Positions 1 through 64,000 of a stretch of DNA of 64,000 nucleotides are shown here, one piece after another (the stretch's first letter is position 1; each line of letters opens with the position of its first letter). Under the pieces are notes generated by a model. The model was given only the letters and a program-made list of their open reading frames with translations, had not been told where the DNA came from and did no database searches. A program made the translations under genes and the position numbers. Location: the NCBI GenBank assembly GCA_004299485.1, contig SCQP01000002.1:124001-188000 (forward strand), written 5' to 3'. This DNA is from Acidobacteriota bacterium (GTDB taxonomy: Bacteria; Acidobacteriota; Terriglobia; Terriglobales; SCQP01).

Positions 1-1
1 C

Positions 2-991
2 GTGCAGCTTACCGACGCACGGACGGGAGAGAGCGCCGAGTTTACGATCGGGGAGCTGTTAACGGCGAATTGGGCGCGGTATCCGGCGACGGTGGCGCGG
101 CGGTTGGCGGTGGATGGAAAACTCGATTACGGCTCCGACATCTTGTTTGCCAGTGATTTGCCGCCGGCGGCGGGGATGAGCAGCTCGAGCGCGTTTGTCG
201 TGGCCACGTATTTGGCTTTGTGCGGCGAAGCCGGGCCGGAGGGCAGGGAAGCCTTAGCGGCTTATCTGGCGGCGACGGAAGTGGGCGTGGGCACGCATGG
301 CGGCAGCGAAGATCATACGGCGATTCTTTGTTGCAAGGCGGGACGCTGGAGCCAGTACCGCTTCTGCCCGACGCGGCTGGAACAGACGGTGGCCGCACCC
401 GAGGATATGGCGTTGGTGATTGGCGTGAGCGGCGTCGCGGCCTCGAAGGCGGGCGCGGCACAGGCGGACTACAACCGGGCGGCGGCGGCGACGGCACAGA
501 TATTGTCGACCTGGAATGAGGTGAGCGGCCGGCACGACGCGACGCTAGCGGCCGCAGTGGCTGCAGGAGCGTATGAGCCGCTGCTGGCGCAGTTGCCGAA
601 CGCGCTGCGCGCCCGGCTGGAACAGTTTCACAACGAATCGGACGTCTGGATTCCAGCGGCGGCGTTTGCGGCGCGCGAGGGCGATTGGCAAAGTTTTGGC
701 GAGTTTGTGGCTTGTTCGCAAGCGGGGGCGGAGGCGGCGCTGGGCAACCAGATCCCGGAGACAGTTGCGTTGGCCGCGAGTGCGCGGCGGCTGGGCGCGG
801 TGGCGGCGTCGGCGTTTGGCGCCGGCTTTGGGGGTTCGGTGTGGGCGCTGGTGCCGGGCGGTGCGGCGGCGGCATTTCGCGCGGCGTGGCAGCGTGAATA
901 TCAGAAAGCGTTTGCCGCACACGCGGTGGAAAGCCTATTCTTTGAAAGCGCCGCGGGGCCAGCGGCACTGCAGATTGAGCTGGAGGGTTAA
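2..991 (+). CDS. galK: galactokinase (5' end cut by window edge)
   Basis: GHMP-family sugar kinase that phosphorylates galactose to galactose-1-phosphate in the Leloir pathway. The visible 329 residues contain the phosphate-binding loop (LPPAAGMSSSSAF, residues 53-65), a GSEDH segment near residue 101 that matches the catalytic Asp region, and the C-terminal GHMP motif (AFGAGFGGSV, 271-280). The N-terminal galactose-binding motif (GRxNLIGEH type) is absent, so the apparent GTG at base 2 is internal and the true start lies outside the window. The stop overlaps the next start (TAATG), so it is translationally coupled to a probable galactosidase. This context supports galactose over other GHMP substrates. 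Confidence 0.85.
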   Translation: MQLTDARTGESAEFTIGELLTANWARYPATVARRLAVDGKLDYGSDILFASDLPPAAGMSSSSAFVVATYLALCGEAGPEGREALAAYLAATEVGVGTHGGSEDHTAILCCKAGRWSQYRFCPTRLEQTVAAPEDMALVIGVSGVAASKAGAAQADYNRAAAATAQILSTWNEVSGRHDATLAAAVAAGAYEPLLAQLPNALRARLEQFHNESDVWIPAAAFAAREGDWQSFGEFVACSQAGAEAALGNQIPETVALAASARRLGAVAASAFGAGFGGSVWALVPGGAAAAFRAAWQREYQKAFAAHAVESLFFESAAGPAALQIELEG

Positions 992-3030
992 TGGAGCGCA
1001 GGGAATTTTTGGAGCGGGGAGCCGCGGCTGTAGCCGCGGCGATGACTGCCGGTTGGGCGCTGTCGCGGGGTTTACAGGCGCAGGCGCCGGCGATCGCGAG
1101 GGTGAGCGGGAATCGGGCGAAGCTCAGCAATGACATCTTCGACGTCACCTGGGACTCGGGGACGGGCCTGCGCCTCGTCAGCCTGCGCGCGCCAGCGCTA
1201 CCGCAGCTTGGGCCGATGCCGGTGTTCTGGCTGCAGGTGAACGGCAACACTGTCGACTCGACCCAACTGCGCGTGACGGCTCCCTTGCAGCAGCGGGTGC
1301 TGCAGCCCGACGCCGGCGCTGCTTGTTTTGCGGAACGTTTGCCGGGACGGCAGGTGACGGTGACACTGGCGGATCCGGCGGGCGCGTATCAGGTGCGTTG
1401 GCGGGCGCTGCTGCGCGACGGCTCGCATTATTTGCGGCAGGAAATCGAAATCATGGCCGGTGGCAGCGACGTGCCGATTAGCGCAGTCACGCTGATCAAT
1501 CTCGCCGCGAGGGGCGCGCGCGTCGAGGGCAAAGTCAAAGGCTCGCCGATCACGCTGACCGAGACAACCGGGGAGTCGGGCATCCGAAAGGGAGGGTGGT
1601 TTCTGGGCCTTGAGCATCCGCTGTCACAGAGCGAAGTCAGCGGCGGCCGGGCGCGGTGCGAGTTTTCACGGGGGCTGCCTTTGGCGGCCAATCACACCGC
1701 GGTCTATTCGAGCGTGATCGGTGTGGCGGCGCCGGGGCAGATGCGGCGCGATTTCCAGCGCTACATCGAGCGCGAGCGCGCGCATCCCTACCGGCCATTT
1801 TTGCATTACAACTCCTGGTTCGATCTCGGCTACTTCACTCCTTACGATGCCTACGGTTGCCTGGACCGCATTCATGCCTTCGGCGAGCAGCTTTACCGGC
1901 GGCGGAGCGTGCAGCTCGATTCGTTTCTGTTTGACGATGGCTGGGACAACCACAAGGACTGGGGATTCAATAGGGGCTTTCCTGACGGCTTCACACCGCT
2001 CGAAGCGGCGACGGCGGCGATGGGCGCCGGGCCGGGCGTGTGGCTGTCGCCCTGGGGTGGTTACGGGCCGCCGCGCAAGGAGCGGCTGGCGTGGGGCAAG
2101 AAGCTCGGCTATGAAGAGAACCGGTACGGGCTGGCGCTCTCCGGGCCGGTCTATTACAAGCGGTTTCATGAGGTCTGCCTGGAGATGGTGACGCGCTACG
2201 GCGTGAATCAGTTCAAGCTCGACGGTACGGGCAGCAACGCGCGCGTCGTACCCGGCAGCCAGTTCGGCAGCGACTTTGAAGCGGCGATCAGCCTGATTGC
2301 CGACATGCGCCACGCGAAACCGGATTTATTCGTGAACCTGACGACGGGAACGTATCCCTCGCCGTTCTGGCTACGTTATGCCGACTCGACCTGGCGCGGC
2401 GGCTACGATACGAACTTTGCCGGGGTGGGCAGCGACCGCCAGCAGTGGATCACCTATCGCGATGGCGCCACGTACCGCAACGTTGTGGGCCGCGGGCCGC
2501 TGTATCCGCTGAACTCGCTGATGCTGCACGGCATCGTTTATGCCAGCCATGCGCGCAAGCTCGAAACCGATCCGCAACACGATTTTGCCGCAGGGGTACG
2601 CGCCTACTTCGGCACCGGTACGCAATTGCAGGAAATGTACATCACGCACAACCTGCTAACCGAGAAGAACTGGGATGAGTTGGCGGAAGCGGCGCGCTGG
2701 GCGCGGCGTCATGCTGCGACGCTGGTCGATACGCACTGGGTGGGCGGCGATCCAGGCCACGGCGAACCCTATGGCCACGCCGCCTGGTCACGGGAGAATG
2801 CCATCCTGACGCTGCGCAACCCGAGCGACAAGCCGCAGAGTCTCTGGCTCGATCCGGCAGAAGCGTTTGAGATCCCCAACGAGGCGCGGCAGAGCTACCG
2901 GATGGTTCCTGCGTGGCGCGCAGACCAATGGGGCGAACCCATCAAACCGGAGTCAGTGCTTCTCGAAGCCGGCACGGCGCATGAATTTCGCCTCAAGCCT
3001 TTCGAAGTGCTGACGTTGCACGGGCATTAG
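991..3030 (+). CDS. Tat-exported glycoside hydrolase, clan GH-D/alpha-galactosidase-like
   Basis: 679-residue protein with an N-terminal twin-arginine signal (RREFL at residues 3-7, then an Ala-rich hydrophobic stretch, Ala-Gln cleavage site near residue 30). The central region has the GH27/GH31/GH36-like landmarks DDGWD, a GVWLSPWGG strand and FKLDGTG, whose Asp would be the nucleophile. A small C-terminal beta domain probably follows. Known GH36-like enzymes release alpha-linked galactose. Together with the overlapping galactokinase this suggests periplasmic release of galactose followed by its phosphorylation, which is inference. The exact GH family is uncertain; related sequences are often annotated only as hypothetical or melibiase-like. 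Confidence 0.7.
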   Translation: MERREFLERGAAAVAAAMTAGWALSRGLQAQAPAIARVSGNRAKLSNDIFDVTWDSGTGLRLVSLRAPALPQLGPMPVFWLQVNGNTVDSTQLRVTAPLQQRVLQPDAGAACFAERLPGRQVTVTLADPAGAYQVRWRALLRDGSHYLRQEIEIMAGGSDVPISAVTLINLAARGARVEGKVKGSPITLTETTGESGIRKGGWFLGLEHPLSQSEVSGGRARCEFSRGLPLAANHTAVYSSVIGVAAPGQMRRDFQRYIERERAHPYRPFLHYNSWFDLGYFTPYDAYGCLDRIHAFGEQLYRRRSVQLDSFLFDDGWDNHKDWGFNRGFPDGFTPLEAATAAMGAGPGVWLSPWGGYGPPRKERLAWGKKLGYEENRYGLALSGPVYYKRFHEVCLEMVTRYGVNQFKLDGTGSNARVVPGSQFGSDFEAAISLIADMRHAKPDLFVNLTTGTYPSPFWLRYADSTWRGGYDTNFAGVGSDRQQWITYRDGATYRNVVGRGPLYPLNSLMLHGIVYASHARKLETDPQHDFAAGVRAYFGTGTQLQEMYITHNLLTEKNWDELAEAARWARRHAATLVDTHWVGGDPGHGEPYGHAAWSRENAILTLRNPSDKPQSLWLDPAEAFEIPNEARQSYRMVPAWRADQWGEPIKPESVLLEAGTAHEFRLKPFEVLTLHGH

Positions 3031-3115
3031 TTCATAGTTCATGGTTTATCGTTCATAGTCGCCGGGCCGCAACCGCGGGCGCCGTGCGTGACTATAAACC
3101 GAAAACGATGAACTA
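3028..3115. repeat. imperfect inverted repeat between converging genes
   Basis: Two arms surround a GC-rich centre: TAGTTCAT (3028-3035) against ATGAACTA (3108-3115), GGTTTAT (3043-3049) against ATAAACC (3094-3100), and ATAGTC against GACTAT closer in. The left arm is itself built from repeats of a TTCATAG-like unit. It sits between the converging glycosidase and uppP genes, so it may act as a bidirectional terminator, but it also resembles the short repetitive intergenic elements seen elsewhere in this window. Confidence 0.55.
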
Positions 3116-4069
3116 AAACGCCTTGAAGCCGTGGAAGAACAGGGCGAGGACGATCAGGCCGAGGATAATGCGGTACCAGACGAAGAAGCGCAGGGTGTTG
3201 AGCTTGAGGAATCGGATGAAGAGCCAGATGGAGGCGATGCCGACGAGGGCAGAGGCGATCACGCCGGCGACGAAGGGTGCGTGCATGCCAGCGGGAATGC
3301 CGCCTAGCTTGTGGACGTTGTGAAATTTGTAGAGCACCGCGCCGGCGATGATGGGCGTGGCGAGCAGGAAAGAAAAGCGGGCGGCGGCTTCGCGCGTCAG
3401 GCCGGCGAACAGGCCGGCAGTGATGGTCGCGCCGGAGCGCGAGATGCCGGGAATGACGGCGACGGCTTGGGCGCAGCCGATCCACCAGGCTTCCCAGACT
3501 GAGGTTTTGTCGAAATCCTTGCCTGCGGAGGTGGTCCTCGCCGTCGCGACTGCCGCGACGGAGCTGCCTTGAGCGACACGCGACCCGGCTTCTGCCGCAA
3601 CGTCTGCATTATGGTTGTTAGCCGCGCGAAGCTCGGGCATGTGGTCGGCCCAGCCCATCACAATGCCGACAACGATCAGACTGGCCGCAATGATGAGCGG
3701 ATTGCGCCAGGTGGATTCGATCTCCTTATTGAACAGCAGGCCGATGATGCCGCCGGGAATCGTGGCCAAAACCATGAACCACAGCAGGCGGCGCTGCAGC
3801 GCCAGCGCCGGGCCGCTGATGGGCGCGCCGGTGTGAATGTCGATGGCGGCGCCGAAGCCGGCGCGGATGATACGGATCCAAGTCATGAAGAAGAAGCCGA
3901 TGATAGCCAGCAGCGTGCCGGCGTGCAGCGCCACGTCGAAGGTCAGGCCGGGATCGGGCCAGTGGAAGAACCACGGCACCAGAATGAGGTGCGCGGTGCT
4001 GGAGACCGGCAGGAATTCGGTGACGCCCTGGATGACGCCGAGGATGATGGCTTGCCAGACGTGGATCAT
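3113..4069 (-). CDS. uppP: undecaprenyl-diphosphatase (BacA/UppP)
   Basis: Integral membrane phosphatase that converts undecaprenyl pyrophosphate to the monophosphate carrier used for peptidoglycan and surface polysaccharide synthesis. The 318-residue product has both signature motifs: GVTEFLPVSSTAH (15-27) and PGISRSG (207-213), separated by hydrophobic helices. Residues about 147-190 are a hydrophilic Ala/Asn/Thr-rich insertion between membrane segments, which makes it longer than the usual 265-290 residues. It is transcribed towards the glycosidase and away from ftsK, with 172 bp between its start and the ftsK start. Confidence 0.95.
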   Translation of the reverse strand: MIHVWQAIILGVIQGVTEFLPVSSTAHLILVPWFFHWPDPGLTFDVALHAGTLLAIIGFFFMTWIRIIRAGFGAAIDIHTGAPISGPALALQRRLLWFMVLATIPGGIIGLLFNKEIESTWRNPLIIAASLIVVGIVMGWADHMPELRAANNHNADVAAEAGSRVAQGSSVAAVATARTTSAGKDFDKTSVWEAWWIGCAQAVAVIPGISRSGATITAGLFAGLTREAAARFSFLLATPIIAGAVLYKFHNVHKLGGIPAGMHAPFVAGVIASALVGIASIWLFIRFLKLNTLRFFVWYRIILGLIVLALFFHGFKAF

Positions 4070-4078
4070 GGAAGTGGG

Positions 4079-4106
4079 TCAGTATTTCAGTAGATCAGTA
4101 TTTCAG
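4079..4106. repeat. 12-bp direct repeat upstream of uppP and ftsK
   Basis: TCAGTATTTCAG occurs twice, at 4079-4090 and 4095-4106, separated by four bases. It lies in the 172-bp divergent region between uppP and ftsK, where no gene is seen. It could be an operator or one of the short TCAG-rich repeats that recur in this window. Confidence 0.5.
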
Positions 4107-4241
4107 CGACGCGGGACGGCTGTGGGTGCGGAGAAGGCGCAAGGTGTGCTCCTTATTCGCAAGCATAGCAGTGATCTGGCGCCCGTACCTAGCTCGATAC
4201 CCTGGGAGCCGGGGGATTTCGGCGGTGGCTATGATGGGGCT

Positions 4242-6614
4242 GTGCATCCTCTTCGGCCCACTACCAACCGGCGCTTTAATGAGCTGGTCGGGCTGCTGAT
4301 CCTGGTACTGGCGGCACTGCTGCTGCTGGCGCTGGTGTCGTACCATCCGGCGGATCCGTCGTGGGATACGGCGGCGGTGGTGACGCGACCAGCAAATTGG
4401 GTGGGGCCCGTGGGGGCAACCGCCGCGGATGTCCTATTTCAGCTTTTTGGGCTGGCATCGTTTCTGCTGGTTTTGGGGCTGGGATTTTTGGCGCGGAACT
4501 GGTTTCGAGCGCCACGTTCGCAGTCGCTGCACCGGAGTCACGTTTTGGGGTTGCTGCTGAGTATGGTGGGGCTGGCGGCGCTGATCGCCGAGCTACCGTG
4601 GCAGCTTTTGTGGCGGGGCAGCGTGCCGCTGCATGGGCTGGTGGGCCTGTTGGTGGCGAGTGCGCTGATTGCGGCGTTCAATCCGATTGGCGCGTATCTG
4701 CTGACGGTCACGGCGCTGCTAGCGGGATTGTTCCTGGCGACCAAGTTCTCATTCAGCGCCACGCAGACGTGGTGGTCGGAAAACGTTGCACCCAGAATGG
4801 GTTGGGCCGCGCCGCTGGTGCGGCCGTTTGCGGTGATGCGGTCGAGCTGGCGGAACTGGCAGGCGAAGCGACAGGCGCGGAAGCAGGAAAAAGAGCAGGA
4901 GCGGGCGCGGCCACGGCGCGCGGCCGCAGCCGAGGTTGCCACGACATTTATTCCGGCGCGTGTGCCACAGCCGGAGCCGGAGACGGCAGCCGCGCGCGCC
5001 CGGCGCGCGACCATAGAAACTGAAGACGAGCCGGCGCCGGTCACCATTCACATGCGGGAGCTGGCGCCCGCGCCTGCGGCGAAGGCGGTGCGCGTGAGCA
5101 CCGGACAGTACAAGACGCCACCGCTGTCGCTGCTGCAACCAGCGCCGCCGGGCAATCAGGTGGAAGAGGCTGAATTGCGCGACATGGCGGAGCGGCTGAC
5201 GGCCAAATGCGAAGAGTTTTCGGTTGGGGGCCAGGTGGTGCAGATCAACCCCGGGCCGGTGGTGACCACTTACGAGTTCAAGCCGGAAGCGGGGGTAAAG
5301 TACAGCCGCATCACGGCGCTGAATGATGATCTGTGCCTGGCGCTGGCGGCCGAGTCGGTCTACATCGAGCGCATTCCGGGCAAGAGCACGGTCGGTATTG
5401 AGGTGCCGAACCCACACCGCGAGACGATTTACCTGCGTGAGATCATTGCGTCCGAAGCGTTTCAACGCTCGAAATCGCCACTGACGATGGCGCTGGGCAA
5501 GGATGCCAACGGGGCGATTGTGGTCAGCGATCTGACCGCCATGCCGCACCTGCTGATTGCCGGCTCGACCGGGTCGGGCAAATCGGTGGCGCTCAACAGC
5601 ATGATCGTGTCGTTGCTGTACAAGGCCACGCCCGATCAGGTGCGCTTCATTCTGGTCGACCCGAAGCGGCTGGAGCTGGGCCTGTACGACGGTATTCCGC
5701 ACCTCTATACGCCCATCATCACCGAACCCAAGCAGGCGGCCAACGCGCTGCGCAACGCTACGCGCGAGATGGAGCGGCGGCTGAAGCTGCTGGCAAGTTG
5801 CGGCGTGCGCAATATCGCGCAGTACAACCGGCGGTTTGAGAACTCAGCGCCGGGCCTGTTCGAGAATCTGAATCCGGCCGAGGAGAACCGTCCGCTGCCC
5901 TACATCGTGATCGTCATCGACGAGCTGGCCGATTTGATGATCGTCGATGCGCACAACGTCGAAGAGTCGATCACGCGGCTGGCGCAGATGGCGCGCGCCG
6001 TGGGCATTCACCTGATTCTGGCGACGCAGCGGCCGTCGGTGGATGTGATTACCGGCCTGATCAAGGCCAATTTCCCCGCCCGCATTTCGTTCCGCGTGGC
6101 CACGCGCGTGGACTCGCGCACGATTCTCGATTCGCAGGGCGCGGAGCTGCTGCTGGGCAAGGGCGATATGCTTTTTCTGCCGCCGGGCACGTCGCGCTTC
6201 CATCGCGTTCATGGCGCCTTCGTCACCGAGCCGGAGATTGGCGGCGTAGTCGAGAACTGGAGCAAACAGGGGCAGCCGGAGATGGACGATACGTTCCTGG
6301 ATGCGCCGGCGGAAGAAGAAGATAGGGGTCAGGGGTCAGGGGCTAGGGCCCAGGAGGAATCTCCTGCCGGCGGGGTGCCGAGTGGCGAGGAGAATGACCC
6401 CATGTTCGAGGATGCGGTGCGGGTCGTGGTTGAGTACGGCAAGGCGAGCACGTCGCTCTTGCAGAGGCGGCTGCGCATCGGCTACGGCCGCGCCGCGCAT
6501 TTGATCGACCTTATGTACAACGACGGCATTGTGGGTCCGGCGGATGGTCCCAAACCGCGCGAGGTCCTCAAGCGGCCCGACTGGATCAGCGAAGTCGAAG
6601 AAGTTCTACGCTAG
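4242..6614 (+). CDS. ftsK: DNA translocase FtsK/SpoIIIE
   Basis: Septal DNA pump that moves the chromosome terminus during division. I place the start at GTG 4242, just before the first membrane helix; the open frame continues upstream into the region opposite uppP, but nothing there resembles FtsK. The 790-residue product has about four N-terminal membrane helices (residues 10-170), a charged Arg/Ala/Pro linker, the motor with Walker A GSTGSGKS (about 443-450) and Walker B VIVIDELADLM (about 555-566), and a C-terminal winged-helix gamma domain that reads polar DNA sequences (about 720-785). The segment just before gamma contains a Gly/Gln stretch encoded by AGGGGTC repeats. The stop overlaps the converging TPR gene by three bases. 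Confidence 0.95.
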   Translation: MHPLRPTTNRRFNELVGLLILVLAALLLLALVSYHPADPSWDTAAVVTRPANWVGPVGATAADVLFQLFGLASFLLVLGLGFLARNWFRAPRSQSLHRSHVLGLLLSMVGLAALIAELPWQLLWRGSVPLHGLVGLLVASALIAAFNPIGAYLLTVTALLAGLFLATKFSFSATQTWWSENVAPRMGWAAPLVRPFAVMRSSWRNWQAKRQARKQEKEQERARPRRAAAAEVATTFIPARVPQPEPETAAARARRATIETEDEPAPVTIHMRELAPAPAAKAVRVSTGQYKTPPLSLLQPAPPGNQVEEAELRDMAERLTAKCEEFSVGGQVVQINPGPVVTTYEFKPEAGVKYSRITALNDDLCLALAAESVYIERIPGKSTVGIEVPNPHRETIYLREIIASEAFQRSKSPLTMALGKDANGAIVVSDLTAMPHLLIAGSTGSGKSVALNSMIVSLLYKATPDQVRFILVDPKRLELGLYDGIPHLYTPIITEPKQAANALRNATREMERRLKLLASCGVRNIAQYNRRFENSAPGLFENLNPAEENRPLPYIVIVIDELADLMIVDAHNVEESITRLAQMARAVGIHLILATQRPSVDVITGLIKANFPARISFRVATRVDSRTILDSQGAELLLGKGDMLFLPPGTSRFHRVHGAFVTEPEIGGVVENWSKQGQPEMDDTFLDAPAEEEDRGQGSGARAQEESPAGGVPSGEENDPMFEDAVRVVVEYGKASTSLLQRRLRIGYGRAAHLIDLMYNDGIVGPADGPKPREVLKRPDWISEVEEVLR
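6322..6346 (+). repeat. AGGGGTC tandem repeat inside ftsK
   Basis: Near-perfect tandem copies of AGGGGTC with a degenerate third unit. They encode Gly/Gln/Ser/Ala in the flexible linker before the FtsK gamma domain, where an in-frame insertion would be tolerated. Confidence 0.6.
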
Positions 6615-6928
6615 TCTGCCAGTTCATCGAGCAGGCCCTGGATTTCGCTGGCGGCGTGGCGGTCGCCGGCAGTCGCGGCGGCTTGCAAGCCACGTTGCAG
6701 GACGGTTTTCGCATCGCCGTTGCGACCGAGAGAGAGCAGCAGTTGGCCCGCCTGTTGAAAGCCGGCAGGATAGTTGGGGTGCTGCTGTTGCAACTGGGCG
6801 AACTGTACGAGCGCGGCTTCGGATTCGCCGCGGTGCATTAACTCCATCGCCAGGCCGTAACGCGCGAAGGCGTCGTTGGGGTTGTGGCGCAGAAACTCTT
6901 CCAGTTGTTCGCGGCGGTTTACTGCCAT
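6611..6928 (-). CDS. small tetratricopeptide-repeat protein
   Basis: 105-residue soluble protein starting MAVNRREQLEEFL at ATG 6926-6928. It shows about two and a half TPR units (FARYGLAMELMHRGESEAAL, then PAGFQQAGQLLLSLGRNGDA) and ends in a helical tail. TPRs mediate protein contacts; no catalytic residues are visible and the partner is unknown. It converges on ftsK with overlapping stops and diverges from the Cys-containing protein with only 12 bp between start codons, so the two must have overlapping promoters or be leaderless. A longer reading frame upstream is antisense to the divergent gene and was not used. Confidence 0.8.
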   Translation of the reverse strand: MAVNRREQLEEFLRHNPNDAFARYGLAMELMHRGESEAALVQFAQLQQQHPNYPAGFQQAGQLLLSLGRNGDAKTVLQRGLQAAATAGDRHAASEIQGLLDELAD

Positions 6929-6940
6929 AATATTTCCATT

Positions 6941-7381
6941 ATGGCCTGCCCCTTCTTCATGCCGACCGAGGAGTTTAGTGACTGGCCCTGGCATGCGCGT
7001 CCGCGTTTGCCGCTGGGTGAGCCCTGGCGCGGCCTGTGCACCGCGCCGGGACACGACGGCGAAACGCCGACGGATGAGATGCTGAAGGAATTTTGCAATT
7101 TCGGCTACGCCAGGCACTGTCCCTGGCTGCCGGAAAAACGGCACGCCGATAAGGTTGCCTTCAGCATCGCGCGCGACAAGGAAGACATCATTCTGATCTA
7201 CTACGTGCTGGAAGTTGACCACACACCCGGCGAACACGGCACGGTGCAGTACGACAACCAGCAGAAACGCTGGCTGAAAACGAATCCGGATCCACGCGTG
7301 CAAAAGCAGGCGGAATGCTACCTGAGTTCGTATCTGCAGCGCAAGGAAGTTCCGGTGCGCGCCAATCATCCTTCCACGTAA
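6941..7381 (+). CDS. conserved small Cys-containing protein, unknown function
   Basis: 146-residue protein from ATG 6941 (MACPFFMPTEEF). Four cysteines stand out: C3 in MACPFF, one in GLCTAPGHDGE, and a pair in EFCNFGYARHCPW. They could bind metal or an Fe-S cluster. The rest is soluble, with an ARDKEDIILIYYVLEVDH strand region. I do not recognise the family. It is followed almost immediately by the thioesterase gene, so the two are probably co-transcribed. Confidence 0.7.
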   Translation: MACPFFMPTEEFSDWPWHARPRLPLGEPWRGLCTAPGHDGETPTDEMLKEFCNFGYARHCPWLPEKRHADKVAFSIARDKEDIILIYYVLEVDHTPGEHGTVQYDNQQKRWLKTNPDPRVQKQAECYLSSYLQRKEVPVRANHPST

Positions 7382-7382
7382 C

Positions 7383-7880
7383 GTGAAACCCGCCACGCTC
7401 GAACCCAAGCCCGTCCGCGCCTCGCAGGCCGAAATGACGGAGATCGTGTTGCCGAACGACGCCAACATCGTCGGCAATATTCTCGGCGGCCGAGTGATGC
7501 ATTTGGTGGATTTGTGCTGCGCCATCGCGGCGTCACGCCACGCCGGCAGCATTTGTGTGACGGCGTCCATCGATCAGATGGATTTCCGCTACCCCATCCA
7601 CATTGGCGAGCTGGTCATCGTCAAAGCCAGCGTGAACCGGGCGTTTCATACCTCGATGGAGATCGGGGCCAAGGTGTTTGCGGAGTCGCTGCTGAGCGGA
7701 CGGCGCCGTCATACCAGCTCGGCCTATCTGACGTTTGTCGCGGTTGATGAGCACGGCGACCGCATTGCCGTGCCGCCGGTGTTGCCGGAAACCGAGGAAG
7801 AGAAGCGGCGTTACGAAAAAGCTGCCGTGCGCCGCGAATACCGCCTCAGCCAGCGCCCGCGCCCCATACATCACGAGTAG
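7383..7880 (+). CDS. acyl-CoA thioesterase, hotdog fold (YciA/BFIT-like)
   Basis: 165-residue single-hotdog thioesterase that hydrolyses acyl-CoA to free fatty acid and CoA. The motif NDANIVGNILGGRVMHLVD near residues 25-43 is the conserved active-site region of this family, with the Asn/Asp residues that position water. The C-terminus is a charged helix (EEEKRRYEKAAVRREYR). The start is GTG 7383, one base after the previous stop; a downstream ATG at 7434 is a less likely alternative. Substrate chain length cannot be told from sequence. Confidence 0.85.
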   Translation: MKPATLEPKPVRASQAEMTEIVLPNDANIVGNILGGRVMHLVDLCCAIAASRHAGSICVTASIDQMDFRYPIHIGELVIVKASVNRAFHTSMEIGAKVFAESLLSGRRRHTSSAYLTFVAVDEHGDRIAVPPVLPETEEEKRRYEKAAVRREYRLSQRPRPIHHE

Positions 7881-7911
7881 CGGCTGGTAACGGCGCTAAA
7901 GTAGAAACAAG

Positions 7912-8628
7912 ATGTCGACGGCAGAAGCGACGCCGGTTCCACACGAACGCGCGCCCGAAGAGGGGACGCCGCAGATTCTGCGGAACATTATTGCCAGTGT
8001 GGCCTGGAATGCGATTGTACCGGTGCTGCTGTATCAGGGCGCCAAGATGTACCTGCACGCCTCGGAATTTGAGGCGCTAGTGATCGCGACGCTGTTTCCG
8101 GTGGCCGAAAGCGCCTGGGGGCTGGCGCACGAGCGTGACATGGACCCGGTTGCCGGCGTAGTGCTGTTCGGCATTATCGTCGACCTGCTGGCGCTGACGC
8201 TGGGCGGAAGCCCGAAGCTGCTGCTGATCCGGGAATCGTTTGCTACCGGCGCGCTGGGCGTTGGCTGCTTCGTATCGCTGGTGTTGCCGCGGCCGCTGAT
8301 GTTCTACTTCGGACGGTACTTTTTCTGCGGTCAAAACGCACAGAAGCGGGCGTATTACGACCAGAGCTGGTCGCTGCCGGAGGTGCGGCACGGCAACCGG
8401 CTGATTACTTCGGTTTGGGGCATTGTGTTTACGGGTGAGCTGGTGATCCGGGTGCTGCTGGTCTTTACGCTTTCGGCGGCGGCGGTGCTGGTGCTGTCAC
8501 CGCTGATTCTGGGTGTGCTCACGGTTTCAACTATCGTCTGGACTCTCGCCTATGCCGGCCGGTTGCGCAAGCGCGTGTTGCCAGTGCTCGTAGCGATGGC
8601 CGCTGAAGCGGCCGGTACTGCGAGCTAA
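7912..8628 (+). CDS. VC0807-like integral membrane protein
   Basis: 238 residues with about six hydrophobic segments after a hydrophilic N-terminus. The pattern NIIASVAWNAIVPVLLYQ near the start, the central MDPVAGVVLFGIIVDLL, and a late GNRLITSVWGIVFTGE are typical of the VC0807 family, which is related in topology to intracellular septation protein A. No transport substrate or catalytic site is recognisable. It is convergent with mnmA; the two genes overlap by four bases at their 3' ends. Confidence 0.65.
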   Translation: MSTAEATPVPHERAPEEGTPQILRNIIASVAWNAIVPVLLYQGAKMYLHASEFEALVIATLFPVAESAWGLAHERDMDPVAGVVLFGIIVDLLALTLGGSPKLLLIRESFATGALGVGCFVSLVLPRPLMFYFGRYFFCGQNAQKRAYYDQSWSLPEVRHGNRLITSVWGIVFTGELVIRVLLVFTLSAAAVLVLSPLILGVLTVSTIVWTLAYAGRLRKRVLPVLVAMAAEAAGTAS

Positions 8629-9743
8629 TCAATCCAGGCGCCGCCGAGGACCTTGTCGCCGGCGTAGAGGACGACGCTCTGGCCGGGGGTGATGGCGCGC
8701 TGGGGTTCGTCGAACTCGACCGTGAGGCGAGCGCCGGGGCGGGGTTCGGCCCAGGCAGCGGCGGGCGTGTGGCGATGGCGGATACGGGCGGTGACGCGAA
8801 CGGGGCCGCTCGGAGCGTCGCCCGAAATCCAATTGCAGCGGCTGGCTTCCAGATGGTGCGAGCGCAGTTCGGCGTCGCTGCCGACGGTGACACGCTGCGC
8901 TGCGGCATCGACCTGCAGAACGTACAGCGGCGACCCCGTCGCTACGCCCAGGCCCTTGCGCTGGCCGACGGTGAAGTGCTCGACGCCCGAGTGATGGCCG
9001 AGGACGTGGCCGCTGGTGGTGACCAGCTCGCCTTCACGCTCAGGAGCAGTTTCGCCTTGCTCGGCAGCGTAGGCGTCGATGAAAGCGGCATAGTTGTTGC
9101 CGGGGACGAAGCAGATTTCGTTGCTGTCGGGCTTTTCGGCCACGCTCAGGCCGAATTCTGCGGCCGTGGCACGGACCTCGGGCTTGTGCATTGCGCCCAA
9201 TGGGAAGCGGGCGGCGGCAAGCTGCTCCTGTGTCAGGCCCCAGAGGAAAAAGGTCTGATCTTTGGCTTCATCGATTGCGCGCAGGAGCTCGTAGGCGCCG
9301 GCATCGGGGTTGAACTGAACGCGGGCGTAATGGCCCGTGGCGACGGTGTCGGCGCCGATCTGGCGGGCGGTGGCCAAGAGCTGATGGAACTTTACCGCCG
9401 TATTGCAATGGCTGCAGGGTACGGGCGTGCGGCCAGCGCGATACTCGGCGACGAAGTTGCGGATGACATCGCGCTCGAACTGCTCCTCGAAGTTGACGAC
9501 GTAATACGGAATGCCAAGCTGCTCGGCGACGCGACGGGCGTCGTGCACATCGTCAAGCGAGCAGCAGCGGCCGCGAGTGCTGGGCGTCATGCCGGGCGCG
9601 CCCGCCAGGCGGCGCTGATTCCAAAGTTGCATGGTCAGGCCGACGATGGGCTCGGCTTGCGCGTGCAGCAGGGCGGCAACGGTGGAGCTGTCCACGCCCC
9701 CGGACATTGCTACGGCAATCATGCCGTGTGCTACGGCAATCAT
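8625..9743 (-). CDS. mnmA: tRNA-specific 2-thiouridylase MnmA
   Basis: Activates U34 of Lys, Glu and Gln tRNAs with ATP and inserts sulfur to make 2-thiouridine. The PP-loop SGGVDSS is at residues 14-20, the catalytic Cys is C110 in VPCSHCN, and the persulfide Cys is C211 in NEICFVPG; TGHYA and a C-terminal beta-barrel region complete the family pattern. Two start codons are possible, 9741-9743 and 9720-9722, because the first 21 bases are nearly duplicated; the second gives the standard MIAVAMSGG N-terminus. It overlaps the upstream cysteine desulfurase by four bases, which fits sulfur handover from that enzyme. Confidence 0.95.
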   Translation of the reverse strand: MIAVAHGMIAVAMSGGVDSSTVAALLHAQAEPIVGLTMQLWNQRRLAGAPGMTPSTRGRCCSLDDVHDARRVAEQLGIPYYVVNFEEQFERDVIRNFVAEYRAGRTPVPCSHCNTAVKFHQLLATARQIGADTVATGHYARVQFNPDAGAYELLRAIDEAKDQTFFLWGLTQEQLAAARFPLGAMHKPEVRATAAEFGLSVAEKPDSNEICFVPGNNYAAFIDAYAAEQGETAPEREGELVTTSGHVLGHHSGVEHFTVGQRKGLGVATGSPLYVLQVDAAAQRVTVGSDAELRSHHLEASRCNWISGDAPSGPVRVTARIRHRHTPAAAWAEPRPGARLTVEFDEPQRAITPGQSVVLYAGDKVLGGAWID

Positions 9744-10912
9744 GCGGCGCCTACCGCCAACTTGCGCTGCTTCTCTATGAGTGCAGGCAAAATCTCAAGT
9801 AACGCTTCCACTTCCTGCGAGGTGTTCTGCGAGGCAAAGCTGAAGCGCAGGCAGGCGCGGGCGCGCGAGCGCGGGAAGCCCATGGCGAGCAGGACGTGCG
9901 AGGGCTCGATCGACCCGGACGAACAGGCCGCGCCGGTGGAGGCGCAGAAGCCGTGCAGGTCCAGGCCGATGACCAAGGCCTCGCCTTCGATACCGTCGAA
10001 GTAGATATCGCTGGTGTTGGGCACGCGGGGCGCGTCTGCGCCAGCGACGCCGGAGCGGGGAACTGTGGCCAGCACGGTGGCTTCCAGGCGGTCGCGCAGG
10101 CGGGCATAGTGCGCAGCGCGCTCGTCAAGATGCTCACGCGCCAGGCGGGCGGCGGTGCCGAGGCCGAGAATGCCGGGCAGGTTTTCCGTGCCCGCGCGGC
10201 GGTCGCGCTCGTGATGGCCGCCGAAAAGCTGCGGCCGCAGGCGGGCGCCACGGCGGACGTAGAGAGTGCCAATGCCCGCGGGGCCGTGAATCTTATGGCC
10301 GCTTAGGCTGAGGGCGGTGCAGTTGAGCGTGCGCACATCGACGGGGATGCGGCCCACGGCCTGGATGGCATCGATGTGGAAGGCCACCTTGGCCTGGGCA
10401 GCGATGGAGCTGATCTCTGCAACCGGCTGAATCACGCCGGTTTCGTTGTTGGCCATCATGACCGAGATCAGGGCGGTGTCCGTGCGAATCGCTTCCGCGG
10501 CGGCCTGAGCGCTGATGCGGCCCTGCAGGTCAGGGCGCAGCCAGGTGACAGGATAGCCGGAACGCTCCAAATCCTCGAAAACGTTCAATACCGCGTGGTG
10601 CTCGACGCGCGTGGTGATCAGGTGCGGCAGCGGGGCCTGCGGGTGAGCTTCCTGCCAGGCGCCGATGAGGCCGCGAATGGCGAGATTATCGCTCTCGGTG
10701 CCGCCGCTGGTGAAGACAACACTGCTGACGGGCGCATTGATAAGCGCGGCGACTTCGGCGCGCGCCTGCTCCATGGCGGCCTTGGCCGCCTGGCCGCGCT
10801 GATGGATGGAGCTGGGGTTGCCGCAGGCGCCATTGAGGGCGGGCAGCATGGCCTCCAGGACCTCGGGCAGGACCGGGGTGTTGGCGTTGTTGTCGAAATA
10901 CGCCCGCAGCAT
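9740..10912 (-). CDS. cysteine desulfurase (NifS/IscS family)
   Basis: PLP enzyme that removes sulfur from cysteine and carries it as a persulfide for tRNA thiolation and Fe-S assembly. From ATG 10910-10912 the product has 390 residues: AYFDNNANTP at the N-terminus, PLP lysine K207 in SGHKIHGP, and persulfide Cys C330 in AACSSGS. The open frame continues upstream into the VWFA gene, but that extension is out of family and rejected. Its overlap with mnmA makes it the likely sulfur donor for MnmA. Confidence 0.93.
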   Translation of the reverse strand: MLRAYFDNNANTPVLPEVLEAMLPALNGACGNPSSIHQRGQAAKAAMEQARAEVAALINAPVSSVVFTSGGTESDNLAIRGLIGAWQEAHPQAPLPHLITTRVEHHAVLNVFEDLERSGYPVTWLRPDLQGRISAQAAAEAIRTDTALISVMMANNETGVIQPVAEISSIAAQAKVAFHIDAIQAVGRIPVDVRTLNCTALSLSGHKIHGPAGIGTLYVRRGARLRPQLFGGHHERDRRAGTENLPGILGLGTAARLAREHLDERAAHYARLRDRLEATVLATVPRSGVAGADAPRVPNTSDIYFDGIEGEALVIGLDLHGFCASTGAACSSGSIEPSHVLLAMGFPRSRARACLRFSFASQNTSQEVEALLEILPALIEKQRKLAVGAA

Positions 10913-10931
10913 CTCCCTATTATCGCGCGCC

Positions 10932-11873
10932 TCAATGAGCGCTGGTGGAGTAGTAGCCTTTGCGGGCGCGGACATCCAGGTGCTTCTGGTGCTCGTCCTT
11001 GACTTCGATACGGATGGTGCGGAAGCCGGTACCGGTCTGGTTGGAATGATAGGCGAAGGTGTACTGGGAACGGATTTCTTGGGCGACTGCGAGGGTGGTG
11101 GCGTTGACCTGCTTGAGGTTCTTGGGAAAGTAGGCGGCGCCACCGGTGGCTGACGCCAAAGCGATCAGGGCGCGTTCGGCGGTCTTCTTCATCGAGTGGC
11201 TATCGTCGTGGTCGAGGATGCCGATGCAGTAGATCAATGGCGAGTTCTTGGCCTGCAAGAGATGGACAGTTTGCTCGAGAGTGTAGCGGCTGGCATCGTC
11301 GTCGCCGTCGGTGACGACGAGCAGCACGTGCTTTTCGTTGTGCGCATTGTTGTTTATGTAATCGAGCGAGGCGATGGTGGCATCGTAGAGAGCGGTGCCA
11401 CCGCGCGATTCGATGTGCTCGAGGGCATCTTCCAGCTTGGGAATGCTGTCGGTGAAGGAGGCATCGAGGTAGTATTCGTCGTTAAAATTGACGACGAATT
11501 CCTCGTCCTGGGGGTTGCTGGCCTTGACGAAGTTGATGGCGGCGCGATTGACCGCGGGACGGCTATCCACCATGCTGCCGCTGTTGTCGATCAGAATGCC
11601 GACGGAAACCGGCGCATCCTCGTGGGAAAAAAACTGGACGTGCTGGGGTACGCCGTTCTCATAGACGGTGAAATCGGATTCGGGCAGGTCGATGACGGGC
11701 GCGCCGTTTTTCTTATTAACCACAGTGGCATGCACCAGTACCTCGCCTACGTTCGCCTTGAAGACGTAGGGAGCGCGCTGCTGGGGTCTGTGCGCGGCTT
11801 GCGCCGCGGCGGTGGAGGCAAGCAGGCAGAGCGACAGCGCCAAGCAATGCACAGTCCTGCGTGGGGGCTTCAT
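10932..11873 (-). CDS. secreted VWFA-related domain protein (acidobacterial type)
   Basis: 313 residues with a Sec signal peptide (hydrophobic LALSLCLLASTAAAQA, cleavage near residue 24). A VWA fold follows: the MIDAS motif DNSGSM, a Thr in GGTALYDA, and VVTDGDDD as the third metal-site region. The C-terminal segment (RTIRIEVKDEHQKHLDVRAR and KGYY) matches the tail of the TIGR03436 family, which is greatly expanded in Acidobacteria. Role unknown; VWA domains generally bind proteins through a divalent metal. It lies immediately downstream of a paralogue. Confidence 0.85.
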   Translation of the reverse strand: MKPPRRTVHCLALSLCLLASTAAAQAAHRPQQRAPYVFKANVGEVLVHATVVNKKNGAPVIDLPESDFTVYENGVPQHVQFFSHEDAPVSVGILIDNSGSMVDSRPAVNRAAINFVKASNPQDEEFVVNFNDEYYLDASFTDSIPKLEDALEHIESRGGTALYDATIASLDYINNNAHNEKHVLLVVTDGDDDASRYTLEQTVHLLQAKNSPLIYCIGILDHDDSHSMKKTAERALIALASATGGAAYFPKNLKQVNATTLAVAQEIRSQYTFAYHSNQTGTGFRTIRIEVKDEHQKHLDVRARKGYYSTSAH

Positions 11874-11879
11874 GTTGGC

Positions 11880-13001
11880 TCAGTGGGGGCCGTAGTATCC
11901 GGAGCGCGCCGCGACCGTGAGCGGTGGCAACCCTGGGGGTGGACGCAGCTTGACGACGATTTTGCGCCAGTCGCCGTTGCGGTTCTTGTTGGTCGAGGTA
12001 TAGCCGACCACGTATTCATTGCGCAGTTCGATACCAATTTTGGTCGCCGTATCGGCCAGCTCGTCCGGGTCGTTGATCTCAAAGGTCTTGCCGCCGGTGG
12101 ATTCGGTGACCTTGTCGAGCAGTTCGGGGCCGTTGACTTCTGCCTGGGTGGGCCGGTCGCCGACGGGATTATAGAGGCCGATGCCGTAGATTTGCACGTC
12201 CGCCTCACGGACCACGCGCTCGACGTCGCGCAGGCTGTAGCGGCTGTGGTTATCGCCGCCATCGGAAATGATAAGCAGGGCGCGGCGCTGATACTTGGCA
12301 TAGCGCATTTGCGCCAGCGCCATGTAGATGGCATCGAGCAGAGCGGTACGGCCGCCCGCCTGCAGGAAGGTCACGGCGTCTTCAATTTTGTCGATGTTGT
12401 CGGTGAAGCTACACAACAGGCGGGGCTCGTCAGCAAAATCGATCAGGAAGAATTGATCCTGGGGGTTGGCGGTTTCAAAAAACTGCACCAAGGCTTCGCG
12501 CGACTCCTGGATCTTGTTGGTCATGCTGCCGCTGGAGTCGAACACGACCCCCACCGAAATGGGGGCGTCTTCGGTGGAGAAGGATGTGATTTGCTGTTGG
12601 ACCTTGTCTTCCGTCAGGCTGAAGTATTGTTTTTGCAGGCCGGTAACCATGCGATTGAGCGGATCGGTGATGACCACCGGCACCAGCACCAGATTGACGT
12701 TGGCGGTGATTTCCGGGACGCTGGGCTGGTCGTGGTTGTTGGTGGCCGGAGCCGCGGTGTCGGGCTTGGGCTTAGCCGGCGGCAAGATCCGGGGGGTAAC
12801 GCCACCAGGGACCACCGCCGCACTGCCGGGGGTGACCAGCACTGGAACTTCAGGCGGCGTGACCTTCTTTTTCTGCGGCTGTGCCTGCTGCTGCGACTGC
12901 TGGGTGCCTTGGCCGAGTACGGGCGCCGTCAGGGCGAGAAGACACGCCAGCGCCGAGAACATGGTGAACCGGAAAACAGTGCCGGATTGACGGCGAATCA
13001 T
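11880..13001 (-). CDS. secreted VWFA-related domain protein, paralogue
   Basis: 373 residues; signal peptide ending near ALTAPVLGQ, a Gln/Pro/Lys-rich linker of about 60 residues, then a VWA domain with the MIDAS motif DSSGSM, GGRTALLDA and IISDGGDN. It ends in RSGYYGPH, like the downstream paralogue's RKGYY. The two genes are six bases apart and share order and motif spacing, so they arose by tandem duplication. The long linker, absent from the paralogue, may place the domain away from the membrane or wall. Confidence 0.85.
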   Translation of the reverse strand: MIRRQSGTVFRFTMFSALACLLALTAPVLGQGTQQSQQQAQPQKKKVTPPEVPVLVTPGSAAVVPGGVTPRILPPAKPKPDTAAPATNNHDQPSVPEITANVNLVLVPVVITDPLNRMVTGLQKQYFSLTEDKVQQQITSFSTEDAPISVGVVFDSSGSMTNKIQESREALVQFFETANPQDQFFLIDFADEPRLLCSFTDNIDKIEDAVTFLQAGGRTALLDAIYMALAQMRYAKYQRRALLIISDGGDNHSRYSLRDVERVVREADVQIYGIGLYNPVGDRPTQAEVNGPELLDKVTESTGGKTFEINDPDELADTATKIGIELRNEYVVGYTSTNKNRNGDWRKIVVKLRPPPGLPPLTVAARSGYYGPH

Positions 13002-13085
13002 GATGCGCTGCGACCTCGCGGAAGACCCTTACCCAGACATTAGCACCGCACAAGCGTTAAGGAAAGGTAAGATTCGGGGAAGCCT

Positions 13086-14501
13086 ATGAGAGCAAGGGGG
13101 AAGAGCGTCGAACGCAGGAAGCAGAGGGTGGCACTGATTTCCGTGCTGGCCGCGGTGGGCATTTTCATCTTCAAGTTGTTGGTAGGGTTGCACACCAGCA
13201 GCATGGGCATTCTGGCAGCCGCGGCGGATTCGGCGCTGGATGTGTTGGTCACGCTGCTGACGTGGTTTTCGCTGCGGATCGCCGCTCTGCCGGCGGACGC
13301 CAACCATCCTTTCGGTCACGGCAAGTTTGAGAACTTTTCGGCGCTGCTCGAAACTGGTTTGCTGGTGCTCACGGCGCTGGCGATTGCGGGCATTGCCATC
13401 GGGAACTGGATCAGTGGCCAGATCCCACGGGTGCATATCGATGCCTGGGCATTTGCGGCGATGGTCGTCTCCGTCGGGGTGGATTGGAGCCGGTCGCGGA
13501 TCATGCGGCGCGCGGCAATCGTCCTGCGCAGCGACGCCCTGGCGGCCGATGCCCTGAATTTCACGAGCGATATGGCCTCCAGTACGGCGGTGCTGATCGG
13601 CCTGGGTCTGGTATGGCTGGCGAAGGCGCAGCAGATCGACTGGCTGCTGCATGCTGATGCCGCATCAGCGCTGGTAGTGGCGGCGGCCATCGCCTGGCTG
13701 GCGTTGCGGCTGGGACGCCGAACCGCAGGCGTACTTCTGGACGAGGCGCCCGTGGGTATAGCGAGTGATGTGCGCGCGGCACTACAGGGCATTCGCGGTG
13801 TGGCAGCGCTGGACCGGCTGCGCCTGCGCAAAGTGGGCAGCCGATATTTCGTGGACGCGCAGGTGGAATTGGAGCCGGCGACGACGCTGGAGCATGCCGG
13901 TGTAGTCAAGCAACAGGCCGCAGAACGCATTCGTGCGCGGCTACCGGAGGCCGACGTGGTTATCGAAACCAACCCGCGCCGGCCGGCGCTGTTCGGTCCC
14001 TTCGAGCACATCCAGGAAATTGCCCAGCGGCAGAACCGGACGATCCATGACCTTTCGGTATACAAGGTGGGTGCCGGCCTGGAGGTGGAATTTCACTTGG
14101 AGCTGGATGCTGCGCTGCCGCTGGCGGAAGCGCATGACGTGGTGAGCCGGCTGGAGAGCGAAATGCGGAGCGAAATACCCTCGATTCAGGGCATTGTGAC
14201 GCACATTGAGCCCGAGGCCGACCGCGTGGCGACCGCCGCAGTGCTGGCGCCGGAGCGCCTCAGCGCGCGCGTGCAGGAGATCGCGAGTCAAGTGCCGGGC
14301 GTGCTCGACTGTCACAATCTGCAATGGCGGTACTCGGGCGGCCATTTGGTGCTGAGTTGTCATTGCAGTTTCGCCGACGGCATGCCGGTCGCCGAGGTAC
14401 ACGAGCTGGTCACGCGCCTGGAGGCGGAAATCAAACGCAATCTGCCGGAGATTTTTCGGGTGACCATCCATCCCGAGCCGCGCTCGGACAACCGAAGATA
14501 G
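13086..14501 (+). CDS. cation diffusion facilitator family metal exporter
   Basis: 471-residue CDF antiporter. The membrane metal site is formed by D48 and D52 (ADSALD) in helix 2 and by N158 and D162 (DALNFTSD) in helix 5; Zn/Cd exporters usually have His at the N158 position, so the substrate is more likely Mn or Fe, which is inference. HPFGHGKFE follows the second helix as usual. The C-terminal half is unusually long and looks like two or three successive ZT-dimer cytoplasmic domains (residues about 205-285, 300-370, 385-465) instead of one. GGGGA precedes ATG 13086 by six bases. Confidence 0.88.
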   Translation: MRARGKSVERRKQRVALISVLAAVGIFIFKLLVGLHTSSMGILAAAADSALDVLVTLLTWFSLRIAALPADANHPFGHGKFENFSALLETGLLVLTALAIAGIAIGNWISGQIPRVHIDAWAFAAMVVSVGVDWSRSRIMRRAAIVLRSDALAADALNFTSDMASSTAVLIGLGLVWLAKAQQIDWLLHADAASALVVAAAIAWLALRLGRRTAGVLLDEAPVGIASDVRAALQGIRGVAALDRLRLRKVGSRYFVDAQVELEPATTLEHAGVVKQQAAERIRARLPEADVVIETNPRRPALFGPFEHIQEIAQRQNRTIHDLSVYKVGAGLEVEFHLELDAALPLAEAHDVVSRLESEMRSEIPSIQGIVTHIEPEADRVATAAVLAPERLSARVQEIASQVPGVLDCHNLQWRYSGGHLVLSCHCSFADGMPVAEVHELVTRLEAEIKRNLPEIFRVTIHPEPRSDNRR

Positions 14502-14568
14502 TTCACAGGTTAGCGCGCCGGGTTGCGGGGGCGAAGGTGGCGCCAAGGGTTTCGCGGTAGCATGGGCT

Positions 14569-14997
14569 ATGGCAGCTCCAACGCAGGCATCGGCGCAGTG
14601 GACGGGCGGAGAACAGTTTCTTACGCGGGGTTCGAGCGGGCACGAGGTGCTGATGGATTCCGACCGGGCATCGAATCTGGCGCCCGGGCCGATGGAGATG
14701 GTGCTGCGCAGCCTGTGCGCCTGTTCGGCGACTGACGTGGTGATCGTGCTGAAGAAGAAGCGGCAGGCATTCACCGCCGTGGAGGTGACGGCGGCGGGAG
14801 AACGGGCGCCGGAACCGCCGACCGTGTATACGCAAATTCACATGAAGTACCGGATTGCGGGCCATCATGTGGACCGTCAGGCGGCGGAACGCGCGGTGGC
14901 CTTGTCGCAGGAAAAGTACTGCAGCGTCCTGGCGACGCTGCGCCAGAGGGCCCGGATATCGTACGAATTGATCCTTGAAGAGGCGGCCGGATCGTGA
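14569..14997 (+). CDS. OsmC/Ohr family peroxidase-like protein
   Basis: 142-residue OsmC-fold protein. The two redox cysteines of the family are present: C52 (with C50 nearby) in LCACSATDVV and C118 in QEKYCSVL. OsmC proteins reduce organic hydroperoxides in the cytoplasm. It belongs to the YhfA-like subgroup by length and motif spacing. The last codon overlaps the start of nusB (GTGA), so the two are translated from one mRNA. Confidence 0.9.
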   Translation: MAAPTQASAQWTGGEQFLTRGSSGHEVLMDSDRASNLAPGPMEMVLRSLCACSATDVVIVLKKKRQAFTAVEVTAAGERAPEPPTVYTQIHMKYRIAGHHVDRQAAERAVALSQEKYCSVLATLRQRARISYELILEEAAGS

Positions 14998-15431
14998 CTG
15001 CCGGAATGCCCGCACGCGAGGCCGCCTTGCAGATGCTGTATGCGCTCGATCTGGATGGCGGCCGCCAGTCCGCGCGCGAAGTGGAGCACTGGTATCAGCA
15101 GGCGCATCCGCTGCCACCGGCCGTAGCCGCGCGGGCGCGGGCGCTGGTCGCGGCGGTGGAGGCACAGCGCAGCGAAATTGAGCGCCGCATCGAAAAGCAT
15201 GCGATTGGCTGGCGGCTGGAGCGGATGAGCGTGGTCGACCGCTGCGTGCTGAAGCTGGCGACGGCAGAAATCCTGCTGGCACCGGAGGCACCGCGGGCGG
15301 CGATTCAGGCGGCGATGAAGCTGGCGCAAAAATTCTCGCAGCCGGAAGCGGTCGCGTTTATTCAGGGTCTGCTGGAGGCAATTGCCCGCGAGTTGGCATC
15401 CCAGACGGAGGCAGCACCGCATGCCGGATAG
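14994..15431 (+). CDS. nusB: transcription antitermination factor NusB
   Basis: 145-residue all-helical RNA-binding protein that joins NusE on boxA RNA to allow antitermination of rRNA operons. Recognisable are AREAALQMLYALD at the N-terminus and the conserved C-terminal VVDRCVLKLATAEILL and AIQAAMKLAQKFS segments. Start is GTG 14994, overlapping osmC by four bases; the 3' end overlaps the SDR gene by 11 bases. Confidence 0.92.
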   Translation: MTAGMPAREAALQMLYALDLDGGRQSAREVEHWYQQAHPLPPAVAARARALVAAVEAQRSEIERRIEKHAIGWRLERMSVVDRCVLKLATAEILLAPEAPRAAIQAAMKLAQKFSQPEAVAFIQGLLEAIARELASQTEAAPHAG

Positions 15432-16491
15432 AAAGGCGACAACGATCGGGAAGGTCCTCCTGGGACTGGGGGGCGTTGGCCTAGCCGGGGCCACGGTAGG
15501 TGCGGCCGGATTGGCGTGGGGATGGCAGCGCTGGCAAGAATCGCGCCGGCCGGACTGGAGAGGGCGTGTGGTGCTGATCAGCGGCGGCTCGCGCGGACTG
15601 GGCTACGCCATCGCGCGCGAGTTTTTGGCCGGTGGAGCGAAGGTGGCCATTTGCGCGCGCGATCCGGATGAGCTGGCGAGGGCACAGAACAAACTGGCGG
15701 GCCAGGCGCAGCAGGCGGATGCGGTGTTTCACTACGCCTGCAATTTGCGTGAACCCGGCGCGGCGGCCATTGTGGTGGCGGCGGTACGGGAACATTGGGG
15801 CCAGATCGACGTGCTGGTGCATAACGCCGGCGTCATGCAACTTGGGCCGTGGGACCAGATGACGGAGGCGGATTTTGCCGAAGCCATGGACATTCACTTC
15901 TGGGCGGCATTGCGGCTGGCGCGCGCCGTGCTGCCGGAAATGATTGCGCGCGGCAACGGCCGCATCGTGAATATCAGCTCCATCGGCGGACTGGTTGCGG
16001 TGCCGCATATGCTGCCCTATACGGCCAGCAAATTCGCGCTGGTGGGACTATCGCAAGGCTTGGCGAGCGAGGTGCGGCGGCATGGCGTGCGGGTGACGTG
16101 CGTGTGCCCATTTTTGACGCGCACGGGCTCGCAGGAACGGGTAACGGTGCGCGGCCGGCACGATCAGGAATACGCCTGGTTTGCGACATCGGGTAGCATG
16201 CCCGGCCTCAGCCAAAGCGCGGCGCATGTGGCGCGCACGATTGTACGGGTCACCGCGCGCGGACCCGCGCAGGTGACGCTGGCGCTACCGGGAAAATTAG
16301 CGGCGCTGGCACATGGGATCGCACCGTCAACAGTCACCACGCTCATGGCACAGGCCGACCGCATGCTACCGCACCCACCCGCCCATACAGACACGGAAGT
16401 CCGCTCCGGGCGTGAGAGCTACAACCCCTGGACCGAGCGCGTGGTTAAGCCGTTGGTGCAGCAAGCGGGCAGCAAACTCAATCAGGCCTGA
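15421..16491 (+). CDS. membrane-anchored short-chain dehydrogenase/reductase
   Basis: 356-residue NAD(P)-dependent oxidoreductase. An N-terminal hydrophobic segment (residues 10-34) probably anchors it to the membrane. The Rossmann motif is GGSRGLG (55-61), NAG follows in VLVHNAGVM, and the catalytic pair is Y200 and K204 in YTASK, with Ser in VNISS. The C-terminal 90 residues form a family-specific extension. I chose ATG 15421, which overlaps nusB, because the longer frame has no SDR sequence before it. Substrate not identifiable. Confidence 0.85.
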   Translation: MPDRKATTIGKVLLGLGGVGLAGATVGAAGLAWGWQRWQESRRPDWRGRVVLISGGSRGLGYAIAREFLAGGAKVAICARDPDELARAQNKLAGQAQQADAVFHYACNLREPGAAAIVVAAVREHWGQIDVLVHNAGVMQLGPWDQMTEADFAEAMDIHFWAALRLARAVLPEMIARGNGRIVNISSIGGLVAVPHMLPYTASKFALVGLSQGLASEVRRHGVRVTCVCPFLTRTGSQERVTVRGRHDQEYAWFATSGSMPGLSQSAAHVARTIVRVTARGPAQVTLALPGKLAALAHGIAPSTVTTLMAQADRMLPHPPAHTDTEVRSGRESYNPWTERVVKPLVQQAGSKLNQA

Positions 16492-16766
16492 CAGCCTCCG
16501 GCGATGGAGGGGAGAATCAACACTTCATCTTTGGCGGTGAACTGGTAGTTGTTGCCGCCCAGGAAACGGATGTCTTCATCGTTGACGTAAACGTTGAAAA
16601 AGCGGCGCGGGCGGCCGTCGGGCTCGCACAGCCGATCTTTCAAATCCGGAAAACGCGTGGTGAGTTCGGCAAGCAGGGCGGGCAGCGTGGCGGCTTCGCA
16701 GGCAACGCTGTCGGCGCCGTCGGTGAACTTCTGCAACGGAGTGGGAATTTTAACCTGGCAAGACAT
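16482..16766 (-). CDS. MoaD/ThiS-family ubiquitin-like sulfur carrier with C-terminal tail
   Basis: 94-residue beta-grasp protein of the MoaD/ThiS/CysO type. Such proteins are thiocarboxylated on a C-terminal Gly-Gly and hand sulfur to a partner. Here the sequence ends SIAGGCQA: three residues follow the Gly-Gly, so the carrier would need trimming, as known for tailed carriers (CysO/HcyS-type with JAMM peptidases), before activation. A good ribosome site (AGGAAA) precedes ATG. It begins 12 bases after the threonine-synthase-like gene and so lies under the same SAM riboswitch. The 3' end overlaps the converging SDR gene by 10 bases. No adenylating (ThiF/MoeB) enzyme or peptidase gene is in the window. 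Confidence 0.88.
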   Translation of the reverse strand: MSCQVKIPTPLQKFTDGADSVACEAATLPALLAELTTRFPDLKDRLCEPDGRPRRFFNVYVNDEDIRFLGGNNYQFTAKDEVLILPSIAGGCQA

Positions 16767-16778
16767 GAAGATTTCCTT

Positions 16779-18056
16779 TTAGGCGGCGGTAGGTGCAAGT
16801 GCGGCGGGCTGCGCCGGTGGCAGCGGAGCAGCGAGATAGGCTTCGAGGTTGCTGAGCTTGGGAGCCAGTACAGGAATGGGCGCCTGCACGGAGTTGATGG
16901 CGTCGAGCGTTTTCAAGCCGTTGCCGGTGATGACCAGAACGAGCGGGCGATCGGGGTCGACGCGCTTCTGCGCCACCAGCTTTTGGGCTACGGCGACAGT
17001 GACGCCCGCCGCGGTTTCGCCGAATATGCCTTCGGTACGGGCAAGAAGCTGCATGCCGGCCACGATTTCGGCGTCGGTGGCGTCTTCCGCCCAGCCGCCG
17101 GTCTGGCGGATGGTGCGCGCCGCGTAGAAACCATCGGCAGGGCTGCCAATGGCGAGCGAGCGGGCGATGGTGTTGGGACGCTGGGGTTCGATTTCATCGC
17201 GTCCGGCTTTGACCGCCTGACTGATGGGTGAGCAGCCGGTGGCCTGAGCGCCGCAAATGCGCGCGCCCTCGCTGTTGGTGACCCAGCCGAGCTGGCGCAG
17301 TTCGTCAAAGGCCTTGGCGATTTTGCCGATAAGCGAGCCGCCAGCCATAGGACAAACCACAGCGCCGGGCAGACGCCAGCCGAGCTGCTCGGCGATTTCG
17401 TAACCGACCGTTTTCGAGCCCTCGGCGTAGTAGGGGCGCAGGTTGACGTTGACGATGCCCCAAGGATAGCGCTGCGCGATTTCCGAGCAGAGGCGGTTCA
17501 CCTGATCGTAGTTGCCTTTGAACTTGATGAGGCGTGCGCCGTAGACCAGAGTGTTGGCGATTTTGGCTTCTTCGAGATCGGCAGGCGTGAAGATGTAGGC
17601 TTCGAAGCCTGCCGCTGCAGCGCCAGCCGCGAGCGCATTGGCGAGATTGCCGGTGGAGGAACAGGCAACGGTGGAGAAGCCAAACTCGCGCGCTTTGCTC
17701 AGTGCGATGGCCACGACGCGATCCTTGAACGAGAGCGTCGGGAAGTTGACAGCGTCGTTTTTGATATAGAGATCACGCACGCCCAGGGCTTTGGCCAGCG
17801 TAGGAGCGGCGAGCAACGGCGTGCCGCCTACAGGGCGTTCCCGCGCGCTGGGTTCATCGGCTACCGGCAGAAACTCGCGGTAGCGCCAGATCGAGTGGGC
17901 GCGCGTGCGCAAGCGGTCGGGCGAGACGGCGTGGCCGATGCCTTCGAGGTCGTAGCGGACTTCGAGAGGCGCAAAACACTCGTCGCACCCCGCCATCGGT
18001 TGAGGAGGGAACTGCTTGCCGCAATCGCGACACTGTAGGCCAAGCTCGAAACTCAT
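16779..18056 (-). CDS. thrC: threonine synthase-like PLP enzyme with N-terminal zinc ribbon
   Basis: 425-residue fold-type II PLP enzyme. An N-terminal zinc ribbon has C9, C12, C24 and C27; the PLP lysine is K111 in LSFKDR; glycine-rich phosphate loops (SSTGNLANA, MAGGSL) follow. By family it converts O-phosphohomoserine to threonine. I start it at ATG 18054-18056, preceded by GAAAGGAAG, not at the longer upstream frame, which would run through the terminator. It is preceded by a SAM-I riboswitch and followed by a sulfur-carrier gene. Threonine is not an expected target of SAM feedback, so sulfur transfer to phosphohomoserine (making homocysteine) is a real alternative, although unproven. Confidence 0.85.
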   Translation of the reverse strand: MSFELGLQCRDCGKQFPPQPMAGCDECFAPLEVRYDLEGIGHAVSPDRLRTRAHSIWRYREFLPVADEPSARERPVGGTPLLAAPTLAKALGVRDLYIKNDAVNFPTLSFKDRVVAIALSKAREFGFSTVACSSTGNLANALAAGAAAAGFEAYIFTPADLEEAKIANTLVYGARLIKFKGNYDQVNRLCSEIAQRYPWGIVNVNLRPYYAEGSKTVGYEIAEQLGWRLPGAVVCPMAGGSLIGKIAKAFDELRQLGWVTNSEGARICGAQATGCSPISQAVKAGRDEIEPQRPNTIARSLAIGSPADGFYAARTIRQTGGWAEDATDAEIVAGMQLLARTEGIFGETAAGVTVAVAQKLVAQKRVDPDRPLVLVITGNGLKTLDAINSVQAPIPVLAPKLSNLEAYLAAPLPPAQPAALAPTAA

Positions 18057-18080
18057 GCCATGCTTCCTTTCGTGCCCAAT

Positions 18081-18108
18081 AAAAAACCCCTTCCCGCTGG
18101 GGAAGAGG
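18081..18108 (-). terminator. intrinsic terminator of the SAM riboswitch
   Basis: On the minus strand a nine-base stem (CCTCTTCCC with GGGAAGGGG) closes a four-base loop and is followed by six T. It ends about 25 bases before the thrC start. The 5' arm TCTTCCCC can instead pair with GGGGAAAGA at the 3' edge of the aptamer, giving the expected antiterminator when SAM is low. Confidence 0.88.
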
Positions 18109-18144
18109 TAATGGAAGCCGGCTGGCCGTTGGCTGCGCAGCCCC

Positions 18145-18271
18145 ATCTCATCTTTCCCCTTGCCTCCACGCGGGAAGCTCGGGCAGGAATTGGCACCTCG
18201 ACGCTCCGCCTGTACGGAGCCGGTTGCCGTGGCTTCATCGGGCCTGTTCCCTCAGCCACTCTTGATAAGAT
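18145..18271 (-). ncRNA. SAM-I (S-box) riboswitch aptamer
   Basis: The minus strand shows the S-box consensus in order: P1 5' strand ATCTTATC, then AAGAG, GGCTGAGGGA, GGCCCGATGAAGCC, GGCAACC, a variable stem, GGTGCCAATTCC, and the P1 3' strand GATGAGAT, which pairs with ATCTTATC with one G-U. SAM-I aptamers bind S-adenosylmethionine and turn off sulfur and methionine genes. The intrinsic terminator that follows makes this a transcriptional OFF switch for the thrC-like gene and the sulfur carrier. Confidence 0.93.
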
Positions 18272-18346
18272 TCAGGGGTACTGAATCGGGCTATTCGGTT
18301 GTCTCTTCGAGTATCACTGCAACCGGCCGTCACGTCAAGGGGCATA

Positions 18347-19066
18347 TTGCAAGTCAAAGTTACTGAATCGGAAATCAGATGGGTGGCAGAGGCAACGGAT
18401 ATCCTGGCAAGCGTACTTCAGGCGAAGCCGGAGGCACGAATTGGCTGGCCGACGGGGACCACCCCGCTGCCGTTCTATGCGGAACTACGGCGGCGCGCTG
18501 CCATCGGTAGTCTGGCGGCGCAAGCGTCGCGTGCGGTGATGCTCGACGAGTATCTTGATCCGCCCGAAGCAGCATTTTCCTCCTGGTCTTGGCTTTGGCG
18601 GGAAGTATGGACACCGCTCAGGCTGGGGCGAGAACAAGTGTTGCGGATGCCACACCGTAGTCCGGGGATCGATGCAGCCTGCGGTGAATTCGAGCGCGCG
18701 CTCGCCGAGGGCGGAGGGTGTGATCTGCTGATATTAGGGTTGGGAGCGAATGGGCACGTTGGGTTCAATGAGCCAGGTACGGCGATGGATACGCGGACGC
18801 GTGTGGTGAAGCTGACCGCGGAAACGGCTGACGCCAACGCGGCGTATTGGCGGGGACGGTTTACGCCGGAGTTTGCGGTGACCATGGGGATGGCCACGAT
18901 TTTGGAAGCCCGGCAAATACTCCTTTTGGTGCGCGGCGGAGCGAAAGCGGACGTGTTGCGGCGGATGTTGCACGACCCGGTCAGCTCGGAACTGCCCGCA
19001 ACTTTTTTGCGGGAGCATGAAGGGCTGACGATTTTGGCTGATCCGGAGGCGGCGGCCGAGCTGTGA
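18347..19066 (+). CDS. nagB: glucosamine-6-phosphate deaminase
   Basis: 239-residue enzyme of the NagB/6-phosphogluconolactonase fold that converts glucosamine-6-phosphate to fructose-6-phosphate and ammonia. Landmarks are GWPTGTTPLPFY, MLDEYL (active-site Asp/Glu), LGLGANGHVGFNEPG with the catalytic His, and a VTMGMATIL segment. I prefer TTG 18347 (AAGGGG five bases upstream; product begins MQVKV after the start) over TTG 18299. It overlaps thrB by four bases, an unexpected operon partner. The gene diverges from the riboswitch-controlled operon. Confidence 0.85.
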   Translation: MQVKVTESEIRWVAEATDILASVLQAKPEARIGWPTGTTPLPFYAELRRRAAIGSLAAQASRAVMLDEYLDPPEAAFSSWSWLWREVWTPLRLGREQVLRMPHRSPGIDAACGEFERALAEGGGCDLLILGLGANGHVGFNEPGTAMDTRTRVVKLTAETADANAAYWRGRFTPEFAVTMGMATILEARQILLLVRGGAKADVLRRMLHDPVSSELPATFLREHEGLTILADPEAAAEL

Positions 19067-19980
19067 GCGCTGCCGAAGAAACCCTGTCGCTGGCGCTGCC
19101 GGCGAGTTCGGCCAACCTGGGGCCGGCATTCGATGCCGCGGCGGTCGCGTGGAACTGCAATCTGCGTGTACGGGCGCAGCTCGCTGATACGTTTGCGGTG
19201 CAAGCCACCGGGCGCGAGCGTGAGCTGTGCGGCGAGGTACGCGATCATCTGATTCTGAACGTCTATCGCTCAATCCTGGAGCGCGAGGGTCGCGCCGTGA
19301 GGCCGTTGGCGTTAGAGCTGGACAACGAGATTCCGGTGGGCAAAGGTTGCGGCTCTTCGGCGGCGGCGCGGTTGGCGGGCGTAGCGCTGGCTGTGCACTT
19401 CGGACGGCTGGGCTGGAGTGCGCAGACGATCGCGGAAGAAGCGGCCCGGCTCGAAGGACATGCGGACAACGTTGCCGCGTGCTGGTGGGGGGGATTTGTG
19501 GTGGTGCAAACGCAGCCCAGTGGCCTGCGCTGGCTGCAGGTGAGCCAAGAGAAACGGTGGCCGCTGTTGTTGGTGGTGCCGCGCGAGGCGCTGGCGACCG
19601 AGCGCGCCCGGGCAGTGTTGCCGGAAACGTATCGCCGTGCCGACGCCGTCAGCAACGTGCAAAACGCCATGTTGCTCGCATGCGCCTGGCAACAAGGGCG
19701 TGGAGACTTGCTGACCGCGGCCATGCGCGACCGGATGCACCAACCCTTTCGTGCACCCCTGTGCCCGCTGCTGGACGCGCTTAGTTCGCTCGCGGGGTGC
19801 AACGGGATATTGGGCTGTTGCCTAAGCGGCGCCGGCCCTGCGGTGCTGCTGGTGGTTGCCGATGCGGCTGCTGCGGTTCCGGCGGTGCAGGCCCGGCTAA
19901 GCGAAGTCAGGTTGGAGGCCGAAATACTGGAGGCGGCCGTGGTGACGGAGGGTCCGGGGCAAAAATGGCGGAACGGATGA
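19063..19980 (+). CDS. thrB: homoserine kinase
   Basis: 305-residue GHMP kinase that makes O-phosphohomoserine. The three GHMP motifs are PASSANLGPAFD at the N-terminus, PVGKGCGSSAA (ATP loop, near residue 91) and LSGAGPAVLL near the C-terminus. GTG 19063 overlaps the nagB stop (GTGA), and the 3' end overlaps hom. Its product is the substrate of the ThrC-like enzyme encoded on the opposite strand about 1 kb away. Confidence 0.93.
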   Translation: MSAAEETLSLALPASSANLGPAFDAAAVAWNCNLRVRAQLADTFAVQATGRERELCGEVRDHLILNVYRSILEREGRAVRPLALELDNEIPVGKGCGSSAAARLAGVALAVHFGRLGWSAQTIAEEAARLEGHADNVAACWWGGFVVVQTQPSGLRWLQVSQEKRWPLLLVVPREALATERARAVLPETYRRADAVSNVQNAMLLACAWQQGRGDLLTAAMRDRMHQPFRAPLCPLLDALSSLAGCNGILGCCLSGAGPAVLLVVADAAAAVPAVQARLSEVRLEAEILEAAVVTEGPGQKWRNG

Positions 19981-21266
19981 AAACGGTACGGATAGGGATT
20001 GCCGGATTTGGAACCGTGGGTCACGCGGTAGCAGCGATATTGCAGTCGCACGGGCATGACATTGCGCAGCGGTGCGGAGCGCACGTCAAAGTTAGCGTTG
20101 TCTGCCGGCGCAGCACAATCGCCGCAGCCGAAATCCCCGAAGGAGCGGAAGCCGTTCAGGACTGGCGCCAGGTGGCCGAGAGTCCGAACGTAGATCTGGT
20201 AGTCGAGACCATGGGCGGCACGGGGGCGGCGCGGGAGCTGGCCGTGGCGGCGCTGGAATACGGCAAGCCTTTGATTACGGCGAACAAGAACCTGCTGGCC
20301 GCGCATGGCGAGCAACTGATGCGCTTGGCCAAGCAGCAGAATCTGCCGTTGGGATTTGAAGCTGCCGTGGCGGGAGGCATTCCGGTAATCCGGGCGATTG
20401 CGGAAGGCACGGCGGCCGACCGGTTGCGGGCGGTGTACGGAATTTTGAACGGGACCGCGAACTATATCCTGACGCGCATGGAAGCCGAAGGAGCTGAGTT
20501 CGACGCAGTGCTGCAAGAAGCCCAGCGGCTGGGTTACGCCGAGGCCAATCCGGCGGCCGATGTAGACGGTATCGATGCGCGCGACAAACTCGCGATCCTG
20601 GCGCGACTGGCGTTCGGAGCGCGCGTGCTGCCGACGTCGATCCCGACGAGCGGCATTCGCGGGTTGGGCGCGGTTGACATGACCTATGCGCGGCAGTTGC
20701 GATCGGTGATCCGTTTGGTGGGGGCGGCGGAGTACAGCGAGAGTGGCCTGGCGCTGTCGGTGCGGCCGTGGCTGGTGGATCAGCGCTCGATGCTGGCCAA
20801 AGTGGAAGGCGTGAACAACGCCGTGTTTGTCGAAGGCGAACGGGTCGGGACGCAGATGTTTTACGGGCGCGGCGCGGGGGGTGATGCGACCGCGGTGGCC
20901 GTGCTATCTGACGTGATGGAGATTGCAGGCGATTGGGCCGCAGGGCGCACGTCGGCGAAGTTTGCCGGAGGTTTTCTGCCGACACGGGATCTGCTGCTTT
21001 GCCGCGTGCCTCCCGCTGTGCGCTGGTACTTGCGGCTGGTCATCCGCGACCGGACGGGAGTGTTGGCGCGCGTCGCGGCGATTCTGGCCGAGCACGGCAT
21101 CAACATCGATTTTGTATTGCAGCAGCCGGGCATGAACAAGGAGCGGCTGCCATTCGTGATTACGGTCGAGCCGGTGAGCGAACCTGATCTTATGCGCGCC
21201 GTCGCCGCCATTAACGCTACTGACGCCGTGCTGGAGCCGGTGCTGCCGCTGCGGATGCAAGCGTAA
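19977..21266 (+). CDS. hom: homoserine dehydrogenase with ACT domain
   Basis: 429-residue NAD(P)H-dependent enzyme that reduces aspartate semialdehyde to homoserine. It has the N-terminal Rossmann motif GIAGFGTVGHAV, the TANKNLLA active-site entry, the GILNGTANYILTRM signature, the AEANPAADVDGIDARDKL catalytic region, and a C-terminal ACT regulatory domain (residues about 350-420), the usual site of threonine feedback. ATG 19977 gives a four-base overlap with thrB; ATG 19965 is also possible. Only 11 bases separate its stop from that of the converging phage terminase gene, so this is the left edge of the phage block. Confidence 0.94.
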   Translation: MKTVRIGIAGFGTVGHAVAAILQSHGHDIAQRCGAHVKVSVVCRRSTIAAAEIPEGAEAVQDWRQVAESPNVDLVVETMGGTGAARELAVAALEYGKPLITANKNLLAAHGEQLMRLAKQQNLPLGFEAAVAGGIPVIRAIAEGTAADRLRAVYGILNGTANYILTRMEAEGAEFDAVLQEAQRLGYAEANPAADVDGIDARDKLAILARLAFGARVLPTSIPTSGIRGLGAVDMTYARQLRSVIRLVGAAEYSESGLALSVRPWLVDQRSMLAKVEGVNNAVFVEGERVGTQMFYGRGAGGDATAVAVLSDVMEIAGDWAAGRTSAKFAGGFLPTRDLLLCRVPPAVRWYLRLVIRDRTGVLARVAAILAEHGINIDFVLQQPGMNKERLPFVITVEPVSEPDLMRAVAAINATDAVLEPVLPLRMQA

Positions 21267-21277
21267 GAAGCTTACCG

Positions 21278-22723
21278 CTACAGTTCGCGCACGCGGCGGG
21301 AAGAGAGGTAATTTCCGTTGGAGGCTTGGCGGAGGCGATTTTCGGCGAGGCGGCGCTGAAGGGCGGCAATGGTGGGGTCGCCACTGGTGACCTGGCGCTG
21401 AAGCTGCGTTTCGCGCGGTTCGGCGGCCGGTGCAACGTAGCTGTAGACGCCGTAACGCAGGGCGTCGAGGCAGTCATCGAGCGGATCACCGCTGACTTTG
21501 AGGATGTCGTCGGGGCGGTTGGGATCGTGAATGCGCGAGGGCAGCGCCTCGCGCAACTGGCGGCAGCCGTCGCAGAGCAACAAGCGGCCGCTGTCCAGTT
21601 GTGAGTAGACCAACATAGCGCCGCCGATGCGGTCGTTGGAGGCCGGCGTGAAGCCGATGCCGGCGGCTTGCTGCATCTGGTCTGCCAGGCTGTGGCCGTC
21701 ACCGCGGTCGGCCCAGGCGTCGGGCGAGAGATACCAGGCAACGATGTGACAGCCGTCGCGTTGCCAGCGGGTTTTCAGCGCGCGCGCGAAATCGGCGGCC
21801 TGCTGGTGCTTGGCGGTGTATTCCTCAAGGACATAGGTGGTGCCTTCGGGCGATTTGGTGAACAGATACGCGGCGGCCTGACTGATATTGAAGCCGTAAT
21901 CGGCCGCCACCCAGCGGGGCCACCAGCCCTCGACGGGTGCGATGGCTCGCTTGACGATCATGCGCTCGGGCATCCAGTTGTCGAAGTACTGGCCCTCGTA
22001 GACATCCCAGCAGCCATCGAGCAGCGCCTTGCGGAAGGCACCGGGCAGCGATTCGAGTGAGGCCACGTAGTCGGCGCCGAGGAGGGAATGATCGGTGACG
22101 CGGCCAGGGATGAAGCAGGTGGATTTGCCGATGAGGCGTCCGTCACTCGGCCATGCGGCGTCGTTGTAGGTGCGGTAGGGGACGCGTGAATCCGGGCCGA
22201 TGTGGCAGTGGGTACAGGTCTCGCCGTGAAAAATGGCCTTATGCGTTCCGTGGCCGATGTTGCCGGGATTGCTCGCCAGGCGGACACGCAAGCGCAGGTC
22301 GGCTGAAGTCGAGCGCAGGCGGCTGAGCATGTAGCGGATCGGAAATTCGCTGAAGTGGGTACTTTCGTCAAAGCCGATGAAGCTGTACTCGGCGCCCTGA
22401 TAGCGATAAATGTCTTTGTCGGATTCACAGTAGGCAAACTCGACGGTGGCGCCGGAGGGAAAAGTCCACCGCCGTTTCTGCTCGTTATACACGCCGTCCG
22501 TGGCAGCGTAGAGCTCGCGGCTCCGGCGGATCAGCGACTTTTCGAGCTCCGGGTAGCTGCGCCGGAAGAGAACTGCCCGGAGGCCGGGATGCGTAACCTC
22601 GCGGACGGCATCGACGAGAAGAGTTTCCGACTTCAGTGAGCCGGCTGCTCCGCCGAACAGCAGAATGTCGGCAGCGCAGTCGAGGGCCTCCTGCTGCGCG
22701 CGGCTGCGCGGCTGCCAGTCCAT
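21278..22723 (-). CDS. phage terminase large subunit
   Basis: 481-residue packaging motor. The N-terminal ATPase has a Walker A variant GGAAGSLKS (24-32), with Leu before the Lys, and Walker B YSFIGFDEST with D119/E120. SNPGN follows as motif III. The C-terminal RNase H-like nuclease begins near WVAADYG (D275), with further acidic residues in DPLDDCLDALRYG. It cuts and pumps phage DNA into the prohead through the portal. It is the last gene of the operon, as in T7-like phages; the small subunit is not recognisable among its neighbours. Confidence 0.9.
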   Translation of the reverse strand: MDWQPRSRAQQEALDCAADILLFGGAAGSLKSETLLVDAVREVTHPGLRAVLFRRSYPELEKSLIRRSRELYAATDGVYNEQKRRWTFPSGATVEFAYCESDKDIYRYQGAEYSFIGFDESTHFSEFPIRYMLSRLRSTSADLRLRVRLASNPGNIGHGTHKAIFHGETCTHCHIGPDSRVPYRTYNDAAWPSDGRLIGKSTCFIPGRVTDHSLLGADYVASLESLPGAFRKALLDGCWDVYEGQYFDNWMPERMIVKRAIAPVEGWWPRWVAADYGFNISQAAAYLFTKSPEGTTYVLEEYTAKHQQAADFARALKTRWQRDGCHIVAWYLSPDAWADRGDGHSLADQMQQAAGIGFTPASNDRIGGAMLVYSQLDSGRLLLCDGCRQLREALPSRIHDPNRPDDILKVSGDPLDDCLDALRYGVYSYVAPAAEPRETQLQRQVTSGDPTIAALQRRLAENRLRQASNGNYLSSRRVREL

Positions 22724-22761
22724 CGGCTAGAGAAGTGCGGCGAGCGCCGGGCCATGAGGCA

Positions 22762-23211
22762 TCATGACCGCTTGCGCAGCGCGTGCGGAAAAGCGGCAAA
22801 GCGGTCGGCCGCGATAGGCCGGCGCGGTAACGCGAAGGGATAGGCGCCTACCGGTCCTTGCGGTACGCCGACGTTGTTTGTGGTGCCGGTGGGCGGAGGC
22901 ATGAGCAGGCCGAAAAAGGCAGGATTGCCCAAGTCGACTTCATGGCCGGCCTCGATTTCCCCAGCCATGGGCTGATCGGCGTTAGGCACGCGCGCGGCCG
23001 CATCCACGCCCGCAACTTCTGGTGGCTCAGGTTCACCGCTGGGCGTGAAGCTGGCCGTGCGCGCACGGCGAGCGGCGTCCCAGCCCGGCGAGCCTGGGCC
23101 GCTGTTATCGGGCAGCGCGGCCAGCAACTTCACAGCGAGGGGATGCAGCCAGGGATGGCGTTCGGTGACGATGTCGCGTTTGTCGAGGCCGGTGAGTCGA
23201 GGATCAATCAT
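22762..23211 (-). CDS. phage-block protein, unknown function
   Basis: 149 residues, no match recognised. The N-terminal third is helical (HPWLHPLAVKLLAALPDN); the rest is rich in Pro, Gly and Ala with little predicted order (MPPPTGTTNNVGVPQGPVG). AGGAG lies eight bases upstream of the ATG. Its place just before terminase would suit a small terminase subunit or a virion component, but no HTH motif is visible. Confidence 0.65.
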   Translation of the reverse strand: MIDPRLTGLDKRDIVTERHPWLHPLAVKLLAALPDNSGPGSPGWDAARRARTASFTPSGEPEPPEVAGVDAAARVPNADQPMAGEIEAGHEVDLGNPAFFGLLMPPPTGTTNNVGVPQGPVGAYPFALPRRPIAADRFAAFPHALRKRS

Positions 23212-23222
23212 CGCTTGTTCTC

Positions 23223-23768
23223 CTAAATCTGGAAGCGGCCGCCAAGGCCGCCGCGCAGCACCCGCGACCAGAAGCCAGGATTATCGGCGACTTGGCCCTG
23301 CGTGCCGACAAGACGGCTAACGTTGTCCAGGGCGCCATTGGCGGCGCTGGTGGAGGCGCCATACAGGCGGTCGAGGCCGCCAAGAGCGTTTTGCGTGCCT
23401 TGGATGCGAGCGTTACCAAAACCTTGCGCTAACGATCCCATGGCCTGGGCTTGCTGCTGGCCCTGGCCGCGGGCAAGCTGCTCCTCGGTGGCGTTCATGC
23501 CTGCAGAATTGCCGGTACGGGCTGCCCGGTCACGTTCCCGCGCAGCCGCAGCGCCAAACGCGCCTGCGAGCGAGCCAAGTTCCGCTTGCGTCATCGCTTG
23601 TTTTTCGCCGGTGGTATAGCCAGGGCTGGCAGCCTCGCTCTCATAGCCGCTCAGTGCGGGACCGAAGCTGGCGTTCTGATTCGCCATGCCTTGTTGCGCC
23701 GCCTGGTTGGCGTTGGCGTACGCCTGCTGTTCCTGTTGGTTGTAAATCCGCTTGTCACCACGTGCCAT
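23223..23768 (-). CDS. Gln/Ala/Gly-rich phage structural protein
   Basis: 181 residues, strongly biased to Gln, Ala, Gly and Asn (for example QQEQQAYANANQAAQQGMAN), with predicted amphipathic helices and no membrane segment. Proteins of this composition next to tail and portal genes are often internal virion or ejection proteins in short-tailed phages; that role here is inference. It lies 10 bases downstream of the tail protein gene. Confidence 0.65.
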   Translation of the reverse strand: MARGDKRIYNQQEQQAYANANQAAQQGMANQNASFGPALSGYESEAASPGYTTGEKQAMTQAELGSLAGAFGAAAARERDRAARTGNSAGMNATEEQLARGQGQQQAQAMGSLAQGFGNARIQGTQNALGGLDRLYGASTSAANGALDNVSRLVGTQGQVADNPGFWSRVLRGGLGGRFQI

Positions 23769-23778
23769 GGAGTGCTCC

Positions 23779-25761
23779 TCAGAGTGAATTCGCGCGTAGA
23801 GCCCAGGTCGATTTCATGAACAGATAGATCGACTGAAGCTGCATGGAACCTTGCGAACTGTTCAGACGCAGACTAATGGCTTCGCCTTGGACCAGGGCGA
23901 GCGTCTGGTGGCTTGCGCTCGATACCCGATTGAGCGAAACGCTTCCGATCGACTGCGCGGCGCCGCCGTCGGTGATGGATTCCAGTGAGACGGTCGCGGT
24001 GCCGGTGGCCCGGACCTGTATCAACCCAGCCATTTCAATTCCCTGGCGCTGTCGCCGCAGCAACTCGCTCGCGCTGAACGCGCCCGTCGTCAGTGCCCAA
24101 GCAATCGCCGTGCCGCCGTCTTGGGCGCTATCCGGATCCAGCCGGTAAATCGCCCCATCCGGCTGCGCGCTGGCCACGAGCACCTGTTCGTTGACCTGCC
24201 GCCGGTCTGCCGGAAAGTCACCGAGCGTCACCGGCCGCCGCACGGCTACGGCCTGGCTCGCCGCGATGGTGTCCAGGCTCCAGCGCCGCCCCGGAAAGTA
24301 GTGATAGCGCGCGGTGAAGGCGCTGAACCGCTGGCTCGGCTCCCAGCCATCCATGTAGCTGACCTTGTAGATGGTGTCGCACAGCAGGCTGGTGCCGGTG
24401 GGGCAGCCCACGCGCACGGTCTTGTTGTTGTGGTCAATCGCGCACCAGATCAGCGCCGCCTGCGCCCAGTTGATCGCATCCCACGCCCCCGGCTTCAGGT
24501 GCGACGGCCCCAGCAGCTCCTCGCTGATCCACTGCGGCGCCCCGCCATCGAACAAGTAGGCGCCCGACGGGCACACCATAAACACAAAGCTCGTTCCCAC
24601 CGCCAGCGCCCGCGGCGAGCACGCCCCCACGCTATGGGCGATGTGGGTGATCGACCAGGTGGCCGGATCGCCGTCGTTTGGCGTCACCAGGTAGAGTCCC
24701 CTTTCGAGCGCCACGTAAAGCTGATTGCGGAACTCAAAGCAGGCCGTGACCTTGAGGCCGCTGCCTTCGGCGACCTGAAAGAACCCAGTGTCGCCCAGAT
24801 AGAGGCCCGCATCGCCCGGCTCCGAGCAGTAGACGGTGGACGGTTGCGCCGGATCGCCCCACCACAGCAGCCGCTGCGTGGTCTGGCTGAACAACACGCC
24901 CTGGACGTTCGGCAACTGCATCGCCCGGAACTGGTCGGCGGCGTTGTTGCTGGCCGCCAGGTAGTCATCGTCAAAGTTCACCGTGATTGAAGTGGTGGTG
25001 TTGTCGTCAATGACGGTCACGGTCTCGTTTACCCCGTTCACCGTCGCCGGCGTCTCGATGTAGAAGTACGGCCCCGCGCTCGTCCCTCCGGCCACGGTAA
25101 AGGCCACGACACGCGCCACGCACGACTGCGGTCCAGTCGGCAGACTGCTGATGACCGCCTCTTTGCTGCCCACCGCCGTCCAGTTGAACGGCAGCGAAGG
25201 CTGGGAGAGCGAGCCTTCCCGGTTTTTGAACATCACGACGCCATAGCGCGCGCCCGCGGCGATGTTGCCCGCAGTGGCGCTATCGGCGCCGCTCGCCACC
25301 GTGCCCGGAGCGGCAATCGTCACCGGGTCCAGGTTCGTGCCGTCAAACACCGCCGGCGCCGCCGTGCCCGCCAGGCCGGAGCCAAAGGCCAGGTAGGCCC
25401 GGTTATACGCCGAGGCGCCATTCATCCAGGCGCTGGCCGGCAGCACCACCGGCGAGCCGGGCGCGGCACTCACCAGCCGCCCGCTTCCCGCCGCCGATTC
25501 CACATACAGGTTGCCGTCGGCATCGAACACCAGCGGCTGCTCGGCGCCGTTCAACTGCACGTAGTCCACCAGGCCGCGCACGGCGGCGCCCGAAGGCGTG
25601 GCCATCGCCAGCGTCAGCCCCTCGCGCACCGACACCGCCGATTGCGTATAGCGGACGTTGGTCGCCTCTACCATCAGGTCGCAGTCCAGCATCTCCGCCG
25701 GCCAGTTCGTCACCAGGCCCCCAAAGTGCTCGAGCGGCACCGGTGTATAACTCTGTAGCAT
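23779..25761 (-). CDS. phage tail/hub protein, beta-propeller-like (P22 gp10-type role)
   Basis: 660 residues of mainly beta strand with repeating blade-like units (NQLYVALERGLYLV, SFVFMVCPSGAYLFDG, PQWISEELLG) and no signal peptide. The opening MLQSYTPVPLEHFGGLVTNW with ATNVRYTQSAVSVREG resembles tail needle-platform or stabilisation proteins of short-tailed phages. I infer that it plugs the portal or forms the tail hub. Its start codon lies just after the histidine phosphatase stop, suggesting coupled translation. Confidence 0.65.
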   Translation of the reverse strand: MLQSYTPVPLEHFGGLVTNWPAEMLDCDLMVEATNVRYTQSAVSVREGLTLAMATPSGAAVRGLVDYVQLNGAEQPLVFDADGNLYVESAAGSGRLVSAAPGSPVVLPASAWMNGASAYNRAYLAFGSGLAGTAAPAVFDGTNLDPVTIAAPGTVASGADSATAGNIAAGARYGVVMFKNREGSLSQPSLPFNWTAVGSKEAVISSLPTGPQSCVARVVAFTVAGGTSAGPYFYIETPATVNGVNETVTVIDDNTTTSITVNFDDDYLAASNNAADQFRAMQLPNVQGVLFSQTTQRLLWWGDPAQPSTVYCSEPGDAGLYLGDTGFFQVAEGSGLKVTACFEFRNQLYVALERGLYLVTPNDGDPATWSITHIAHSVGACSPRALAVGTSFVFMVCPSGAYLFDGGAPQWISEELLGPSHLKPGAWDAINWAQAALIWCAIDHNNKTVRVGCPTGTSLLCDTIYKVSYMDGWEPSQRFSAFTARYHYFPGRRWSLDTIAASQAVAVRRPVTLGDFPADRRQVNEQVLVASAQPDGAIYRLDPDSAQDGGTAIAWALTTGAFSASELLRRQRQGIEMAGLIQVRATGTATVSLESITDGGAAQSIGSVSLNRVSSASHQTLALVQGEAISLRLNSSQGSMQLQSIYLFMKSTWALRANSL

Positions 25762-25764
25762 GGA

Positions 25765-26292
25765 TTACTCGATAGTGAACGCGACTTGTGCCGGCTGCGG
25801 TGGATGTTCCATGGCCTGCTGTGCGCCCGCCGTGCCCGATGCGACCGAACCGATCACGTTGCTGTGGGTGACCATGGCTGCGGGTTTGCCCGAGGCGAGA
25901 ATGCGGCGCATGAAGTTCAAGTGGCGCGAGCGCCAGGCGGCAACGCTCTCGCCGCCGGGAATCGAACGTTGTGGGTTATCGAAATGGGGTGCGAGGCGCC
26001 CGGCCACGGCACCTTGGGAGCCAGCGCCTAGCGTTCCCGAGCGCAGCGGCGCCAAGGCTTTGGCTTCCCGCACCGGAATGCCGGCGATGGCGCCGGCGAT
26101 GCGTGCTGTCTGCGCGGCCCGCAGGCGCGGGGAATGCAAGATCACGACCGGCGCGGGCAGAGCGCGGCGCATCCGGATGCCCAGGTGAACGGCCTGGCGG
26201 CGGCCTTCGGCTGAGAGCGGAACATCGCGATTGCCGTGGCTTTCGCCACGGGCGTCGAGGGGGGTTTGCGCGTGTTCGATGAGTGCAATCAT
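25765..26292 (-). CDS. histidine phosphatase-like protein with altered RHG motif
   Basis: 175-residue protein of the phosphoglycerate mutase-like fold. The catalytic His is kept (H7) but the usual Arg-His-Gly reads Glu-His-Ala (LIEHAQT). Other features persist: G..D.PLS..G..QA near residues 20-34, HSPRLRAAQT with R56/R58, GGES (113-116), and the second His H143 in MVTHSN. Loss of the phosphate-binding Arg may reduce or change activity. It sits between tail genes in the phage operon and contributes no obvious structural role. Confidence 0.8.
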   Translation of the reverse strand: MIALIEHAQTPLDARGESHGNRDVPLSAEGRRQAVHLGIRMRRALPAPVVILHSPRLRAAQTARIAGAIAGIPVREAKALAPLRSGTLGAGSQGAVAGRLAPHFDNPQRSIPGGESVAAWRSRHLNFMRRILASGKPAAMVTHSNVIGSVASGTAGAQQAMEHPPQPAQVAFTIE

Positions 26293-26307
26293 GCGTGGCC
26301 TGCCGAT

Positions 26308-28989
26308 TTACGGGAATACTCGGACGTTGTAGGGCGTGGCAGCCGGCGTGAGGCTGCCGGAGGTGTCATTGCACACACGCACGGTTACCGTACCGGCGGC
26401 GCTGACCCAGGCCTGCCAACTGAATCCGGCGCCCGGATCGGTCTGTGGTGAGGCTGCCACCGCCATGTTTGTGGCGGTGCCGGCGACTGCTAGCGTGGCG
26501 CTCGTGCAGGCTCCGGCGCCCAGCGCCGAGCCGCCGATGTCGGCTGTCGTCGCGGTGAGTGGAAGTTGTGACGCAAGCGCGACGGTGCCGGTTGTCGCAG
26601 GTAGGGTGATATCGACGTTTCCAGGCGATGACGCTGGCATTAAGACTGCATAGCCATTGCTGTTTCCGAGATAAAGCGATGCCCAAGGCAGCGCGGAGCT
26701 GCCAAGCACGGCGCCGCCGGCGCTAGCCGGCGATGCACCGCTAGCCAGCATGTGCACCGCCTGCGAATAGTCATGGCTCACCGTCGCAACCGTGACCCCT
26801 AGAGTCAGGTCATCTACGCCATTCGTCACGGTTAGCCGTCCAGAAGAATTGTACTGTGAGGCTGGTCCGTAGCTGGACGCGCGCACGATGTTGTTGGCGT
26901 AAGGTCCGACAATGCCGCTGATGTTCGTGTTTTCCAGGACGACACCATTCGCCAGGGTGAGCGGTGTCGTGGTGCTGTAATAGTCGTACGTGTTAGGCCC
27001 GATCGTGGTGCCAAGAAACCAGCCGTCCACCATGGCAGTCAGAGTCTGCGAGCCGCTCGGCATCTGGATGACGAAGTTATTGCCCGTGATAGTGTCGCCC
27101 GTGCTGAAATCCCACGGCGCAGCCGCTGAGCCGGCCTTGATAATCGCGGTCGAGCTAGACGCAAGCTGGCTCAGTTCATTGCCAGTGACTGAGATGCCCG
27201 TACTACCGGGAGCGAGTACGATGTCGGGAACGTTTCCCTCCATGTACACTCCGGCGATTTTTCCACCGTCGCACGCCATGTTAATGCCTGCGCCTCCATT
27301 GTGGTATACGCGCCCACCAATGACGGAGCATCCCTCCACGGCGAAGCTGCCAATGCCAATGTCGATGCCGTCGCCAGCATTCGCGCTCGCCGTGGTGTCC
27401 GTGATCGTGATGGCGGTGCCGTTGCCGGAAGGGTTTTCGGCGAAGGAAATCCCACGGTTGTTCGAGGTGGCGTCGGAGTGATCGATGCCGAATTGCTCTG
27501 CGCCCATCACCCATATACCCGCGCTCGCCTCTGATGTGCCGAGCGGGTCGGTGAACGTTCCAGCTGCGCCGTCCGCCATCACCCTCGTCATCGAATCAAC
27601 CCCGGACCCGCCCGGCCCGTTGTACCACTCGAAATCAGGCCCGCTCGTTGTCGCGTTGCCACTGACGTATAGATCCCGGGCGCTGTTGCCGACAACGTTT
27701 AATTCCATAATGGCGGCGCCGGCGCCAGTGTTGCAGATGTGCGTTGCATTGGCGCCGTCGCCTGCCAGAGAAATGGCACTCCCTGACACGACTATCGGAG
27801 CGTACGTGATCCAGCACGGCAATCCAGGCCCAGCGGGGAACGTGTTCGTTGTAGTCAGCGTGCTCGACGCCGGAATGTGAACGACGCGGGCGCTTCTCGT
27901 GATCGCGGACTCCGCCGAGTTCACCGCCTCTTGTATGCCATCGGTTGCGCTGGCAATCGTCCACGTTCCGCTATGGCTGTTGGCGAGCGTGCCGCAAACC
28001 GATAGCGCGGTTCCTCCGGGGCACTCACTGGCTCCTATCCCGAGAATATCGAATGCCTCTGCCGTGCCCGTTCCGCCGCTGATGTAGGCGCTCGTTGGCT
28101 GTCCCACGACCATCAACACGTGGCTGCCCATTGCCGATGCGTTTGCCGAGAGCGTACAGGCGGTCGCGGAACTGCAAGACGAAATCGTCATGGCCGCGCC
28201 GTTCAGGCTGACGCTTTTGCCCGCAGCCCAGTTCGGATTGAACTTGTCACCCGCGACCCAAGTCACGTTGGGTGATCCCGACGTTGTGCTGACGTAGCTC
28301 AAGGCGCCAGAAGCGACGCCCAAAGGGAGCGCCGGCCACGGCGGAGTAATCGTCACGAGATTGCCTGCCGCGACAGCCGAGGCCACAGGCTCGCTCCAGT
28401 CGAGGAGATCGGCGTGGATCACACGCTCAACCGGTGCGTAGCTGGTCCCAGTCCAGACATAACGGAGATCGTTGCCGGCGCGGAGATCCTCTACTGCGAC
28501 ATTCATGGCTCCAGCAGCGCCAACGAGCTGGGCGGTGCTGCCGTCCCACAGGTTACTCACCACGACGGTTCCGCCGCCCTGGGCGGCTGCGGAGGCGATG
28601 GCTTCGTTGAGGCCGAAATTGGCGGAGGTGAGCCGAAATCCGCCCGGGTGGGGATAGGTAAACGCGGCGGTCATACTACAGGACGAGCTGCCGCAGGTAA
28701 CGGCCGTGGGTGTAATGATCTCACTATTGCTGCCGTCCTGTACCTCGACCGGTACGCCGGTGATCACGGGAGCGATCGAGCCGTTACCCACTAGAGACAC
28801 CTGCGATGGGTTGACGATCACCGTCGCCAATCCCGGCGCCAGTACCGGCGTGATCGTTGACGCCTGCCAGCCGGAGAATGCGGCGGGATAGAAGCGACCG
28901 CCGAGCTCGGCAATTTGCGTGCTGGACACCTGAGCAGGAACCCGGGTCCACAGGAGCAGAGTTAGGAGTGAGAGCAGGTAGATCTTCAT
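26308..28989 (-). CDS. secreted beta-helix-like phage-block protein (893 aa)
   Basis: Signal peptide with cleavage after residue 19 (TRVPA then Gln). An N-terminal module of about 130 residues (AAFSGW, EVQDGSNSEIITPTA, a Cys pair in CGSSSC, then HPGGFRLTSANFGLNEA and a Gly-rich GGGTVVVS turn) is shared with two other proteins of the block. The centre repeats HSGTWTIASATDGIQEAVN and continues in many short Asn/Gly/Ser-rich rungs, like parallel beta-helix tailspikes. The C-terminus (TVTVRVCNDTSGSLTPA) resembles that of the 945-residue protein. A tailspike or adhesin is likely; export of a phage tail protein through Sec is odd. Its ATG overlaps the portal stop. Confidence 0.72.
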   Translation of the reverse strand: MKIYLLSLLTLLLWTRVPAQVSSTQIAELGGRFYPAAFSGWQASTITPVLAPGLATVIVNPSQVSLVGNGSIAPVITGVPVEVQDGSNSEIITPTAVTCGSSSCSMTAAFTYPHPGGFRLTSANFGLNEAIASAAAQGGGTVVVSNLWDGSTAQLVGAAGAMNVAVEDLRAGNDLRYVWTGTSYAPVERVIHADLLDWSEPVASAVAAGNLVTITPPWPALPLGVASGALSYVSTTSGSPNVTWVAGDKFNPNWAAGKSVSLNGAAMTISSCSSATACTLSANASAMGSHVLMVVGQPTSAYISGGTGTAEAFDILGIGASECPGGTALSVCGTLANSHSGTWTIASATDGIQEAVNSAESAITRSARVVHIPASSTLTTTNTFPAGPGLPCWITYAPIVVSGSAISLAGDGANATHICNTGAGAAIMELNVVGNSARDLYVSGNATTSGPDFEWYNGPGGSGVDSMTRVMADGAAGTFTDPLGTSEASAGIWVMGAEQFGIDHSDATSNNRGISFAENPSGNGTAITITDTTASANAGDGIDIGIGSFAVEGCSVIGGRVYHNGGAGINMACDGGKIAGVYMEGNVPDIVLAPGSTGISVTGNELSQLASSSTAIIKAGSAAAPWDFSTGDTITGNNFVIQMPSGSQTLTAMVDGWFLGTTIGPNTYDYYSTTTPLTLANGVVLENTNISGIVGPYANNIVRASSYGPASQYNSSGRLTVTNGVDDLTLGVTVATVSHDYSQAVHMLASGASPASAGGAVLGSSALPWASLYLGNSNGYAVLMPASSPGNVDITLPATTGTVALASQLPLTATTADIGGSALGAGACTSATLAVAGTATNMAVAASPQTDPGAGFSWQAWVSAAGTVTVRVCNDTSGSLTPAATPYNVRVFP

Positions 28990-31292
28990 TGCATTGATCT
29001 TAAGTCCGGACGGGGAGCTGCTGCGGTCAGAGGCTGCAGGGCGTACTTGTGCTGCAGCAGGTGCAGCAGTACGTTTTCATAGCCCGCCGGTGACGCGGCT
29101 TTGGCTTGCATGCCTTTGCTGGAAACCGCCCAGTCCTTGATGGTCTGAATATGGACGATGTGATCATCGATTTCGACATCGACGGGAATGCTGGACGCCA
29201 AACCGCCATTTGCGGCGGGGATCGGTTGGCTCAGCATCAGACCTTCGATTTCCATGAACTGCTTGGAGCGGTTGTCGTCGGCAGGATCGACGAGATCGGG
29301 CAAACCGAGGTAACGGCTGACGATGGGACGGTTCACCGGTGCGCCAACGATTTCAAGCAAATCGGGATCCTTGGTTTGTAGGATGGCCTCGAGCGACTGG
29401 CGAATCTGGCCGAAACTCTGCGGGAAATCTTCATCGGCGGTGGGCGTCGCAATGACGTTGCCCCGGATGTCGCCGAGCCGGATGTAATCGCTTTGATAGC
29501 CTTCGCCGTGGCCTTCCACGACCATTTCCACATCTTCGGTGCGGTTGCGCTTGAAGCACTCGATGGCCAGCGTCATTTCGCGGGCCTCAGCCGCGCGCAT
29601 CTGCTTCCAGACCAGGGATAAGCGGCCCATCGCCTGCTCGCGCGATTGTGCGTAAGCGGAGGCTGTCTTCAGGCTGGGCATGCCACCGCCAAAAATGGAG
29701 GGTAGCGCGCCGGTAATGAATTCGCCGGCTTCGGCCAGGCGTTCCTGATCATTCCAGAGGTTGGGATCTACATGAAAGACCGGTTGTTCGATCATGCTGG
29801 CGAGCGAATGCTGTACGCCAGCGTTTTCCACGATCACGGGAACGTAACTGCCCGGCTGCATGCGTTTGCGGGTGAGCGCCTCGCCGTTGATGTAACGGGC
29901 ATCGTACAGGATCGGCGGCGCCGACGCCATTTCGCGGTACTCCGCCAGAATATTGGCGCTGTCGTTGATCTGGCGCTGAATCGAGAGCGCATCGGCGCCC
30001 AGCGCATCACTGTACATGCCGATGCCGGGCTGGCCCTGGCAGATCACCCAGCTATCATCAAGGCGCTCGGCTTCAGCATGCAGAAACACGTCGCCGGCGA
30101 ATTCGACGCGGCAGCCGTCGGGAAACGCCTGCAGCAGCCGTGCGCGCATGGCTTCATCGCAGTGCGCCCAGAAGGCTTCCGGCCGCAGCCAGGCACGTTT
30201 GTAAGTGACCAGCCGCGACATGGGCAGCGAATTCCACGAGCCTTGCGCGTCCGCCAGCGAGAGCCGCACGATGCGCTCGTAGGTATCTTCGCCGCTGGCG
30301 CCGGGATCGTTGATTTGGCTGGCCTTCTGCGGATAGGCCGCGCGCAGCACCGCCTGATGCATTTCCTCGCAGCAAATGAAGTAATAGCAGTCGCGCTGGT
30401 TCATCGCCTGGGGTGGCACTTTGAAGTAGAGCGGACCATAACAATCCAGCTTTTCGGCGCCGTTGGGCACGGGGCGGGTTCCGAGGGGGAGTGGCGCCTG
30501 GATGGTCTCGGCGGTCTGAAAACTCTCCGGCCCCATCAGCAGGCCGCAATGTGGGCAGGCCACCGGGCCACCGGCAAGGATGCCACCGGCACGTGCATCG
30601 TCAGCGGGCGTATAGCCGCCGCATTGGTCACATTCCCAGCGGTCGGGCAGCACTTGAATCGCGTGCTCGGTCAATACCGGCTCAGGATGGTAACCGAACA
30701 AGCCGCCATCGACGACATAGCGGACGTAGGTAGCGAAACAACCTTCGTTCCACAAATAGTAGGCTTTGCGGACGCGCAATACATCGAGCTTGTTATTGCG
30801 CGCCACCAACTCCGCGACGCGGGAAGCCGCTTTAGCGGTTGCTATGTCGTCCTGCGATTCCGCTGATACCGGCAGGTAGCTGATCCGGGGTGGCGCCTGG
30901 ATCAGAGCGGCAATCACGCTCAAGCCCCAGGGGCGATACACGTTTACCGTGTAGTCGAACCGGGGCATATCCTCCCGATTGATGTCGTCGCGCTCAAACG
31001 GCGTATGCCAGGCCGAGTCCTTGGTCGAAAACCAGATATTCTGGTTGCCCTTCCAGAATTCCTCCGCTTCCCGCCACGAGCGTACTTTATGGCGCCGCAC
31101 GGCATCCGATTCCAGCTCGTAGGCGCGGACCAGCTCGCGCAGGGCGTCCTGCATGTCCTGGGGAAGTTCGGCTTGCTCGAGCAGCGGTGATTGCGCATCG
31201 GGCTGTTCGGCGCGATTGGGCGGATCGTCCGAAAGCAGGGGATCGAGTGGGAAGGGAAGGGTCATAGGCCAGGTTGCCTGCGGGAGTTGCAT
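28986..31292 (-). CDS. phage portal protein, P22-type, with inserted zinc ribbon
   Basis: 768-residue portal that forms the dodecameric DNA channel at one capsid vertex. Length and segments such as DYTVNVYRPWGLSVIAALIQ, SIQRQINDSANILAEYREM and MPSLKTASAYAQSREQAMGR fit the P22 gp1-like class. Residues C221, C224, C246 and C249 form a zinc-ribbon-like insert (CDQCGGYTP...CPHCGLLMG). No clear ribosome site precedes ATG 31290-31292. The gene diverges from the small plus-strand gene at 31335, with 42 bp between them. Confidence 0.85.
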   Translation of the reverse strand: MQLPQATWPMTLPFPLDPLLSDDPPNRAEQPDAQSPLLEQAELPQDMQDALRELVRAYELESDAVRRHKVRSWREAEEFWKGNQNIWFSTKDSAWHTPFERDDINREDMPRFDYTVNVYRPWGLSVIAALIQAPPRISYLPVSAESQDDIATAKAASRVAELVARNNKLDVLRVRKAYYLWNEGCFATYVRYVVDGGLFGYHPEPVLTEHAIQVLPDRWECDQCGGYTPADDARAGGILAGGPVACPHCGLLMGPESFQTAETIQAPLPLGTRPVPNGAEKLDCYGPLYFKVPPQAMNQRDCYYFICCEEMHQAVLRAAYPQKASQINDPGASGEDTYERIVRLSLADAQGSWNSLPMSRLVTYKRAWLRPEAFWAHCDEAMRARLLQAFPDGCRVEFAGDVFLHAEAERLDDSWVICQGQPGIGMYSDALGADALSIQRQINDSANILAEYREMASAPPILYDARYINGEALTRKRMQPGSYVPVIVENAGVQHSLASMIEQPVFHVDPNLWNDQERLAEAGEFITGALPSIFGGGMPSLKTASAYAQSREQAMGRLSLVWKQMRAAEAREMTLAIECFKRNRTEDVEMVVEGHGEGYQSDYIRLGDIRGNVIATPTADEDFPQSFGQIRQSLEAILQTKDPDLLEIVGAPVNRPIVSRYLGLPDLVDPADDNRSKQFMEIEGLMLSQPIPAANGGLASSIPVDVEIDDHIVHIQTIKDWAVSSKGMQAKAASPAGYENVLLHLLQHKYALQPLTAAAPRPDLRSMQ

Positions 31293-31334
31293 TTATATGA
31301 CAGGTGTGCCATTCTGCCGCCGTCGGAGGTCCTC

Positions 31335-31517
31335 ATGGCACTGACGGCTTCATTCCACGGGATGGATGAAATGCTGAAACCACCCAACAAGCGGCTTTAT
31401 CACAACAACGACGGCTGTCCGTCGGCGACGGAGATTGCCCCAACCGAGCGTCAGACGGGCACCGGAGGGTACCGGCTCTGCAAGGAATGCGAACGGCTCG
31501 ACCGGAAAGAAAATTGA
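31335..31517 (+). CDS. small zinc-binding-like protein, opposite strand to the phage operon
   Basis: 60-residue protein with an excellent ribosome site (GGAGGT four bases before ATG 31335). Sequence features are LYHNNDGCPS and GYRLCKECERL, giving a possible His/Cys3 metal site. It is the only gene supported on the plus strand inside the 23.5-kb block, so it must have its own promoter, perhaps in the 42 bp shared with the portal start. Function unknown; a regulatory role is possible. A longer upstream frame (from 31191) lies antisense to the portal and was rejected. Confidence 0.72.
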   Translation: MALTASFHGMDEMLKPPNKRLYHNNDGCPSATEIAPTERQTGTGGYRLCKECERLDRKEN

Positions 31518-31521
31518 GAGT

Positions 31522-31905
31522 TTACAACTCCTGATAGAAGGGGGTGTAGTCCTGATTGCTGCGCCGGAAGCCGAGGCGGACGAGCAGCGGCTCCATGCCG
31601 GCGAGCAAGCGATTGGGAACGAATACGTGTGCCTCATCGGCGCCGAGTGCACGGAGCTGGCCGGCGAAACGCGCGCGATCGCGCACTGCGGCCCGCACGA
31701 CTAGGGAATCAGCGCCGACGAACATGAGTTCGATAGTGACGTGGGCGCCGACCGCACCGATGATCTGACCGTCTTTTTCGGCTACTTCCACCAGTACAAA
31801 GCGGGGGTCGGCGAGGTCCGGAAAGGCAAACGCGGCGTTTTGAGCCACATGCCGGGCACGCAGAGCGGCTTCATCCGCTGAGCGAAATGGGCGCCAGCTA
31901 ATCAT
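31522..31905 (-). CDS. GNAT-like acetyltransferase domain protein
   Basis: 127 residues from ATG 31903-31905 (MISWRPFRSADEAALRA), which overlaps the upstream stop. The order of elements fits a small GNAT fold: RFVLVEVAEKDGQIIGAVGAH (beta strands 3-4), then a helix and MEPLLVRLGFRRSNQDYTPFYQ at the end, a typical GNAT C-terminus. The acetyl-CoA loop (Q/R-x-x-G-x-G/A) is not clear, so activity is uncertain. Stops four bases beyond the end of the converging small gene. Confidence 0.6.
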   Translation of the reverse strand: MISWRPFRSADEAALRARHVAQNAAFAFPDLADPRFVLVEVAEKDGQIIGAVGAHVTIELMFVGADSLVVRAAVRDRARFAGQLRALGADEAHVFVPNRLLAGMEPLLVRLGFRRSNQDYTPFYQEL

Positions 31906-32369
31906 GATGTGCGCAAAGCTCCCGCATTGAGCGCCACTACGCCGTAGCTGGTGGCATACGCCGCCCAGGCGTTCCAACTTGAGCCCTGGTAACGGCTGCG
32001 GAGCTGCCAATAGCGGGTCTCATTGGGATCTACGATGTCACGCGTGCACTCGCCGTAGCCGAGAGTGTAGATGTTCACCGAGGCTTGCAGATTGAAGCTC
32101 TGATTGAGCGCGCTGCGGATTTGGTGCTGCACGGGCGCTGTGGCGTTGGCCGGCGTAGTAATTTGAATCACGAAATGACCTTGGTTGGCGGTAATCAGCC
32201 AGTGCGCAGGAGGGGGAGCGGGTGCGGCCGCGCCCCCCGAAGGTGCACCCAAGACCACGCCGGTCGCCCGCTCCAGTGCGTCACTCTGGTTGGCGAGCGT
32301 GGAGAGAGCCTGAAACAGCAGCGGATTGCTTACCGCGAAGCCGTTGATGTAGCTACGGTTGATCGGCAT
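31902..32369 (-). CDS. phage-block protein, unknown function
   Basis: 155 residues from ATG 32367-32369 (MPINRSYINGFAVSNPLL), four bases after the stop of the upstream 945-residue gene. A helical N-terminus, a Pro/Ala linker (APPPAHW), then a mixed domain with RYWQLRSRYQGSSWNAWAAYA. No signal peptide. Not recognised; position among virion genes suggests a structural or assembly role. Confidence 0.65.
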   Translation of the reverse strand: MPINRSYINGFAVSNPLLFQALSTLANQSDALERATGVVLGAPSGGAAAPAPPPAHWLITANQGHFVIQITTPANATAPVQHQIRSALNQSFNLQASVNIYTLGYGECTRDIVDPNETRYWQLRSRYQGSSWNAWAAYATSYGVVALNAGALRTS

Positions 32370-32373
32370 GGGG

Positions 32374-35211
32374 TCAGGGAATGACCGCAACCTGGAAGAT
32401 GGTGCCCGCGGTCCAGGTCACGCTGGCGCTGGTGAGGTTGCAGACGGCAATGGTGACGTGATTGGCCGTATCGATATAGGCGCTGAAAACCAACCCGGCA
32501 GGGGGAACTGATTGCGGAGTGACGGTGACGACATTGCCGACGGCAACGCCGGTGGAAAAACTGACTCCGCCCGTGATGCATTGGCCGGCTGTGTAGGTTC
32601 CGCCCCAGGCGGTGCCGGAAGCGCCACGGACGATGGCGGGATCGGTGTTGATGGCCTTGCCACCGACGGTTCCCGCATCCATGGCCAGGGTTCCATGAAT
32701 ATAGGGACTGCCCTGGAATTCCGGATTGCCGGTAAACGTTCCGGCCAAAGCACCGCCGCCGTTCACGGTGAGCGTGCCATTAATGGTGGCTGAGCTCTGA
32801 AACAAGGCGCCCTGAGCGACGTTGAGGCCGCCGTTGCCGGTGACGTTGCCGCTGGCATCGACCCGAAACAGCGGGTGTGAATCCGTCGAGTCCTCAATGT
32901 CGAGCAGATAGCCGGTCGGCGCGGTGTCGGTCGCCCGCTGGATCATGATCCCCGAATCGCCGTTGGCCATCTGCAAAAAGTCATAATCTGCGGTCGGGCT
33001 GACGGTGCCGGGCGGCCCGATGCTGCTGAACTCGAAGTGCTTGTTGGGGCCGACGTACTCCTGACAGACGCCGCTCGCCGGGTTGGCCAGGTTGAAGACT
33101 GGGCAAAAATCATCACCGCCGTTGCCGGCAATGTCGGTCATGATCGCCCATTTGTAGACGCCCTGGTTGTCGAAACGCAGCCAGTTTTGGTCGTTGGAAG
33201 TGGAGTTGCCGTCCAGGTCGAGCTGCGCCGGATTGCTGACCATGGCGCCGCCCTGCACGCCGCGGATGCGGACCACGCCGGTGGGCGATTCGATGGTCGT
33301 ATCGTGCAGCTCGGTGCCAAAGCTATCGGTGAGCTGATCGGTGCCCCCGAGGGTGAGCGCGCCGTAGCCCAACTGGGTGATGGTGTTGGGCTGCGCGCCG
33401 CTGCACTGGTTCGCCGCGGTGATGGTGCCGCAGTCGCCGATCAGCAGCACACGGCTGAAGTTGGGAGTGGGTCCGGTGATGGTGGCGTAGACATTCGCCG
33501 GAGCATAGCCGGAGTAGGTGTTGCCGCTCACCGTCATCATGACCGCGCCCAGGTTGAGCGCGGTCACGCTCGCATTGGCCGCGTTGAACAGGCTGCCCGT
33601 GACCTCGCAGTTGATACAGCCGGCACCGTTGTTGCCCGACACGCCGCCGCCCGCGACCAGTTGGCCGAGGAACACGTCGCCCTGGCCGGCCGTGTTTCCG
33701 TTGCCCTCGAAATAATCGCCCTGCAGATCGATGTTGTGGCCGGAGTAGTTCGCCGGCTGCGAGACCTGCTGCCAGTAGCCGTAGGCGCTGTTGTACTCGA
33801 TATCGTCGCCCGTCCAGACGTGGTCCCAGCCGCCGTCGTCGAAGACACCATAGACATTGTGGTCCACCGTGTCGCCGGCGAAGGTGTCGCGGTTAGCGCT
33901 GCCGCCCACCAGGCGGACGCCGTAGTAGTCGGCGGTGAAATGCGAGCCGGTTACCAGGTTGTCGTAGGCATTGCCGTTCGCAGAGTCGAAATACAGGCCA
34001 TCGTGGGCATCCTCGCCCACGTCGCTTATGAACTGCGTGAGGGCGCAACTGACGCAATGAAACGCCGCGCCGGTGTCGCTGCCGCTGCCGCTCACACCCT
34101 CAGCCGTGATGTACTCGATGGTCACATTCCGCACTGGCGCCGCAGCCGTGCCGATGTCGATTACGTCCGTATTGGGTGTCAGTTGCTGCATGGTTGAACC
34201 GGCAAAACCGGTAAGCCGGACCGCGCGGGCCAGGACCAGTGGTGCATGCAAGGTTGCGGTGGTTTCATCGTCAACGACCCAGCCGCCGGATCCCGCCGCG
34301 TTCACTGCTTCCTGCAATCCGCTGGTTGCGGAAGTCAACGTCCAGGTGCCGGTGTGACTGTCCTGCGGCGTGAAGGAGATGGAGGATGTGCCGGTGCTGG
34401 TTACCGTGACGACTTCGGGCGCGCCCGTACTTCCCGACAGGTACAGCGTATCGCCGGCCAAGATCCCTTTTGGCACGGGGCCGCTCAGCGTGACTACGGT
34501 TGCTGATCCTCCCGTCAGGGGTGTGTTCAAGGAGATAGGTGCAAAGTTAAACGAGTACGCGAACAGGGCGCCGTTCAGATTGCCGGCCCGAAGCGCTGTC
34601 AGCGTTGTTCCGGAGGTACTTGAGAAACTAGCGAAGGCGACCGGCTCGCCACCGTTGCCTAAGCCGTAATAGGTCCACTGGCCACCCGTCCCGTCAATCA
34701 ACAACACTTCGGCAGGAAGCTTGACCAGGGGCAGCAACGTTGTCATATTGCCGCCGAAGCCGGGATCGGCCTCGACAATGCCGCCACCATGGGCCGCTTC
34801 ATAATTGATCGCCTCCTGTAGTCCATCGGTGCCGCTCGAAACGATGAACCGGCCAGGATGAGGCTTGGTGAAGTCGGCCGTAATCGAACAAGTCTGGCCG
34901 GTCGACGGGCAATTGGCGGCTAAGATGGTAACCGTTTCCGGATTGCCATCTCCGGCAATGAGCAACGCATCGCCCACGGCAAAAGGAGAGAACGAAGTGC
35001 CATCGGGAAGAGTGAATCGAGCGGCAGCGGCTTCCATGGTGAAACCCTCCGGCTGGCCATTCCCGACGATGGGTCCCTGCGCCTGGGCGCTCCAATGGGA
35101 GAACGCGGAAGCAAGTACAATCCCCGGGGTGCTCGGGCGCGCTTGGGCGCATGCCATCACCGCCAGCAGTGCCGCGCTGCCCGCGCTCCAATGCACGTGC
35201 GCAAATCTCAT
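32374..35211 (-). CDS. secreted beta-helix-like phage-block protein (945 aa)
   Basis: Signal peptide with a probable cleavage after A22 (VMACA then Gln). It shares the N-terminal module of the 893- and 270-residue proteins: AFSHW, GNPETVTI, a Cys pair, HPGRFIVSSGTDGLQEA and a GGGIVEAD turn; a second copy of the motif reads HTGTWTLTSATSGLQEAVN. Residues about 330-620 are right-handed beta-helix-like, with many short DG/GN turns. The C-terminal end (HVTIAVCNLTSASVTW) matches the 893-residue protein. Likely a tailspike, adhesin or depolymerase; no polysaccharide lyase catalytic motif was recognised. ATG overlaps the stop of the upstream small gene. Confidence 0.72.
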   Translation of the reverse strand: MRFAHVHWSAGSAALLAVMACAQARPSTPGIVLASAFSHWSAQAQGPIVGNGQPEGFTMEAAAARFTLPDGTSFSPFAVGDALLIAGDGNPETVTILAANCPSTGQTCSITADFTKPHPGRFIVSSGTDGLQEAINYEAAHGGGIVEADPGFGGNMTTLLPLVKLPAEVLLIDGTGGQWTYYGLGNGGEPVAFASFSSTSGTTLTALRAGNLNGALFAYSFNFAPISLNTPLTGGSATVVTLSGPVPKGILAGDTLYLSGSTGAPEVVTVTSTGTSSISFTPQDSHTGTWTLTSATSGLQEAVNAAGSGGWVVDDETTATLHAPLVLARAVRLTGFAGSTMQQLTPNTDVIDIGTAAAPVRNVTIEYITAEGVSGSGSDTGAAFHCVSCALTQFISDVGEDAHDGLYFDSANGNAYDNLVTGSHFTADYYGVRLVGGSANRDTFAGDTVDHNVYGVFDDGGWDHVWTGDDIEYNSAYGYWQQVSQPANYSGHNIDLQGDYFEGNGNTAGQGDVFLGQLVAGGGVSGNNGAGCINCEVTGSLFNAANASVTALNLGAVMMTVSGNTYSGYAPANVYATITGPTPNFSRVLLIGDCGTITAANQCSGAQPNTITQLGYGALTLGGTDQLTDSFGTELHDTTIESPTGVVRIRGVQGGAMVSNPAQLDLDGNSTSNDQNWLRFDNQGVYKWAIMTDIAGNGGDDFCPVFNLANPASGVCQEYVGPNKHFEFSSIGPPGTVSPTADYDFLQMANGDSGIMIQRATDTAPTGYLLDIEDSTDSHPLFRVDASGNVTGNGGLNVAQGALFQSSATINGTLTVNGGGALAGTFTGNPEFQGSPYIHGTLAMDAGTVGGKAINTDPAIVRGASGTAWGGTYTAGQCITGGVSFSTGVAVGNVVTVTPQSVPPAGLVFSAYIDTANHVTIAVCNLTSASVTWTAGTIFQVAVIP

Positions 35212-35411
35212 TTGCTGATCTTAATGTGCGGATAGAGACGATGCACGTTGCGGCGGATAATGGTCTGCTCGCGCGGCGTGGCAAATTGTGTAGCGCGAGC
35301 CAGGGCAGCGCGGGCGTGGGTCGTATCGGGAATGGGATATGCTCGTTTGCGGGGAAGGGCGAAGGCGCTATCGGGTAGATGCTTGCGCTGGTTGACTGTC
35401 AGTAGACTCAT
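35208..35411 (-). CDS. small basic phage protein, unknown function
   Basis: 67 residues from ATG 35409-35411 (GGAG seven bases upstream): MSLLTVNQRKHLPDSAFALP followed by RKRAYPIPDTTHARAALARA and a basic tail RNVHRLYPHIK. This compact pattern, K-LPDSAF-P-KR-YPIPD-HAR-AL, is common in small proteins of phage morphogenesis regions, function unknown. It overlaps the 945-residue gene by four bases. Confidence 0.75.
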   Translation of the reverse strand: MSLLTVNQRKHLPDSAFALPRKRAYPIPDTTHARAALARATQFATPREQTIIRRNVHRLYPHIKISK

Positions 35412-35426
35412 GGGTATCTCCAAAAA

Positions 35427-36113
35427 CTAAATCCAACGGCCGGCGGGCGACCACCAGCCCGGATCGCGGAAGGGACGTTGACGGCGGGTTTCGCCCTGCG
35501 CATCCATGATTTGGCGCTGCACCCACCGGTAGAGCAGGTGCCGCGCTTCGGCGATGTACTGCTGCCCCAGGGCCTGCTCGCGCATGGCCGTGGCCATCAG
35601 GCCCGCGGTCCAGTAGCCCAGTATGGTGGCGATGCCGATGGCCCCCAGGGCCTGCGAGCCGCTGGCAAGTACCGGCCAGAGCTGCTCAAAGCGCACTTCC
35701 AAATCCAGCGTCTGGGTCGCGCCGATAAAGTAAACGTTGCCGCCGCGCCATTCGTAGCTGCGATTGAGGTCGTCGGCCGGGCGGGCAGGCAACTCGGCCG
35801 TGCGCTCCATTCCGAACCAGTTGTTTGCGTCGGTTCCGGCCTGGCGCTCGCGGATGGTAAGGGGTGCGGCAAGGTTTTGCAGGACCCCACCGGGCGCAAT
35901 GTAGGCGCCAAGATCGGTGGCATAGGCTGGGAAGCCGGGAATGATGACGACCGCTTCGGCCGCGGTCACCTCGCGTGCCGCCACGCCTTCATCCCGCAAC
36001 GCCGAATAGGCGATGTTGAGATACGGCATGAGGCGGGCCGCCGGAAACATCTCGCCGCCAGTAGGATCCAGCAGAGCCTGCGCGCGCGCAATGGCTGTGG
36101 AGGCGGGCTGCAT
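35427..36113 (-). CDS. phage head-tail adaptor-like protein
   Basis: 228 residues, mostly helical. The opening ARLMPYLNIAYSALRDEGV resembles the start of head-completion and adaptor proteins that bind under the portal; a beta region (SYEWRGGNVYFIGATQTLDLEV) and a C-terminal helical part (EARHLLYRWVQRQIM) follow. Its ATG comes immediately after the upstream stop (TAAATG), so translation is coupled. Adaptor role is inferred from position between capsid and portal and from the opening helix. Confidence 0.6.
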   Translation of the reverse strand: MQPASTAIARAQALLDPTGGEMFPAARLMPYLNIAYSALRDEGVAAREVTAAEAVVIIPGFPAYATDLGAYIAPGGVLQNLAAPLTIRERQAGTDANNWFGMERTAELPARPADDLNRSYEWRGGNVYFIGATQTLDLEVRFEQLWPVLASGSQALGAIGIATILGYWTAGLMATAMREQALGQQYIAEARHLLYRWVQRQIMDAQGETRRQRPFRDPGWWSPAGRWI

Positions 36114-36926
36114 TTAATTCTGCACCCAGGCGACGGTTGAAGTGTCGCTGGTGGAGCTGCTGCTGATGATGATCTGACCGCCCGATTCGGTGTAGCTCAA
36201 AATGCCCTGCGTTCCACCTTTCGTGGCTTCGGTCAGCGACATCGGTCGCGACCCGGTAATGCAACCGGCGCTCACGGTCACTGTTCCGGCAACCATGGCG
36301 GTCGACACACCTGAGCAGCCCAGCGCGGCGATGTTATTGCCGCCCATTAGTACGCTGGTGCCGCTGATCGCCCACATTTGTCCGTAGTTGCTACCGCGCC
36401 AGGTGAACCACTGGAAGGAGCCGCTGCGGGTATCGGCAATCAGGGTATTGGCATTGCCCCCAGTGAGCGCCGTCTCCGCACTTGCGGAACCGGTAAAATC
36501 GGTGCCGACAACCACGATGCCGCCACCGTGGCTATCGCACCAGTTCACCGCTTCCTGCAGTCCCGCATCGGCTGAACTCAAGGTAAACGAGCCCGGATGG
36601 GCGTGGGCAAATGTCGCGGTGACGCTGCACACACCTGCCGTGCACGCGACGGCCGTCGGCGTGACGGTTTCACTCTGGCTCCCATCGTTGACGCGCGCGG
36701 GTACATCCGTGGCTAGAGGCTGAAACGATGGGCCTCCAGCAATAGTGAGCGTCGCCACCGGAACCTGGACCGTCTGACTTCCAGCGGCAATCGGTTGACT
36801 GTCGACGCGAATCAACCATTGACTGAATGCCGCTGGGTCATAACCGAGGGGCGTGCGGTATGAGGACTGCGCGGCGGCAAGCGCCGCCACCGCCGTGATG
36901 GCAAGAATTATGCGATAGCTTTTCAT
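36114..36926 (-). CDS. secreted protein with the shared phage-block module (270 aa)
   Basis: Starts at ATG 36924-36926 with a perfect AGGAGG four bases upstream. Signal peptide cleaved after A19 (ALAAA then Gln). The rest is the same N-terminal module as the two long proteins: AAFSQW, RVNDGSQSETVTPTA, a Cys pair (CTAGVC), HPGSFTLSSADAGLQEA and GGGIVVVGTD, then about 110 residues of Gly/Ser/Thr-rich strands ending in TSTVAWVQN. It lacks the long beta-helix, so it may be a minimal version or a truncated paralogue. The gene overlaps its upstream neighbour by four bases. Confidence 0.75.
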   Translation of the reverse strand: MKSYRIILAITAVAALAAAQSSYRTPLGYDPAAFSQWLIRVDSQPIAAGSQTVQVPVATLTIAGGPSFQPLATDVPARVNDGSQSETVTPTAVACTAGVCSVTATFAHAHPGSFTLSSADAGLQEAVNWCDSHGGGIVVVGTDFTGSASAETALTGGNANTLIADTRSGSFQWFTWRGSNYGQMWAISGTSVLMGGNNIAALGCSGVSTAMVAGTVTVSAGCITGSRPMSLTEATKGGTQGILSYTESGGQIIISSSSTSDTSTVAWVQN

Positions 36927-37630
36927 TTTTCCTCCTGTTCCGGCGCGAGCTTGGCCCGGCAAAAGTGGCATATTTTGGCAGTGCTGCGGATGCTTTCGCC
37001 GCACATGGGGCAATCGCGGCGGTCAGATTCTGAGCGGGTAATGGTGATCCAGTCCGGGAGTTTGGCGATTTCGCCGGTCGTGCATAGCGCCCGCGCCGCG
37101 TCGCGCATGCGGTCGGTTAACAGAGCGTGTTGGTGATAGCGCGACCAGGCATCCTGACCCTGCTGATAGAGGCGCCGGTACCAGGCATACATCCTGGTTT
37201 TGGTCGCGGCTAGCTCTTGCTCTGGAGGTTCGCCCTCACCCGCGTACCAGAAAACGCCGCCCGTGTCGCGGTACTCGCGCTCTACCTCCTTCGCGAGCTC
37301 GATGGGCAGAACGCTGACCGGGGTGAAATTGCCGTCGCCCAGATCGCGCATCGAGATGCGGTAGCGATCCAGCGGCAGTGTCTGCACTGGCTGCTCCGGA
37401 GTTGCTGCCGCCAGTTCGATGGTTCCCAACTCACCGAGGTTGACGGAGAGTGGAAAGGGAAGCAGGCTGACGATGGTTGCCTTTTCCCAGCCCCGACGCT
37501 GCAGCTTGGCGTGCTCTTCGCGCACCAGCCGGTCGCGCAGGCGGTCGCTTACGCCTCCACCGCGCAAGGCTTCGCCGAAGATTGCATTGTAGTCTGCTCC
37601 GGTCGGAGCAATGCTTGTGATCGTTGACAT
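36923..37630 (-). CDS. phage-block protein with C-terminal zinc ribbon
   Basis: 235 residues. An N-terminal helical region (AIFGEALRGGGVSDRLRDRL), a middle region with ELAKEVEREYRDTGGVFWYAG, and a C-terminal zinc ribbon with C207, C210, C221 and C224 (CPMCGESIRS...CHFC). AAGGAG precedes the ATG by five bases. Not recognised; zinc ribbons may serve in protein or nucleic-acid contact during assembly. Confidence 0.7.
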   Translation of the reverse strand: MSTITSIAPTGADYNAIFGEALRGGGVSDRLRDRLVREEHAKLQRRGWEKATIVSLLPFPLSVNLGELGTIELAAATPEQPVQTLPLDRYRISMRDLGDGNFTPVSVLPIELAKEVEREYRDTGGVFWYAGEGEPPEQELAATKTRMYAWYRRLYQQGQDAWSRYHQHALLTDRMRDAARALCTTGEIAKLPDWITITRSESDRRDCPMCGESIRSTAKICHFCRAKLAPEQEEK

Positions 37631-37639
37631 GGATTCTCC

Positions 37640-38308
37640 TTAAAGCGGATGTTGCCGGATGCCGATGCGCTCCGCCATTTCGACCAGAGCAGGACGGTGC
37701 GAACCGCCGTAGCCCACCATGGGAGCGCCGTGAAATGCGGGTGCAGCATCGTCGAATAGATCGGCGGCAAGCTGGTCGAATTCCGAATCCCGGTGTTGCT
37801 GCTCCTGCTCCGCGGCGAGCGTGCGGCGCCGGGCGCGGGCAGCCGGTGACGCGGGTGCGTTGCTCAATCCGCGCTCGCAGGCGTCAATCGCCAATGTGAC
37901 GTGACGTTCGGTGGGATACCAGTACATGCGCGCGCCGATATCCTCGTAATCTCCGCGGTGCGGATAGTCACCGAGCGCAGCAATGCCACAGGGCAAGACT
38001 GTGCCTCCGGTGGCAGCCGGACGATACCACTGCTCCGGCACACCGTAACTGGACGCCGGCGCCCAGCGTTCGATCAGCCAGCAAACCTCGCCTGGATACT
38101 TCGGAACCCGGCGCATGGCCGCCACGCGCCGCAGTGCGCGCCCGCCATCCCAATCGGTCCACTCACCGCCCGAGCGTTCCCGGCGGGAGGGCGCCCAAAC
38201 CAGGCGGTAGCGCGGCTCGCCGAACGGATTGGTGCCGTAGCGGCGGACCAGCAGCCGCTGCAGCCAGCGCGGCGCCTGCCGGCCGCAGATGTCGTCGCGA
38301 AGAATCAT
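37640..38308 (-). CDS. phage-block protein, unknown function
   Basis: 222 residues from ATG 38306-38308 (MILRDDICGRQAPRWLQRLL), overlapping the stop of a 51-residue gene. The N-terminal 120 residues (RYGTNPFGEPRYRLVWAPSR, WYRPAATGGTVLPCG) resemble small phage proteins of unknown role; the C-terminus is an Arg/Glu/Gln-rich helix (RRRTLAAEQEQQHRDSEFDQ). The longer upstream frame is out of family and rejected. Confidence 0.7.
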   Translation of the reverse strand: MILRDDICGRQAPRWLQRLLVRRYGTNPFGEPRYRLVWAPSRRERSGGEWTDWDGGRALRRVAAMRRVPKYPGEVCWLIERWAPASSYGVPEQWYRPAATGGTVLPCGIAALGDYPHRGDYEDIGARMYWYPTERHVTLAIDACERGLSNAPASPAARARRRTLAAEQEQQHRDSEFDQLAADLFDDAAPAFHGAPMVGYGGSHRPALVEMAERIGIRQHPL

Positions 38309-38460
38309 TGCCGGTCTGCGGGCAACTGTGCGGTGTGGAGATCGTGGAACGTGGCGACCAGAGCGCGTGCATCCGCGCGCGCAAGTTTGTGCCAGCAGAG
38401 GTTGCAAAAACCGGAACGGCGTGTCGCCGGGCGGCGCAGACAGGCGCGGCAATTGGGCAT
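38305..38460 (-). CDS. 51-residue zinc-ribbon micro-protein
   Basis: Short gene found by reading the gap between the capsid gene and its neighbour. ATG 38458-38460 is preceded by GAGGT eight bases upstream. The product begins MPNCRACLRR and continues with SGFCNLCWHK, so two CxxC pairs spaced 15 residues apart make a compact zinc ribbon; a helical tail follows. Its TGA overlaps the next ATG (ATGA), strong evidence of real coupled translation. Confidence 0.75.
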   Translation of the reverse strand: MPNCRACLRRPATRRSGFCNLCWHKLARADARALVATFHDLHTAQLPADRQ

Positions 38461-38538
38461 TGGGGATACCTCGGAAAGCAGCGCCCGCCATCAGCCCCTG
38501 GAAGCTGAGGCTGATGACGGCAGGCTGCTGGCTGTTGG

Positions 38539-39777
38539 TTAGTAGCCGCTCGGCAGTGCCAGCCCGGTGATCGAGCTGACCGACCTCGGGTTGTCAATAA
38601 AGAATTGGACACCGGTGACCAGATAGAACAGATAGCTGGCCGCGATGCCGCCCGAAGTGCCGTAGACAGGGAAAACCGTCGCGCCGCCGACTTCGTAGTA
38701 GTCGATCGGCAGCCATTCGACCCGGCCCCAGGTCTCCAGGTTGATCAGGTCCATGCGCGCGATATCAGCATGAATGTTTTCCTTGATCTTGATGCCGCCC
38801 AGGGTCTTGTTCTTGAACAGCAAGTCCAGGTCGTGATTCACTCCCTGGGTCATGACCTCATTGATGTTGAAGCCCAACTGCTCGTAGGCGGCCACCTGCG
38901 CCGGATGGGCATGCCACAGCAGATTCCCCAAGCCATCGGCGCCGATCGCCTGCCGGATCTGGTTGTAAGCCAGCCGGATGGGTGGCAGCGTGAGCGCGGC
39001 ATTGCTGGCATTCACGCCGTTGGCCACCGCGTAGGGGTTGGCGCGCGAAATCCCCATCCAGGTGCCCGAGGTCGAGCTGTTCTGATGGTAGGGAATGCCG
39101 TATATGAACGTCGGCTGCGCGCCGCTGACACCGTCGACCACGAGCACGTCCGTTGCAAGGGTGCCCAAGGGTACCGCGTTGACGGTAATCGTCTGCGGTC
39201 CGCCCAGCGTCTTGGTCACGGCCGTGATGGTGCACGTGCCGCGATTGGTCGTGAGCGTGGCGTCATAGACTTGCACATTCTGGTTGTCATGTACCAGACG
39301 CGCGCCAAAGGGCGTGTCGGCCAACGTGATGACGTTGCCGGCAACGCTCAAAACCGTGCCGAACACGCCATTACCGGCGGTTTGCAGGCTGGCGTCGAGG
39401 TCGCGCCGGAACTGCTTCATGGCGTCGGCCACGTTGCGCTTGGCGGCGTTTTCAATCGCTTTGTCGCTGGCGTCGGTGGCGTATTCCACCAACTTGGTGA
39501 TTTCCACCGCAAAGCGGATGCCCACCGGCGTGATCTGCGCGAAGTCGTAGCTGGTGCCCGAGCCGCGCCCCAGATCGCCGCCGTCGAAGCTGGCGTAGCC
39601 GAAGGCGCCGCCAGGCATGACCTGCAGAGGAATGCGGGCGGTGCGGGTCGAGACCCGTTCCACGTCCCGCTTCTGAATCAGGCTGAAAAACGTGTCGTCA
39701 CGCTCGTACAGGATTGGCAGCTTGGGCCGCACCTTTTCGAGCTGCAACGCCACGGTCTGTGCATTTTGTAGGGCCAT
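38539..39777 (-). CDS. phage major capsid protein
   Basis: 412 residues, HK97-like coat fold by pattern: an N-terminal helix (NAQTVALQLEKVRPKLPILY), the E-loop/P-domain region (IPLQVMPGGAFGYASFDGG), a helical spine (RRDLDASLQTAGNGVFGTV), and an A-domain with the LNIAEV-like GFNINEVMTQG and DLINLETWGRVEWLPIDYYE segments. It directly follows the scaffold gene, the usual order. GGAG lies seven bases before the ATG. Confidence 0.88.
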   Translation of the reverse strand: MALQNAQTVALQLEKVRPKLPILYERDDTFFSLIQKRDVERVSTRTARIPLQVMPGGAFGYASFDGGDLGRGSGTSYDFAQITPVGIRFAVEITKLVEYATDASDKAIENAAKRNVADAMKQFRRDLDASLQTAGNGVFGTVLSVAGNVITLADTPFGARLVHDNQNVQVYDATLTTNRGTCTITAVTKTLGGPQTITVNAVPLGTLATDVLVVDGVSGAQPTFIYGIPYHQNSSTSGTWMGISRANPYAVANGVNASNAALTLPPIRLAYNQIRQAIGADGLGNLLWHAHPAQVAAYEQLGFNINEVMTQGVNHDLDLLFKNKTLGGIKIKENIHADIARMDLINLETWGRVEWLPIDYYEVGGATVFPVYGTSGGIAASYLFYLVTGVQFFIDNPRSVSSITGLALPSGY

Positions 39778-39841
39778 CGAAGATCTCCGGTTGACGGTTA
39801 AGGTTTACTCCGCTGGATGGATGAGCCGGTGGAGCTGGCCG

Positions 39842-41113
39842 TCAGGCCAACTCCAGGATTTCCCGGTCGGTGAGGCGGCGGCCCAGCCGTTGCTCGGCCT
39901 GGCGGACCAGGTCGTGCCCGCTGGGCGAGCGCGGCGCACTGGGTGCACCGGCGGCCGCGGGCTCGCGGCGCGCACTGGCCGCTACCGCCTGCCGCTGCTG
40001 CTGGCGCTGGCGCAAGCCTGCGCCGGCGCGCTTCAGGATCGGCTCCAGAATGTCGCGTCCGTTCTGGCGTACCCAGGCATTCGCCTGAGCCACCATCCGG
40101 GCGCGCGTCGCCGGAACCAGTCCGCCTTGCTGCAGGATGTCGGACAAGGCGGCGTTATGCACCTTGTCCTCATCCGCCGAGCGCACCACCGCTTCGAGAA
40201 AGTCGCGCGTGATGCTTTCCTTTTCGTAGTCGGACAAATGGGCGTTGCCCAGAATGCCGCCTACGAACGCGCGGATTTCCCGCCCGGCTTCCTCGCCGGT
40301 TTCGTCCAGAAACGACTCCAAGGCATGCTGCTCCTCCTGGCTCCGCCGGGATCGGAGTTGCTCGAGTTCCTCGAGCTGCTGCCGGATATGGGGAGGCAAG
40401 CCGTCGCCGTCAGAAGTGGTGCGCGGCGCAGTATCACCTGACGCCTGAGAGGTTGAGGCGCCTCGGCTCGATTTCCAGCCGAGATTCTCTCTGATGGCTG
40501 CTACCGCATCACCCAAAATTCGATTCTTGCCCTCACCGGCGCGTTCTTCCAGACCGGCCAGGAAGGCTTGCTGCAGATAGTGCACGTTGCGCTCGTACGC
40601 GCCGGTTTGGCCGCTGGCTTCATAAAGGTCGCGCCAGAAGCCTTCGGGCTGGCTGCCGAAGTAGGTCTGATCGTAGTGATCCAGCGTGTCGCGGGCAGCC
40701 AACGCCTCGCGTGCCTGGCCCAGACTCGGCAGTGCATCCTGATAGGCGGCCAGCTCCTGCGAGCGGCGCGCCATCTGATAGAGCTGAGCTTTGACGCGGG
40801 GATTGGCCTCGGCAGCCGCTGCCAGTTCGGTATTGTCTTGGAGCAGGCGGCTGAGCGCCGCGGGACCGAAGCGTGCGGCCGCCGGAGCCGGTTGCGGCTC
40901 CGTCTGGACTGGCGCCGCCGTGGCAGCGGGCGCATCGTGCGCTGCCGCCGCCTCGTCGTCAGGGTAGTCGAGCTCAACGGGAACGGGAGCCTCGATCCCA
41001 GCCGGCTCCGGGGCGGGGGTATTTACCTCGGCATCCGGCGCCGGCGCCGCTTCGGCCTGGGCAGGGGACTCTGGGGCAGCGGCGTCCAGAAGGGCGAGAT
41101 CGTCATTGGGCAT
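39842..41113 (-). CDS. phage scaffold/capsid assembly protein
   Basis: 423 residues from ATG 41111-41113 (AGGAG upstream). Acidic Ala/Pro/Glu-rich N-terminus (about 70 residues), then long charged helices and coiled-coil-like stretches (QQLEELEQLRSRRSQEEQHA), and an Arg/Gln-rich C-terminus (LRQRQQQRQAVAASAR) that could contact the coat. Composition and location immediately upstream of the capsid gene are those of scaffolding proteins, which act in procapsid assembly and then leave. Confidence 0.75.
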   Translation of the reverse strand: MPNDDLALLDAAAPESPAQAEAAPAPDAEVNTPAPEPAGIEAPVPVELDYPDDEAAAAHDAPAATAAPVQTEPQPAPAAARFGPAALSRLLQDNTELAAAAEANPRVKAQLYQMARRSQELAAYQDALPSLGQAREALAARDTLDHYDQTYFGSQPEGFWRDLYEASGQTGAYERNVHYLQQAFLAGLEERAGEGKNRILGDAVAAIRENLGWKSSRGASTSQASGDTAPRTTSDGDGLPPHIRQQLEELEQLRSRRSQEEQHALESFLDETGEEAGREIRAFVGGILGNAHLSDYEKESITRDFLEAVVRSADEDKVHNAALSDILQQGGLVPATRARMVAQANAWVRQNGRDILEPILKRAGAGLRQRQQQRQAVAASARREPAAAGAPSAPRSPSGHDLVRQAEQRLGRRLTDREILELA

Positions 41114-41447
41114 GCAGGTTCTCCTGAAGTTTTCGGGCGGCGGCTTCGCGCCGCAGTTGTTCGACCAGCCGGGCTTTGCGATCTCGGGCGGCGCGCTCGG
41201 CTTCGCGGGCCTCAATCCGCTTACGCCATTCGCCGGCGGAAAGCGGCGGGCGATGGCTCGCCGCGTCGGCTTGCTGCACCGCGGTCACGCGCGGCTGAAA
41301 CCGGCTGTCCTCGGGGTGGAAAATAGGTGCCGAGCCGGAAGCAAACAGAGCGTTGTCAACTACCCGTTCGAGGCGTTGTTGCGTTGCCGCCAGTTCGGTC
41401 CGCAAGCGCTCGCATTCACGCCGGCTTGTCCTCCACGGCCAGTTCAT
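41103..41447 (-). CDS. coiled-coil phage protein, possible spanin or assembly factor
   Basis: 114 residues from ATG 41445-41447 with GGAGGT six bases upstream. Two charged helical blocks (RECERLRTELAATQQRLERV and EWRKRIEAREAERAARDRKA) flank a Pro-containing middle. No membrane helix, so a spanin is less likely than an assembly protein. It overlaps both neighbours (endolysin and scaffold). Confidence 0.65.
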   Translation of the reverse strand: MNWPWRTSRRECERLRTELAATQQRLERVVDNALFASGSAPIFHPEDSRFQPRVTAVQQADAASHRPPLSAGEWRKRIEAREAERAARDRKARLVEQLRREAAARKLQENLHAQ

Positions 41448-41971
41448 GCGGCCACCTCCGTGGGAGGAGGAGCAATGCGCCGGGCCGCGTACTTGGCCCA
41501 GATGGCTGCGACGTAGTCCCGCATCTGGTCGGCGTCGCAGTGCTTCCCCTGGCAGACGGCGAACGGCAGTTGCGGCGCAACTTCGGCCCAACGGTGACCG
41601 GGTAACCCATCCCGCTGCACCAGTGCCTGTGCGGCGAGCACGTAGCCCGATCCGCCGTTGTAGCTTCCGAGGCCGAACTGAATGGCCTCGTCGGGCGATT
41701 CTTCCGTCCACATGGCGATGCATTGCCGCAGGAAGCTGGCGCCCAACTTGACGTTGTTGTGCGCGTCCAGCAGTGACGTGCGGGCCCATGCGGGAAAACT
41801 CGCCGGCATGAGTTGCATCAGGCCCAAAGCGCCACAAGGAGAGATGGCGTGAGGATCGAAGCTGGATTCCTGCTCGATCACGCCGTAAAGCAGCCACCAG
41901 TTGAGTCCATTGGCTTCGGCAGCGGTCGTGATCAGCGGATAGAAGTGCGCCGGGCTGGGTTTGTCATTCAT
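41444..41971 (-). CDS. phage endolysin, SLT-type lytic transglycosylase
   Basis: 175 residues. The lysozyme-like fold is shown by VIEQESSFDPHAIS, with E35 the likely catalytic acid, then GALGLMQLMP (48-57) and the late GLGSYNGGSGYV motif. It cleaves the glycan strands of peptidoglycan between MurNAc and GlcNAc. No signal peptide, so it needs the adjacent holin-like protein for access to the wall. A Cys-containing tail (CQGKHCD) is unusual. Confidence 0.88.
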   Translation of the reverse strand: MNDKPSPAHFYPLITTAAEANGLNWWLLYGVIEQESSFDPHAISPCGALGLMQLMPASFPAWARTSLLDAHNNVKLGASFLRQCIAMWTEESPDEAIQFGLGSYNGGSGYVLAAQALVQRDGLPGHRWAEVAPQLPFAVCQGKHCDADQMRDYVAAIWAKYAARRIAPPPTEVAA

Positions 41972-42170
41972 AGCCGAGTCGCTCGCGAATTGTGTGTTCG
42001 GTGAACGCTTCGCCGTGGCGTAGGTGGTTGAACACCGCCGTCCGCAGCACCGTAATGTCGCGGCGGACCGGCTCCAGCTCCTGGCGGATGATGGCGCGCA
42101 CCGACCACTGCATGAAGGTGCCCAGCACCACCGTAGCCGTGGCGAGCGCCGTAAGCGCCTGCCAGTTCAT
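41964..42170 (-). CDS. small membrane protein, holin-like
   Basis: 68 residues from ATG 42168-42170 (GGAGG upstream). One N-terminal hydrophobic helix (about residues 4-22, LTALATATVVLGTFMQW) and a charged cytoplasmic helix with RRDITVLRTAVFNHLRH. It overlaps the endolysin start, the usual place for a holin; single-helix proteins of this size are compatible with that role or with a small lysis regulator. Confidence 0.65.
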   Translation of the reverse strand: MNWQALTALATATVVLGTFMQWSVRAIIRQELEPVRRDITVLRTAVFNHLRHGEAFTEHTIRERLGYE

Positions 42171-42520
42171 ACCGTGGCCTCCGACTCTTCCACCCGCACC
42201 CGGGTCGGGGTGCCGGTAGCGGAGCGCAATTGGCAATAGACATCGGCCGCGCGATAGTTAAAGGCGGAAGCGCCATTTGCGGCGTTTTGTTCTGGTAGCC
42301 CCGCAAGCCCGTCGTGACCGGCCCCGGTGAAGGCGATGGGCGTGCCGGGCGCAAAGGTGAGCGTGGTGCTGAAGCCGTCGGCAGGGAACTGTGCTTCCAG
42401 TCCCTGCCCCGCAGCCGCGCCATCTTCGACGATGCTGACCGAGCGCGCGGGAATACTGGCCGGAATTGGCGTGAAAGCGCCGGTTGCAGCGTTCAGTGCA
42501 ATGAGGCGGTTCACTGACAT
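42167..42520 (-). CDS. small beta-rich phage-block protein
   Basis: 117 residues of mostly strand-forming sequence (VNRLIALNAATGAFTPIPAS, FSTTLTFAPGTPIAFTGAG) with no signal peptide. GGAGG lies seven bases upstream. It overlaps both neighbours by a few bases. Not recognised; perhaps a capsid decoration or tail component. Confidence 0.6.
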   Translation of the reverse strand: MSVNRLIALNAATGAFTPIPASIPARSVSIVEDGAAAGQGLEAQFPADGFSTTLTFAPGTPIAFTGAGHDGLAGLPEQNAANGASAFNYRAADVYCQLRSATGTPTRVRVEESEATV

Positions 42521-43011
42521 GGGAGCACCTCCAGGTGCGTGGCGTGGGTCACCCAGCGAAAACCAAAGCCGCGCAGCGTCTCGATGTGCCCTGCGCCTGG
42601 GCCTAACTTGTGCCGCAGCCTCATGACATGGTTGTCCACATTGCGCAACTGCAATTCCGTGCCTGCCTCGCCCATCACTAAACGCAACAAGGCGGCGCGA
42701 GAGATCCCTTCGCCCGGCTGCTCCATCAGCGCGCGGAGCAGTTTGCTCTCCATCGTAGTCACCGCAATCGTCTGACCAGGGCCGCGGAGCTCAAGGTTGG
42801 CGGCGTCCAGTGTCCAAGGGTCCGCAACGACTTGCGGAACTTCCCGCTGGGCGCTCTGTGCCGCTTCTTCGCCCAGTGCCGCCAGCAGCGTGGCCATTGA
42901 TTGCAGCTCCTGGCGGAGTACGGCGGCATGGCCGCGCCATACGGAGGTGAGCCCTCGCCGCCGCAATGGGCGGCTCGCCGGGCTCGGGAGGGTCAGTAGT
43001 TTGGCGCTCAT
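42511..43011 (-). CDS. receiver-less OmpR/PhoB-type winged-helix DNA-binding protein
   Basis: 166 residues. The N-terminal half is basic then helical (HAAVLRQELQSMATLLAALG) without the phospho-acceptor Asp of a response regulator. The C-terminal half is an OmpR-type winged helix: TTMESKLLRALMEQPGEGIS, then NVDNHVMRLRHKLGPGAGHI as recognition helix, and LRGFGFRWV as the wing. A DNA-binding protein embedded among structural and lysis genes could act as a late-gene activator or repressor. Confidence 0.8.
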   Translation of the reverse strand: MSAKLLTLPSPASRPLRRRGLTSVWRGHAAVLRQELQSMATLLAALGEEAAQSAQREVPQVVADPWTLDAANLELRGPGQTIAVTTMESKLLRALMEQPGEGISRAALLRLVMGEAGTELQLRNVDNHVMRLRHKLGPGAGHIETLRGFGFRWVTHATHLEVLPCQ

Positions 43012-43298
43012 CAGCGTGCCTTCGCTGCGGTCGCCGCCTTCAGGCCCAACTGAGCTTTGATACTGGCGAACAGTGCCAGGGCCTCTTTGCCCACGGTGAT
43101 GTCAAGCTGGAAGTTCAGGAACTTGTCGTTCACGACTACCGCGGCGTCACTCAGCATTTGGACGAATTTCGGCAAATCCTGGTCGAGCACGGCGTTGGCC
43201 TCGGCCACGTCTTTGCCAATGGTGATGAGCGCTTCGGGAATGGCCTCGATAACCTTCCCCAGGGCATTGAACGGAATTTCCCAGGCGGGCAGGGACAT
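43011..43298 (-). CDS. helical phage-block protein, unknown function
   Basis: 95 residues, nearly all amphipathic helix (NALGKVIEAIPEALITIGKD, AVLDQDLPKFVQMLSDAAVV). AAAGGAG precedes the ATG. Its last base overlaps the winged-helix gene start. No family recognised. Confidence 0.6.
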   Translation of the reverse strand: MSLPAWEIPFNALGKVIEAIPEALITIGKDVAEANAVLDQDLPKFVQMLSDAAVVVNDKFLNFQLDITVGKEALALFASIKAQLGLKAATAAKAR

Positions 43299-43325
43299 GC
43301 GGATCTCCTTTGAGGTGGATTGTCA

Positions 43326-43404
43326 GTTGTCAGTTGTCAGTTCTCAGTCCTCAGTGCAACGCTCAGAGATGCCGAGGCAAGACTGAGAACTGAAAACTGA
43401 CAAC
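43326..43404. repeat. 24-bp inverted repeat built of TGTCAGT units
   Basis: Left arm 43326-43349 and right arm 43381-43404 are inverted copies with one mismatch across 24 bases, with a 31-base centre. The left arm extends leftward in further TGTCAGT units. It lies in the 117-bp gap between the 392-residue secreted protein gene and the 95-residue gene, so the RNA would form a long hairpin within the operon. It may partly terminate transcription, protect RNA ends, or simply be a mobile repeat of the same class as the one at 3028-3115. Confidence 0.75.
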
Positions 43405-43415
43405 TGTGAATTGGC

Positions 43416-44594
43416 TTAATGGGCTAGCAGTTCGAATCCGAGATTGAGATTTTGCGGTTCTGTGGTGTGGTCATCCGCCGCGAGGGCGACGGTCACCGGG
43501 ACGCCGGCAGCGAAAACACAGGAGTTCGGCGCGCCGGAGGACGGTTCCGAGCTGGCGGTTGCAGTGGCAATCAACAGGCCCGCAAACGTACAGGTGGTGG
43601 TTCCGTCACTCACCGTGATGGTGAGGCCATGCGTTCCACCCGCGCCCGCCGCCTGCGCGTTGATGTCGATGCGCGCAATGCCGATATTTGTGTTGGGCGT
43701 CCACGACGCGAGCAGGGCTCCCGGCGCAGGGGCCGCGCCCGCCCAAAATGTGCCGAAGAAGCCCGGACCGACATTGCCCGACTGGGAGATGGAAAAGCCG
43801 TTGAGATCCAACCCGGAGCGTATGCTTTGCGGAATGTTGGAGTTGACTGGATTGGTCAGCAGTGGCATAGGGAATAGCACGGCCGGGTTGGTCGCCAGCG
43901 GCTCCAGTGCCCCGACGTTTGCGCTCAGACCCTCCAGATACCAGTCGCGGGGGAATCCGGCCAGCGTGGTGCCGTGGGCGTCCTGCAAGGTCACCGTGTA
44001 CCAGGTTCCAGTAGGCAAAATCTGATCATTGAACAGCAACGTGCAGGCCGTCGTGTTTTGGGTAGGCATCGCGTTCCCGGCAGCCAGCGGCGCCGCTTGG
44101 GTGTAGCTTGCCCAGCCGGTCACGCTCCCCTGAACGGTCTCGGCCGCGGGCGAGTTGCCCATGAAGACGGTGTAGCCGCTCGCTGTCACGGGCTGCAACG
44201 TCGGCGGGTTGATCACCAGCTCCCCCGCTTGGCTTAAGATGAAAACGCCCGGGGGAGAGGCAATCGTCGTTGTACCGCTTGGACCTTTATAGGCAATCGA
44301 AACGAAATAGGTTCCAGCGGTCAGCGTCCCGGTTCCAGCAAAGGCGCTACCGGCGGGAGTGGCCTGTGGGTTCGGCACACCCACCACTGAGCCGTCGGTT
44401 GAGGTATAACAGCTTACCTGCGCTGGCGCCAGATAGTTACCGCCGCCGCTTGTAGCCGCCTGGCTCAACTGTAACAAAAGCGTGCCGCCAGCGACCGGAT
44501 CCCCCGTCGGCAACACGAATTTCCCGTTGAGCGTGCCTTGCGCGCTGCCGCCGGCTGCGAGCGCCAGAATCAGAAAAAAAGTCCAGGGTTTCAT
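43416..44594 (-). CDS. secreted beta-rich phage-block protein (392 aa)
   Basis: Signal peptide cleaved after A18 (AGGSA then Gln). The mature protein opens with a carboxypeptidase-regulatory-like strand pattern (TLNGKFVLPTGDPVAGGTLL), then several beta domains rich in Gly, Ala, Thr (TGTLTAGTYFVSIAYKGPSG, TGTWYTVTLQDAHGTTLAGF) and a Cys pair late in the sequence (TTTCTF, PNSCVF). It does not share the HPGxF module of the other three secreted proteins but has similar composition. It may be an adhesin or tail fibre. The ATG overlaps the stop of the first gene of the operon. Confidence 0.7.
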   Translation of the reverse strand: MKPWTFFLILALAAGGSAQGTLNGKFVLPTGDPVAGGTLLLQLSQAATSGGGNYLAPAQVSCYTSTDGSVVGVPNPQATPAGSAFAGTGTLTAGTYFVSIAYKGPSGTTTIASPPGVFILSQAGELVINPPTLQPVTASGYTVFMGNSPAAETVQGSVTGWASYTQAAPLAAGNAMPTQNTTACTLLFNDQILPTGTWYTVTLQDAHGTTLAGFPRDWYLEGLSANVGALEPLATNPAVLFPMPLLTNPVNSNIPQSIRSGLDLNGFSISQSGNVGPGFFGTFWAGAAPAPGALLASWTPNTNIGIARIDINAQAAGAGGTHGLTITVSDGTTTCTFAGLLIATATASSEPSSGAPNSCVFAAGVPVTVALAADDHTTEPQNLNLGFELLAH

Positions 44595-44815
44595 GCGTGG
44601 TTAATCGTGCGGCCGTTCATGAGATAGCCGGCGCATAGCTCCGTCCAGCGGACGCGTTCATCGACGTATTGTTCGTAGCCTCCGGTACCGGCAAGCAGCA
44701 CCAGTTTGCCCTGATCGTCCAACCGGGCTTTCCGGCTCTCTACCAACCGCATCGCGCGTGGCCCGCTGACATGCTGACCGGGAGCACAAGCGAGTTCAAC
44801 TCTTCGGTATGACAT
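44591..44815 (-). CDS. first small gene of the phage operon, unknown function
   Basis: 74 residues from ATG 44813-44815, preceded by AGGAG with six bases of spacing. Sequence MSYRRVELACAPGQHVSGPR, then a region with LDDQGKLVLLAGTGGYEQYV. Not recognised. As the 5'-most gene of the block it follows the palindrome at 44875-44901 and overlaps the next gene by four bases. Confidence 0.65.
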   Translation of the reverse strand: MSYRRVELACAPGQHVSGPRAMRLVESRKARLDDQGKLVLLAGTGGYEQYVDERVRWTELCAGYLMNGRTINHA

Positions 44816-45134
44816 CACGCACTCCTGCCGTCCCATCGACGATGCGCACCCTCGGTATCCGGCGGGCTGCCCGGTTCAAGAGTGAGTTCGTCACTCCTGA
44901 AATTGCTTACGAATAATTAGAGGCGAGAGATGCCTACGGCGTTGGCTGAAAGAGCCGTCACTTTTCTGTATCAGGAATGTGCTATCACGCGCACCGGATT
45001 GATACAAAACTGAGTAAGTCGTGACCCGCGAATACAACCTCTAAGTGGATATGAAAAACTGGAGGCTGTGCGGAGATGCCGTCGCGGCGCTACGGGGTCC
45101 TTCGGGCCGGAGGCCAACGCCGCTGGAAGTGGAC
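44816..45134. other. boundary region between phage operon and TIG/NHL gene
   Basis: This stretch holds the ribosome site of the first phage gene, the 27-bp palindrome and relatively AT-rich sequence around 44900-45060, but no recognised RNA gene or att-like repeat. It must contain the divergent promoters for the phage operon and for the host genes on the plus strand. Nothing else could be supported, apart from a possible N-terminal extension of the small Arg/Trp-rich frame from 45045. Confidence 0.5.
44875..44901. promoter_or_regulatory. 27-bp palindrome upstream of the phage operon, candidate operator
   Basis: On the minus strand TTCA-G-GAGTGA, a five-base centre CGAAC, then TCACTC-T-TGAA: ten of eleven positions in each arm pair. 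It is 60 bases upstream of the first gene of the operon. A TAATTA element (44914-44919, minus strand) just upstream could be a -10 box, but no good -35 is seen, as expected if an activator is needed. Its GC/AT balance and lack of a T-run speak against an intrinsic terminator. Confidence 0.55.
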
Positions 45135-45284
45135 ATGGCGATCTGGTGGGGGTGCTGGCTGGGCCGCCGGCGCGGCGTCTGGGCGTGGCGGCGCTGGCAA
45201 CTGCGGCGGGCGTTGCAGCGGCAAGCCGGCGGACGCGTACTGCGCGGCCGTTTCTATGCCTGGGATCCAGGCGCGCTATGCTGA
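45135..45284 (+). CDS. possible Arg/Trp-rich small protein
   Basis: From ATG 45135 (GGAAG upstream) the frame encodes 49 residues dominated by Trp and Arg (MAIWWGCWLGRRRGVWAWRR) and ends with TGA four bases before the TIG/NHL start. The frame can be extended to 45045. Third-position G/C is high in this frame compared with the alternative one, which supports coding, but GC-rich DNA gives chance frames and no homologue is known to me. The composition resembles that of small cationic membrane-active peptides. Confidence 0.35.
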   Translation: MAIWWGCWLGRRRGVWAWRRWQLRRALQRQAGGRVLRGRFYAWDPGALC

Positions 45285-45288
45285 AGGC

Positions 45289-46335
45289 ATGGATGTTCCC
45301 AGGATTCATGCGCTGGAACCAACGGCCGCCTTGCCGGGCGGTGAGGTGCGGATTCTGGGATCGGGTTTGCACGGAGATGCCCAGCAGCCCGGGGTGCGGA
45401 TCGCCGGTCTGACGGCATCCCTGGTGGCGGCTCGCAACTCGATGTTGATCGCGCGCGTGCCGGAGTCCGCCGTATCTGGCCCAGTGGAAATTGAAGTGAA
45501 TGGGGCCGGCGCGGTGAGTGCGCGCGTGAATCTGGAGGTCGGCGTGCAGATTGCGGAAAACCTGCATCCGGTATGCAATCCCGTGCTCGATGCGGAGGGC
45601 AATATCTATGCCACCCTCAGCGGAGCGCGCGGACAGAAGACTCCGGTCAGCATCTTCAAGCTTGACGCCAACTACAGCATGAAACCCTGGAGTAGCGCCC
45701 TGACCAATCCCAGTGGCCTGGCGTTTGATAGCCGCGGCGTGCTCTATGCCTCCAGCCGCTTCGACGGTTCTGTATACCGCATGGCTGCCAACGGCGCGGC
45801 CGCTCTGGTGGCTCAGGGCCTGGGTGTAGCTACTGGCATTGCGTTCGATGCGGCCGGCGATCTCTATGTGGGCGACCGCAGCGGCACCATCTTTAAAATC
45901 GATCAGCAGGGAAATACGTTTGTCTTCGCCACCCTCGAACCCAGTGTGGCTGCGTATCACCTTGCCTTCGGGCCCGATGGGTTCCTCTACGCCACCGGAC
46001 CGAGCACCTCGAGTAACGATGTGGTGTGGCGCGTAAACCCGCACGGCGCCGTGACGACGTTTTTTCAGGGCCTGGGACGGCCCCAGGGGCTGGCATTCGA
46101 TGGAAACGGAGATTTGTATGTAGCCGCTTCCTGGCGCGGGCAGCGCGGCATTCTTTGCATAACGCCGGAAGGGAAAGCGAGCTGCGCCGTCAGCGGGCAG
46201 AACCTGGTCGGGCTGGCCTTCGCTCCCGCGGCACAGCGCGCGCCGGCGCCGGCGGCACTCGTCTTAGCGACCCACACTTCACTTTTTCATTTGCCCTGGC
46301 CGGTGCTGGGATTGCCGCTACCACCACAGAAATAG
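45289..46335 (+). CDS. TIG/IPT plus NHL-type beta-propeller protein
   Basis: 348 residues from ATG 45289 (GAAGG upstream). Residues 1-85 are an Ig-like IPT/TIG domain (ALPGGEVRILGSGL, VPESAVSGPVEIEVNGAGAV). Residues 90-340 are repeated blades with the pattern LAFDxxGxLYVxxxxxGxIxxI (for example GIAFDAAGDLYVGDRSGTIF, GLAFDGNGDLYVAASWRGQR), typical of NHL/SMP-30-like propellers. No signal peptide is seen. Such proteins bind ligands or act as lactonases; function here unknown. The stop abuts the cinA start. Confidence 0.8.
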   Translation: MDVPRIHALEPTAALPGGEVRILGSGLHGDAQQPGVRIAGLTASLVAARNSMLIARVPESAVSGPVEIEVNGAGAVSARVNLEVGVQIAENLHPVCNPVLDAEGNIYATLSGARGQKTPVSIFKLDANYSMKPWSSALTNPSGLAFDSRGVLYASSRFDGSVYRMAANGAAALVAQGLGVATGIAFDAAGDLYVGDRSGTIFKIDQQGNTFVFATLEPSVAAYHLAFGPDGFLYATGPSTSSNDVVWRVNPHGAVTTFFQGLGRPQGLAFDGNGDLYVAASWRGQRGILCITPEGKASCAVSGQNLVGLAFAPAAQRAPAPAALVLATHTSLFHLPWPVLGLPLPPQK

Positions 46336-47580
46336 ATGCTGGCCGAAATACTTGCCGTCGGCAGCGAACTGCTCGGCTTCACGCGCCTCGACACCAACTC
46401 GCTATTTCTGACGCGCGAGCTGCTGGCTCTCGGGATCGCAGTCCAGCGGAAAACGGTGCTGCCAGATGATGCACAAGCTCTATCGGCTGCCATCCGCGCT
46501 GCGCTGGCGCGCAGTGACGTGGTGCTGTGTACCGGTGGGCTGGGACCGACCGAAGACGATCGCACCGTCGCCGCGGCGGCCGAGGCACTGGGGGTCGCGC
46601 TGGTTCCCGACGTGGCTGCGACACGGCACCTGCGCCAGTGGTTCCGGCGCCGGCATCGGCCTTTCCGCGACATGCAATTGCGGCAGGCACGGCGCCTGGC
46701 CTCGGCGGCGTGGCTACCCAACCCCTTGGGTACGGCTTCCGGTCAGTGGTGCGAGCAGAACGGAAAGATTCTGGTTCTTCTTCCAGGCCCCCCGCCCGAG
46801 CTCGAAACCATGTTTGCAGCCTCGGTAAGGCCAAGACTGAAGGTGCGGGTGCCCGTCATCGCGCGTGCCGTACGCGTGTTGAGCACCGCGGGTTTGGGTG
46901 AGGGCGAAGTCGATGCCCTCGCCGCGCCTATCTACCGCCAGACACTCAATCCGGTCACCACGATTCTGGCGACGGCCGCACCGCAGGTGGAATTGCATTT
47001 TCAGGCCACCGGCACCACGCCTGCAAGTGCACAGGCGCGCGCGGATCGCCTGGCGCGCCGCATCGAGCGCAAGCTGGGCCTGGCGGTATTCAGCCGCGAA
47101 CAGCAGACTCTGCCCGAGGTGGTGGGCAACCTGTTGCGCGAGCGGCGCCAGACCCTCGCGCTGGCGGAAAGTTGTACCGGAGGCATGCTCGCCGAGCGGC
47201 TCACCACCGCGGCTGGCGCGTCGGATTTTTTTCTGGGCGGTGTGGTCAGCTACGCCAACCAGGCGAAGCAGGACTTGCTGGGCGTCCGCCCGGCCACGCT
47301 CGCCCGCTACGGTGCGGTCAGTGCTGCCACCGCCCGCGAGATGGCCGATGGCGCCCGCGAACGCTTCGCTTCCGACTGGAGCCTTGCCATCACGGGGATT
47401 GCCGGGCCCGGCGGCGGCAGCGCCCGCAAACCGGTCGGAACCGTTTTCATCGCCTTGGGCCGCCGCGGCAAAGGCACGGAAACATTTCCTTACCGCTTTT
47501 ACGGCGATCGCGACCGCATCCGCCGCTTCAGCGCCCAGACCGCGCTCAACTGCTTACGACTGGCGCTGCTCGGCCGTTAA
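46336..47580 (+). CDS. cinA: CinA: NMN deamidase/ADP-ribose pyrophosphatase family
   Basis: 414 residues with two domains: an N-terminal MoaB/MogA-like domain ([40 protein letters not shown]-like loop) and a C-terminal CinA domain ([45 protein letters not shown]) that deamidates nicotinamide mononucleotide in NAD recycling. ATG follows directly after the preceding stop. It overlaps the converging E1 gene by four bases. Confidence 0.93.
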
Positions 47581-49733
47581 AAGCGGAGGAGATCGCTGAG
47601 CGCGCGGTGCACATCGGCCGCTTGCGGCAGAATCGCGTTTTCCAGCAGCGGCTGGTAGGCGCAAAAGACGTCTTTGGCAGCCAGACGGCGCACGGGTGCG
47701 TCCAGGTCATCGAAGAGCTCGTCCGCGATCCGGGCGGCAACTTCAGCGCCATAACCGAAGCTGAGCACGTCCTCGTACGCGACCAGCGCACGCGAGGTTT
47801 TACGCACGGACGTGGCAATCGCCTCCCAGTCATAGGGGGCCAAGCTGCGTAGGTCGAGCACTTCCACCTCAAGGCCCTGCTCGTGCGCCAGCTTATCGGC
47901 CGCCTGAATCGCGCGTGGCACCACGGCGCCGTAGGTGATCACGGTAGCATCCCGGCCTACGCGCGCAATCCGCGCCTGGCCAAAGGGAATGCAGTAGTCC
48001 TTGCCAGGGTGCGGGCTGCGGTTGGCCGGTTCGCGGTAGAGCCGCTTGTGCTCCAGAAACAGCACCGGGTCCTCGCCACGCAGCGCGGTGCGCAGCAAGC
48101 CGCAGGCATCCGCCGCGGTTGACGGCATGGCCACGCGGAGTCCGGGAATGTGGGTGAAAATCGATTCGCCGCACTGGCTGTGGTAGATCGCGCCTCCGGT
48201 GAGATAACCGCCGATGGGCACGCGCAACACCACCGGCGCCGCGAAGGCGTTATTCGAGCGCCAGCGCATCACCGCCATTTCGTTCCGGATCTGCATCATG
48301 CCCGGCCAGATATAGTCGAAAAACTGAATCTCCGGCACTGGTTTGAGGCCGCGCGTTGCCAAACCGATGGCGCTTCCGATAATCGTCGCTTCCGCCAGCG
48401 CCGAGTTGAACACACGATCGCTGCCATAGTTGCGCTGCAGCCCGCCGGTAGCCTTGAACACGCCGCCCTTGCCTTTGACCTTGTCCAGATTCTGCTCGCG
48501 CGTGCAGTCGGCGACATCTTCGCCGAATGCCAGCAGGCGGGGATCGCGCCCGAATTCCTCCTGCAGACAGGTGTTGATCAGGTCGATCATGGTCTGCGGC
48601 TTGCCGCCCGTATCGGGCGCGCTGGCGAGCGCCGGCGCGGTCATGTCGACATCGGGCGAATACACGAAGTCGTAAATCGAGCTGGGGTCGGGCAAAGCCG
48701 CCTTCACGGCTTCATCGCTGGCCGCAATCACTTCGGCGTCGACCGCCGCTTCCAGCTCGTCCAGATCCGCCGCCGACGCAATGCCGCGCGCGATCAGATA
48801 GTTGCGCAGCCGTGGCAGCGGATCGAGCTTGGCTTCTTCTTCCCGTTCCTCGGCGGGGCGATACAGCCGTTCGTCGTCCGATTGCGAGTGCGAATAAGGC
48901 CGGATGACATGTGCATGCACCAGAGCCGGTCCTTTGCCATTACGGCAATACTCATGCGCGCGAGTAATCGCGGCGTAGCTTTCCACCAGATCGCAGCCGT
49001 CACATTCCATTACCAGCAGGTTAGGGAAGTCCCGCACCACCTGCGAAACCCCCACGCCGGGTCCCTGAAGCTCGGCGGGTACCGAGATGGCGTAGCCATT
49101 GTCTTCAATCAGGAACAGGACCGGCAGCTTTTCGCGGCAGGCCCCGTTCAGTGCCTCCCAAAACTCGCCCTGGCTGGTGGAGCCTTCCCCGCCGCTTACC
49201 AGCACCACTTCGTCCTCGTGGTGGATCACCTTTTGTGGATGGGGATGCTCTCGCAGCCAGTCGTCCACCTCGGGATGACGATTGAGATACCGTCCCGCCT
49301 CGGCGCAACCCAACGCCTGTAGATACTGCGTACCAACCGGCGAGGAGCTGCTCACCAGGTTGTACGCGGCATGGCCCCAGTGAGACGGCATTTGCCGTCC
49401 TCCCGAGGCCGGATCACTCGCCGCTCCCACCGCTTCCAGCAGCATCTCCAGCGGCGTTACGCCCAGCCGCAGACAGAGAGCGCGATCCCGATAGTAGGTA
49501 TAGGCCCAGTCGTACCCGGAGCGCAGGACGTCCCCGGCCGCCACGGTAATGGCCTCATGGCCGGCGCTGCTGATCTGAAAATAAATCTTTTGCTGGCGCT
49601 TGAGCAGCAGCTCGCGGTCGTCCAGCTTGCGCGAGGTGACCATAACGCGGTACAGCTCGCGCAGGCGCTCGGGACCGGGTGCCGGCGTGGTAGTGGTGGG
49701 GGTCGCTTCAGCCTTGAGAGCCATCAAAGCCAT
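47577..49733 (-). CDS. 2-oxoacid dehydrogenase E1, fused alpha and beta subunits
   Basis: 718-residue ThDP enzyme that decarboxylates branched-chain 2-oxoacids or pyruvate and passes the acyl group to E2. The alpha half (about 1-360) has [12 protein letters not shown], the ThDP motif [17 protein letters not shown] near residues 179-195 and IEDNGYAIS. The beta half (about 385-718) has [23 protein letters not shown] and [13 protein letters not shown]1 is usually two genes; here they are one frame. No E2 or E3 gene is adjacent. Fused branched-chain-type E1 is known in several phyla, so the fusion is not novel. Confidence 0.88.
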
Positions 49734-49783
49734 TATCGAGGCTACCGTTCGGGTGCGTCAACAGACCGTTCGGTTGGGCGCAC

Positions 49784-50557
49784 TTAGAGTTTGTACAGTT
49801 CGCGCAGCCGGCGGCTTTGATTCCGGCTGACGGGCACTTCGGTGTGGTTCTTGTCGCCCATCCGCAGTTGGAAGCTGCTGTTGAACCAGGGTACCACTTC
49901 CCGGATATGGTTCAGATTGACCAAATACGAGCGGTGGGCGCGCCAGAAGTGCGTTTCGTCGAGCGTCGCCTGCAGCTCTTCGATGGTGTGGTACGCTGAT
50001 TGCCCCTCCACTTGCCGCGTGGCAATCACAATCACGCCATCTTCGATCTTGGCGAAGACGATCTCCTGCGGATCCAGCAAAAACTGCCGTCCACCGGCTT
50101 TCATCACCACTTTGGTCGCCGCCGGGGTCTTGCGCGTGTCGAGCATCTGCAGCACCCGGTCAATTTTGCCCTCGACCGAATCCCCCGCCGCCATCTGCCG
50201 CTTGACCTTGTCCATCGTCCTTGCCAGCCGCGACGTATCAAACGGCTTGAGCAGGTAATCGACGGCATTGACTTCGAAGGCCTGCAGCGCGTATTGATCG
50301 AACGCGGTTGCGAAGACCAGGCACGGCAACGGAATGTGTTTGCTTTCCATCATGCGCACCGCGCCGAAGCCGTCGAGGCCCGGCATTTGCGCATCCAGGA
50401 ACATCAGGTCCGGTTGGTGCTGCTTGGCCAGTTTGACTGCATCCAGCCCGTTCTGCCCGGTGGCGACGACCGACACTTCGGGAAACGAGTGCAGTAAAAA
50501 GCCCAGCTCTTCCCGCGCAAGCTTTTCGTCATCCACAATAATGGTCGAAATCGGCAC
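49784..50557 (-). CDS. LytTR-family response regulator
   Basis: 257 residues from GTG 50555-50557 (GAGGGG upstream). Receiver domain with D9/D10 acidic pair, phospho-acceptor D55 in LMFLDAQMPG, and the C-terminal Lys in the VDYLLKPFD segment; then a LytTR DNA-binding domain from about residue 150 (VVMKAGGRQFLLDPQEIVFA, THFWRAHRSYLVNLNHIREV). It binds direct-repeat promoter sites after phosphorylation. No sensor kinase is adjacent, so it is an orphan. Confidence 0.92.
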   Translation of the reverse strand: MPISTIIVDDEKLAREELGFLLHSFPEVSVVATGQNGLDAVKLAKQHQPDLMFLDAQMPGLDGFGAVRMMESKHIPLPCLVFATAFDQYALQAFEVNAVDYLLKPFDTSRLARTMDKVKRQMAAGDSVEGKIDRVLQMLDTRKTPAATKVVMKAGGRQFLLDPQEIVFAKIEDGVIVIATRQVEGQSAYHTIEELQATLDETHFWRAHRSYLVNLNHIREVVPWFNSSFQLRMGDKNHTEVPVSRNQSRRLRELYKL

Positions 50558-50577
50558 CGCTGCCCCTCGAGTCGAAT

Positions 50578-51069
50578 CTAGTATACCCACTCGCCGACAC
50601 TACCGCGCACCCGATAAAGATGATCAATTCCTTCAGCAGCCGTAGGCGGCCGCAGCTTGCGGGCGAAGCGCTGGATTACCTCGAGTTCAACCACGCGCCC
50701 GCGCAACTGACTGCGCGCCTGGCATTCATCCACATCGGCGTCCAGCCATAGGCCGATCGCCGGAATGCCGGCTTCCTTTGCGATGCGAACCAGCGGCTTG
50801 CGCGCTGCGGCGTCGAGATTAGTTGCGTCAATAAACGTCTGTGGGACTCCAACTTCCAGGCGTGTGGTGAGAACCTTGTACAAGAGGCCAAACACCTGCC
50901 CTGCCGCGCGCTGCTCCGCGGCATCTCCAAATAGCAATTCACGTAAGGCATCCGTCGAGACGCTGCTCAGACCGTAATGCGCGAGGTAGCTTGATTTTCC
51001 CGAACCCGGAAGCCCAATCATCAACACCACCGCACGTCCGGGCAGTTCTGGTAACGGCGCAAATTCCAT
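50578..51069 (-). CDS. P-loop kinase (polynucleotide kinase-like AAA_33)
   Basis: 163 residues from ATG 51067-51069. Walker A GLPGSGKSS (19-27), STDALRELLFGD as the substrate-binding region, FIDATNLDAAARKPL as the Walker B-like segment with Asp, and R-rich lid (ARSQLRGRVV). Small kinases of this class phosphorylate nucleic acid ends or metabolites; the substrate is not clear. The longer upstream frame runs antisense to glgB and was rejected. Confidence 0.85.
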   Translation of the reverse strand: MEFAPLPELPGRAVVLMIGLPGSGKSSYLAHYGLSSVSTDALRELLFGDAAEQRAAGQVFGLLYKVLTTRLEVGVPQTFIDATNLDAAARKPLVRIAKEAGIPAIGLWLDADVDECQARSQLRGRVVELEVIQRFARKLRPPTAAEGIDHLYRVRGSVGEWVY

Positions 51070-51109
51070 GAGGTCACCCTGTCTGGAACGATGGTAAGGT
51101 GCAAGAAGG

Positions 51110-53085
<1,976 letters not shown>

Positions 53086-53089
<4 letters not shown>

Positions 53090-54585
53090 GCGGTGCGGGG
53101 GAGCGCTGGGTTTGCCTCCACGGGCATTTTTACCAGCCGCCGCGGGAAAATCCCTGGCTGGGAGCGATTGAGCCGCAGGCGTCCGCCCGTCCCTACCATG
53201 ACTGGAACGAGCGCGTTGCCGCCGAGTGTTACACCCCGAATGCGGCCGCACGCATTCTGAATGCCGCCGGCGAGCTGCTCGCCACCCAGAACAACTACGC
53301 TCATATGAGTTTTGATTTCGGCCCCACGCTGCTGAGCTGGCTGCAGAAGGCCGGCCCGGAGGCTTATGCCGCCGTGCTGGCGGCTGACCGGCAGACGCAC
53401 TGCGCTATGGCTCAGGCGTATAACCACATGATCTTGCCGCTGGCGAGCGCCCGCGATTGCGCGACGCAGGTGCTCTGGGGCAAGCGTGATTTCGAGCACC
53501 GCTTCGGGCGCGAGCCGGACGGCATGTGGCTGCCCGAAGCCGCCGTGAATCTGGCCAGCCTCGAAGCGCTGGCCGCCGCAGGCATCCAGTTCACCGTGCT
53601 GGCGCCCCGCCAGGCCCGGCGTGTGCGCCGCTTCGGTTCACACCAATGGCAGGACGTCAGCGGCAGCAGAATTGACCCCCACTTTCCTTATCTGGTCCGC
53701 CTGCCCTCCGGCCGCTCCGTGGCCGTCTTTTTCTACGATGCCGGTCTGGCCCAGGCGATTGCTTTCGAGGGTCTCCTGCGCGATGGCGCCCGGCTAGCCA
53801 CCCGGCTCGCGGGCGCCTTTGATGGCCGCCACCGGGAACCGCAACTGGTGAGTGCGGCAACGGATGGCGAAAGCTACGGCCACCATTTCCGCTTCGGCGA
53901 CATGGCGCTTGCGGCCGCACTGCGCTTTTTGCGCGCCAATCCAAGTGTACGCCTGACGAGCTACGCCGGGTTTTTGGCCGCACATCCGCCCCGGCGCGAG
54001 GTGGAGATTTATGAGAATTCTTCCTGGAGCTGCTCCCACGGCGTCGAGCGCTGGCGTGCGGACTGTGGCTGCAACTGTGGCAGTCATCCGGGCTGGCGCC
54101 AGGGGTGGCGGGCGCCGCTGCGCGATGCACTCGACTGGCTCCGCGATGAACTGGCGGCCGGGTACGCGCGAGCGGCAGGAACCTTCCTCTGGAATCCCTG
54201 GGGCGCGCGCAACGACTACATCGACTGTCGTCTCGATCCCGGCGCCAGGGTGCCTTTTCTGGAGCGCCATGCGCGCCGGTCTTTGTCTTCAGCCGAGCAG
54301 GCGCGTGTGCAAAACCTGCTGGAAATGCAGACCGCAGCCATGTTTATGTTTACAAGCTGCGGCTGGTTCTTCGATGAAGTCTCGGGCCTGGAAGCCTCGC
54401 AGGTCCTGGCCTACGCCGCGCGCGCCGTCGAGCTCGCCCGCAGCGCCATACCCGTGGAGTTGGAGCCGGAATTGCTCCGCCGCTTGGAAACCGCGCCCAG
54501 CAATTTGCCGCAGTGGGGTCACGCGCGCGCTGTGTACCTTGCCCAGCTTGCGCGCAGCCCAGCGGCCGCTGCAGCATCCGATTAG
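53086..54585 (+). CDS. glycoside hydrolase family 57 protein, DUF3536-type
   Basis: 499 residues. The opening WVCLHGHFYQPPRENPWLG holds the conserved GH57 HxHFYQPPR; MSFDFGPTLLSWL and MWLPEAAVNLASLEALAAAG follow with the expected acidic residues; AATDGESYGHHFRFGD carries the second acidic residue (TDGE). GTG 53086 overlaps glgB by four bases. Family members act as amylases or branching enzymes. The length is shorter than the roughly 800 residues often seen with DUF3536. Confidence 0.85.
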
Positions 54586-56234
54586 ACTACGAGATAGCGC
54601 CCCGCTTCGATCACGCGCGCGGCAATCTGCTGTTCCCATGCCGCAACGTTAGCCAAGTCGCGTTTCAGCAATCGCCGCACCCACGCCGCCTGCGTGCGCA
54701 GCTCGTCGCCCGAGCTGATCGTCGCCAGGGCATATCTTGCCCTCACGTCGACCTCATCCAGCAAACGGCTGGCGAGCACCTGCGTCATCAGCGCATCCGG
54801 CTGCCGCGCCGCGACGGCCTGCAGCACGTACACGGCAATCATGAGATCGGCCAGTGCGGCCAGCACTACCTGCTCGTGCTCGATGGCTTCACCGAAGCGC
54901 CGCACCGCCAGTCCTGCGACGAGCAGCGTGGCCCTGCGTGCCTGCTCGGCGGGTGAATGCGTCTGCGCAGGACCCATTACTTCCGCGATCACGCCCTCGA
55001 CCGCTTCGCGCAGCGGCAATTCTCCTTTTTGCGCCCTGCGGAGCGCCATACCGGTGAGCAGCATGCGATTGATCTCGTTGGTGCCCTCAAAGATGCGGTT
55101 CACGCGGGCATCGCGGTAAGCTGCCTCCGCCAGGTTGCCATGCACGAAGCCATTGCCGCCATGAATCTGCACGGCACGGTCCACCAGGTCATCCAGTATC
55201 TCGCTGGCGTGGACCTTGACCATCGAGCACTCCATCGCGAACTCATCCAGTCGATGGATGTGGTCCATGAGGCCAACCGTGCGGTAAACCGCCGATTCCG
55301 CTGCGAAAAGCCCGGTAGCCATGCGCGCAATATGCTCGCGGATCAGGCCAAACTCAGCGATGGACTTGCCGAATGCCTGCCGCTCGCGGGCATACTGGAT
55401 CGCCTCGCGCAGGCAATTGCGTCCCCCGCCGATGCAGGCTGCACCCAGCTTGAAGCGGCCGACATTCAGAATCTGAAAGGCGATATGCGCGCCTTCGCCC
55501 ACCCCACCGAGCACGTTGGCTTCTGCAATGCGGGCATCTCGCAGCAGCAACGGCCGCGTCGACGAGCCATGGATCCCCATCTTGTGCTCTTCCGCCCCGG
55601 TCGAAACCCCGGCGGTGGCAGCCTCAACCAGAAAGGCCGTCGCCTTGCCGTCCACCTTGGCGAAAACGGTGAAGAGATCGGCAAACCCGGCGTTGCTGAT
55701 CCACATTTTTTCGCCATTCAGGCGGAACCCTCCCCCGCCCTCTCGTTCGGCTTGCGTGCGCATCGCCAGCGCATCCGATCCCGAGCCCGCTTCGCTGAGC
55801 GCGTACGCGCCCACCCACTCCGAGGAAGCGAGTCGCGGCAGATAGCAGCGTTTCTGCTCGTCGTTGCCAAAAAATACGAGCGGTAACGTGGCGATGCCGG
55901 CGTGCGCGCCAAAGGCCACCGAGAACGAGCCTTGTATGGCAAGGTGATCGGCCACGATCGCTGATGCCGTAAAATCCAGCCCCAGGCCGCCGTAATCCTC
56001 GGGCACCTCTACCCCCGTCAAGCCCAACTCGCCGGCGCGCCGTAGCAGGCCGCGGACAGTCGCGAAGTCCTTCTGTTCGATCTTCTCGCCCGCCGGTGCG
56101 ATCTCTTCCTGCGCAAAGCGTTCGGCGGTTTCCGCTATCAACCGTTGTTGTTCGCTGAAGCTCTCGGGCGAGAAAATCGCCGCCGGCTCAGTGAGCAGAA
56201 ACTCCCCGCCCTGCGTGGCCTTTTGTTCTTTCAT
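54582..56234 (-). CDS. fadE: acyl-CoA dehydrogenase, FadE-type with C-terminal extension
   Basis: 550-residue FAD enzyme for the first step of beta-oxidation. Landmarks: [26 protein letters not shown] (FAD-binding), [12 protein letters not shown], and the catalytic Glu in [12 protein letters not shown] (about residue 386). The C-terminal 130 residues are an extension like that of B. subtilis FadE. Last gene of an operon fadN-fadA-fadE; overlaps fadA by four bases. Confidence 0.93.
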
Positions 56235-57406
56235 GAGTGCACCAGATTCTCAATGATCGCAGCCGCGCCCTGCCCTCCGCCCACGCACATCGTGATCAGG
56301 CCCCAGTGCGCGTTGCGCCGGCGCAGCTCGTGCATGATCGTCGCCAGCAGTTTTGCGCCGGTGCATCCCAGCGGGTGCCCCAGAGCGATCGCGCCGCCAT
56401 TCACATTGATGCGTTCCGGGTCCATATGGAGTTCCTGCATCACCGCCAGCGTCTGCGCCGCAAACGCTTCATTGAGTTCAATCAGGTCGATTTCGTTCAG
56501 CCGCAAGCCCGCCCGTCGCAGCGCCTTGGGAACGGCAGCGACCGGTCCTATGCCCATAAACGCCGGGTCGACGCCGGCCGTCGCATAGCCGGCGAGGCGC
56601 GCCACAGGCGTAAGCGCATGCGCCTTCAAAAACGCCTCGGAAACCACCACCGCGGCCGCGGCGCCATCGCTGGTTTGGGAGGAGTTTCCAGCCGTAACGA
56701 CGCCATGAGCATGGAACACGGGCTTCAAGGCCGCCAGCGCTTCCGCTGAGGTGTCGTGCCTCGGCCCTTCGTCACGCTCCAGTCGTATCGGCCGCCAGTA
56801 GTCGGCCGCGGTTTCGTCCGGTACGCGTGTCGCAACCGGAACGATCTCCTCGTCGAAGCGGCCAGCCTCCTGCGCGGCAATCGCCCTCTGGTGACTGCGC
56901 AGAGCGTATGCGTCCGCTGCCTCGCGGCTGATATGGTACTTTTCCGCGACCCGCTCGGCTGTCAGCCCCATGCTCAGGTAACTTTCCGGCCGGCGCTCCA
57001 TCAGCCACGGGTTGACACTCGGCTTGTTGCCCACAATCGGCACCATGCTCATGCTTTCGGCGCCGCCGGCCACAATAACCTCGGCGCCTGCCGCGACGCG
57101 TTGACTCGCGATCGCGACAGCTTCGATCCCCGAGGCGCAAAAGCGGTTCACAGTCGCCGCCGCGGCCTCAACCGGCAGCTCTGCCCGCAGCGCCGCGATC
57201 CGGGCAACATTCAGACCCTGTTCCGCTTCCGGCATAGCGCAGCCCAGAATTACGTCTTCGACGGCTGCTTTCTCCACGCGCGCGCGTTCCAAGGCCGCCG
57301 CGATAACCAGTGCGCCCAGGTCATCGGGCCGGGTGGAGCGCAGGCTGCCTTTCGGCGCCCGGCCGATGGGCGTCCGCACGCTCGACAATATGAAAGCCTC
57401 GCCCAT
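56231..57406 (-). CDS. fadA: acetyl-CoA C-acyltransferase (thiolase)
   Basis: 391-residue thiolase that cleaves 3-ketoacyl-CoA. Nucleophilic C90 is in [10 protein letters not shown]344 is in GHPLGCTG; and C374 lies in MCVGGGQG. It follows the FadN-like gene by two bases and overlaps the dehydrogenase. Confidence 0.94.
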
Positions 57407-57408
57407 GC

Positions 57409-59481
57409 CTAATTCCTCAGCGGCTTACCGTTCCTGAGCAGGTAGGCGATCCGCTCCTGCGTATTCGTCTCGCCGCACAGGCTCAGGAATGCCTCCCGCT
57501 CCCATTCCCGCAACTTCGCTTCCGGCACCATCATGCCCTCCGGCGCGCCGTGCGCGCACAATACTCCCACCAGGTGGTTGCCGATCTTTTGCTCATGCTT
57601 CGTAATCTGCTCTGCTTCCCGCATCATGAACACGCCGAGTTTTAGCGTTGCCTCCACAGACGGCCCCGGGGCGCGCACGCTTGCCTCCGGCGGCACTTCG
57701 TAGCCTGCGTCTGCCAACTGCCGCGCCGCGTCCTTGGCTGCCTGCAACACAAAAGCGCGATTGGCGATCACTTCATCGCCGCGGCGCAGCAACCGCAGCT
57801 CGCGTGCCTCAGCCGCCGACGTCGAGACTTTCGCCATGGCGATGGTCTCCAGGGCAGTTTTCGGATCCATGCGCAACGCCATTTGTGTCGTGCCCCCGCC
57901 GGCGGGAATCAGGCCGGCGCCGATCTCCACCATACCCGCATATAACTCCGCGTGGGCCACCACACGTGCGGCGTGTAGCATCATTTCGCATCCGCCGCCC
58001 AGCGTCAGCCCGAACGGCGCCACCACCACCGGACGTGGCGAGCGCTTCAGCGCCAGATTCATCGCCTGGAACTGCCGTACCGCTTCTTCCACTTCATCCC
58101 ATTCTTCGTTCTGAATGAGCGCCAGCAGATAGGCCAGATCGGCGCCCACCGAAAACTGTTCCCCGCCGTTCGTAATCACAAATGCATCGAAGGGCAGACC
58201 GGAATCGGCAAGCGTAGTTTGCATCATCGCCACCGTATCGGCGCCCAGCACGTTCATCTTGCTGTGAAACTCGAGGCAGCCGACGCCATCGCCTAAGTCC
58301 AGCAGCGAGCAGCCGGGGTTGGCGCGTACGCTGACGCCCAGCGGACGCGCGGGCCCTTTGCCGGTTTCGACGACGCTCTCCATCGCGAACGGCCCGTGCT
58401 GCCAGTTGTAGCCCCACTCCATGGCCTGGTCGATCGCTTCAGGGTCGTCGCTAATCTCGCCCAGCCGCGCCTGGCAGTAAGCGAACAGTTCCTCAAGTCC
58501 CCGGCGCACAAATTCGCTTTGCTTGACCGCCGCCGCCAGCGTATCAAACGGCAACCGCACCTTGCGCCGGGGGTGATACGTCATCGTCTTCAAATCAAGC
58601 GCGTCAATCTGGTCGCCCTGCTTGCGGTAAAACCCCTGGCCGCTCTTCTCTCCCAGCCAGCCTCGCTGCAGCATCGCTTTCACGAATTCTGGAACTACGA
58701 AGAGCTCGCGGTGCTCATCCTTCGGCAGATTCGCATAGGAGTTTTGCACCACCTGTGCCAGCGTGTCGAGGCCGATCATGTCCAGGGTCCGGAAGGTCGC
58801 CGACTTTGGCCAGCCCAGCAGAAGCCCGGTCAGCGCGTCAATATCTTCAATGCCCAGCTCGAACTCCTGCATTAGCCGCAGCGTATTCATCAGCGCAAAC
58901 ACGCCAATGCGGTTAGCGATAAAGTTGGGCGTGTCGCGCGCGATCACAACGCCTTTACCCAGCCGGAGTTCAATCGCGCGACGCAACCAGGCCACCGCTT
59001 CGGCGTCCGTCGTTGGCGTTGGAATCATCTCTACCAGCCGCATATAGCGTGGGGGGTTGAAAAAATGCGTACCCAACCAGCGTCGCTTCACCTTGTCGGG
59101 TAGCTGCGCCCCCACGGCCGCAACCGGCAATCCGCTGGTGTTGGTTGTCAGCAAGGCATCCGCCCGAAGCTGGGGCGCCACCCGAGCCAGCAGTGCGCGC
59201 TTGGCGTCAAGGTTCTCGACGATCGCCTCAACGACCCAATCTGCCTCCGCAATCGCCTTGTTCCCGGAGGCAAAATCACCGGTTCGGATCGCCTCGGCCA
59301 GCCGCGGCAGGAAGAATGCGGCTGGGCGGCTCTTGGCCGCGGCCTGTAGACCGCTGGCGGCCAGTTCGGTCGTCTGGTCGAGCAGGTGAACGTTCAGGCC
59401 GTGATTGGCGCAGTGAGCCGCCAGGCGCGAACCCATCGTCCCCGCGCCCAAGACTACCACGCGTTGCAGCAGCTGCGCCAC
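57409..59481 (-). CDS. fadN: 3-hydroxyacyl-CoA dehydrogenase/enoyl-CoA hydratase, FadN-type
   Basis: 690 residues; bifunctional enzyme with the dehydrogenase first and hydratase last, opposite to E. coli FadB but like B. subtilis FadN. Rossmann motif GAGTMG (12-17), catalytic segment THFFNPPRYMRLVEMIP, and 3HCDH C-domain with IGLDTLAQVVQNSY. The hydratase half has AFVITNGGEQFSVGADLAYL and LGGGCEMMLHA. It is first in the three-gene beta-oxidation set. Confidence 0.93.
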   Translation of the reverse strand: MAQLLQRVVVLGAGTMGSRLAAHCANHGLNVHLLDQTTELAASGLQAAAKSRPAAFFLPRLAEAIRTGDFASGNKAIAEADWVVEAIVENLDAKRALLARVAPQLRADALLTTNTSGLPVAAVGAQLPDKVKRRWLGTHFFNPPRYMRLVEMIPTPTTDAEAVAWLRRAIELRLGKGVVIARDTPNFIANRIGVFALMNTLRLMQEFELGIEDIDALTGLLLGWPKSATFRTLDMIGLDTLAQVVQNSYANLPKDEHRELFVVPEFVKAMLQRGWLGEKSGQGFYRKQGDQIDALDLKTMTYHPRRKVRLPFDTLAAAVKQSEFVRRGLEELFAYCQARLGEISDDPEAIDQAMEWGYNWQHGPFAMESVVETGKGPARPLGVSVRANPGCSLLDLGDGVGCLEFHSKMNVLGADTVAMMQTTLADSGLPFDAFVITNGGEQFSVGADLAYLLALIQNEEWDEVEEAVRQFQAMNLALKRSPRPVVVAPFGLTLGGGCEMMLHAARVVAHAELYAGMVEIGAGLIPAGGGTTQMALRMDPKTALETIAMAKVSTSAAEARELRLLRRGDEVIANRAFVLQAAKDAARQLADAGYEVPPEASVRAPGPSVEATLKLGVFMMREAEQITKHEQKIGNHLVGVLCAHGAPEGMMVPEAKLREWEREAFLSLCGETNTQERIAYLLRNGKPLRN

Positions 59482-59496
59482 CCGCTCTCCTTACTC

Positions 59497-60531
59497 CTAG
59501 TGTTGCGTATACGCTACCAGCATCTCCAGCTTTCGCTGCGCTGCGCCGTCCACCAGCGCCATGCGCGCCCGTTTCAGGCCGTCGCGCAAATCGCTCGCCG
59601 TTCCCCCAGCCACCAGCGCCGCGGCGGCATTGAGGCAGACGATGTCCTGTAGCGGGCCGCTCTCGCCCGCCAGAACGCGTCGCATCACGCTGACCGCTTC
59701 TTCTTTGCTCTGGCAATGGAGAGTGGCAAAGTCAGCCCGCGGCAATCCAAGTTCCCGCGCGTTCAGCGTGTAGCGCCGGATCACTCCGTGCTCGATCTCG
59801 GCCACGTCGTTGATGTCGGTGGTTGAAAGTTCTCCAATCCCATCGCGGCTCCGGACCACAAAGCTATGCCGCGTTCCCAGCAGCTGCAAGGCTTCCGCCA
59901 TCTTCTCCAGCAATGAGATCGACGATACCCCAACCACCTGCGACTCCGCTCCGGCAGGATTGGTTAGCGGTCCCAGCGCATTGAAAATTGTCTGTATCCC
60001 CAGTGCGCGCCGCGCCGGCATCACCTGCCGGGTCGCCGGATGCAGCAGGGGCGCAAACAAGAATGCAATCCCAATCTCCCGCAGGCACGCTCCCAGCCGC
60101 TCCGCCGGAAAATCCAGTCTCACGCCCAGCGCCTCGAGGATGTCTGCCGATCCGCAGATGCTGGTGCTGGTTCGATTGCCGTGCTTGGCGATAGCTTGTC
60201 CGGATGCTGCGGCAACCAGCGCTGCCGCCGTCGAAACGTTAAACACCTTGCGGGCGTTACCGCCGGTTCCGCACGTATCCACCCAGTGCCTTGGTTGCCC
60301 GTTCAGCCCAATATCCACCATCGCGCCGCGCATGGCTTCGGCAAACCCTGCCATCTCGTCTACGGTTTCACCCTTGGCTGCCAGCGCCGTCAATATCGCG
60401 GCGACGCTCATGTCATGCCCAGCGCGTTCGGTTTCGAATTCTGGCCCCGCAAGAATCGCGGCTAGCAGTTTTCGCGCCTCCGCACGGGTTAGGTGTTGGC
60501 CCGCAACCAGCCGCTCCAGTGCTTCACGCAT
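59497..60531 (-). CDS. trpD: anthranilate phosphoribosyltransferase
   Basis: 344 residues; transfers phosphoribose to anthranilate in tryptophan synthesis. The loop KHGNR is at 116-120 and GSADILEALG follows. The usual GTGGD loop reads GTGGN (88-92), so the Asp that helps bind the phosphoribosyl substrate is Asn. The region after KHGNR (TSTSICGSAD) also departs from the usual SSxxGSAD. No other trp gene is nearby; it sits between fadN and an alcohol dehydrogenase. Confidence 0.9.
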   Translation of the reverse strand: MREALERLVAGQHLTRAEARKLLAAILAGPEFETERAGHDMSVAAILTALAAKGETVDEMAGFAEAMRGAMVDIGLNGQPRHWVDTCGTGGNARKVFNVSTAAALVAAASGQAIAKHGNRTSTSICGSADILEALGVRLDFPAERLGACLREIGIAFLFAPLLHPATRQVMPARRALGIQTIFNALGPLTNPAGAESQVVGVSSISLLEKMAEALQLLGTRHSFVVRSRDGIGELSTTDINDVAEIEHGVIRRYTLNARELGLPRADFATLHCQSKEEAVSVMRRVLAGESGPLQDIVCLNAAAALVAGGTASDLRDGLKRARMALVDGAAQRKLEMLVAYTQH

Positions 60532-60536
60532 GGCCC

Positions 60537-61601
60537 CTACTTGCCTGCCGCCTCGAGGCTTTTCATGTCAATAGAGAACCGGTAGCGCACGTCGCTCCGC
60601 ACCACCCGGTCATACGCCTCGTTCACTTTCTGAATGGGGATTTCCTCGACGTCGCTCACGATCGCGTGCGTAGCGCAGAAATCCAGCATCTGCTGTGTTT
60701 CCGCGATGCCGCCGATCAGCGAACCCGCCAGGCTTCGGCGCTGCATGATGAGTCCCCCGCCAATCACCGACAGGGGCCGGTCCGGCACTCCCACCAGGCA
60801 ATGCACGCCGTCCCGGCGCAGCAGTCCGAGATACGGGTTCACATCGTGAACCGCGGCCACCGTGTCCAAGATGAAATCCAGACGCCGATGGTGCACCTGC
60901 ATCGCCGCTTCGTCGCTCGATATCACTACGGCGTCGGCGCCCAGCCTTTTGCCATCGTCGAGTTTCTGCGGACTGCGCGTAAACAGCACCACCTCCGCGC
61001 CCATCGCGTGCGCCAGCTTTACGCCCATGTGCCCCAGTCCACCCAGCCCGACCACACCGACCTTGCTGCCGGGTCCTACATTCCAGTGATGCAGCGGAGA
61101 ATAAGTGGTAATTCCCGCGCACAGCAAGGGCGCCACGCCCGCCATTTGCTTGGGATCATGCCGAATCCGCAGCACAAAATCTTCATCCACCACGATGTGG
61201 TCGGAGTAGCCGCCATAAGTGGGAGTTCCATCGCGGTCGTGGCTGTTGTAGGTAAAGTTCGCTCCCGGGATGCAGAACTGCTCGAGTCCCTCCCGGCAGT
61301 TCTCGCACGTGCGGCAGGAGTTTACCATGCACCCCACCCCCACCCAGTCTCCCGCCTTGTAGCGGCTGACCTCACTGCCCACCGCGCGCACCTGTCCGGC
61401 GATTTCATGTCCCGGCACCATCGGAAAGATAGCGCCGCCCCACTCATCGCGCGCCTGGTGGATGTCGCTATGGCAAATGCCGCAATAGGCAATCTCGATT
61501 TCGACGTCACGCGCGCCAGGCTGCCGCCGTTCAAACGTAAATGGCGCGAGCGGAGCCTTGGCCTGTGCGGCCGCATACCCACGGGCTGGTCGGGTACTCA
61601 T
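60537..61601 (-). CDS. zinc-dependent NADP alcohol dehydrogenase (YahK/CAD-like)
   Basis: 354 residues, medium-chain family. Catalytic zinc region YCGICHSDIHQ and GHEIAG; structural zinc Cys in CRTCENCREGLEQFC; NAD(P) Rossmann motif GVVGLGGLGHMGVKLA. YahK-type enzymes reduce a broad set of aldehydes with NADPH. Starts 24 bases after the pgl stop and ends five bases before trpD begins. Confidence 0.9.
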   Translation of the reverse strand: MSTRPARGYAAAQAKAPLAPFTFERRQPGARDVEIEIAYCGICHSDIHQARDEWGGAIFPMVPGHEIAGQVRAVGSEVSRYKAGDWVGVGCMVNSCRTCENCREGLEQFCIPGANFTYNSHDRDGTPTYGGYSDHIVVDEDFVLRIRHDPKQMAGVAPLLCAGITTYSPLHHWNVGPGSKVGVVGLGGLGHMGVKLAHAMGAEVVLFTRSPQKLDDGKRLGADAVVISSDEAAMQVHHRRLDFILDTVAAVHDVNPYLGLLRRDGVHCLVGVPDRPLSVIGGGLIMQRRSLAGSLIGGIAETQQMLDFCATHAIVSDVEEIPIQKVNEAYDRVVRSDVRYRFSIDMKSLEAAGK

Positions 61602-61625
61602 ATTCTGATTCTAGTCCGCCACCAC

Positions 61626-62345
61626 TCAGGAATAGTCGCGCCCGCCCGTCGAGCCTTCGTCGGCGAAGATCGTTATTTTGGTTCGCTGCGGATCCACCGC
61701 CAGCGCAGGGAACTGTTCGATGGCCAGTTTTCGCTCAGCTAATTGCTCCACGGCCCACGCTTTCGCTGCTCCGGTCACCAAAAACCACACTTGCTGGGCG
61801 GCGTTGATGAGCTGCGGGGTAAACGTAATCCGCGCATGCGGGTGGGCCGGCGTGGCGGCGACCGCGCGCACCAGTTTTTCCTGCTCTTCGTATGGGTTGC
61901 GTCCCGGAAACAGCGATCCGGTGTGCCCGTCGGCGCCCATGCCCAGGATAATCAGCGGAAATGCCGGCGTCGCGCCTTCGCCGGCCGGGACTGCCAGCCG
62001 GATGGACGTCGCATAGTCCGTCGCGCACTTCTCGCCTGCCAGCGCCGTGCGTGGCGCGTGGATGTGCTCTTCCGCTACCTTGCTCGGGCCGAACAACCGT
62101 TCGCGCCCAAGTTTCACGTTGCTGTCGGGATCATTCGGTTCGACCAGCCGCTCATCGCTCCAGTAGAACTGCCAGCGCGGATCCACCCCGCTCGCCGCCC
62201 AGGCGTCATAAAAGGCTCCTGCCGAGCGCCCTCCGGTCAACGCCACAGCAGCGTCGCCCGGTTCCGTGAGCACGGTTTTCAGCTTGCGGCAGAACGCCGC
62301 CGTCAGCTCGGGAAGCGCCGCGTGTGTTATCCATTCGAGCGGCAT
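61626..62345 (-). CDS. pgl: 6-phosphogluconolactonase
   Basis: 239 residues, DevB/Pgl family of the NagB fold. LTGGRSAGAFYDAWA, FYWSDERLVEPNDPDSN (active-site region) and ILGMGADGHTGSLFPG are diagnostic. It hydrolyses 6-phosphogluconolactone in the oxidative pentose phosphate pathway. Directly downstream of gnd (two bases), the next enzyme of the pathway. Confidence 0.94.
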   Translation of the reverse strand: MPLEWITHAALPELTAAFCRKLKTVLTEPGDAAVALTGGRSAGAFYDAWAASGVDPRWQFYWSDERLVEPNDPDSNVKLGRERLFGPSKVAEEHIHAPRTALAGEKCATDYATSIRLAVPAGEGATPAFPLIILGMGADGHTGSLFPGRNPYEEQEKLVRAVAATPAHPHARITFTPQLINAAQQVWFLVTGAAKAWAVEQLAERKLAIEQFPALAVDPQRTKITIFADEGSTGGRDYS

Positions 62346-62347
62346 TG

Positions 62348-63253
62348 CTAGTGCGCGCCTTCTTTTTTGACCGCATGGCCGCCAAATTCATTGCGCAAGG
62401 CTGCAATGACTTTGGCGCTGAACGACTCCGGCTGTCGTGATCGCAACCGTGCCAGCAGCGACAGCGTCAGCACCGGCGCCGGCACATTTTCATCGATTGC
62501 CGCCTGCACCGTCCAGCGCCCTTCGCCCGAATCCTCGACGTAGCCGCGAATGCTGTCCAGATGCGCCTCGCGTGCAAACGCTCTTTCTGCCAATTCGCAC
62601 AGCCAGGAGCGAATCACGCTACCCTGGTTCCAAAGATGCGCAATCGCTCGTAGATCCAGCGGGTATTGCGATTTTTCCAGAATCTCAAAACCCTCCCCGT
62701 AGGCTTGCAACATGCCGTACTCAATGCCGTTGTGCACCATCTTGACGAAGTGTCCCGACCCGGCCGGTCCGGTATACAAATAGCCTTCCGGCGGCGCCAG
62801 TGTCTTCAGGATCGGGCTCACACGGTCAAAAATCTCTTTTTCCCCACCCACCATCAGGCAGTAGCCTACCGTCAGGCCCCAGACTCCTCCGCTGGTTCCG
62901 GCATCTAGAAAATGCACGCCCCGCTTCTGCGCCAGTTCCGCATGGTGGATCGAGTCCTTGTACATCGAGTTGCCGCCATCGATAAGCACATCATCCTTGC
63001 TGAGCAACCGGCACAGTTCCGTAATGGTCGTCGTCGTGATCGCGCCCGACGGCACCATCACCCACATCACTCTTGGCGCTGCCAGGCGCTTCACCATGTC
63101 CGCCAGGCTGTTGGCAGCTTCCGCGCCATGGCCTTGCGCCTCCTTGACCGCAGCCGCCGCCGGGTCATAAACCACCACCTGGTGCCCGCCCTCGATCAGC
63201 CGTTGTGTCATATTGCCGCCCATGCGGCCCAGTCCCACCATCCCGAGTTTCAT
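62348..63253 (-). CDS. gnd: 6-phosphogluconate dehydrogenase, decarboxylating
   Basis: 301 residues from ATG 63251-63253 (GGAG upstream), the short YqeC/GntZ-type enzyme. N-terminal GLGRMGGNM, LIDGGNSMYKDS, substrate motif DAGTSGGVWGL and KMVHNGIEYGMLQ. The longer upstream frame lies inside the acyltransferase gene and was rejected. Makes ribulose-5-phosphate and NAD(P)H. Confidence 0.93.
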   Translation of the reverse strand: MKLGMVGLGRMGGNMTQRLIEGGHQVVVYDPAAAAVKEAQGHGAEAANSLADMVKRLAAPRVMWVMVPSGAITTTTITELCRLLSKDDVLIDGGNSMYKDSIHHAELAQKRGVHFLDAGTSGGVWGLTVGYCLMVGGEKEIFDRVSPILKTLAPPEGYLYTGPAGSGHFVKMVHNGIEYGMLQAYGEGFEILEKSQYPLDLRAIAHLWNQGSVIRSWLCELAERAFAREAHLDSIRGYVEDSGEGRWTVQAAIDENVPAPVLTLSLLARLRSRQPESFSAKVIAALRNEFGGHAVKKEGAH

Positions 63254-63978
63254 TGCTCTTTCTCTCCTTCCATGAAATCGTGTTGGATGCGCAGCCGGTT
63301 GAGCATGCTCTCCATTTGCAACCGCAAGGCTTCCGCCTGTTCCGGACTGCAATCGCCCGGAACCATCAGCGGACCAGTCCATATGCCGTGTACGCGCGAA
63401 AACGGCTTGGGAAGCTGTAGCCGGTCCCAGCTTCGCATCGTCCACGCGCCGCGTGGCGAAATGTGCAAGGCGTAGATCGGTGCGCCCGTCGCCCTGGCCA
63501 GTTGGATGGCCCCGCCCTTCGCTTGAAAACACGGCCCGCGCGGTCCGTCCACCGTGAGCGCAATCGGCTGCCCCCCGGCCAGCGCCACCTGCATTTCCTG
63601 CAGCGCGTCGTGTCCGCCGCGTGTACTCGATCCGCGAAAAAGTCGATACCCCAGCCGTTCCGCAACTTGCGAGATCAGTTCTCCGTCGAAATGCTGGCTC
63701 ACCAGAACGCCGAAACCGTGATCGCGCGCAAACCATGCAATCGGCAAAAGGCACCGGTGCCAGAAAACGTATACCGCCGGTCGGGGCGGTTCGCTGAACG
63801 AGCCGGGCGGCACGCCTTCCGGCACCTCCCATCTCCACGTGCGGCCCAGGATTCGCACCAGCGGCGGCACGAGCGTTCGCGCCAACCCTAGTAAGAACCG
63901 CCGTTTCCACCCCCAGGCGGGCGGTTCGGCAGCGTGCGTCGCCTTCGCACTTGCCGCAATTGGCTCTGCCGCGCTCAT
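63250..63978 (-). CDS. DUF374 lysophospholipid acyltransferase-like protein
   Basis: 242 residues from ATG 63976-63978. Motifs: FWHRCLLPIAW and TVDGPRGP, with the GSSTRGG segment, characteristic of the DUF374 (LPLAT/AGPAT-like) family that acylates lipid A or lysophospholipids at the inner membrane. One hydrophobic stretch near the N-terminus (LLGLARTLVPPLV). An upstream GTG at 63999 is at the window edge, so a longer start cannot be excluded. Overlaps gnd by four bases. Confidence 0.85.
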   Translation of the reverse strand: MSAAEPIAASAKATHAAEPPAWGWKRRFLLGLARTLVPPLVRILGRTWRWEVPEGVPPGSFSEPPRPAVYVFWHRCLLPIAWFARDHGFGVLVSQHFDGELISQVAERLGYRLFRGSSTRGGHDALQEMQVALAGGQPIALTVDGPRGPCFQAKGGAIQLARATGAPIYALHISPRGAWTMRSWDRLQLPKPFSRVHGIWTGPLMVPGDCSPEQAEALRLQMESMLNRLRIQHDFMEGEKEQ

Positions 63979-64000
63979 CCCTTTGATTGTAACTGCCACA

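Follow-up and report, generated by a model that had tools for sequence, protein, structure and literature searches.

What does an enzyme of the threonine synthase family make when its gene lies behind a SAM-I riboswitch and is followed by that of a sulfur carrier protein? This arrangement was found on the minus strand of the window, i.e., the whole stretch of 64,000 nucleotides analysed here, from contig SCQP01000002.1 of a soil bacterium belonging to the Acidobacteriota. The enzyme, hereafter ThrC2, is proposed to be a homocysteine synthase, and it is likely that ThrC2 and its carrier together constitute a SAM-repressed, protein-thiocarboxylate-dependent homocysteine synthase, probably acting on O-phosphohomoserine.

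A Riboswitch, an Enzyme and a Carrier

The SAM-I (S-box) aptamer (18145–18271, minus strand) matched the RF00162 covariance model at 80.6 bits (cut-off 44.4, E 2.1e-17) and displayed the P1–P4 fold, in line with the complete aptamer announced by the original prediction; it is the single SAM-I element of this 3.3 Mb genome. The intrinsic terminator that had also been predicted was indeed found as the expression platform, a 10-pair hairpin (18086–18109, minus strand) with a stretch of T behind it (TTTTTATT), for which a folding energy of −16.1 kcal/mol was calculated for the hairpin alone. In silico, the leader adopted the canonical P1–P4 plus terminator structure, and blocking the 3′ arm of the terminator abolished P1, P1 and the antiterminator competing in these in silico folds.

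The gene of ThrC2 (16779–18056, minus strand; 425 aa) has its conserved start at 18056, the listed 455-aa open reading frame beginning within the leader. This fold-type II PLP enzyme exceeded the TIGR00260 cut-off (260.8 bits vs. 167.1) and matched PALP at 236 bits, and the alignment revealed a zinc-ribbon-like CxxC-x11-CxxC at its N-terminus (17974–18032, minus strand; C9, C12, C24, and C27), in agreement with the zinc-ribbon ThrC-like enzyme expected. These cysteines are kept in most members and substituted in one (L075).

The carrier gene (16482–16766, minus strand; 94 aa) follows after 12 bases, exactly as had been read from the sequence. It was expected to be of the MoaD/ThiS type and to end in GGCQA: the terminus was found as described, but the type had to be revised, the protein being a CysO-like beta-grasp carrier (nearest PDB entry CysO, 3dwg, E 5.7e-17) rather than MoaD/ThiS proper, with a ThiS PF02597 match of 43.8 bits. 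PSIAGG is invariant among the aligned carriers, and is followed here by a CQA tail (16485–16493, minus strand) that would presumably be trimmed before activation of the carrier; among relatives, such tails range from none to 28 aa. Seven carriers bear a NIL-type C-terminal extension, which counts in favour of the homocysteine reading. About 10 bases, covering the last codons of the carrier gene, are shared with a convergent SDR gene, whose stop lies at 16491.

ThrC2 Departs From Threonine Synthase at the Substrate Side

In the phylogenetic tree, the ThrC2 sequences formed one clade, apart from threonine synthase. The PLP lysine motif SFKDR is present, and all ThrC2 sequences deviate at the substrate-side motifs of characterised threonine synthases chosen for comparison (STGNT, N-SVNPxR, GNxGN, and ATAIRIGNP): STGNL stands for STGNT, MAGGS for GNAGN, and NVNLRPYYAEGSK is found where threonine synthase has NSVNPxRLEGQK. 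The canonical ThrC of the same genomes retain STGNT, SxNPxR and the IGxP motif. In Thermus thermophilus ThrC, residues T88, N154, S155, R160, and N188 presumably contact the phosphate of O-phosphohomoserine, which we take as a lead only. As a consequence of these motif changes, which weigh against the homocysteine reading, phosphate binding must be remodelled in ThrC2, or the leaving group differs. Since the substrate-binding motifs are not those of threonine synthase, it is the gene context that designates O-phosphohomoserine as the probable acceptor.

The AlphaFold model of ThrC2 (pLDDT 84) was closest to threonine synthases, with 2c2b as the top structural neighbour and CapA2 (9k3c) as a close one, a search which tells the threonine synthase fold only and cannot settle the substrate. 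The match to TIGR03844 (cysteate synthase) was weak, and the cysKM profile scored 38 bits (cut-off 344).

A Conserved Unit Across About Eight Phyla

Selected by ThrC2 peptides alone, 80 ThrC2 loci came from Acidobacteriota, Planctomycetota, Nitrospirota, Nitrospinota and desulfobacterial lineages, and also from Acidimicrobiia, Verrucomicrobiota, and Omnitrophota, i.e., about eight phyla in all. A CysO-like carrier was present on the same contig in 73 of them, nearly always immediately downstream, and a SAM-I element lay upstream in 59, so that riboswitch, enzyme and carrier do commonly occur together, as anticipated. The operons moreover included E1 (24 loci), CysM (13 loci), and JAMM (9 loci). 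ThrB adjoined or lay near ThrC2 or the carrier in nine loci, Hom in three and Asd in two, and homoserine kinase was part of the ThrC2 operon in several lineages; no MetX or MetY neighbour was found within the 80 loci. In one Acidimicrobiia genome (L137), SAM-I, ThrC2, E1, and aspartate-semialdehyde dehydrogenase follow each other in a row. Where found among relatives (32 genomes), SAM-I occurred once per genome, and always before a ThrC homologue. One genome (G040) possesses ThrC2 and carrier without SAM-I, indicating that the riboswitch can be lost, and in one sub-branch of ThrC2 no carrier lies beside the enzyme, which counts against the homocysteine reading.

In the window, thrB (homoserine kinase; 19063–19980, plus strand; TIGR00191, 200 bits, cut-off 168) is divergent from this unit, and hom (homoserine dehydrogenase) occupies 19968–21266 (plus strand; NF004976, 451.6 bits, cut-off 205). 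Elsewhere in this genome, a canonical, riboswitch-free ThrC was identified, as the original prediction had called for, and at least two ThrC homologues were present in 45 of 48 wide-ranging genomes, which argues against ThrC2 as the sole threonine synthase. The JAMM peptidase and ThiF-type activator that were also to be sought in this genome belong to an E1-JAMM-CysO-CysM cluster unlinked to ThrC2 (contig G000:C16; E1 and JAMM at L166:7804-8976 and 9401-9850).

Proposed Pathway and Competing Explanations

From a mechanistic point of view, the JAMM peptidase would uncover the GlyGly of the carrier where a tail is present, and a MoeB/MoeZ-type E1 would adenylate the carrier, which would then receive sulfur as a thiocarboxylate. 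Hom and ThrB would supply O-phosphohomoserine, which ThrC2 would bind on PLP and from which it would eliminate phosphate; it would then join sulfur from the carrier to the gamma carbon, rather than water to the beta carbon. Homocysteine would be freed by hydrolysis, leading to methionine and SAM, and high SAM would fold the aptamer, free the terminator and stop transcription.

The distribution of classical homocysteine synthesis genes bears on this scheme. MetX was called in the phylum by NF001209, because the TIGR01392 cut-off (500 bits) was too strict, true MetX beside MetY scoring 376–397. It was detected in 2 of 60 ThrC2-positive vs. 49 of 187 ThrC2-negative acidobacterial genomes (Fisher p 2.5e-5, in a test that ignores shared ancestry), and in 3 of 48 ThrC2 genomes outside that set; within the same order, MetX-positive relatives lack ThrC2. 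A MetA-MetY pair was present in 4 of 34 ThrC2-positive relatives. Together with the MetX-positive exceptions in both sets, these four genomes rule out an absolute exclusion between ThrC2 and MetX. Profile searches of the present genome revealed neither MetX nor MetA; a weak MetX-like match, at 75 bits and broken by a stop, was not accepted as MetX. The expected absence of metX, metY, and metB was thus borne out in part: MetX is missing here and rare alongside ThrC2, but the MetA-MetY genomes, and two cystathionine gamma-synthase/gamma-lyase-like enzymes (L046 and L047) in the present genome, do not conform to it.

Those two enzymes lend themselves to another explanation, in which a cystathionine gamma-synthase makes homocysteine from O-phosphohomoserine, as the plant enzyme uses this substrate, and ThrC2 and its carrier are accessory in sulfur metabolism. 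We consider this improbable. The family assignment of L046 and L047 is ambiguous, with scores below cut-offs, and their homologues occur in MetX-positive genomes too, so that they do not track the MetX gap. Moreover, each genome has one SAM-I, and it is ThrC2 that this element controls, not these genes; and a 99% complete genome (G033) with ThrC2, and without MetX or MetA, has cystathionine gamma-lyase as its only strong Cys/Met PLP enzyme. It is similarly unlikely that the same carrier system yields another product, either cysteine or a cysteate-like compound from O-phosphoserine, or a compound formed from a four-carbon acceptor by beta-addition. The active-site motifs unlike those of threonine synthase would fit such a product, as would the existence of ThrC-like cysteate synthases (hence the interest of the weak TIGR03844 match and of the structural proximity of CapA2) and the use of O-phosphoserine by CysO/CysM. 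However, a CysM with its own CysO is already encoded in this genome and CysM sits in many ThrC2 operons, which means that cysteine synthesis is already covered. The neighbouring ThrB and Hom, together with the SAM-I switch, indicate a link to homoserine and methionine, and ThrC2 anti-correlates with MetX.

ThrC2 as a second threonine synthase, tied to SAM so as to balance threonine against methionine, with the carrier as a ubiquitin-like modifier or a bystander, appears very improbable. Its TIGR00260 score and its fold, with 2c2b as nearest structure, are those of a threonine synthase, and plant threonine synthase responds to SAM. Yet a canonical ThrC is also present, ThrC2 is a separate clade with altered motifs, and the carrier linkage persists across phyla, with E1 and JAMM. 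Furthermore, an OFF switch responding to SAM would, at low SAM, divert more homoserine to threonine, i.e., in the wrong direction.

The computational checks proposed with the original prediction mostly turned out as foreseen, and its homocysteine interpretation, in which sulfur donor, acceptor, gamma-replacement and product are all inferred, may be regarded as supported. We also lean, with some caution, towards its wider form, an undescribed homocysteine route present in about eight phyla. In this route, a SAM-I-controlled fold-type II ThrC-like enzyme, annotated there as threonine synthase, would carry out gamma-replacement on O-phosphohomoserine, with sulfur from the thiocarboxylated form of its dedicated CysO-like carrier. 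We know of no precedent for gamma-replacement by a fold-type II enzyme, and no description of the SAM-I-ThrC2-carrier unit was found among the matching titles and abstracts of the open-access literature searched.

Significance

A homocysteine pathway still to be discovered has been pointed out, with Acidimicrobium ferrooxidans named (Price et al., 2018; PMC5764234). If the homocysteine reading is true, it would account for how many lineages lacking MetX and MetA, possibly including Acidimicrobiia, produce their methionine; many genes annotated as threonine synthase would be homocysteine synthases, methionine auxotrophy would be predicted too often in several phyla, and gamma-replacement chemistry would have arisen in an enzyme of fold-type II. 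Cultured hosts, namely Terriglobus roseus, Edaphobacter lichenicola, and Gemmata sp., make direct testing feasible.

Comparison With Known Systems

Neighbourhoods of ThiS/MoaD, E1, JAB, and cysteine synthase, with Solibacter among those listed, constitute the same set of carrier, E1, JAB, and cysteine synthase, but no threonine synthase homologue or SAM riboswitch turned up there (Iyer et al., 2006; PMC1779556, rows 4c-4e). With threonine synthase (TIGR00260/PRK08197), ThrC2 shares the fold, SFKDR, the N-terminal ribbon and a score above the TIGR00260 cut-off, and differs in its clade, substrate-side motifs, SAM riboswitch, carrier partner and the canonical ThrC alongside. The ThrC-like cysteate synthases (TIGR03844; CapA2, 9k3c) are likewise threonine synthase relatives that insert sulfur and not water, as ThrC2 presumably does; they use O-phosphoserine and free sulfite and, to our knowledge, unlike ThrC2, no carrier protein. 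The CysM/CysO/Mec+ cysteine pathway of Mycobacterium tuberculosis (3dwg) also combines a fold-type II PLP enzyme, a carrier of the same subfamily and a phosphorylated amino acid acceptor (a probable one for ThrC2), but CysM beta-replaces O-phosphoserine, whereas ThrC2 is threonine-synthase-like, far from the cysKM profile and distinct from the CysM-CysO cluster of its own genome. ThrC2 and its carrier also resemble a methionine pathway of Wolinella succinogenes that works with a protein thiocarboxylate (HcyS/HcyF/HcyD/MetY), reportedly described by Krishnamoorthy and Begley in 2011 (cited in PMC5764234). Both systems comprise a tailed beta-grasp carrier (with a CQA tail here), E1, JAMM, and a PLP enzyme taking thiocarboxylate sulfur for homocysteine, as would be the case for ThrC2. 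The partner in Wolinella is MetY, a fold-type I O-acetylhomoserine sulfhydrylase found in none of our 80 loci, whereas ThrC2 is a fold-type II ThrC-like enzyme with a CysO-like carrier, controlled by SAM-I and probably using O-phosphohomoserine.

The SAM-I-Controlled Operon and Its Enzyme

The operon foreseen in the original prediction was fully recovered on the reverse strand of the window, where a SAM-I aptamer (RF00162, 80.6 bits) at the upstream end of the unit (18271-16482) precedes a terminator of 10 pairs and a T run (18109-18086), a 425-aa threonine-synthase-like protein, ThrC2 (18056-16779; TIGR00260, 260.8 bits, cut-off 167.1) and, 12 bases beyond its gene, a 94-aa ThiS-family carrier ending PSIAGG-CQA (16766-16482). 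In silico, the folded leader formed P1-P4 and the terminator, and P1 was lost once the 3' arm of the terminator was kept unpaired. Such a coupling of P1 with the terminator is the usual design of SAM OFF switches. The expected divergent genes, homoserine kinase and homoserine dehydrogenase, were indeed present (19063-21266), preceded by a short glucosamine-isomerase/6-phosphogluconolactonase-type gene. About 10 bases past hom begins a block of phage genes for head and packaging functions (21278-25761, reverse strand), among them those for the terminase large subunit and a virion structural protein, so that a prophage or remnant abuts the threonine genes. The tail codons of the carrier (16482-16491) lie within the 3' end of an SDR gene convergent with it (15382-16491), and the tail sequence may thus be under two-gene constraint.

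Sequence comparison indicates that ThrC2 is not the ordinary threonine synthase. As anticipated, a separate, riboswitch-free canonical ThrC was found in the same genome (contig C14, 69159-70139, 272 bits), together with a third, PRK08197-type paralogue on contig C16; neither has a SAM-I, and ThrC2 is 32-38% identical to paralogues of this kind. In a tree of 78 rows, all 55 ThrC2-type sequences clustered together (SH-aLRT 100), separate from the 23 remaining sequences of ThrC type. Those threonine-synthase motifs that face the substrate and the phosphate of the cofactor were altered in every aligned ThrC2, namely NFPTLSFKDR vs. N-PTGSFKDR, STGNL vs. STGNT, NVNLRPYYAEGSK vs. N-SVNPxRLEGQK, MAGGS vs. 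GNAGN, and ARSLAIGNPADG vs. ATAIRIGNPASW. The AlphaFold model (mean pLDDT 84) was closest to threonine synthases (Z 34-40), a likeness which gives the fold of ThrC2, not its function. Since the TIGR00260 score passes but the substrate-side motifs fail, ThrC2 should not be filed as a threonine synthase without an assay.

Linkage of Enzyme, Carrier, and Riboswitch

The linkage of ThrC2, carrier and SAM-I is general. Exactly one SAM-I was found in 32 of 41 relatives, always ahead of a ThrC homologue, while ThrC2 occurred in 34 of the 41, adjoined by the carrier wherever the contig extended far enough. We then considered 80 loci gathered from GTDB genomes by ThrC2 peptides alone, so that riboswitch and carrier had no influence on locus choice. 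These span Acidobacteriota, Planctomycetota, Nitrospirota, Nitrospinota, Acidimicrobiia, Verrucomicrobiota, Omnitrophota, and desulfobacterial and deltaproteobacterial lineages, including the isolates Terriglobus roseus DSM 18391, T. albidus DSM 26559, Edaphobacter lichenicola and Gemmata sp. IIL30. The predicted co-occurrence held widely, with a CysO-like carrier at 73 loci, nearly always directly downstream, and SAM-I upstream at 59 (three of them farther upstream, ahead of other operon genes); Rfam confirmed SAM-I at 5 of 12 loci tested outside the window's order. A deeper acidobacterial sub-branch of ThrC2 has no adjacent carrier or SAM-I (G053, G090, G154 and G226, at loci L169, L173, L170 and L182, respectively).

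The carrier had been described as MoaD/ThiS-type; its ThiS family stands, but it is CysO-like, the nearest solved structures being CysO of M. tuberculosis in complex with CysM (3dwg, E 6e-17) and another carrier (4n6e). PSIAGG was invariant among relatives, and the tail after it ran from 0 to 28 residues, most often one or two. Of the 73 carriers in the wider set, 21 stop exactly at GlyGly, a single one is joined to an E1, and seven (L117, L128, L129, L133, L135, L160, L165) bear an 80-aa C-terminal extension after GlyGly, a NIL domain in L117, the one put to Pfam. This extension may serve as a tail to be removed or as a sensor of methionine; a JAMM lies close by in most of these loci. Some acidobacterial carriers (L039, L116, L146) have long cysteine-rich tails after GlyGly, e.g., CCSYCGQEECLCY.

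Within the stretches examined around the 80 loci, partners included a ThiF/MoeB E1 (24 loci), CysM-type synthase (13), JAMM protein (9), homoserine kinase (9), homoserine dehydrogenase (3), canonical ThrC (3) and aspartate-semialdehyde dehydrogenase (2), with neither MetX nor MetY. Homoserine kinase lies directly 3' of carrier or ThrC2 in seven acidobacterial loci; the three kinases tested scored 244-260 bits (cut-off 168). The JAMM peptidase and ThiF-type activator sought in the window's genome were located in a reverse-strand cluster on contig C16 (L166). There the JAMM protein, which bears HSHPDHPARPSQYD (9401-9850), and the activator, an E1-rhodanese protein (7804-8976), are encoded together with a CysM-like synthase (9859-10773) and another CysO-like carrier (9083-9394). 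In another genome (G048, L168), the ThrC2-carrier pair adjoins such a CysM-JAMM-CysO-E1 cluster. Fusions of the second CysO to an E1-rhodanese-like protein, about 490 aa in total, are frequent and occur in many Acidobacteriota (L167:9188-10687, reverse; L168:7859-9319, forward).

Classical Homocysteine Genes

The predicted absence of metX, metY and metB was borne out in part. The window's genome (98.8% complete) yielded no MetA and no MetX (best match 75 bits, with a stop), and among 247 acidobacterial genomes MetX exceeded the cut-off in 2 of the 60 that carry ThrC2 and in 49 of the 187 that do not (p 2.5e-5 by Fisher's test, which takes no account of shared ancestry). The same split was seen within the order of the window itself, ThrC2 and SAM-I being absent from the four genomes that have MetX-MetY. 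Among 48 ThrC2 genomes of many phyla, MetX was found in three and at least two ThrC homologues in 45. Against this, four genomes (G006, G009, G011, G013) combine ThrC2 with a MetA-MetY pair, and the window's genome keeps two cystathionine-gamma-synthase/lyase-like enzymes. The cleanest case of ThrC2 without classical homocysteine-synthesis genes is the relative G033, with ThrC2 and SAM-I, neither MetX nor MetA, and only a cystathionine gamma-lyase. ThrC2, MetX and MetA were all undetected in another relative (G034, 99% complete), either an auxotroph or a user of yet another route. Near MetX-MetY in two MetX-positive genomes, SECIS_3 elements (68.9 bits; L050:4917-4975 and L051:4853-4911, reverse strand) hint at a selenoprotein gene.

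Proposed Mechanism and Known Systems

The architecture comprises a SAM OFF switch, a ThrC-derived PLP enzyme and a dedicated GlyGly carrier, with E1 and JAMM encoded in the genome. From a mechanistic point of view, the most likely reading of these sequences is a JAMM-E1-ThrC2 route to homocysteine, in which JAMM would trim the carrier tail, E1 and a sulfur donor would make the thiocarboxylate, and ThrC2 would eliminate phosphate from O-phosphohomoserine, the carrier sulfur being added at the gamma carbon and homocysteine freed by hydrolysis. O-phosphohomoserine is suggested as acceptor by the neighbouring ThrB and Hom, while the altered motifs of ThrC2 make another leaving group possible. Cysteine is an unlikely product, since the genome already encodes CysM and a separate carrier for it.

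ThiS/MoaD-E1-JAB-cysteine synthase neighbourhoods were described without threonine synthase (Iyer et al., 2006; PMC1779556), and no description of the ThrC2-carrier-SAM-I unit was found in the open-access library to which the search was confined. The ThrC2 unit is predicted to share its mode of action with HcyS-MetY of Wolinella and CysO-CysM of mycobacteria, but its partner enzyme is neither MetY nor CysM.
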